From a virus: a stretch of 25,464 nt of DNA. The stretch is taken from IMG/VR virus record IMGVR_UViG_3300026097_000092, positions 1 to 25,464 of that record. One strand, written 5' to 3'. Shown piece after piece: positions 1 to 25,464 of this stretch (the stretch's first letter is position 1; each line of letters begins with the position of its first letter). The position numbers were made by a program, and so were the translations under genes. The notes beneath the pieces are model-generated. The model did no database searches and was not told where the DNA came from. It worked only from the letters and a program-made list of their open reading frames with translations.

Positions 1-2
1 AT

Positions 3-887
3 GCCCAAGAGGAAAAAACCCCCTTCGACATCGATCTCTTCAACCAGATCACGAAAGGCGGACTCTCTAATAAATCACTTAACATTGCTCTTGCGGGTAC
101 AGGTGTTGGTAAATCTCTGTTTATGTGCCACGTTGCTGCTAGTGCTCTTAACCTAGGCAAGAACGTACTGTACATTACCCTAGAGATGAGCGAAGAACGT
201 ATCGCTGAACGCATCGACGCCAACCTACTGGATGTGCCCATCGATCAGATCGAGCACATGAGTAAAGACATGTTCAGCGATGCAGTTAACCGCCTTAAGA
301 CCAAGACGAATGGCAAGCTCATCGTCAAGGAGTATCCCACAGGCAGTGCTAATGCAAACCACATCCGTGCGCTGCTCAACGAACTAAAACTCAAAAAGGG
401 TTTTATTCCAGACATTATTATGGTAGACTATCTAAACATATGTGCATCAGCGCGTATGAAAATGGGAGGTTCAGTCAACAGTTATGCGTACATTAAAGCA
501 ATTGCTGAGGAGCTACGCGGTCTTGCAGTCGAGTTCGACCTACCGATCGTATCTGCAACGCAGACGACTCGTACGGGTTTCAATAGCTCGGATCCTGGGC
601 TTGAGGACACGAGTGAGTCTTTTGGACTACCCGCAACCGCCGACCTGATGTTTGCGCTTGTATCTACTGAGGAGCTAGAGGCACAAGGCCAGCTCATGGT
701 GAAACAATTGAAGAATAGATACAACGATCCAAACAACAACAAGCGGTTCCTTATTGGCATTGACCGTAGCAAGATGAGGCTGTACGATGTAGACGACACA
801 GACCAAAACCTCGTAAACGACACACCAGTGTTCGATAACTCGAACCAAGGTGACGATCAGAATAAATTTCAAGACTTTAAATTCTAG
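3..887 (+). CDS. 41: Replicative DNA helicase, T4 gp41/DnaB-like (5' end cut off by the window)
   Basis: Replicative 5'-3' helicase of the DnaB/RecA-fold family that would unwind DNA at the phage fork with a primase partner. The frame is open to the left edge, so the N-terminal domain is missing. Counting from the first whole codon, the visible part starts just before a Walker A loop GTGVGKS (bases 96-116), followed by LYITLEMSEERIAERIDA, the DnaB-type strand and helix after the P-loop. A Walker B strand IIMVDYLN and the downstream sensor strand PIVSATQTTR follow. About 294 residues are present; T4 gp41 is about 475. The acidic, Asn/Gln-rich C-terminal tail is typical of gp41-like proteins. 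The next gene follows after 9 bases. The ATG at base 1 is in another frame and is not its start. Confidence 0.93.
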   Translation, partial: AQEEKTPFDIDLFNQITKGGLSNKSLNIALAGTGVGKSLFMCHVAASALNLGKNVLYITLEMSEERIAERIDANLLDVPIDQIEHMSKDMFSDAVNRLKTKTNGKLIVKEYPTGSANANHIRALLNELKLKKGFIPDIIMVDYLNICASARMKMGGSVNSYAYIKAIAEELRGLAVEFDLPIVSATQTTRTGFNSSDPGLEDTSESFGLPATADLMFALVSTEELEAQGQLMVKQLKNRYNDPNNNKRFLIGIDRSKMRLYDVDDTDQNLVNDTPVFDNSNQGDDQNKFQDFKF

Positions 888-896
888 GAGAATATC

Positions 897-1184
897 ATGG
901 GTAAGAAGAAACACAGCAGCGGCAACGTGTCCAAGGGCGAACGTCGTAGTTCAATGAAGAGTGGCAGTGCACACCTGCATCCCGCTGATGTGATGCTCAA
1001 TAAGCTTGCTGCACTGCGCAAAGGCAAGGACGTCAACTTCACGGTGGAGAATCCGAACAAACTGGAGACAGGACGTCCATTCATTAAGTATAAAGTGCGG
1101 GGCAAGGACTATCTGAAGTACATCCAGGGTGGCAGTGAGATGAAGGGTGTACGTAATCCTTTGTACTTCACGGGGGCAGAATAA
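897..1184 (+). CDS. Small basic protein of unknown function, between helicase and thyX
   Basis: A 95-residue protein with a Lys/Arg-rich N-terminus (GKKKHSSGNVSKGERRS) and a more ordered C-terminal half with KYKVRGKDYLKYIQGG. It has no signal peptide or membrane segment. The start has a good ribosome site (AGGAG about 7 bases upstream). Its stop TAA shares a base with the ATG of thyX, so the two are probably translationally coupled. Position in the replication/nucleotide block and the basic N-terminus would suit a nucleic-acid-binding role, but that is inference; I do not recognise a named family. Confidence 0.8.
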   Translation: MGKKKHSSGNVSKGERRSSMKSGSAHLHPADVMLNKLAALRKGKDVNFTVENPNKLETGRPFIKYKVRGKDYLKYIQGGSEMKGVRNPLYFTGAE

Positions 1185-1876
1185 TGAAGCTTTCCGATGA
1201 TGCTATGAAAGCATACCTTGTAGTACAACCAGCACCAGCAGAAGAATTTAAGGGGGACTTCAGTAATGCACTCGAACTTATCGCCTACTGTGCACGAGTA
1301 TCAAACCCGTCAAACCAGTTCAACAACGACTCTGGAGAAAAGCTTGTCCGATACCTTATCCGACACAAGCACTGGTCGCCTCTCGAAATGGCAAGTGCAA
1401 CAATTGGAATTGATACGACTCGCGACATCGCCCGACAAATCCTAAGACACCGCAGCTTCTCTTTCCAGGAGTTCAGCCAGCGCTATGCAGATCCAAACGA
1501 TCTAGAGGATTCATTTGTACTACGTGAAGCGCGGCTACAAGATCCTAAGAATCGTCAGAACAGTATTCCATGTGACGATGTAGATCTACAGAAGTCATGG
1601 CTCATGAAGCAGATGCAGATCATCCATGAAGCTAAGCTTGCGTATAAGTGGGCAATAGAGAACGGTATTGCTAAGGAGCAAGCCCGTGCCGTACTGCCAG
1701 AGGGTAACACAGTGTCACGTGTGTACATGAACGGCACACTGCGTTCTTGGGTACACTTTATTGAGCTACGTTCTGGTAATGGCACACAGAAAGAACACAT
1801 GGAAGTTGCACGTGCAGTTGCACAAGCGATCGCAGTGATCTTTCCGATGGTAGAGGAGTTTGTTGATGAGCACTAG
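1184..1876 (+). CDS. thyX: Flavin-dependent thymidylate synthase ThyX
   Basis: Makes dTMP from dUMP using methylene-tetrahydrofolate, FAD and NADPH, supplying thymidine for phage DNA synthesis. The 230-residue length is normal for the family. The signature RHRxxSxxExSxRY is present at residues 88-101 as RHRSFSFQEFSQRY (Q replaces the usual N before E). An upstream HWSPLEMA segment (about 63-70) and the C-terminal region LRSWVHFIELRSGNGTQKEH also fit ThyX folds. It starts on the last base of the preceding stop codon and overlaps the next gene by 11 bases. With the dNMP kinase downstream it forms a nucleotide-supply group. Confidence 0.95.
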   Translation: MKLSDDAMKAYLVVQPAPAEEFKGDFSNALELIAYCARVSNPSNQFNNDSGEKLVRYLIRHKHWSPLEMASATIGIDTTRDIARQILRHRSFSFQEFSQRYADPNDLEDSFVLREARLQDPKNRQNSIPCDDVDLQKSWLMKQMQIIHEAKLAYKWAIENGIAKEQARAVLPEGNTVSRVYMNGTLRSWVHFIELRSGNGTQKEHMEVARAVAQAIAVIFPMVEEFVDEH

Positions 1877-2078
1877 AAAAATTTCTACTTATTATGCTGA
1901 TCCTCCGGGCCGAGGTCATTGTGAGGTTTGTTTTAACTTTAAAGACGAATTGGTATACATTGATTACTTCGATGAAAATGGTAAACATTTCTTCACCGAG
2001 GACTTTCCCAATAAATCTATGAGGTACGCTGAGGACGCAGCAGAGAACTGGGCACTCGGTATAAAAAAATTAGATTAA
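1866..2078 (+). CDS. Small protein of unknown function
   Basis: A 70-residue protein beginning MSTRKISTYYADPPGRG. An AGAGGAG ribosome site 5-11 bases upstream supports the ATG at 1866 over the TTG codons just before it. It overlaps the end of thyX by 11 bases, suggesting coupled translation. It is rich in aromatic and acidic residues (FNFKDELVYIDYFDENGKHFFTEDF), which look like a small beta-sheet followed by a helix. There is no signal peptide, membrane segment or recognised motif. It ends just before a promoter, so it closes the helicase-thyX transcription unit. Confidence 0.75.
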   Translation: MSTRKISTYYADPPGRGHCEVCFNFKDELVYIDYFDENGKHFFTEDFPNKSMRYAEDAAENWALGIKKLD

Positions 2079-2088
2079 TTTGAAAATA

Positions 2089-2122
2089 GGGGGTTTACAA
2101 CCGTATAGCCTTTGTATAGTAT
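2089..2122 (+). promoter_or_regulatory. Promoter of the GGGGGTTTAC family, ahead of the lysin/dNMP-kinase genes
   Basis: GGGGGTTTACA at 2089-2099, then TAGTAT at 2117-2122 (17-base spacer from TTTACA) or TATAGT at 2115-2120 (15-base spacer). It lies in the short gap between the stop at 2078 and the start at 2146. A direct repeat GTATAG (2103-2108, 2114-2119) occupies the spacer. The same -35-like element recurs at six other sites in the window. Confidence 0.65.
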
Positions 2123-2145
2123 AAGTACTATAAAAAGAGGCGCAG

Positions 2146-2613
2146 ATGCGGACAGGAAACATCATGGCTAATATTATGAACGCTGCTATCCTTAGCGGTC
2201 TAACACTCGGTGCTATGCAGGCTCACGAGACTGATGCAGCACAGATCAAATGTCTGGCTGATAACATCTACTTCGAGGCTCTCACCGAGTCAGAAGCTGG
2301 TTGGGTCGCAGTTGCAAATGTTACTATGAATCGCGTAAACAATCCCGCATTCCCAGACAGTGTGTGCGACGTTGTCTGGGAGCCAAAACAATTCTCTTGG
2401 ACGCACGACGGTAAATCCGATAAGCCAGGAAGCGAAGAGTCTTACAAAAAGGTTTACGCCGTTGCTAAAGAAGTGTACTATGGGCGTATCACTGATATCA
2501 CCGAAGGCGCTACGTTCTACCACGCAGACTATGTTAATCCATCATGGAATCGTGTCATGGAACGCGTTGCTAAGATTGATCGCCACATCTTTTACAAACA
2601 TGAAGGTCGCTAA
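2146..2613 (+). CDS. Cell-wall hydrolase of the SleB/Hydrolase_2 family (probable endolysin)
   Basis: Peptidoglycan-degrading enzyme, probably the lysis endolysin. After a hydrophobic, signal-like N-terminus (ILSGLTLGAMQA, then DAA), the body follows the Hydrolase_2 pattern: KCLADNIYFEALTES with the catalytic-type Glu, AVANVTMNRVNNPAFPDSVCDVV, QFSW, then ATFYHADYVNPSW and IDRHIFYKH at the end. The 155 residues are just the catalytic domain plus leader. An in-frame ATG at 2164 (MANIMNAA) with AGGA upstream is a plausible alternative start and gives a cleaner signal peptide. The possible export signal means it may reach the periplasm without a holin. It follows a phage promoter and shares its stop with the next start (TAATG). 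Confidence 0.88.
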   Translation: MRTGNIMANIMNAAILSGLTLGAMQAHETDAAQIKCLADNIYFEALTESEAGWVAVANVTMNRVNNPAFPDSVCDVVWEPKQFSWTHDGKSDKPGSEESYKKVYAVAKEVYYGRITDITEGATFYHADYVNPSWNRVMERVAKIDRHIFYKHEGR

Positions 2614-3146
2614 TGAAACTACTTATTATTGGTCATGGACGTCACGGTAAAGACACTGTTGCTGAGTGTCTGCGTGATGACTATGGTATGACATTTAAAT
2701 CTTCCAGCATGCACTGCGCAGAGTCTGTGGTCTATCCTGTAATGAAATGGCAGCACTCGTATGAGTCTGTCGAAGAATGCTACGCTGACAGACACAACCA
2801 TCGAGCTGAATGGTTCGATCTTATCGCTAACTACTGCAGTGAAGATCTTGCCCGCATTGGTCGTGAGATCTTCGAGGTGTCTGACATCTACTGTGGCTTA
2901 CGTAACAAGCGTGAGTTCCATGCCATTAAGAACAATGGTCTCGTGGACTTCACCATCTGGGTCGATCGCTCAGATCATCTGCCACCAGAGCCCAAAGACA
3001 GCATGTCGCTTGAACCTTGGATGGCAGACTTCGTTATCGATAACAATGGTACACTTGATCAGCTGTACCAGAACATTGACGATCTCTATAATCATCTCGC
3101 TTACGGTGACTATAAAGACCTTGTGTTAGACCTTTTGAAAGAATGA
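2613..3146 (+). CDS. Deoxynucleoside monophosphate kinase-like P-loop protein (T4 gp1-like)
   Basis: Likely phosphorylates dNMPs to dNDPs for phage DNA synthesis. An N-terminal strand leads into a P-loop GHGRHGKDT (residues 7-15), the HGKDT form seen in T4 gp1-like kinases. A Lid/NMP-like middle part contains RIGREIFEVSDIYCGLRNKREFHAIK, and IWVDRSDHLPPEPKDSM follows as the usual strand plus Asp/Arg segment. Length 177, shorter than T4 gp1 (about 240). Start overlaps the lysin stop; the stop overlaps the next start (ATGA). Substrate range cannot be read from sequence. Confidence 0.82.
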   Translation: MKLLIIGHGRHGKDTVAECLRDDYGMTFKSSSMHCAESVVYPVMKWQHSYESVEECYADRHNHRAEWFDLIANYCSEDLARIGREIFEVSDIYCGLRNKREFHAIKNNGLVDFTIWVDRSDHLPPEPKDSMSLEPWMADFVIDNNGTLDQLYQNIDDLYNHLAYGDYKDLVLDLLKE

Positions 3147-3373
3147 TAAGAAAGGCTCTCGATTGGTGGCGGATGACCGACCACAAGAATAAGATGGAAC
3201 AGAGCCGCAAAGAGGTAGAAGCCATCTATGAGACGACCTATCATATACAAAAAAGGATTTCCGCTCTACGAAGCAGCTATGGATGGGATAAGAAACCCGC
3301 TCGAAGTGTACCGGAACCCGCAGCACCAAAACCGGACTACAACGCCCTTAAAGAGAAGCTTCGTAAAAAGTGA
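3143..3373 (+). CDS. Small charged, probably helical protein
   Basis: A 76-residue protein whose ATG overlaps the kinase stop codon (ATGA), so it is probably coupled. It begins MIRKALDWWRMTDHKNKMEQSRKEVEAIYETTYHIQKRISALRSS, which reads as one long amphipathic helix, then a proline-rich linker (PARSVPEPAAPKP) and a short basic tail. No known motif. Last gene before the tmRNA. Confidence 0.75.
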   Translation: MIRKALDWWRMTDHKNKMEQSRKEVEAIYETTYHIQKRISALRSSYGWDKKPARSVPEPAAPKPDYNALKEKLRKK

Positions 3374-3385
3374 CTTGAAAGTCAC
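3370..3385 (+). repeat. Perfect inverted repeat at the end of the kinase operon
   Basis: GTGACTT (3370-3376) and AAGTCAC (3379-3385) with two bases between, containing the stop codon of the preceding gene. There is no T-run after it, so it is at best a weak or factor-dependent terminator or an RNA 3'-end stabiliser. Confidence 0.4.
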
Positions 3386-3405
3386 AGTGTTAAAGATGTG
3401 AGTAA

Positions 3406-3438
3406 GGGGTTTACTTAATCAAGGGTCTTTGATACTAT
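3406..3438 (+). promoter_or_regulatory. Promoter of the tmRNA gene (GGGGTTTAC family)
   Basis: GGGGTTTACT (3406-3415) and TACTAT (3433-3438) separated by exactly 17 bases. A start site about 7 bases further would fall near 3445, just before the first predicted tmRNA helix at 3450, so the tmRNA precursor probably has its own transcript. Confidence 0.7.
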
Positions 3439-3508
3439 ATACTATGTAAACGTTGAAACAACGTGGACACATTCTGGACCTGGGGGCGGTACCCAGCAGC
3501 TCCACCAT

Positions 3509-3564
3509 AAACACACTACACCTCTGGAAATCCGGGGGAGAAACTTGCAAGTTGTAGTGTGTTT
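3509..3564 (+). repeat. 12-bp stem in the intervening segment of the tmRNA precursor
   Basis: AAACACACTACA (3509-3520) is perfectly complementary to TGTAGTGTGTTT (3553-3564). This stem joins the acceptor CCA end (3507) to the coding-piece 5' end (3570), so the intervening segment is about 3508-3569. It would be cut out, as in other permuted tmRNAs, leaving two RNAs held by base pairing. Confidence 0.8.
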
Positions 3565-3650
3565 TTGATGGGGCTGAAATAGGATCGACAGGTGTGAAGA
3601 TGGACGTGGAGTTTACCGGATGACTGCGTTATTGGTCAATTAAACTAAAT

Positions 3651-3695
3651 GCAAACAATAACTTTGCTCCTAAGGGTTACGCACTAGCTGCCTAA
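3651..3695 (+). other. tmRNA tag reading frame
   Basis: Fourteen codons from GCA to GCC followed by TAA read ANNNFAPKGYALAA. The YALAA end matches the E. coli tag end and the ClpXP recognition signal; the AN-N start resembles alphaproteobacterial tags such as ANDNNAKEYALAA. Confidence 0.92.
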
Positions 3696-3775
3696 CTACT
3701 GTGGGTATGAGTTCCACCTAGAAACAGAACGGGCTCACATTACTATAGTAAAACTTAAAATCTAGGAAAGATCGA

Positions 3776-4114
3776 ATGAAAACTTTTACAATTGCAGCAG
3801 CCATCACGGCAATGACAGTAACAGCAGCTTCAGCAGAAGGTCTGCTCGGTGGCATCGGCGGTTCCGCACAAGCAGAATACAGCCTTGAGAACAGCAACAT
3901 CGCTCTGGAAGCAGGTCCTGACCTCTCCATCGCTGGCTTCTCCATTGCCCCGCGTGCTTATGCAGCTATCGAGGACACAGACGTGACGTTTGAAGGTCTT
4001 GGTGTTGAAGCTGAGTACGGCCTCACGTCTAACCTTTCCGTGTACGGCGCAGTACAAGCAGACGGTGACTTTGATTACTCGGATGCACAGGTTGGTGTAC
4101 GTTTTAACTTCTAA
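3776..4114 (+). CDS. Small exported beta-barrel-like protein (possible outer-membrane protein)
   Basis: A 112-residue protein with a clear signal peptide (MKTFTIAAAITAMTVTAASA, cut after residue 20). The mature part alternates hydrophobic and polar residues (AEYSLENSNIALEAGPDLSIAG, YAAIEDTDVTFEGLGVEAEYG, LSVYGAVQADGDFDYSDAQVGVRFNF) and ends in Phe, the usual last residue of outer-membrane barrels. At about 92 mature residues it could form only a small barrel of six to eight strands. The ribosome site AGGAAAG overlaps the last predicted tmRNA helix. It stands alone between the tmRNA and a terminator. It might alter the host surface during infection, for example to block other phages, but no function is shown. 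Confidence 0.8.
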   Translation: MKTFTIAAAITAMTVTAASAEGLLGGIGGSAQAEYSLENSNIALEAGPDLSIAGFSIAPRAYAAIEDTDVTFEGLGVEAEYGLTSNLSVYGAVQADGDFDYSDAQVGVRFNF

Positions 4115-4130
4115 GTTAAAAGAAAATTTG

Positions 4131-4138
4131 TATAAATA
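4131..4138 (+). promoter_or_regulatory. T4-type late promoter ahead of the exported-protein operon
   Basis: TATAAATA, an exact match to the T4 late promoter consensus read by the gp55 sigma factor. The expected start, about 6-7 bases past the box, is near 4145, inside the left arm of the terminator at 4140-4168. Transcripts from this promoter would lack the full hairpin and so escape it, while upstream transcripts would stop. Confidence 0.65.
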
Positions 4139-4139
4139 G

Positions 4140-4168
4140 GCAGGAGAGGAAACTCTCCTGCTTTTTTT
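4140..4168 (+). terminator. Intrinsic terminator after the outer-membrane-like gene
   Basis: GCAGGAGAG (4140-4148), GAAA tetraloop, CTCTCCTGC (4153-4161): nine perfect base pairs followed by seven T (4162-4168). Confidence 0.93.
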
Positions 4169-4187
4169 ATTTTATAGGAATGTAAAT

Positions 4188-4757
4188 ATGATTAGACCCC
4201 TAATGATGGCGATGGCAATGATTCTTACTACTTCAGTAGCTGTAGCTCAGGATGCATCTGATCCTATTGTTACAGAGAACTATAACGAAAGTGTTGTGGA
4301 TTCTAACACTACCTCGTCTACTACTGTTAAATCTCCGCCACCGTCTGCTATTTCACCTTCGATTAATTCGTCGAACTCTGACCTGTGTACTGTGGGTATT
4401 GCTGGTGCTGTTCAAACACAGATCCTCGGTATCTCTGCAGGTAAGACTGTTCGTGACATGAATTGTGAGAAGCTAAAGAACGCTAAGACCCTCTATGATA
4501 TGGGTATGAAAGTTGCTGCTGTGTCCACTATGTGCCAGGACGAACGTGTGTTCCAGGCAATGATGGATGCTGGTACACCTTGCCCGTACGACGGCATGAT
4601 TGGTGACGCTGCAAAGGCTGCGTGGCTCGCAGATCAAGAGAAAGAAGAAGACCGTGAAACGAACGGTATTTGGAAAGGAATGGACGAGGATGCTAAATCA
4701 ACTGCCAAAGGTATTGGTGGTATCGGCGCTCTGCTGGCCCTCTTACTCTTCCTCTGA
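4188..4757 (+). CDS. Exported protein with C-terminal membrane segment, unknown function
   Basis: A 189-residue protein starting with a signal peptide (MIRPLMMAMAMILTTSVAVAQ). A Ser/Thr/Pro-rich stretch follows (about 25-65), then a domain with four cysteines (DLCTVG, DMNCEKL, STMCQDE, GTPCPYDG) probably in disulfides. It ends in a charged stretch and a short hydrophobic tail GIGGIGALLALLLFL. It is the first gene after a late promoter and has AGGAA upstream. The last 68 bases are shared with the next gene in another frame. I recall similar proteins next to the same neighbours in other marine myoviruses but not a named family. Confidence 0.75.
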   Translation: MIRPLMMAMAMILTTSVAVAQDASDPIVTENYNESVVDSNTTSSTTVKSPPPSAISPSINSSNSDLCTVGIAGAVQTQILGISAGKTVRDMNCEKLKNAKTLYDMGMKVAAVSTMCQDERVFQAMMDAGTPCPYDGMIGDAAKAAWLADQEKEEDRETNGIWKGMDEDAKSTAKGIGGIGALLALLLFL

Positions 4758-5595
4758 TGTAACGTACAGCACGACGGGTAATGCTGCCGCGGGCGGGCTA
4801 TCCTGGAACATGGGTACCCTTCTACCGGACTCTAGCCCGCCGTGGGTAACACTACAGATTAACGGTCTTACCTATCGATACAGCATGAGCAAAGATCCTG
4901 ATGCGGATGCACAGGTGCATGTGCGCAACGAGGATGCGGTAAATGGTGGTTACATCTTTGAAGAGACTGACGTCTGGGATAAAGTTCCAGGTGGTACTGT
5001 GCAGAAGTACTTCAGACTTCCGTACACAGATGCATCTCGCTGGGGTAACGGCGAGATAGCTGTAGAAGGTGACGGACAGGTGTCCAATCCTATTGTTACC
5101 TACAATTACAAATTAGACATAGACGACCAGATGATGAAGTGCGCAGCGACACCGCTTGCGGACCCATCTTGTCCTGGCTTTCGTCAAGCCCTCATGGATC
5201 TACTGAACTCCACAGAGATAAGCGTGGACGATCCGTTCTACGACGAGTGGGTACAAGCACAGCTAGAGAAAGAGCTTGAGCTTGAAGAGGAAAAAGACCT
5301 AGAGCAAAAAGAAAACAGTGAAGACGATTTAGAAGAAAGATTAGGTGGTAGGAATACCGTAGATGCTATGGTTGATGTAAAGCAGCAAGAAGCGATGCTT
5401 GCATCCCTGGCTGATGTCGCTAAAATAGATTCCTACTACCAAGTAGAAATTCAGGGTGGGGAGTACGAGGAAACTTTGACTCTCGAAGATACAGAAATAC
5501 CTGATAACCGCAGAGCGCTGAGAAGTTTGGCATCCGATGCTAACCATACAAAAATGGTACGCTCCCAATACGATAGAGACCAACAGGAGAACTAA
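4690..5595 (+). CDS. Exported protein, unknown function, overlapping its upstream neighbour
   Basis: A 301-residue protein from the ATG at 4690, chosen because it gives a well-formed signal peptide (MLNQLPKVLVVSALCWPSYSSS) leading straight into DVTYSTTGNAAAGGLSW, with AAAGGA about 11 bases upstream. The frame stays open back to 4600, but the earlier part is Lys/Arg-rich and unlikely. The mature N-terminal half looks like a beta-rich domain (WVTLQINGLTYRYSMSKDPDADAQVHVRNEDAVNGGYIFEETDVWD). CAATPLADPSCPGFRQAL is followed by an acidic helical region (about 185-235, EKELELEEEKDLEQKENSED) and a C-terminal domain. Probably secreted to the periplasm or cell surface; role unknown. Confidence 0.72.
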   Translation: MLNQLPKVLVVSALCWPSYSSSDVTYSTTGNAAAGGLSWNMGTLLPDSSPPWVTLQINGLTYRYSMSKDPDADAQVHVRNEDAVNGGYIFEETDVWDKVPGGTVQKYFRLPYTDASRWGNGEIAVEGDGQVSNPIVTYNYKLDIDDQMMKCAATPLADPSCPGFRQALMDLLNSTEISVDDPFYDEWVQAQLEKELELEEEKDLEQKENSEDDLEERLGGRNTVDAMVDVKQQEAMLASLADVAKIDSYYQVEIQGGEYEETLTLEDTEIPDNRRALRSLASDANHTKMVRSQYDRDQQEN

Positions 5596-6093
5596 ATGTT
5601 AAAGTCTATCCCACTCATCAGCGCTGGTTTAATGATTGCTACCATGGCATCAGCGCAAACGCCTATCACAGGCAACGTATCATCCAAGTGTTCCATCTAC
5701 ACGGACACACCAGGTGTATACGGTAACCCTACACCAGATGTACTAAGCACTGCACCAGCAGATGGCGGTATCGTTCCGGTTATTCGCTACGATGTGTCTC
5801 TTGCTGATGCATACAAGGCTAAGATCAGCTGGCCAACAGAATTCACTTCGGCACCCAATCTTAATGACGCACTGGCATGGGACGGCGAAGTAACTGTTAA
5901 ATCTACCTCAGCTGCTGAGATGTCAGGCTATGAAGCTGCTAAGATCGAGTACGAGAACGTAACAGAGTACGACATGACTATTGCAGGATCCACCTGGTTT
6001 GAAGTTAGCTCCAGTGTTACTTACGGTGTAGGTAAAACCCTGCCCGGCGGCGAGTACAGAGCTACGGTGGTAGCGGAGTGCATCGCAAAGTAA
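5596..6093 (+). CDS. Exported beta-rich protein, unknown function
   Basis: A 165-residue protein that follows the preceding stop codon directly, with CAGGAG upstream. Signal peptide MLKSIPLISAGLMIATMASA, cut before QTPITG. The mature part has two cysteines (SSKCSIY near its start, VVAECIAK at its end) that could close an immunoglobulin-like or pilin-like sandwich. Strand-like segments include YDVSLADAYKAKISWP, GEVTVKSTS, YDMTIAGSTWFEVSSSVTYG and GGEYRATVVAE. The pattern recalls a secreted structural subunit; no catalytic motif is visible. Confidence 0.75.
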   Translation: MLKSIPLISAGLMIATMASAQTPITGNVSSKCSIYTDTPGVYGNPTPDVLSTAPADGGIVPVIRYDVSLADAYKAKISWPTEFTSAPNLNDALAWDGEVTVKSTSAAEMSGYEAAKIEYENVTEYDMTIAGSTWFEVSSSVTYGVGKTLPGGEYRATVVAECIAK

Positions 6094-6099
6094 AATGTT

Positions 6100-6477
6100 A
6101 TGATTAGAAATTATATAATAGCTGCAGCCGTTCTACTATGCGGACCGGCTGCAGCACATGAAATGACACCGGCTTTACCTGAGCTGAAATCATCTTACGT
6201 TGATGGTGTGGTTTATACTAAGTTAAAGCTATGGAATAGAAGAATAGATGTTAATTATTATGAGATAGGCGTGTACGGTGAAGACTGGACCCCGATCCCA
6301 TTCGCCTCTGCAGATAAGGTAATGGAGGTAGGGTATCTCGAGACCAGGACATTTGAGATTTACATCCGTGAGAGCGATCTTGCCAAAGCTGAATTCATTT
6401 GTACCACATCTAAATTTTTAAAAGATGAGGTAACCCCTTCAAGTATAACATCTAGAATATGCTCAAGGATAAAGTGA
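6100..6477 (+). CDS. Exported protein, possibly pilus-chaperone-like
   Basis: A 125-residue protein with signal peptide MIRNYIIAAAVLLCGPAAA. The mature part (KLKLWNRRIDVNYYEIGVYGEDWTPIPFAS, then LETRTFEIYIRESDLAKAEFICTTSKF) resembles the N-terminal half of periplasmic pilus chaperones: strands describing a secreted bulk phase and an R-x-F-x-I-Y-I edge strand. Two cysteines (FICT, SRICSR) could form a disulfide. The ribosome site is weak, so it may depend on coupling with the previous gene, 6 bases away. The chaperone likeness is a guess from pattern only. Confidence 0.68.
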   Translation: MIRNYIIAAAVLLCGPAAAHEMTPALPELKSSYVDGVVYTKLKLWNRRIDVNYYEIGVYGEDWTPIPFASADKVMEVGYLETRTFEIYIRESDLAKAEFICTTSKFLKDEVTPSSITSRICSRIK

Positions 6478-6478
6478 T

Positions 6479-6871
6479 ATGAGATTATTAGCTGTAGTAT
6501 GTTTGATGATAGGAAGCAGCGCTGCTGCTGACTCATTGAACTTAGCACTACCAAGTGCACCCGGAAGTTACCAGTCAGACAAGTTCAGAGCTGGTGATTT
6601 AGATTGCTCGAACGCTATCGGATCTGCGACACGTATGGAGACTGGTGTCACCGGTCTTATTGCAAAAGGTCAAGATGAATTTGGCGTCAGTACTGGTAAC
6701 AGAGCAGGTGACATCGGTGTGTATGCGAGAATAGTGATACCGCTCGGTAAAAGAGCTAAATCACGAATCGATTGTAATAGGCTGTACGAGCTCGAACTTC
6801 GTAAGAAGCAGCTCGAGGTTATTAAACTAGAACAGGAATTAAAGCAGTTGAGACAGCTTCAATTCGAGTAA
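6479..6871 (+). CDS. Exported protein with C-terminal coiled coil
   Basis: A 130-residue protein with AAGGAT upstream. Signal peptide MRLLAVVCLMIGSSAAA. A glycine-rich middle (LDCSNAIGSATRMETGVTGLI, GNRAGDIGVYARIVIPLG) resembles outer-membrane-type beta strands. SRIDCNRLYELELRKKQLEVIKLEQELKQLRQ then forms a C-terminal coiled coil. Two cysteines, LDCS and IDCN, could pair. It is the last of five adjacent genes whose products all begin with signal peptides. No known family is recognised. Confidence 0.74.
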   Translation: MRLLAVVCLMIGSSAAADSLNLALPSAPGSYQSDKFRAGDLDCSNAIGSATRMETGVTGLIAKGQDEFGVSTGNRAGDIGVYARIVIPLGKRAKSRIDCNRLYELELRKKQLEVIKLEQELKQLRQLQFE

Positions 6872-6880
6872 GAGGCAGAT

Positions 6881-7234
6881 ATGGCGGAAGAAACAAAAGT
6901 AACAAAAGAATTCCATCCAGCTGATACAAACGGTGACGGTGTTGTGTCTGCTGAAGAAGAGGCGATGTATCTAGAATTCAAACGAAAAGAATTAGAAGAC
7001 GCGGATGCTATGCGTGATGCCCAACGTGGTATGACGTGGTTTGCACTGTGGGGTCTGCTACTGTATCCATTCGCAGTTGTGCTAGCTCTTCTTATAGGTC
7101 TCGATGAGGCTGGTAAGATCCTTGGTAATATGGCAGCAACGTACTTCGTGTCTGTGGCCGGTATTGTGGCAGCATTCTTCGGCTCACAAGCGTATGCTAA
7201 AAATAGTGCATCAAAGCCAGCAACTAAGAAGTAA
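6881..7234 (+). CDS. EF-hand protein with two transmembrane helices
   Basis: A 117-residue protein. Residues 15-26 read DTNGDGVVSAEE, a canonical EF-hand calcium loop (D15, N17, D19, G20, E26). A charged helix follows, then two membrane helices (about 52-74 and 84-104) and a short basic tail. It has AGAGG upstream and sits 9 bases after the exported-protein genes. Two short TM helices in a small phage protein can suggest a holin, but the calcium-binding front end is unusual for one; function unassigned. Confidence 0.75.
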   Translation: MAEETKVTKEFHPADTNGDGVVSAEEEAMYLEFKRKELEDADAMRDAQRGMTWFALWGLLLYPFAVVLALLIGLDEAGKILGNMAATYFVSVAGIVAAFFGSQAYAKNSASKPATKK

Positions 7235-7243
7235 GGACACAGT

Positions 7244-7723
7244 ATGGCAGAAGTAGAATTTGGCGGTTTAAAGTTTTCTGGCGGTAAGATGTTTGCATTT
7301 CTTACTGCACTCTCTACACTTGGTGGTGCTGCGTGGGCTGGGTTCGAGTTCTACAAAGACTACATGGACATGAAAGAGATCATCCAGAATATAGACATAG
7401 ACGCAATCGCATCAGCAAACCAACTACAGCTACAGAAGCTGAATGATGCTATTGACTATACAAGAGATATCAAGGATGATCTCAGAGCGGATATAATCAG
7501 GGCAGAAGGTGTGGCCGAAGATGCCAGCCGTAGAACTAAGTCTATCCAAGACTCTATTGACGATCGTCTGAGAGAGATAGAGAATCTTAACAGAGAGACC
7601 GAAAAAGATGTGCGTGACACTATGCGAGCAACAGAAAGCCGTATAGATGAGTCTATGCGTCGTCTGGATGAAGATCTGAATAGAATCCTACAGGAAGCCT
7701 TGGATAACCCACTGTCTAAATAG
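7244..7723 (+). CDS. Membrane-anchored coiled-coil protein
   Basis: A 159-residue protein with one membrane helix (about 16-37, MFAFLTALSTLGGAAWAGFEF) followed by a long, strongly charged coiled coil (about 55-155, with repeated D-D-L-R and R-x-I-D-D patterns). AAGGA lies upstream. The shape resembles an i-spanin or a membrane scaffold, but no second spanin gene is visible. It is the last gene of the late operon, and its TAG stop runs into the next promoter. Confidence 0.72.
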   Translation: MAEVEFGGLKFSGGKMFAFLTALSTLGGAAWAGFEFYKDYMDMKEIIQNIDIDAIASANQLQLQKLNDAIDYTRDIKDDLRADIIRAEGVAEDASRRTKSIQDSIDDRLREIENLNRETEKDVRDTMRATESRIDESMRRLDEDLNRILQEALDNPLSK

Positions 7724-7755
7724 GGGGTTTACGAATCGCTAAATAGCGGTATAAT
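7723..7755 (+). promoter_or_regulatory. Promoter of the GGGGGTTTAC family, ahead of the carbamoyltransferase island
   Basis: GGGGGTTTACG (7723-7733) and a perfect TATAAT (7750-7755) with a 16-base spacer. The spacer holds a short palindrome CGCTA-AA-TAGCG (7737-7748) that could be an operator. Confidence 0.75.
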
Positions 7756-7787
7756 ATTATAGACTTTTATGGGATGGATGATATACT

Positions 7788-9155
7788 ATGAAGATATTGG
7801 GCGTGAGTGAAGGCTTCCATGATGCTGCTGTAGCATTAGTGGACAAAGGTGAAATTCTACATGCTAGCCATTCCGAACGTTACTATAAGGTCAAGAACTA
7901 CGACAAGGTGCATCCTGATCAATACTTGGATCACGATCACTATGCATACTATGAAAAGAACTGGTTAAAGAACACACGTCGTTGGCTATTTGGTCAGAGT
8001 AAAGTTCCTTACTATAAGTGTGACTGGTGCTTCGACACATGCAGTAAGAGCACGTGGTATCATCACGAGTCACACGCTGCTGCTGGCTTCTATACATCTC
8101 CATTCGATAAGGCAAACGTACTAGTAATTGATTCCATCGGTGAGTGGGACACGGTATCTGTGTGGGAAGCTTGGGTTGATCGCTACAATAAAAAAGTTCG
8201 GATGCGGAAGAAAAAAAGTTGGAAGTATCCGTACTCGCTTGGTCTTTTCTACAGCGCAGTAACACAGCGTGTGGGTCTTAAACCGAATGAGGATGAATAC
8301 ATTCTTATGGGTATGGCGGCGTATGGCGAACCTATCTATGACATGAGTGAACTGCTCTATCGTAATAATCACAGGGGCATTGGTAACTATCTACCCGGTG
8401 CACGCAATGAAGATCTTGCTGCGAGTGCGCAAGCTCTCTATGAGCGTGAGCTGCTCCGGATCATAGACCAGCACTGCACGCATCCCAATCTTGTGTTCAT
8501 GGGTGGATGTGCATTGAACTGTGCTGCTAACAGTAAGATCCGAGGTAAGAACATCTGGATTATGCCCAACCCAGGGGATGCTGGTTCAGCACTTGGCGCT
8601 GCAGCATTGGCATACGGTCACAAATTAAAATGGAAGGATCCTTATCTTGGCTATGACATTCAGAGGCCTGTCAATCCTAAAGAGATTGCTCAGTATATTG
8701 TTGATAATTCTTATTGCGGTGTTGCAAACGGCCGTGCAGAGTACGGTCCTCGTGCTCTTGGTAATCGTAGCCTTCTGGCTGACCCTCGAAGAGATATTAA
8801 GGACACCGTTAACCAAATTAAGCAGAGACAGCTCTTTCGACCCTTTGCACCTGCAATCTTGGAAGAATATGCTCACGAGTACTTCGAGGGACCAATGAAC
8901 GAGTACATGCAGTTTGTAGCACAAGCACGTCACAACTACGATTCGGTCACACACGTAGACGGAACTGCTCGCGTACAAGTTGTTAAGAGTGACTGCAGCT
9001 CTGTGATCCGACCAATCCTCGAAGAGTTCTACGAGTTAACCGGTGTTCCTATGTTGCTAAATACAAGTCTAAATATCAAAGGCATGCCAATGGTGAATGA
9101 CGAGAGCGATGCCGTACTATTCCAAAGCAAATATAAAGTCAAAGTATTCTATTAA
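7788..9155 (+). CDS. Carbamoyltransferase of the NodU/CmcH family
   Basis: Family members transfer a carbamoyl group from carbamoyl phosphate through a carbamoyl-adenylate onto hydroxyl groups of sugars or antibiotics. The Kae1-like ATP/metal domain has MKILGVSEGFHDAAVALV at the start, HHESHAAAGF (92-101) with metal-binding histidines, VLVIDSIGEWDT, and GGCALNCAANSKI (239-251). NPGDAGSALGAA (261-272) follows. The C-terminal transferase part has NGRAEYGPRALGNRSLL (314-330), FRPFAPAI and LLNTSLNIKGMP. At 455 residues it is shorter than typical NodU (about 570) because the N-terminal part is compact, yet all main motifs are present. It heads the accessory island. The acceptor is unknown; sugar, lipid-linked glycan and modified DNA base are all possible. 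Confidence 0.9.
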   Translation: MKILGVSEGFHDAAVALVDKGEILHASHSERYYKVKNYDKVHPDQYLDHDHYAYYEKNWLKNTRRWLFGQSKVPYYKCDWCFDTCSKSTWYHHESHAAAGFYTSPFDKANVLVIDSIGEWDTVSVWEAWVDRYNKKVRMRKKKSWKYPYSLGLFYSAVTQRVGLKPNEDEYILMGMAAYGEPIYDMSELLYRNNHRGIGNYLPGARNEDLAASAQALYERELLRIIDQHCTHPNLVFMGGCALNCAANSKIRGKNIWIMPNPGDAGSALGAAALAYGHKLKWKDPYLGYDIQRPVNPKEIAQYIVDNSYCGVANGRAEYGPRALGNRSLLADPRRDIKDTVNQIKQRQLFRPFAPAILEEYAHEYFEGPMNEYMQFVAQARHNYDSVTHVDGTARVQVVKSDCSSVIRPILEEFYELTGVPMLLNTSLNIKGMPMVNDESDAVLFQSKYKVKVFY

Positions 9156-10042
9156 TGGCACGACGTAAATTGCTAATCACAGGTGGATGTTCTTACACAG
9201 ATCCTAACTACCTTACGAACGATAAGAGCTTACCTCAAGAACGAGGCGCGTGGAAGATGTGGCCGGAGTATCTTGGAAATGCATTAGATCTAGAGGTGAT
9301 CAACACAGGCTACAGCGGTTCTTCTAATGAAACTATCTTTCACAATGTACTGGAGAAGATCTATCTTTACGGTGATAGGGTTGATACAGTCGCAGTTATG
9401 TGGACTGGGATGGATCGCCGCCGCATAATGTGTGGATACGATATCAATCCACTATCGGAAGTGAATATCGTAGCTGATTATAATCCTGCATATCCAGATG
9501 GAGCAGATACACCATTTGAATGGCTATCTCGTCTTGGAATGCACAATCTATCGTATAACTTCTTTACCAGCCAAGATTTCTGGAGGGTTCGCACCGGGTT
9601 TATAAAATACTCCATCGAAGATAGTCTTCGAAGCTATAACGCTCTTGCCGATGTGTGCGCAGCTAATGGTATAAAATTTGTGTTTATAAATGGGTTACTA
9701 CCGTTCGACTATCACTACCTATCACATTTTCAGAAAACCGGAATACTGAAATGTCCAGAAGGTGAAAGTGTAGAAACACATGAGGGTCAAGTACTAATGG
9801 GCTATGTGCAAAATGTTTGGTTCTCTAAGTTTGATAAGAAGCATAAATCCCACTTTATTGGTTGGCCGATATACGCCCCGCTCGGTGGCACGTATTTCGA
9901 TGAGATGAGAGAAAAGAATAAGAGGCTATTTCCTAAGAGCGATAAGTATAGGGTGTCAGAGGTAGATGCGCATCCCAACGCAGAAGCACAGGAAATCATC
10001 TCTAAAGTTATACTGGAAAGGTACAATAGGTTGTATGCTTGA
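9155..10042 (+). CDS. SGNH/GDSL-like hydrolase family protein, copy 1
   Basis: A 295-residue protein starting on the last base of the carbamoyltransferase stop. It matches the SGNH layout: GGCSYTD near the N-terminus (likely Ser13), VINTGYSGSSNE as the block II glycine region, WTGMDRR in the place of block III, and a C-terminal VDAHPNAEAQE with D271 and H273 as the Asp-His of the triad. SGNH enzymes remove or transfer acyl groups from sugars, lipids or glycans. A paralogue lies at 11871-12716; the two share GCSYTDPN, MWP, LEVIN-G-SG, YG-RV and the DxHPN end. No signal peptide, so it acts in the cytoplasm. Confidence 0.75.
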   Translation: MARRKLLITGGCSYTDPNYLTNDKSLPQERGAWKMWPEYLGNALDLEVINTGYSGSSNETIFHNVLEKIYLYGDRVDTVAVMWTGMDRRRIMCGYDINPLSEVNIVADYNPAYPDGADTPFEWLSRLGMHNLSYNFFTSQDFWRVRTGFIKYSIEDSLRSYNALADVCAANGIKFVFINGLLPFDYHYLSHFQKTGILKCPEGESVETHEGQVLMGYVQNVWFSKFDKKHKSHFIGWPIYAPLGGTYFDEMREKNKRLFPKSDKYRVSEVDAHPNAEAQEIISKVILERYNRLYA

Positions 10043-10673
10043 TATTATTTTGTACAGCTTCGTATGGTGGCTCATACTATCATCTGTGATCGTGTCTGCT
10101 GGCTACCACCGTTACTTTGCACATCGAGCTTTTAAAGCACCCGTGTGGTACGAGTACGCCGTACTGCTACTTGGACCACTGAGTGGATCAGGCCCAGTAC
10201 TAGGGTGGGTAGGCGTACATCGCCTGCACCACAACCACTCTGATACCGAAAAAGACCCACACTCGCCCAAGTACCAACCAGTTTGGAGAGTACTAACATC
10301 TACCTTTAAAGTACCACCTATTCGGCCCCGCCATGTGACTGATCTACTTAGAAACCCCCGTGTTATGATGTTCTACAAGTACCACCGACATATTCGCATC
10401 GCCACCCTTACTTTGGGGTTACTTTTACCGTGGGAATGGTATATAATACTCATAATATCACCGATGATCTACGGCTATCTTGGATTCGGATTACTCAACA
10501 CACTGTGTCACCGTCACGAGTATGTTTCTAACTCATGGATAGCTAACGTTCTTACAGGAGGCGAAGGATGGCATGCTAACCATCACGACCGACCAAGAGA
10601 CTGGCGCATCGGCAAAGAATGGTACCAATGGGATCCAGCGGCATGGTTTATACATTTAATCAAAAAGTCCTAA
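10035..10673 (+). CDS. Membrane fatty-acid (acyl) desaturase
   Basis: A di-iron desaturase that would put a double bond in an acyl chain. The start at 10035 is chosen because its protein begins directly in the first membrane helix (MLDIILYSFVWWLILSSVIVSAG) and AATAGG lies just upstream; it overlaps the previous gene by 8 bases. All three histidine boxes are intact: HRYFAH (25-30), HRLHH (62-66) and HANHH (180-184), the last in GEGWHANHH as in acyl-CoA delta-9 enzymes. Hydrophobic helices lie around 2-22, 40-60, 122-143 and 145-158. At 212 residues it is short for the family (usually 250-330), lacking extra N- and C-terminal parts. Its acyl carrier (CoA, ACP or lipid) is unknown. Confidence 0.9.
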   Translation: MLDIILYSFVWWLILSSVIVSAGYHRYFAHRAFKAPVWYEYAVLLLGPLSGSGPVLGWVGVHRLHHNHSDTEKDPHSPKYQPVWRVLTSTFKVPPIRPRHVTDLLRNPRVMMFYKYHRHIRIATLTLGLLLPWEWYIILIISPMIYGYLGFGLLNTLCHRHEYVSNSWIANVLTGGEGWHANHHDRPRDWRIGKEWYQWDPAAWFIHLIKKS

Positions 10674-11242
10674 CTCTTGAGGAGTACGGTCAAGATAATT
10701 TTAGAAACGAATTAAAGCGTATTGGGAAAGAGAATAAAGCCTATAATAAAAGAAATATAGAATGGTTTGATATTCTACCTGACACGTTTCTTGATTATGA
10801 GAAATGGTTTTTTCTTTTTGACGACGATCGTCCAGCAGCATTTTCCACGATTCAGAAATACTACGATGGATGTTATCGCTTACTTACCCGAACCTATATC
10901 TATAGAGATTATAGAATGTTTACCAATCCCAGAAAAGCCGATCACGCTAATCCCACAATGACAATGCGCCTGTTACCGTATCAATTGGATCACGTGTCCG
11001 GTTATAGATCGGTATTCGTCTCTATGCAAAACCTGTCACGCCGTCCAGCTATTTCTAGATACTCATCTAGATTACAGGAACACACTAACCTTGATTGGAA
11101 TTTAGCACCTAATATGATGCTAACTTGCGCTGCAGATCATGGCAAGGATTGCTGGCAAAGCATCATATATAATGGTGAAAAGCCAGATTTACAAGAAATG
11201 ACTATTAAAGAATGGAAAGATAAATGGCAGAGAAATGTTTGA
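10643..11242 (+). CDS. Unrecognised protein, possibly acyltransferase-like
   Basis: About 199 residues from the ATG at 10643; in-frame ATGs at 10619 and 10628 are also possible. All overlap the end of the desaturase gene. Segments such as KWFFLFDDDRPAAFSTIQKYYDGCYRLLTRTYIYRDYRM look like the central sheet of a GNAT acyltransferase, and NPTMTMRLLPYQLDHVSGYRSVFVSMQ adds strands, but no clear acetyl-CoA loop is seen. The DNA is markedly AT-richer than the genes before 10600. It is placed between a desaturase and an oxygenase, so it belongs to the same modification island. Function not assigned. Confidence 0.65.
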   Translation: MVYTFNQKVLTLEEYGQDNFRNELKRIGKENKAYNKRNIEWFDILPDTFLDYEKWFFLFDDDRPAAFSTIQKYYDGCYRLLTRTYIYRDYRMFTNPRKADHANPTMTMRLLPYQLDHVSGYRSVFVSMQNLSRRPAISRYSSRLQEHTNLDWNLAPNMMLTCAADHGKDCWQSIIYNGEKPDLQEMTIKEWKDKWQRNV

Positions 11243-11874
11243 TCGAGCAGACAAAAAGAACACGGGTAGGTGGCACAGGACCTCGCCGTAATAAGTTAAA
11301 GACATTTTGCAAGATTGGTGAAGTATCCCCTCAGGTAGTTAGCGAACTTAACTACATCCTAGACACCCACTCACATAATGATATTGGTGGGGATAATTAT
11401 GGTATTAGTAAAAATTGTAATTACGAAGAGGTGTTTCACGTCGGATCAACCTATCGTCAAATTCTTTTACAAGAAAAAGCCCGTGGGGATGATCCGGATG
11501 TTGATGAGTATGCCTACACTGAATGGTCTAACAAGCATAAGTTAAGGTATACCCGTCCTGCTCTTAAAGAATTATTCGACGCTACCTATCGTTTTAGACT
11601 CAGTGAGATGAAAGATGGGCACGAGCTTAACTGGCATATCGATGCAGACACGAGTGTTATCTGTCGAGCACACATTGGCCTAAATAAAAATGATTCCGTA
11701 TTTGAATTCAAAGACCGGGAAGGCGTTAAAACCTTAAGAATTAATCCGGGTGAAGTATACTTCATTAACACCGGATGGACTCATAGAGTAGTAAGCGGGG
11801 ATATTACACGTCGAACCGCAATAATTGCATTTCATTTTGATAATTTAAGAAACAAGGATTTACTTCGGCTATGA
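11224..11874 (+). CDS. Fe(II)/2-oxoglutarate oxygenase, aspartyl/asparaginyl beta-hydroxylase-like
   Basis: A 216-residue protein. The C-terminal half has the double-stranded beta-helix signature: WHIDAD with iron ligands H138 and D140, then GEVYFINTGWTHRVV with H187, and RRTAIIAFHF with Arg196/197 for the 2-oxoglutarate carboxylate. RAHIGLN between them is the typical Asp/Asn hydroxylase strand. It overlaps the previous gene by 19 bases and the next by 4. Related enzymes hydroxylate protein side chains or lipids; the substrate here is unknown. AT-rich like its neighbours. Confidence 0.8.
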   Translation: MAEKCLIEQTKRTRVGGTGPRRNKLKTFCKIGEVSPQVVSELNYILDTHSHNDIGGDNYGISKNCNYEEVFHVGSTYRQILLQEKARGDDPDVDEYAYTEWSNKHKLRYTRPALKELFDATYRFRLSEMKDGHELNWHIDADTSVICRAHIGLNKNDSVFEFKDREGVKTLRINPGEVYFINTGWTHRVVSGDITRRTAIIAFHFDNLRNKDLLRL

Positions 11875-12716
11875 GTAAGGGTATTTTACTGGCAAGTGGC
11901 TGCTCTTATACCGATCCCAATTTCAAATCGCTAGATCCAGATGTAAAAACCTTTCAGTGGCCAATGTGGCCGCAGCACGTGGGAAAAAGCCTATCATTAG
12001 AGGTTATCAACTCAGGTCTATCCGGTAATGATAATTTAAGTATTCATAATAATATAGTCCGTGATTTATCTAAATATGGGAATAGGGTTAAATGCGTTTG
12101 TATTTTATGGAGCGGATTTGATAGATTTAGATTTATGCACACCAGTACTCTTCAGCTATTACATCAGATGGGAAGAGGCGTAATACCCGAATTTATGGCG
12201 CATTTAAATGATCCTAAGAATATGGTAACGGAAACGGGAGTCAGGGAATGGTTAAAAGCTCTCGCTACATCTGATTACTGGAATCCTAAAAATTTGATTA
12301 TGGGGAGTATTCTAGACAGTATAACCTATATGGTGTCAATCGCAGAGGTGTGTGAGACCAAAGGTATACCATACATTTTCTATCAGGGGGTTCAGCCAGT
12401 TAATTGGATTCTTCTAAATCATATACAGGAAACTATAGGCAAACCCCTTGTTAAAAAAGACGAAGTGTTAAAAGAATTTATAGCTGAGCCTTCATTTCGA
12501 TTATTCCAAAAATATAAAAAAAACATCGTGGGGTTTCCCCTTTTTCCCACTCTCGATGGGGAATGTTTTGATCATCTTCGCTGGAATAATACCGGGGGAA
12601 CATCGGATATGAGCATGAAGGTTTCGGCATTAGACTTCCATCCCAATGGGGAGGGCCAGGAAAAGTTAGCAGAAATATTCCTAGAAAAATATTATAAGGT
12701 TTACGGTAGGCCATAG
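11871..12716 (+). CDS. SGNH/GDSL-like hydrolase family protein, copy 2
   Basis: A 281-residue paralogue of the protein at 9155-10042. It keeps SGCSYTD (Ser12), VINSGLSGNDN, WSGFDRFRF and LDFHPNGEGQE (D255, H257), so the SGNH triad appears complete. It starts within the previous stop (ATGA). Base composition is noticeably AT-richer than copy 1, so the copies either diverged long ago or arrived separately. A phage-type promoter lies in its last codons. Confidence 0.74.
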   Translation: MSKGILLASGCSYTDPNFKSLDPDVKTFQWPMWPQHVGKSLSLEVINSGLSGNDNLSIHNNIVRDLSKYGNRVKCVCILWSGFDRFRFMHTSTLQLLHQMGRGVIPEFMAHLNDPKNMVTETGVREWLKALATSDYWNPKNLIMGSILDSITYMVSIAEVCETKGIPYIFYQGVQPVNWILLNHIQETIGKPLVKKDEVLKEFIAEPSFRLFQKYKKNIVGFPLFPTLDGECFDHLRWNNTGGTSDMSMKVSALDFHPNGEGQEKLAEIFLEKYYKVYGRP

Positions 12717-12728
12717 CTATGATACTAT
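12698..12728 (+). promoter_or_regulatory. Promoter of the TTTAC family inside the end of the second SGNH gene
   Basis: GGTTTACG (12698-12705) and TACTAT (12723-12728) with a 17-base spacer. The -10 context GATACTATA is identical to that of the tmRNA promoter. The G-run is short (two G). The next gene starts at 12735, leaving an almost leaderless transcript. Confidence 0.55.
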
Positions 12729-12734
12729 ACTCTC

Positions 12735-13103
12735 ATGAAAAATGCTATCTTTATCGGTCTCAATCCCACTAAGCTTGCCATTCCACGTCGTGGTGGTGCA
12801 TGGCATAGATTTAACGAATGGCTCGAATATCTAGACATAGATACAGTGTCGTTCACAAATATATCGCCAGATCCTCACTGGGATAAAAAACAAATGGATA
12901 CAGCCTTTCTCAAGGACTCAATACGTGGACACACACGAGTAATAGCTTGGGGTCCCAGTGTCTCTAAGTATCTGACAAAGATGGGTGTGGAGCATTACGT
13001 ACTACCACACCCATCGCCACTCAACCGTCAGATTAACGATCGCGAATTTATTAAACAAAAACTAGACGAGTGTAAGGAATATCTGAATGAAGCAGCTCAC
13101 TAA
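12735..13103 (+). CDS. Uracil-DNA-glycosylase-fold protein (small, MUG/TDG-like)
   Basis: A 122-residue protein with the two end motifs of the UDG superfamily: IFIGLNPTKLA near the N-terminus (like GINPG of MUG) and VLPHPSPLNRQ (89-99, the HPSxxN active-site loop). TRVIAWGPSVSKYL in between is the usual strand and helix. It is clearly shorter than cellular enzymes (MUG about 168), with a reduced middle. It could remove uracil or mismatched thymine, or be an inactive member. It overlaps the next gene by 17 bases. Confidence 0.68.
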   Translation: MKNAIFIGLNPTKLAIPRRGGAWHRFNEWLEYLDIDTVSFTNISPDPHWDKKQMDTAFLKDSIRGHTRVIAWGPSVSKYLTKMGVEHYVLPHPSPLNRQINDREFIKQKLDECKEYLNEAAH

Positions 13104-13941
13104 GATTGCTATTATTGGTTATGGATTTGTAGGTAAGGCTGTAGAGTTCGGATTCAGAAATCCTCAGAATGATATTATGATTATCGATCCATATCAAGGA
13201 TATGCTAGTATCGATGATATGGAGCATTACCACCCAGACTTCACATTTGTGTGTGTACCAACACCCATGGGCGATACAGGTGCTATCGACTCTTCTACTA
13301 TCGACGAGGTCGTAAAGAAACTACAAAGCATGGCATGTGGCACCGTTGTGATAAAGTCCACTATCACACCTGACCTTGCAGCAAGACTTTGCAGATATAA
13401 ACGATTTGTGTACAACCCAGAATTTCTCACAGAACGCAATGCACTGAATGATTTTATTAGTCCTCAGTTTCACATTCTTGGTGGTCGACCGGAGTTTACT
13501 AAGAAAGTAAAAAACTTATATCAGTTTGGATCCAACTGTAATCCAGCGCCGTACCACTATATGACAGTAGAGGAAGCGAGCCTAGTTAAGTATGGTATTA
13601 ACTCTTTCCTTGCTATGAAAGTCGCATGGTTCAATCAATGGAAAGACCTCACTGACAGTCTTGGGGCTCGATACAATATCGTAGCCAATAGCATTGGATC
13701 AGATCCTCGTATCGGACATTCTCATATGAAAGTGCCTGGGCCCGACGGTAAGAAAGGTTACGGTGGCAGTTGTTTCCCAAAGGATACGAATGCTATTTGG
13801 AATTTTAGCTTCGATGACTGGGGTAGACCAAGCCTTTCTATTCTTGAATCAGTTATCATAGCAAATAATAGGTATCGTGCAGAATATGATCTCGATGACC
13901 GTGAGAAAGAGCAGAAAGTTTTTTTCAATAAAAATGAATAA
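13087..13941 (+). CDS. UDP-glucose/GDP-mannose dehydrogenase family protein, short form
   Basis: Family enzymes oxidise UDP-glucose (or GDP-mannose) twice to the uronic acid with NAD. Seen here: Rossmann loop GYGFVGKA (11-18), FVCVPTPMG (54-62), VYNPEFLTE (108-116), KYGINSFLAMKVAWFNQ (168-184) and the catalytic-Cys motif GYGGSCFPKD (224-233, Cys229). At 284 residues it lacks the C-terminal nucleotide-sugar-binding domain found in 390-450-residue homologues. It therefore has the NAD domain and helical dimer core only. It may work with a different acceptor or be partly disabled. No stop or frameshift is visible after it; the gene ends just before a promoter. Confidence 0.87.
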   Translation: MKQLTKIAIIGYGFVGKAVEFGFRNPQNDIMIIDPYQGYASIDDMEHYHPDFTFVCVPTPMGDTGAIDSSTIDEVVKKLQSMACGTVVIKSTITPDLAARLCRYKRFVYNPEFLTERNALNDFISPQFHILGGRPEFTKKVKNLYQFGSNCNPAPYHYMTVEEASLVKYGINSFLAMKVAWFNQWKDLTDSLGARYNIVANSIGSDPRIGHSHMKVPGPDGKKGYGGSCFPKDTNAIWNFSFDDWGRPSLSILESVIIANNRYRAEYDLDDREKEQKVFFNKNE

Positions 13942-13975
13942 GGGGGTTTACGTTTCAAACGAAATAGCTTATAGT
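13942..13975 (+). promoter_or_regulatory. Promoter of the GGGGGTTTAC family, ahead of the DUF932 gene
   Basis: GGGGGTTTACG (13942-13952) and TATAGT (13970-13975) with a 17-base spacer, directly after the preceding stop codon. The start at 14000 has a strong AAAGGAG. Confidence 0.72.
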
Positions 13976-13999
13976 ATTCTTATCAAAAGGAGATACACT

Positions 14000-14971
14000 A
14001 TGGCACATGAACTTGAATTCGTAAACGGCGAAGCTCAGATGGCGTATGCAGGCGACCTACCTTGGCACGGTCTTGGTACTAAGGTCTCTAACGATCTTAC
14101 CCCACAGCAGATGATGCAGAAGGCCGGCGTCGACTGGCGTGTACAGGAAGTCGAATCATTCGTAGAATTTAACGGCGATCGTATGCCGACTGGTCAGAAA
14201 TCGCTTATCCGCGAGTCAGACGGTAAGATCCTCACCAACGTCGGCAAAGACTGGCATCCCTGCCAGAACGAAACAGCTTTCGAATTCTTTAACGAGTACG
14301 TGCTTGCTGGTGACATGGAGATGCACACTGCTGGTTCGCTTAAAGGCGGTCAGTACGTGTGGGCATTGGCTAAGGTAAAAGAGTCATTCGACCTCTTTGG
14401 CGGTGACCAAGTAGATTCGTACATGCTCTTCAGCAACCCACACATCTACGGTAAATCCATCGACGTACGCTTCACCCCAATTCGTGTCGTGTGCAACAAC
14501 ACACTCACGTTTGCTCTTGACTCGCAGTCACAGCGTGCAGTAAAGGTTGGACACCGTGCACAGTTCAACCCAGATATGGTCAAAGATCAGCTCGGCATTG
14601 CACACGAGAAATTCGCCAAGTACAAAGAGATGGCAGAATACCTCGGCAGCAAGCGTGTCAAGGTAGAAGACCTACTCAACTACTACAACACCGTGTTCCC
14701 ACTCACGTCCGGTCAGGACAAGCAGGAGCAGGTCACACCAGAGACACTCTCACGCCAAGCAAAGAATGCTCTCGAGGTTCTGGAGACTCAGCCAGGTGCA
14801 GAATACGCAGAAGGCAGCTGGTGGCAGGCGTTCAACTCTGTTACCTATGTGACCGATCACGTACAAGGTCGCAACGCAGACAACCGGTTGCACAGCCAGT
14901 GGTACGGTCAGAACCAACTGCGTAAGATCCGTGCAGCAGAGGCGGCGGTCGAATTCGCCAACGCTGCCTAA
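14000..14971 (+). CDS. DUF932 (phage/plasmid-like TIGR03299) protein
   Basis: A 323-residue protein; the ATG at 14000 with AAAGGAG about 8 bases upstream is preferred to an in-frame ATG at 13877 inside the preceding gene. The start MAHELEFVNGEAQMAYAGDLPWHGLGTKV and later ADLPWHG-type, SLIRESDGKILTNVGKDWHPCQN and RVVCNNTLTFALD segments are typical of the DUF932 family, widespread in phages and plasmids with no settled biochemical function. High GC and regular codon use compared with the preceding island suggest high expression, fitting its strong promoter and ribosome site. Confidence 0.87.
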   Translation: MAHELEFVNGEAQMAYAGDLPWHGLGTKVSNDLTPQQMMQKAGVDWRVQEVESFVEFNGDRMPTGQKSLIRESDGKILTNVGKDWHPCQNETAFEFFNEYVLAGDMEMHTAGSLKGGQYVWALAKVKESFDLFGGDQVDSYMLFSNPHIYGKSIDVRFTPIRVVCNNTLTFALDSQSQRAVKVGHRAQFNPDMVKDQLGIAHEKFAKYKEMAEYLGSKRVKVEDLLNYYNTVFPLTSGQDKQEQVTPETLSRQAKNALEVLETQPGAEYAEGSWWQAFNSVTYVTDHVQGRNADNRLHSQWYGQNQLRKIRAAEAAVEFANAA

Positions 14972-15114
14972 TGACTCTTGTACACGCTATGATCATTGCC
15001 TACATCCCATTCTTCTGGGGTGTATGGCAATTGATAAAAGATGAAAATTCCGATAAAAACGTTGCGGAAGATCGATACAATAATATTACTATCGATAAGG
15101 ATGATGCACTATGA
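14971..15114 (+). CDS. Tiny membrane protein (47 residues)
   Basis: ATG shares its first base with the preceding stop (TAATG), and its own stop overlaps the next start (ATGA). The protein MTLVHAMIIAYIPFFWGVWQ begins with one membrane helix (about 3-22) and continues as a charged tail (DENSDKNVAEDRYNN). The exact fit at both ends argues it is real. Function unknown; it could be a membrane-acting inhibitor or lysis regulator. Confidence 0.65.
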   Translation: MTLVHAMIIAYIPFFWGVWQLIKDENSDKNVAEDRYNNITIDKDDAL

Positions 15115-15299
15115 AATACGTACACAAGGATCACACACACGTCTACTACGTGTCACTCGGTCTACACGACTATACAGTACGCCACTTTGAAAACGGTACT
15201 GTGCCAGGTAAGCTACTCAGCTTGGACAAAGATCAGTACAAGAACTTCCTTAAAATGCTAAAAGATGGAGGCTGGAATGAGCAACCAACGTTCCGCTAA
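15111..15299 (+). CDS. Small protein of unknown function
   Basis: A 62-residue protein coupled to the tiny membrane protein by ATGA. It has a beta-rich front (KYVHKDHTHVYYVSLGLHDYTVRHFENG) and a helical end (LDKDQYKNFLKMLKDGGW). No motif recognised. Confidence 0.7.
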   Translation: MKYVHKDHTHVYYVSLGLHDYTVRHFENGTVPGKLLSLDKDQYKNFLKMLKDGGWNEQPTFR

Positions 15300-15498
15300 G
15301 ACACACCGCGCAGCACTTGGTGACGGTATGCAAGATATGAAGATGAAGATCTTCTTTGCCCACTGTGCAGATATTCTAGAAGAGAGTGGTCAAGAAGATG
15401 CCGCGTTTTACTTTGAACAGATCGTGGATCACATCATCTCTGGCAAATCACTACCGAGCGACAACAAGAAAGAGATCGCTCGTATCTTAGGGGTGTGA
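15277..15498 (+). CDS. Small helical protein of unknown function
   Basis: A 73-residue protein. The ATG at 15277 has GGAGG six bases upstream and is preferred to the ATG at 15265. It overlaps the previous gene by 23 bases. It reads as helical (DMKMKIFFAHCADILEESGQEDAAFYFEQIVDHIISG). Function unknown. The TGA stop lies inside the possible pstS promoter. Confidence 0.7.
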   Translation: MSNQRSAKTHRAALGDGMQDMKMKIFFAHCADILEESGQEDAAFYFEQIVDHIISGKSLPSDNKKEIARILGV

Positions 15499-15590
15499 CA
15501 ATCTAGCATTAATCCAAATCATAGCGGCACCGTTGCGTAAGTAAGGGTGCCGATATCATAACTACTCAGACAAACACACGAAACGCAACG
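15495..15590 (+). promoter_or_regulatory. pstS leader: weak promoter, hairpin and long-range pairing at the ribosome site
   Basis: GTGACA (15495-15500) and AATCAT (15517-15522) could be a sigma70 promoter. CGGCACC (15525-15531) pairs with GGTGCCG (15546-15552). CGTTGCGT (15531-15538), within that loop, is perfectly complementary to ACGCAACG (15583-15590), which touches the GGAG ribosome site. Together they would make a pseudoknot that could control pstS translation on longer transcripts. No convincing PHO box was seen. Confidence 0.4.
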
Positions 15591-15599
15591 GAGTATTCC

Positions 15600-16550
15600 A
15601 TGAATAAAATTTACACCATCATCGCAGCTATTGGGCTTGCCACGACGGCTCACGCGCGCGACAACATTCAGATCGCTGGTAGTTCTACAGTTCTTCCCTA
15701 TGCATCTATTGTTGCTGAAGCATTCGGCGAGAACACGGACTATCCCACACCAGTAGTTGAGTCTGGTGGCTCAGGTGCAGGTCAAAAGAAATTGTGCTTG
15801 GGTATCGGCACAAACACCATTGACATCGCTAACTCTTCTTCACTTATGACAGAAGAAACTTGGGCCAAGTGCGAAAAGACTATTGGTAAGGTAGCAGAAG
15901 TCCGCATCGGTTACGACGGCATTGTTTTTGCTGCTACATTAGGTAACCGCGGCTTTGATAACATGTCACAGGAAGAAATCTTCCATGCTGTTCGAGCAGA
16001 TAGCCCGTACACAATGTGGAACGAAATCAACCCAGATCTTCCAGCTGAAAAAATCACTGTTTATCTTCCTGGCACAAAGCACGGCACACGTGAGGTCTTC
16101 GAGAAGAAAGTAATGGTTGTTGGCTGTAAAGCTGCAGGTCTCTACGACACACTCGGTAAGAAAGGCTGCATGGCAGTTCGCAGAGATGGCTTAAGCGTGG
16201 ACATCGACGGTGACTACACAGAGACACTTGCACGTATGGCTTCTAACCCAACTGGCATCGGTGTGTTCGGTCTCTCCTTCTTGACCAACAACACGGACAA
16301 GATCTATGCGGCGAACATCAACGGCGCAGCTGCTTCGGTCGAGACCATCGTCTCTGGTGAGTATCCTATCAGTCGTCCGCTTCAGTTCTACGTGAAGACA
16401 GCACACCTGGCCACTATCCCAGGTCTTCGTGACTACATTGAATTCTTCGTATCGGATGAGATTGCTGGTCCAAACGGTCCACTCGCCACATACGGTCTGG
16501 TACCAGATCCAGAGCTTTCAGCAACACGGGCTATGGTAGAAGGTCTCTAA
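15600..16550 (+). CDS. pstS: Phosphate ABC-transporter substrate-binding protein PstS (auxiliary metabolic gene)
   Basis: Periplasmic phosphate-binding protein that feeds the host PstCAB transporter; marine phages carry it to raise phosphate uptake during infection. It has a signal peptide (MNKIYTIIAAIGLATTAHA). IQIAGSSTVLPYA (GSSTV is a phosphate-binding loop), SGGSGAGQKK and DIANSSSLM are next to it. GYDGIVFAATLGN, YLPGTKHGTREVFEKKV (the TRE loop) and NPTGIGVFGLSFL follow. 316 residues, full length. Four cysteines (CLG, KCE, GCK, GCM) could form two disulfides. It stands alone between a structured leader and a terminator, with GGAG 7 bases upstream of the start, so it is a separate transcription unit. 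Confidence 0.93.
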   Translation: MNKIYTIIAAIGLATTAHARDNIQIAGSSTVLPYASIVAEAFGENTDYPTPVVESGGSGAGQKKLCLGIGTNTIDIANSSSLMTEETWAKCEKTIGKVAEVRIGYDGIVFAATLGNRGFDNMSQEEIFHAVRADSPYTMWNEINPDLPAEKITVYLPGTKHGTREVFEKKVMVVGCKAAGLYDTLGKKGCMAVRRDGLSVDIDGDYTETLARMASNPTGIGVFGLSFLTNNTDKIYAANINGAAASVETIVSGEYPISRPLQFYVKTAHLATIPGLRDYIEFFVSDEIAGPNGPLATYGLVPDPELSATRAMVEGL

Positions 16551-16568
16551 ACTTTTTCACATAAAACG

Positions 16569-16598
16569 AAAAAGGGGGATTTACTTCCCCCTTTTTTT
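16569..16598 (+). terminator. Intrinsic terminator of pstS, overlapping a promoter
   Basis: AAAAAGGGGG (16569-16578) pairs with CCCCCTTTTT (16587-16596) and continues into a T-run to 16598. An added A-T pair leaves the loop TTTACT, which is the -35 hexamer of the promoter described at 16574-16608. Confidence 0.88.
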
Positions 16599-16608
16599 GT
16601 GGCATAGT
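16574..16608 (+). promoter_or_regulatory. Promoter of the GGGGG-TTTAC family, with its -35 in a terminator loop
   Basis: GGGGGATTTACT (16574-16585) and CATAGT (16603-16608), 17-base spacer from TTTACT. It precedes the gene at 16633, which has AAGGAG. Confidence 0.6.
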
Positions 16609-16632
16609 ACTAAGGTAACAAGGAGACACACT

Positions 16633-16809
16633 ATGACACACACATTCGATATCGCTTGGGACTGCCCCGTCCACGACTTCTTTAAATTACTTGATGAATA
16701 TAATCTAAAACTCGAATCTTACATCACCGATGGTCCCGGAGGTGGAAATCCAGAAATCACCGTATCCGGATCACCAGAATCAATCGAAAAAATTCAAGAA
16801 TTCCTCTAA
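16633..16809 (+). CDS. Small protein of unknown function
   Basis: A 58-residue protein. The ATG at 16633 has AAGGAG 8 bases upstream and so is chosen over the earlier in-frame start. Sequence MTHTFDIAWDCPVHDFFKLLDEYNLKLESYI, then GPGGGNPEITVSGSPESIEKIQEFL, looks like a small alpha/beta fold resembling an ACT or ferredoxin-like half. No motif recognised. It has its own promoter and is followed by another. Confidence 0.7.
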   Translation: MTHTFDIAWDCPVHDFFKLLDEYNLKLESYITDGPGGGNPEITVSGSPESIEKIQEFL

Positions 16810-16815
16810 AAAAAT

Positions 16816-16856
16816 CATCCAAGGGGGTTTACATTCCTCCTTGGATGCCTTATATT
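16816..16856 (+). promoter_or_regulatory. Promoter of the GGGGGTTTAC family with its -35 in a 12-bp hairpin loop
   Basis: CATCCAAGGGGG (16816-16827) pairs with CCTCCTTGGATG (16836-16847), 12 bp with one G-T, loop TTTACATT. The -35 TTTACA is 16828-16833; TATATT at 16851-16856 is 17 bases further. No T-run follows, so it is probably an operator or transcript-end structure rather than a terminator. Confidence 0.62.
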
Positions 16857-16881
16857 AGATATATCAAACGGAGGATACCAC

Positions 16882-17136
16882 ATGATCATCAAAGAAAACC
16901 GCACTGATTCGTACATCGCTACCGTTAACCTCAAAGATGCTGGCGACCAAAAGTGGATCGAAGCTATCCGCAAGAGTGTGCGAGAAGCCAACGCCTTCTA
17001 TCGTGAGCGTGGTCAGACTACTCGCAAGTACGTCAAGCTTCAAGGACGTGGTCACCGTATGGGCGTCTACCGTTACAATCAATCTCTTCCTCTCACATTT
17101 GCAGAAAAAGCCGACGTATACATCTACGACCGGTAA
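16882..17136 (+). CDS. Small basic protein of unknown function
   Basis: An 84-residue protein with GGAGG about 8 bases upstream. It has a beta-helix-beta look (SYIATVNLKDAGDQKWIEAIRKSVREANAFYRERGQTTRKYVKLQGRGHRMGVYRYNQSLPL) with many Arg/Lys, suggesting nucleic-acid binding, but no family is recognised. It is alone between the hairpin promoter and a terminator. Confidence 0.72.
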   Translation: MIIKENRTDSYIATVNLKDAGDQKWIEAIRKSVREANAFYRERGQTTRKYVKLQGRGHRMGVYRYNQSLPLTFAEKADVYIYDR

Positions 17137-17161
17137 CCTAATTCATAGTTGTCTCCAACTG

Positions 17162-17189
17162 GCCCGGGCAAATGCTCGGGCTTTTTTTT
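17162..17189 (+). terminator. Intrinsic terminator closing the pstS-side region
   Basis: GCCCGGGC (17162-17169), loop AAAT, GCTCGGGC (17174-17181), 8 bp with one G-T pair, then eight T (17182-17189). Confidence 0.92.
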
Positions 17190-17190
17190 A

Positions 17191-17198
17191 TATAAATA
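17191..17198 (+). promoter_or_regulatory. T4-type late promoter of the late/structural module
   Basis: TATAAATA, one base past the terminator's T-run and 22 bases before the first late gene (17220). Exact match to the T4 late consensus. Confidence 0.72.
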
Positions 17199-17219
17199 GA
17201 AGAAACAAACGAGAGACCG

Positions 17220-18497
17220 ATGCTAAAATCTGTACGTGATATAAACCCTAAAAATCAGCGGGAGTTTAAATCCTATCTTAAAAGAACCCTGAGCGGCGTT
17301 AAGATGGGTGAATCTTCTCGTGGCGGATATCATGTACGTTTTGCGCTGGATCCTACTAAATTTGATTCCTACTTTAAAAAATATGATCTCGAGATAGTTG
17401 ATTATCCTGGTCCATCTCTTTCAGGTAAGTTTGAAACGCACGTGTTAATAGCAACAGCTGACCTTGGGTCTAATGTACCTTACGGAACTATGATTCCGTA
17501 TGTGAATAATTACATTGGTGCATCAAAGGCTGGAGCACTTCTTTTTAATAATAAAGATCTTAGTCCAGACAATCTAGGCTTTGCCGGTCAGACCGTTACT
17601 CATACATCTCTGATCCGCCAATTAAAAGATGTTTTATATAAAAGATACGATACTGAGATAGCAGATCAACTTATGGACCTTGCGCATGCAGCTTCAAAGG
17701 GCGACAACAACCCGTCTGTAAATGTTTCATTTTCTTCTAAGGATCTTGCTAAAGTGTCTGCAGATTACGGGGAACTATTAAGCGCTCTGTGGGCTATGAA
17801 AAAGCTGAACTTTAAACAGTCATTCTTTCCTACTGCTAGTAACGAGCCCTTGATTGACATTTACGGTATTCGCTTCGGTGTCCATTACCCCATATCTGTT
17901 AAGTCTGGTGGTGGCGGTAAGGTCACTATTCAGAACATTATAAATGCCATTGAAAACAGGGCAGACCGGGCATCTCAGGTCGATCTTAGAAAAGAACCCT
18001 CACTACAGATCTTTAAGATGGTGAATGAACTGCCTATGAAAGAGCAGATGATCCAGCTACATAAGTACCGCAACACTGCTGCTATCCGTAAACTCAGTGA
18101 GATCACCGGTATCCTGGTCGAGGATATGGATCTAGCGGCTATTAAAAAGTTCACAGATGATAATACAAACGATCAACTCATCGAGTTGCTAGATCCGTTC
18201 TGGAAAGTTTTAAAGATGAACCTAACAGAAGGCGTAAAGCGAGGACAAGATAAACTCCGCTTAATCGTCTCGCCGCTTGGTGAATCTATCTGGAAGGTCT
18301 TGAATGATGATAAGGAAATCAAAGAATCTCTGACACGGGTCGCAAGACAGGTAACTCTTATTCAGGTAAACGTTGACGTAAGAAAGACTGGAATGACATT
18401 TAAGAGTAACTATTTCAGAGACGCAGAATTCGAATTCGGCTGGGCTGGCTATGCAGCTGGCAACAAGCTAGGGTTCAAGATGAAGGTAAAACCATAA
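17220..18497 (+). CDS. Late protein of unknown function, possibly with a PD-(D/E)XK-like nuclease core
   Basis: A 425-residue protein, first in the late module behind TATAAATA, with GAGAG upstream. Around residues 183-235 it has YGELLSALWAM (E185), then FFPTASNEPLIDIYGIRFG (D213) and YPISVKSGGGGKVT (K228), which spaces like the E-D-xK core of restriction-endonuclease folds. The (E/Q)xK site reads SVK, so it may be inactive or the likeness may be chance. The rest is mixed alpha/beta without membrane segments. It is translationally linked to the next gene (TAATG). Family not recognised. Confidence 0.7.
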   Translation: MLKSVRDINPKNQREFKSYLKRTLSGVKMGESSRGGYHVRFALDPTKFDSYFKKYDLEIVDYPGPSLSGKFETHVLIATADLGSNVPYGTMIPYVNNYIGASKAGALLFNNKDLSPDNLGFAGQTVTHTSLIRQLKDVLYKRYDTEIADQLMDLAHAASKGDNNPSVNVSFSSKDLAKVSADYGELLSALWAMKKLNFKQSFFPTASNEPLIDIYGIRFGVHYPISVKSGGGGKVTIQNIINAIENRADRASQVDLRKEPSLQIFKMVNELPMKEQMIQLHKYRNTAAIRKLSEITGILVEDMDLAAIKKFTDDNTNDQLIELLDPFWKVLKMNLTEGVKRGQDKLRLIVSPLGESIWKVLNDDKEIKESLTRVARQVTLIQVNVDVRKTGMTFKSNYFRDAEFEFGWAGYAAGNKLGFKMKVKP

Positions 18498-19228
18498 TGG
18501 CGTACACAGGCTCAAAATATATCGAAGACGACTATCTCAGTATTGCACGGGGACACGTCAAAGATGCATCACACATCCATAAGTTTGGTGCGGTTCCTGC
18601 GATGAGTCAAAACCAAACGGGATCTGTATGGGATATAAATGATACGGAGTATCCTTGGGACGCATTCGACACCGCCGGCGTTTTAGCTATTCCGGCAGTA
18701 AACGCTTCTGACGACGGTATGGTAATTAGTGTGTTTGGATTAGATGATAATTTCGACCTTATTAATGAGGATTTTACCGTGTCTAGTTCTGGTACTACAA
18801 CAGGCACAGAGACATTCAAGAGAGTCTATAGGGCATTCGTAACAAACGGTGATACTAACGTTGGCGACATCAACATACAAAGAGGCGGTGTGACAGTAGC
18901 GAGAATCAGTGCTGGCCTAAGCCAAACGCTTATGGCAATCTACACTGTACCGAACGGCTACACGGGCTATCTACTAAAAGGTCAAATGTCATGCCAAGCA
19001 GGTGCAGATGCGACAGGAAATATGTTCGTAAGATATGCTGGTCAAACCGCATTCAGGGTCGGTCACTCGTTCGAAGTGTCTGGTAATGGTGGTGCTTACG
19101 AATACGATTTCCGTGTTCCCATACAGATACCATCGAAATCAGACATTGATGTAAGAGCAAGTGTAAGATCCAACAACGCAAGGATCTCTGCTGCATTTGA
19201 TGTGGTACTCTTTAAAGGTAAAAGATAA
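18497..19228 (+). CDS. Probable virion structural protein
   Basis: A 243-residue, Gly/Ser/Thr/Asn-rich, beta-predicted protein (GTTTGTETFKRVYRAFVTNGDTNVGDINIQRGG, YTVPNGYTGYLLKGQM, YEYDFRVPIQIPSKSDIDVRASVRS). The front half has HVKDASHIHKFGAVPAMSQNQTGSVWDINDTEYPWDA. This composition and pattern recur in marine T4-like phage virion proteins (as I recall), probably a capsid-decoration or tail-surface piece. It starts in the previous stop and its own stop overlaps the next start. Confidence 0.72.
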   Translation: MAYTGSKYIEDDYLSIARGHVKDASHIHKFGAVPAMSQNQTGSVWDINDTEYPWDAFDTAGVLAIPAVNASDDGMVISVFGLDDNFDLINEDFTVSSSGTTTGTETFKRVYRAFVTNGDTNVGDINIQRGGVTVARISAGLSQTLMAIYTVPNGYTGYLLKGQMSCQAGADATGNMFVRYAGQTAFRVGHSFEVSGNGGAYEYDFRVPIQIPSKSDIDVRASVRSNNARISAAFDVVLFKGKR

Positions 19229-20457
19229 TGGAAAAATTTAGCTCATACATAACCGAACAAAAAAACACCCACATGACCCACATCGAAGATAAGGTTATCT
19301 ACGGTGGGGTAAGAGGTACAAGAGAAGCTATCCTAGCACTACGGTCGCTGCGAGATATGCTGAAAGGAACCCACGATGGCAATGTCTCTGTTAAATGGGA
19401 TGGCGCTCCTGCTATTTTTGCTGGTACTGATCCGAGTGATGGTAAATTTTTCGTTGCCAAGAAAGGCATTTTCAACAAGAATCCTAAAGTCTATAAATCT
19501 GCAGCTGACGTCGATGCTGATACTTCTGGTGATCTTGCAGATAAGCTTAAACTGGCACTCAAGTACTTGCCAGAGCTGGGAATCAAGGGCGTGGTACAGG
19601 GCGACTTTCTCTTCGGTCCCGGAGATGTGTCCACAGACACCATAAAAGGAGAAAAATATGTTACCTTCCACCCCAATACAATTGTATATGCTATCCCTGC
19701 CGCTACACCTAGCGCTCGTGACGTTCTATCTTCAAAGATCGGCATTGTGTGGCACACCACTTACACTGGCTCGAGCTTCGAATCTATGCGCGCCTCGTAC
19801 GGTGTAGATGTAAGTAAGCTTAAGAAGAGCAAGAGTGTTTGGTCACAGGATGCTATGCTGCGTGACATGACCACGTTCACTATGTCGCAGAAAGACACCG
19901 ATGAGGTGAACGACTACCTCAGTCAGGCTGGTAAGATCTTTAACCAGATCAGTGGTTCAACCCTGCGCCAACTTGAAGCTAATACCGAGCTCAGCAGACT
20001 TATCGAAACGTACAACAATTCATTTGTACGTCAAGGCACTGTTATAACGAACACTACTGCACACGTCAACGGTCTAGTTAAGTGGATCTCTGACCGCTTC
20101 CAGAAAGAAGCAGACAAGCGTAAGACTGAAAAAGGCAAGAGTGCACAGTACGCAAAGCGTGACGAAGTACTTAAATTCTTTTCTAATCAGAATAAAAAAT
20201 CCCTGAAATTAATGTTCGATTTGCAGAAATTGATCGTTTTAGCGAAGTTAAAATTGATAAATATACTTAATAGATTATCAAAGACAAAACATTTTGTCAA
20301 GACTTCTAATGGATATAAGACGACAGGACCTGAAGGTTATGTAGCGATTGACAAACTTGGTGGTGATGCTGTAAAAATTGTTGACAGGATGGAATTCTCG
20401 TACAACAACTTCAGCAAAGATATATTAAAGGGATGGGATAAACCGGGAAGAAATTAA
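19228..20457 (+). CDS. DUF6267-like nucleotidyltransferase (DNA/RNA ligase-type core)
   Basis: A 409-residue protein. SVKWDGAPAIFAG (54-66) has the KxDG motif I of covalent nucleotidyltransferases (K56 would take the AMP). GVVQGDFLFGP (121-131) fits the next acidic motif, FHPNTIVYAIP the middle strand, and KIGIVWHTTYTG the motif IV/V region. The C-terminal part is helical and Lys-rich. The N-terminus MEKFSSYITEQK matches a tag shared with neighbouring late genes. It may seal nicks or cap/ligate RNA, or be packaged with the genome. The overall fold assignment rests on motifs only. Confidence 0.72.
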   Translation: MEKFSSYITEQKNTHMTHIEDKVIYGGVRGTREAILALRSLRDMLKGTHDGNVSVKWDGAPAIFAGTDPSDGKFFVAKKGIFNKNPKVYKSAADVDADTSGDLADKLKLALKYLPELGIKGVVQGDFLFGPGDVSTDTIKGEKYVTFHPNTIVYAIPAATPSARDVLSSKIGIVWHTTYTGSSFESMRASYGVDVSKLKKSKSVWSQDAMLRDMTTFTMSQKDTDEVNDYLSQAGKIFNQISGSTLRQLEANTELSRLIETYNNSFVRQGTVITNTTAHVNGLVKWISDRFQKEADKRKTEKGKSAQYAKRDEVLKFFSNQNKKSLKLMFDLQKLIVLAKLKLINILNRLSKTKHFVKTSNGYKTTGPEGYVAIDKLGGDAVKIVDRMEFSYNNFSKDILKGWDKPGRN

Positions 20458-20960
20458 TGTTAAGATTTAAAGACATGTATACTATTGAGTATCGTCCAGG
20501 CGAAGACGAGCTCATCAATTATAGAGCCTACCGCCGCAAACGCACTATTGGTGTCGGCGAAGGTGGACCGGTTGGAGAATCAACTGAATGGGTCTGCGGT
20601 CGGTGTAACTGCGATCCGTGCACATGTGAAAGCGTGGATGAAGCTCTATCAGTTGCCACACGCTTGAAAAAGGCGCGTGACCTTCGCCGTAATAAAGCAA
20701 AGATCGCACTCGGTCGCGCACGAGCAGCACGTCGCTTTGCATCACAAGATGTACTGAAGAAGAGAGCACGTAAGGCAGCTTACAAGACCTTCTACAACAA
20801 AATCACCAAAGATATACCCAAAGACAAACTTAGCCCACAACGTAAGGCTGAGATTGAGAAACGTTTGAAGTCACCCGCTTTTCAAGGGCGTATAGATAAG
20901 ATGGCCAGGAAGATGGTCAAAGATGTACGTAAAAAAGAAATGGAAAGAAAGCGCGGGTAA
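20457..20960 (+). CDS. Basic late protein with Cys cluster, unknown function
   Basis: A 167-residue protein. An N-terminal part ends in a small Cys cluster CGRCNCDPCTC (67-77), which may bind zinc. The remaining 90 residues are extremely basic and helical (KKARDLRRNKAKIALGRARAARRF, then KRARKAAYKTFYNKITKDIPKDKLSPQRKAEIEKRL). The charge suits DNA binding inside the head. It begins MLRFKDMY, a degenerate form of the neighbours' N-terminal tag. TAATG joins it to both neighbours. Confidence 0.72.
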   Translation: MLRFKDMYTIEYRPGEDELINYRAYRRKRTIGVGEGGPVGESTEWVCGRCNCDPCTCESVDEALSVATRLKKARDLRRNKAKIALGRARAARRFASQDVLKKRARKAAYKTFYNKITKDIPKDKLSPQRKAEIEKRLKSPAFQGRIDKMARKMVKDVRKKEMERKRG

Positions 20961-22525
20961 TGATAGGCTCATTTAAGCAGTACTTAGTTGAAGAAGAAAA
21001 GACGGTATTCTTTTCCTTTGGGAGAATGAATCCACCGACTATTGGTCATGAGAAGCTGCTGGATAAGTTAGCCTCTACAGCCGGGCGCAATCCATACCGG
21101 ATGTATCTCTCACAGTCGCAAGATTCTAAAAAGAATCCCTTAGAATACAAAGACAAGATTAAAGCAGCTCGTAAGATGTTCCCGCGGCATGCTCGGAACA
21201 TTATGATGACGAAAGACGTCAAGACTGTTTTCGATATTGCCGTTAAGTTGTACAGTGAGGGTTTCCGTAAGGTAGTCATGGTTGTAGGTTCCGATCGGGT
21301 GCGAGAGTTTGATGTACTACTGGGCAAGTACAATGGCGAGAAAGCACGCCACGGATTCTACAACTTTGCTGATATTAAAGTAGTTTCCGCAGGCGACCGT
21401 GATCCGGATGCAGATGGCGCTACTGGTATGAGCGCATCTAAAATGCGTGCAGCTGCTTCTGACAATGACTTTACTACATTTGCACAAGGTCTACCCAAAG
21501 CATTTTCAAACGCAGACTCGAAGGCGCTCTTCAATGCTGTGCGCAAGGGCATGGGACTAAAAGAAGCTCGTGACTTCCGTAACCACGTACAGCTGGATCC
21601 TATCTCAGAAGTACGTGAGTCTTACATAGACGGTAAGCTCTACGAGGTCGGTGATGATGTGGTTATCAAAGAAAACGGCGAGATCGGTAAGGTCAAAGAG
21701 CTTGGCCCCAACTACGTTATCATTGAGTCCAAATCCAATCGTTACCGCAAGTGGCTGGATGCAGTAGAGAAGGTTGAGCAGAAGTACCCAGAGTACACTG
21801 TTGCACCATTCTCCGCCACACTCAACGAAGACAACACGAAAAGCATGTATGCGGATAAGCCTGACTGGGGCACGGATGCATCCACTCGTAAGGCCAAGAA
21901 GAAAACCCCAGGTGAGACCACCGAGGAAGGCACGGATAATCCCAATATCTGGGACAACATCCGCAAACGCCGGGCAGCAGGATTACCTCCGCGTAAGCCT
22001 GGTGAAAAAGGCTATCCCAAGACACTTGACCTACCGGAGAACGACGGACCTTGCTGGCCTGGGTATCGTCAGGTTGGTACCAAGATGAAGAACGGCAAAC
22101 AGGTACCCAACTGTGTACCAGAGTCTACTGTGAACGAAAAGATCCAGGTAGCACAAGATCCCGACATCGATGATCGCAAGGGTTCACAGCCTGCCACCTT
22201 CCAGAAAGGCATTAAGTCCAAGTCCACGAAGGCTGCACGTGACGCACACTTCAAGAAAATGAGCAAGCGTGACGACCACGGTAATCCAGACCTATATAAA
22301 GATGCACCAGGTGATAAGGCAGCCCGTGCAAAGGGAACTAAACCGTCACAGTACACAAAACGCTTCAAAGCTATGTACGGTGAACAAGTGGATCCAGTCG
22401 ACACCGCCAAACAGCGTATAGACAGAGAAAAGAAAGCCGATGCCCGCCGTCACGATCGTATGATGGACAGAGCACGCACCAGAGCAACAACCTTAAAAAA
22501 TAAAGAGACAAAGCCCAATGGATAA
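20960..22525 (+). CDS. Cytidylyltransferase-like protein with C-terminal extensions
   Basis: A 521-residue multidomain protein. After the tag MIGSFKQYLVEEEK comes an HxGH-type nucleotidyltransferase domain (about 14-180): FFSFGRMNPPTIGHEKLLDKL (TIGH at 27-30), VVMVVGSDR, and MSASKMRAA (157-165, the S-x-S-K-M-R motif). Next is a small SH3/KOW-like segment (about 228-265, VGDDVVIKENGEIGKVKELGPNYVIIE). A low-complexity stretch, a CWPGYRQVGTKMKNGKQVP-NC segment (365-384) and a basic tail finish it. The enzyme part could adenylate NMN or activate a sugar/lipid phosphate. It overlaps the next gene by 8 bases. Confidence 0.75.
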   Translation: MIGSFKQYLVEEEKTVFFSFGRMNPPTIGHEKLLDKLASTAGRNPYRMYLSQSQDSKKNPLEYKDKIKAARKMFPRHARNIMMTKDVKTVFDIAVKLYSEGFRKVVMVVGSDRVREFDVLLGKYNGEKARHGFYNFADIKVVSAGDRDPDADGATGMSASKMRAAASDNDFTTFAQGLPKAFSNADSKALFNAVRKGMGLKEARDFRNHVQLDPISEVRESYIDGKLYEVGDDVVIKENGEIGKVKELGPNYVIIESKSNRYRKWLDAVEKVEQKYPEYTVAPFSATLNEDNTKSMYADKPDWGTDASTRKAKKKTPGETTEEGTDNPNIWDNIRKRRAAGLPPRKPGEKGYPKTLDLPENDGPCWPGYRQVGTKMKNGKQVPNCVPESTVNEKIQVAQDPDIDDRKGSQPATFQKGIKSKSTKAARDAHFKKMSKRDDHGNPDLYKDAPGDKAARAKGTKPSQYTKRFKAMYGEQVDPVDTAKQRIDREKKADARRHDRMMDRARTRATTLKNKETKPNG

Positions 22526-23606
22526 TTTTAAAAGTTACCTAGCAGAAAGCGCCGATGCGGCACTAAAGAAGAAAGCTGATAAGTCGGGCTTTTCACTCAG
22601 TATCCTCAAGCAAGTTTATAAGCGTGGCGTTGCAGCTTGGAAGGTTGGTCATAAGCCAGGCACTACTCCACAGCAATGGGGCATGGCACGGGTCAATTCA
22701 TTTATTACCGGTGGTCGTACAAGAGTAAAAGGCGATCCCGATCTCTGGGCCAAACAGAAGGGTAAGATCCGTAAACCCAAAAAGGTTGAAGAAGAAGCAG
22801 AACAGATTGACGAGATCTCGACCGATATGAAGAACCGCTACATGAACAGAGCCTCACAAGCTGCGGTATCTGCTACTATGGCTGGTAAGTATACTAAAGG
22901 CAAAGAGAAAGAAAAGTTCGATCGCATTGCTAAAAACAGAAAAGCTGGTATTAAAAAAATCGTAGGTGAAGAAGACGTAAGCGAAAGAACCCTTACCCCC
23001 GCAGAGAAAAAGAAGCGTGAAGAGATTGCCAAGGCAATGGAGCGTGACAATCCAGGTATGGATATGGGTAAGAAAATGGCGATTGCTACTGCAACAGCAA
23101 AGAAGGTTGCTGAAGAAAAAGATCCTAACGAGTATGATCGTGAAGGCGAGATGATGAAGGGTCAGCTTCGTCAGATCTGTTCTGCTAACGAAAAGCTTAT
23201 GAAGATGGTGGGCGACAACGACAATCTTCCAGAGTGGGTACAGAACAAAGTCACAAAGGCCACAGACTACATCCGTTCAGTGAGAGACTATCTTGAATCA
23301 GAGAACGGCAAAGACGACATGAGTGAAGCTAAAGTAGATGAGATCTCGCTTGACATGCTCACAAAGAAAGTCTCTAACACCAATATGGGTAATGTGCGCA
23401 AGGCGATGAAGACTGACAAAGTCAAAACTGACTTAGCTATGATGAAGAAGAAGCTGGACAACCACAAAGGCATGAAGCCCATCAAAGCACAGACAGAAGA
23501 TGTTCAGTCAGCCGATAAGAAACCAGAAAAATACGTAAAGCCTGACGGTAAAGTAGGTATTCGTATGGTTCGAACAGATAAACAGGTGGTTAAAAAAGAT
23601 GCTTAA
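22518..23606 (+). CDS. DUF5824-like late protein
   Basis: A 362-residue protein starting with the tag MDNFKSYLAESA. Residues about 22-75 (SGFSLSILKQVYKRGVAAWKVGHKPGTTPQQWGMARVNSFITGG) match the DUF5824 pattern as I know it from many marine phages. The rest is highly charged, Lys/Glu-rich and helical with repeated basic patches (MKNRYMNRASQAAV, AEKKKREEIAKAMERDNPGMDMGKKMAIATATAKKV). The strong charge suggests a nucleic-acid or head-internal role. Overlaps the genes on both sides by 8 bases. Confidence 0.75.
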   Translation: MDNFKSYLAESADAALKKKADKSGFSLSILKQVYKRGVAAWKVGHKPGTTPQQWGMARVNSFITGGRTRVKGDPDLWAKQKGKIRKPKKVEEEAEQIDEISTDMKNRYMNRASQAAVSATMAGKYTKGKEKEKFDRIAKNRKAGIKKIVGEEDVSERTLTPAEKKKREEIAKAMERDNPGMDMGKKMAIATATAKKVAEEKDPNEYDREGEMMKGQLRQICSANEKLMKMVGDNDNLPEWVQNKVTKATDYIRSVRDYLESENGKDDMSEAKVDEISLDMLTKKVSNTNMGNVRKAMKTDKVKTDLAMMKKKLDNHKGMKPIKAQTEDVQSADKKPEKYVKPDGKVGIRMVRTDKQVVKKDA

Positions 23607-23907
23607 GTTCAAGGCATTCTGTGAAGAAAAAGATCCGCGCATCAAAGCAGCTGGGGTAAAAGGCTATAACAAGCCCAAGCGTACCCCTGGCCACCCTACT
23701 AAGTCACACATTGTTGTTGCCAAAGATGGCGATAAGGTCAAGACTATCAGATTCGGTCAAGCAGGTGTAACCACCGCTGGCGCACCGAAGAAGGGCGAGA
23801 GCGATCGCCAGAAAGCACGTCGCAAGTCGTTCAAAGCACGTCACGCTAAGAACATTGCAAAAGGTAAAATGTCTGCTGCTTATTGGGCAGACAAAGTAAA
23901 GTGGTAG
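23599..23907 (+). CDS. DUF6321-like small basic protein
   Basis: A 102-residue basic protein. RIKAAGVKGYNKPKRTPGHPTKSHIVVAKDGDKVKTIRFGQAGVTTAG is followed by KARRKSFKARHAKNIAKGKMSAAYWADKVKW, a pattern I associate with DUF6321. It starts MLKFKAFCEEKD, a loose version of the shared N-terminal tag. It overlaps the preceding gene by 8 bases. Probably a packaged or DNA-binding late protein; no function known. Confidence 0.75.
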   Translation: MLKFKAFCEEKDPRIKAAGVKGYNKPKRTPGHPTKSHIVVAKDGDKVKTIRFGQAGVTTAGAPKKGESDRQKARRKSFKARHAKNIAKGKMSAAYWADKVKW

Positions 23908-23912
23908 GACAC

Positions 23913-24185
23913 ATGGCAGAAGATCCAAGATTAGACCGTATTGAGGCCAAGATCGACAAGCTCTCTGATGCAATGGTCACACTCGCTCGTGCAGAAGAGA
24001 AGCTCATTAGCATGGAACAGAAGTACAGCGCTTCATACGATCGCATGAACAAGTTCTCCACTAAGCTTGATGAACTTGAGCGCATCGTAACGCAGAACGC
24101 AGCAACGGTAAATACAATCAATAAGCTATTTTGGGTAGCTATAATCGCAATGGCTGGCGCCATCGCCACCAACATACTAATGTAA
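23913..24185 (+). CDS. Coiled-coil protein with C-terminal membrane helix
   Basis: A 90-residue protein from the ATG at 23913, with TAGGA overlapping the previous stop. Residues about 5-60 form a coiled coil (DRIEAKIDKLSDAMVTLARAEEKLISMEQK...ELERIVTQNAATV), and the last 20 (LFWVAIIAMAGAIATNILM) a membrane helix. The shape (tail-anchored coiled coil) occurs in many tailed phages; the role is not clear. Confidence 0.75.
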   Translation: MAEDPRLDRIEAKIDKLSDAMVTLARAEEKLISMEQKYSASYDRMNKFSTKLDELERIVTQNAATVNTINKLFWVAIIAMAGAIATNILM

Positions 24186-24195
24186 GGAAAGTAAA

Positions 24196-25020
24196 ATGAA
24201 AATCGAAGACATTAAAAAGATGGCGCAGGCTTGGAACTCGGTTCAAGAAGCGTCCCACGGTAAGAAAGAAGCAACCAATGAAGCTAAGCGCAAAGGCGCA
24301 CCTAAGATGACTGGTGATTCTATTGCTATTCAACGTGCAAAAGATGCAGAGCTCAATAAAGCTTTGGGTCGTACTAAGACTGGGCGCAAAAAGCCAGCAC
24401 GTACAATGACTTCTACACAACGTTCGTTGGCTTCACTGCGTAACGAAGCTATGGATGCTGTTGATAAGGGTGAGCTAAAGGGTAAGCACAAAGACCGCAA
24501 AGACAAAGACATCAACAACGACGGCAAGGTAGATTCAACAGACAAGTACCTGCACAAGCGTCGTAAAGCAGTTTCTAAAGCCATCGGCAAAGACACTGAG
24601 ACCGAAGTACAAACCCAAGAGGGTAAACTGCCACCTGCTCTTCAAGCTTACATGGATAAGAAAAAAGGCAAGAAGTCTGACGATAAACGTATGGGCACAA
24701 TTACAGTAACCAGCGATGAAGACCGCAAAAAACGTGCGGCAGCATTTCGTGCGAAACAGGCAGGAAAAGCAAAGACAGAAAAAGTAGAAGAAGCAGCAAC
24801 TGCTACTCACAAGCCTAACAATGGTTCACCAGCTGGTGAAGGTCTTTCGCCTTCTGCAAAGAAAGAACTGGCACGCACTACTCCTATGCCGGACGCAGTA
24901 AATGAACCAGTAGTAGATAAGAAGACGTTCGATGCTATTCGTGCATCTGGTAAGAAAGCGCCTATGCGTCACAATGATAATGCCCAAGGCGATAAAACCC
25001 CACCAAAAACAGGGAAATAA
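24196..25020 (+). CDS. Charged late protein with a dockerin/EF-hand-like calcium loop
   Basis: A 274-residue Lys/Glu-rich, mostly disordered or helical protein. Residues 105-116 read DINNDGKVDSTD, a calcium loop of the EF-hand/dockerin kind (D105, N107, D109, G110, D113, D116), in the context DRKDKDINNDGKVDSTDKYLHKRRKA. AAGGAAAG upstream. Similar loops occur in late proteins of marine T4-like phages. It could be a prohead-core or other internal protein; not assigned. Confidence 0.7.
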   Translation: MKIEDIKKMAQAWNSVQEASHGKKEATNEAKRKGAPKMTGDSIAIQRAKDAELNKALGRTKTGRKKPARTMTSTQRSLASLRNEAMDAVDKGELKGKHKDRKDKDINNDGKVDSTDKYLHKRRKAVSKAIGKDTETEVQTQEGKLPPALQAYMDKKKGKKSDDKRMGTITVTSDEDRKKRAAAFRAKQAGKAKTEKVEEAATATHKPNNGSPAGEGLSPSAKKELARTTPMPDAVNEPVVDKKTFDAIRASGKKAPMRHNDNAQGDKTPPKTGK

Positions 25021-25023
25021 TTA

Positions 25024-25362
25024 ATGGCTATTCAAGCTCCTGCATTTCAAAAAGACGCTGTCCCTTCGCTGAAGGGATGGCACCATCCTAAAACCAACGA
25101 GCTGCTTAAATCCACTCGTCACACTCAAGCTCAGCTGGATGAGTTCTTTGGCGTAGTGGTAGAAGAGCCAGCTCCTGTGGTGGCTCCTGTACCTACACCA
25201 GTTGTTGAACCTGTCACAGAAGACGCTGATGTACCTGAGGACCTTGCTGCTATGTCCAAGATTGAGCTCGAAGAGCTTGGTCGTGAACATGGTGTAGAAC
25301 TTGACCGACGTCTGTCCAAGCAAAAACTATTAGATCAAGTGGCGTCATTAGTAAAAAGATAA
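25024..25362 (+). CDS. Small late protein with HeH/SAP-like helical end
   Basis: A 112-residue protein with three parts: an N-terminal SLKGWHHPKTNELLKSTRHTQAQLDEFFG segment that I recall from other marine phages, a Pro/Val/Glu-rich linker (PAPVVAPVPTPVVEPV), and a C-terminal helix-extended-helix (LAAMSKIELEELGREHGVELDRRLSKQKLLDQV). The last part resembles HeH/Rho-N domains that bind DNA or RNA. Three bases separate it from the previous stop. Confidence 0.72.
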   Translation: MAIQAPAFQKDAVPSLKGWHHPKTNELLKSTRHTQAQLDEFFGVVVEEPAPVVAPVPTPVVEPVTEDADVPEDLAAMSKIELEELGREHGVELDRRLSKQKLLDQVASLVKR

Positions 25363-25366
25363 TTAC

Positions 25367-25464
25367 ATGAATCATGATGATTTACTGGAAGAAGATCTGG
25401 TAAAGTTTGCAGCGAAACATTATTACTCTCCCAAGGGTAAGATCGATCCTGAAGAATTTTATAA
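25367..25464 (+). CDS. Start of a conserved T4-like phage protein (cut off by the window)
   Basis: The open frame from the ATG at 25367 reads MNHDDLLEEDLVKFAAKHYYSPKGKIDPEEFYK and is still open at the edge. The KHYY-P-G-D-EEF pattern recalls a small protein conserved in marine T4-like phages. Ribosome site weak. Too little is visible to say more. Confidence 0.65.
   Translation, partial: MNHDDLLEEDLVKFAAKHYYSPKGKIDPEEFY

Follow-up and report, generated by a model that had tools for sequence, protein, structure and literature searches.

Why should several dissimilar genes, standing one behind the other in a phage genome, begin with nearly the same few residues? The question is raised by a virus record of 25,464 bases, in the following called the window, which belongs to a T4-like marine phage. 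Its nearest described relatives, judged from the DUF6267 and NMNAT proteins, are Phage C48C1, Methylophilales phage Melnitz, Stenotrophomonas phage DLP6 and Pelagibacter phage HTVC008M; a DNA-level search against known phages gave no match.

The genes in question lie in a tightly packed string on the + strand, which starts at 17220 and continues up to the last base of the record. The operon upstream is closed by an intrinsic terminator with a 9-pair stem and a T8 tail (17161..17182, + strand), and an exact match to the T4-late-type promoter, TATAAATA (17191..17198, + strand), is situated 22 bases 5′ of the first gene of the string. The same motif is found directly 5′ of the corresponding operon in C48C1 and in the records G006, G005 and G003. 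By itself TATAAAT shows no enrichment in the window; the claim of a late promoter rests on the position of the motif and on its recurrence in front of the same operon in the relatives. The first gene of the late string (17220..18497, + strand) codes for an untagged protein of 425 amino acids without a Pfam or PHROG match. The second (18497..19228, + strand) codes for an untagged phrog_8198 protein, a homologue of S-CREM2 gp176 (33% identity, E 2e-29), and was used as the untagged control; gp176 is itself untagged, yet it is part of the S-CREM2 virion proteome.

The five genes that follow are those for which the preliminary description had noted a common front peptide. The exact pattern F-x-x-[YF]-[LI]-x-E is present at three of the five N-termini, all on the + strand: MEKFSSYITE (19228..19257) at the start of the DUF6267 gene, MIGSFKQYLVE (20960..20992) at the start of the NMNAT-like gene and MDNFKSYLAE (22518..22547) at the start of the DUF5824 gene, with predicted cuts after E10, E11 and E10, respectively. 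The first and the third peptide are in the T4 register (F4, Y7, I/L8, E10), and the second has the same pattern offset by +1 residue. The other two N-termini are real but partial forms. At 20457 the start MLRFKDMYTIEY (weak tag MLRFKDMY, 20457..20480, + strand) has the targeting half with F4 alone and no [LI]xE at the expected place, and MLKFKAFCEE (23599..23628, + strand) keeps F4, F7 and E10 and has a C at position 8. The claim of a front peptide shared by the genes at 19228, 20960 and 22518 was thereby confirmed in position and strand, as was the reading of those at 20457 and 23599 as weaker forms; only the range given for the whole group, 19228-23640, has to be corrected, as it cuts the last gene, whose open reading frame extends to 23907. 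Common homology as the source of the shared start was rejected, since the full tags are carried by three non-homologous genes of different families according to Pfam/PHROG profiles (DUF6267, NMNAT/cytidylyltransferase-like and DUF5824) and the Pfam DUF6267 domain starts past the tag.

In the DUF6267 protein (19228..20457, + strand; PF19782, E 7e-106, match 13-396) the domain begins at residue 13, right behind the tag, and the structure model has a pLDDT below 50 over the tag region. A fold search with this model, which is of medium quality, gave no match at E < 0.001. The invariant motif KWDGAP suggested a ligase, but this assignment is unsupported, there being no notable sequence match in the PDB. 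The open reading frame 20457..20960 (+ strand) codes for a basic protein of 167 amino acids (pI 10.3); CDS0088 of C48C1, at the same gene position, starts with MLSFKQFVSE. The product of the next gene (20960..22525, + strand) is an NMNAT/cytidylyltransferase-like enzyme with a basic C-terminal extension, as shown by its family profile (phrog_3041, E 6e-72; the PF01467 match with E 1.9e-4 lies above the cut-off) and by the active-site motifs GRMNPPTIGH and MSASKMR; its substrate is unassigned. Its C-terminal module is common to S-CREM2 gp160 and S-SZBM1_139, both of which have been detected in virions. The structure model of the enzyme was too poor for a fold search. Namat, an NAD-reconstitution enzyme, was considered as the closest relative and dropped, because the respective paper describes it as analogous to Nampt and not to NMNAT. 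The string continues with a basic DUF5824 protein of 362 amino acids (22518..23606, + strand; pI 9.7; PF19141, E 4e-14) and a basic phrog_7595 protein of 102 amino acids (23599..23907, + strand; pI 10.5; E 4e-42).

Could such a short pattern have arisen by chance? The proteins of ten related genomes, all of T4-like phages from marine or fresh water, contain the exact pattern internally with a frequency of 3.1e-4 per residue; at this rate about 0.03 matches are expected for the window with its 105 candidate start codons, and three were observed. This last comparison suffers from bias, the pattern having been derived from the very sequences in question, and unbiased support has to come from orthologues, from other genomes and from the virion proteins of other phages. 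A search of the ten genomes showed that the exact pattern is enriched at gene starts, with 32 matches at 4456 candidate gene starts versus 4 at 14322 internal start codons (odds ratio 26), and on these counts chance was rejected as the origin of the tag. The start counts take in homologous families, so the matches are not independent; when the proteins were clustered after removal of the tag, members with the exact pattern fell into 19 families, a few of them probably chance matches. A broad scan recovers T4 IPII and IPIII, and in HTVC008M no exact match was found.

The pattern is also conserved among orthologues. In the NMNAT N-termini (48 distinct segments) the F is present in 100%, the F/Y in 99%, the L in 100% and the E in 100%, while the x positions vary. 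All of 30 DUF6267 orthologues have E10, and F4 and I8 are each kept by at least 90% of them. Among environmental relatives, the broad pattern is matched by 49 of 51 NMNAT and 40 of 57 DUF6267 N-termini, by 25 of 43 distinct DUF5824 N-termini and by 5 of 13 distinct N-termini of the 23599 family, whose members include full forms such as MIKFKEFLEE. In the 20457 family a full match is seen in one of 50 orthologue N-termini, and the motif F-K-[DH]-[FYM] recurs. The untagged neighbour families have the broad pattern in none of 23 distinct (phrog_8198) and none of 2 orthologue N-termini. Position 7 is occupied by H, S or T in some of the DUF6267 orthologues.

The T4 internal protein IPIII starts with MKTYQEFIAEA, in which targeting depends on residues 4 and 7 and processing on residues 8 and 10; in T4, and shown for T4 only, the tag by itself suffices to bring a foreign protein into the head (PMC9026906). 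The analogy with T4 prohead targeting that the preliminary description had drawn is supported residue by residue by this published mutagenesis. Its statement that the T4 internal proteins begin with the peptide just cited holds in part, namely for IPII and IPIII and not for IPI. The latter begins with MKTFKEFTSTTTPVSTITE, that is with an F4/F7 half and a later ITE site, so that the split form at 20457 has a precedent in this T4 protein. If the peptide is a T4-type capsid-targeting sequence (CTS), one expects the critical residues 4, 7, 8 and 10, which the tags of the window possess, two in exact register and one shifted by 1, and one expects the same signal on non-homologous proteins, which is met with three families in the window and 19 after tag removal. 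A gp21-type protease together with gp22 and a specificity for [LI]xE are also expected, and both are met in relatives, the specificity indirectly.

The window is a 25-kb fragment without head genes, and the search for the protease was run on the relatives. Of 13 records, 9 contain a gp21 homologue, among them all those of at least 114 kb that reach the head genes, and there was no match in the 111-kb record G007 and in three shorter fragments. The His/Ser motifs of the protease, GELxHP and GVS[ST]RGxGS, are conserved in the relatives. In most relatives the major capsid protein has an [LI]xE aligned with the T4 gp23 cleavage site FLTE/A, and [LI]xE is about two to three times as frequent in the gp22 proteins as expected. 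From the capsid site and the excess in gp22 we infer, indirectly, that the cleavage specificity is probably conserved in the relatives. For G003 the match at the capsid cleavage site is less clear (LQE/I).

Are the tagged proteins indeed found in phage heads? Virion proteomics is not available for this phage, but published proteomes of relatives list the NMNAT in purified particles of four phages, S-SM1 (T4-GC190, PMC3037559), S-SZBM1 (PMC9146016), S-SCSM1 (PMC9602691) and S-CREM2 (PMC10665884). All four are tagged, with the starts MKKFSAFLNEA (S-SM1), MRFRQFIIEA (S-SZBM1), MKSFLQFLKEA (S-SCSM1) and MKNFSSFLTEA (S-CREM2). The virion of S-CREM2 also contains a SAM lyase (PF23780) starting with MKDFDSFLEE and a kinase starting with MKRFDAFLTEE, and the S-CRM01 kinase, reported as a virion protein in a study to which PMC10665884 refers, starts with MISFDQFLSE. 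A Cas9-like nuclease of the S-CREM2 virion has the sequence RFASFMAEA internally, about 18 residues in; such internal placement is also seen in the Cas9-like proteins of S-H34 and S-CRM01 and would not be explained by plain N-terminal trimming. Among the 219 proteins of S-CREM2 three match the exact pattern, and all three are in the virion list of 52. When S-CREM2 and S-SZBM1 are pooled, the exact pattern is found in 4 of 82 virion proteins versus 2 of 355 other proteins (p = 0.013), which is modest statistical support. The tagless DUF6267 orthologues S-CREM2 gp87 and S-SZBM1_141 are missing from the published virion lists of those phages, as the head-targeting hypothesis predicts. The tagged S-SZBM1 proteins 191 and 192 were undetected in virions in a survey that found only 30 proteins. 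In S-SCSM1 several virion proteins adjoining the NMNAT are untagged, and the tag is therefore not the sole route into the particle. The proposed carriage into the head is thus supported for the orthologues, whereas the trimming and injection, also suggested in the preliminary description, remain inferred; no tests on these proteins were found in the literature searched.

To sum up, the shared peptide is very likely a T4-type capsid-targeting and cleavage signal for injected enzymes, with trimming, injection and function being inferred. The parts of this reading differ in strength. That the tag directs proteins into the head we regard as very likely; that the tagged proteins are trimmed after [LI]xE is an inference which is likely to be correct; and that they are injected with the DNA, likewise inferred, is probable, if a little less so. 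We propose that in the assembling prohead the tagged protein would attach to the gp22 core through its aromatic residues 4 and 7. Once the shell is closed, cleavage after [LI]-x-E by the gp21 protease would free the protein inside the head, where it would stay among the packaged DNA and exit with it at infection. The signal would be a movable module, used on enzymes (NMNAT and DUF6267, in relatives also SAM lyase and protein kinase) as well as on small basic proteins, and the cargo would act in the cell ahead of any phage gene expression. As an early kit with inferred functions, the NMNAT-like enzyme could restore NAD, the SAM lyase could blunt restriction and the kinases could act on host proteins.

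Other explanations have to be considered. The tag might target proteins to the prohead core with little role in injection, the cargo being assembly factors or scaffold partners that are mostly left behind or degraded. In favor of this possibility, gp67 and gp68, internal proteins of the T4 core, are for the most part degraded or removed (PMC9026906), and the small size and basic character of several tagged proteins would suit components of a core. However, NMNAT, SAM lyase and kinase have no evident role in assembly and yet are found in mature particles, and we consider this explanation unlikely. It is also unlikely that the NMNATs and kinases in virions are contamination by abundant late proteins and the link between tag and virion spurious. 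Those who published the S-CREM2 and S-SCSM1 proteomes raised this concern themselves, and in S-SCSM1 the products marked as virion proteins include that of a gene annotated as translational repressor; against it, the same tagged enzyme was found in four different phages and the virion enzymes have a common T4-type head signal. Finally, an ordinary amphipathic N-terminal helix or a translation-related bias with a coincidental likeness to T4 is very unlikely, for although the motif is short and residues 2-11 of the NMNAT model are helical (at low confidence), exactly the four T4-critical positions are nearly invariant in NMNAT, the motif is missing from the untagged neighbour families, and the pattern is 26-fold enriched at starts and associated with virion enzymes.

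The capsid-targeting reading is in line with a review on T4 (PMC9026906), which already suggests the CTS as a general loading route for T4-like phages. This review was all that a search of the open-access literature for capsid-targeting sequences and cyanophages yielded; subscription journals were outside the search. The principle of targeting is known from T4. What is new, judged by the open literature searched, is that the CTS extends to T4-like phages of marine and fresh waters, that enzymes bear it and that its occurrence agrees with the virion proteomes. NMNAT-like enzymes and kinases have been found repeatedly in cyanophage particles, and the authors were undecided between cargo and contamination; with a T4-type head signal on exactly these proteins the question becomes directly testable. 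The tag also provides a rule by which injected proteins could be predicted from sequence in a group of phages that is abundant in the sea, and the tagged cargo hints at the first acts of infection. In a bolder version, marine and freshwater T4-like phages would share a general delivery code by which any protein with the tag is loaded, cut and injected, and the cargo would be anti-defence enzymes present at time zero, i.e., NMNAT (NAD), SAM lyase (restriction), kinases and Cas9-like nucleases. Code and cargo form one joint claim here, for and against which the balance seems to us undecided; if it is true, the tag lists injected effectors from sequence alone.

How does the proposed system compare with those already known? 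DarA and Hdf of phage P1 are head-associated and act against host defence (PMC12810830), a functional parallel only and not one based on sequence. The ejection proteins of giant phages such as SPN3US travel in the head alongside the genome and are ejected into the cell, and head proteins are cleaved by a prohead protease (PMC10052503); in contrast, the signal described here is a T4-type [LI]xE tag at the N-terminus. IPI, IPII, IPIII and Alt of T4 share with our proteins an N-terminal peptide of about 10 residues with aromatic residues at 4 and 7, [LI] at 8 and E at 10. The T4 system is also alike in having gp21 and gp22 (here in the relatives), basic cargo and late expression, the last implied by the promoter. 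It differs in that the cargo here includes NMNAT, DUF6267, SAM lyase and kinase in place of small internal proteins, that the hosts are marine or freshwater bacteria, that the tag is sometimes shifted or internal and that processing is inferred only. The virion NMNAT of the cyanophages (T4-GC190), found in the particles of four phages together with reports of kinases, is homologous to the gene of the window. The papers describing these virion enzymes give, to our knowledge, no packaging signal and leave contamination open, whereas the tag supplies a putative mechanism by which they would enter the head.

The tag was also found on further proteins of relatives. In C48C1, one of the nearest described relatives, the annotated start of CDS0089 (L003:13448-14857) lies too late; the true start is likely the GTG at record position 63448, which brings back the tag MIKNFSQYLLEEE. 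In S-SZBM1 the adjoining small proteins S-SZBM1_191 and S-SZBM1_192 (L137:23512-24326, minus strand) carry the perfect tags MKSFKSFLSES and MKTFKQYITEA. Neither is among the proteins detected in the S-SZBM1 virion survey; the pair is well suited for testing the tag. A tagged protein of the relative genome G005 (G005:C1:109392-110264; MQKFTSFLTEQ) contains the P-loop motif GGAGSGKG, which suggests one more packaged enzyme.

The Cas9-like proteins S-CREM2 gp12 (L134:7704-10313, minus strand) and S-H34 gp53 (L203:10687-13620) have a common leader, SRWxxWxxG, and behind it, some 18 residues from the start, the tag recurs internally. The same holds for S-CRM01 g128 (L202:6702-7253, minus strand), a short protein related to the N-terminal part of the other two. 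Gp12 was detected in the virion.

Possibly there is a second head signal. The basic protein at window 24196-25020 begins with MKIEDIKKMAQAW, to be compared with MTRYTKTMAEAY in HTVC008M gp132 and MTRYNKTMSEAL in Melnitz 20, and the start of the virion protein S-SCSM1_89 is loosely similar.

Outside the tagged string, the window proteins at 9155-10042 and 11871-12716 resemble each other near their starts (GGCSYTDPN and SGCSYTDPN). Neither had a Pfam match; their gene cluster also holds a carbamoyltransferase, a desaturase and a UDP-glucose dehydrogenase.

Four small proteins, two of them detected in virions, contain a copy of the stretch that directly follows the cleavage site in the major capsid protein: S-CREM2 gp160 (L007:28342-29235), S-SCSM1_97 (L208:8522-8707), S-SM1_197 (L204:42806-43354) and S-CRM01 g121 (L202:3133-3327, minus strand). 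For gp160 (GATGFTGAAAPEGPVAGYDPLM, capsid GADGFTGAAAPGGPNAGFDPVM) none of 2000 shuffles reached the score. Such proteins might mimic the N-arm site of the capsid, or sit in it.

In T4 itself, protein 61.1 (L140:18966-19130, minus strand; 54 amino acids) starts with the full tag MKTFKEFIKED. Its gap-free alignment with gp23, the T4 major capsid protein, extends over 37 residues and spans the gp23 cleavage site (0 of 2000 shuffles). It may be an overlooked T4 head protein.
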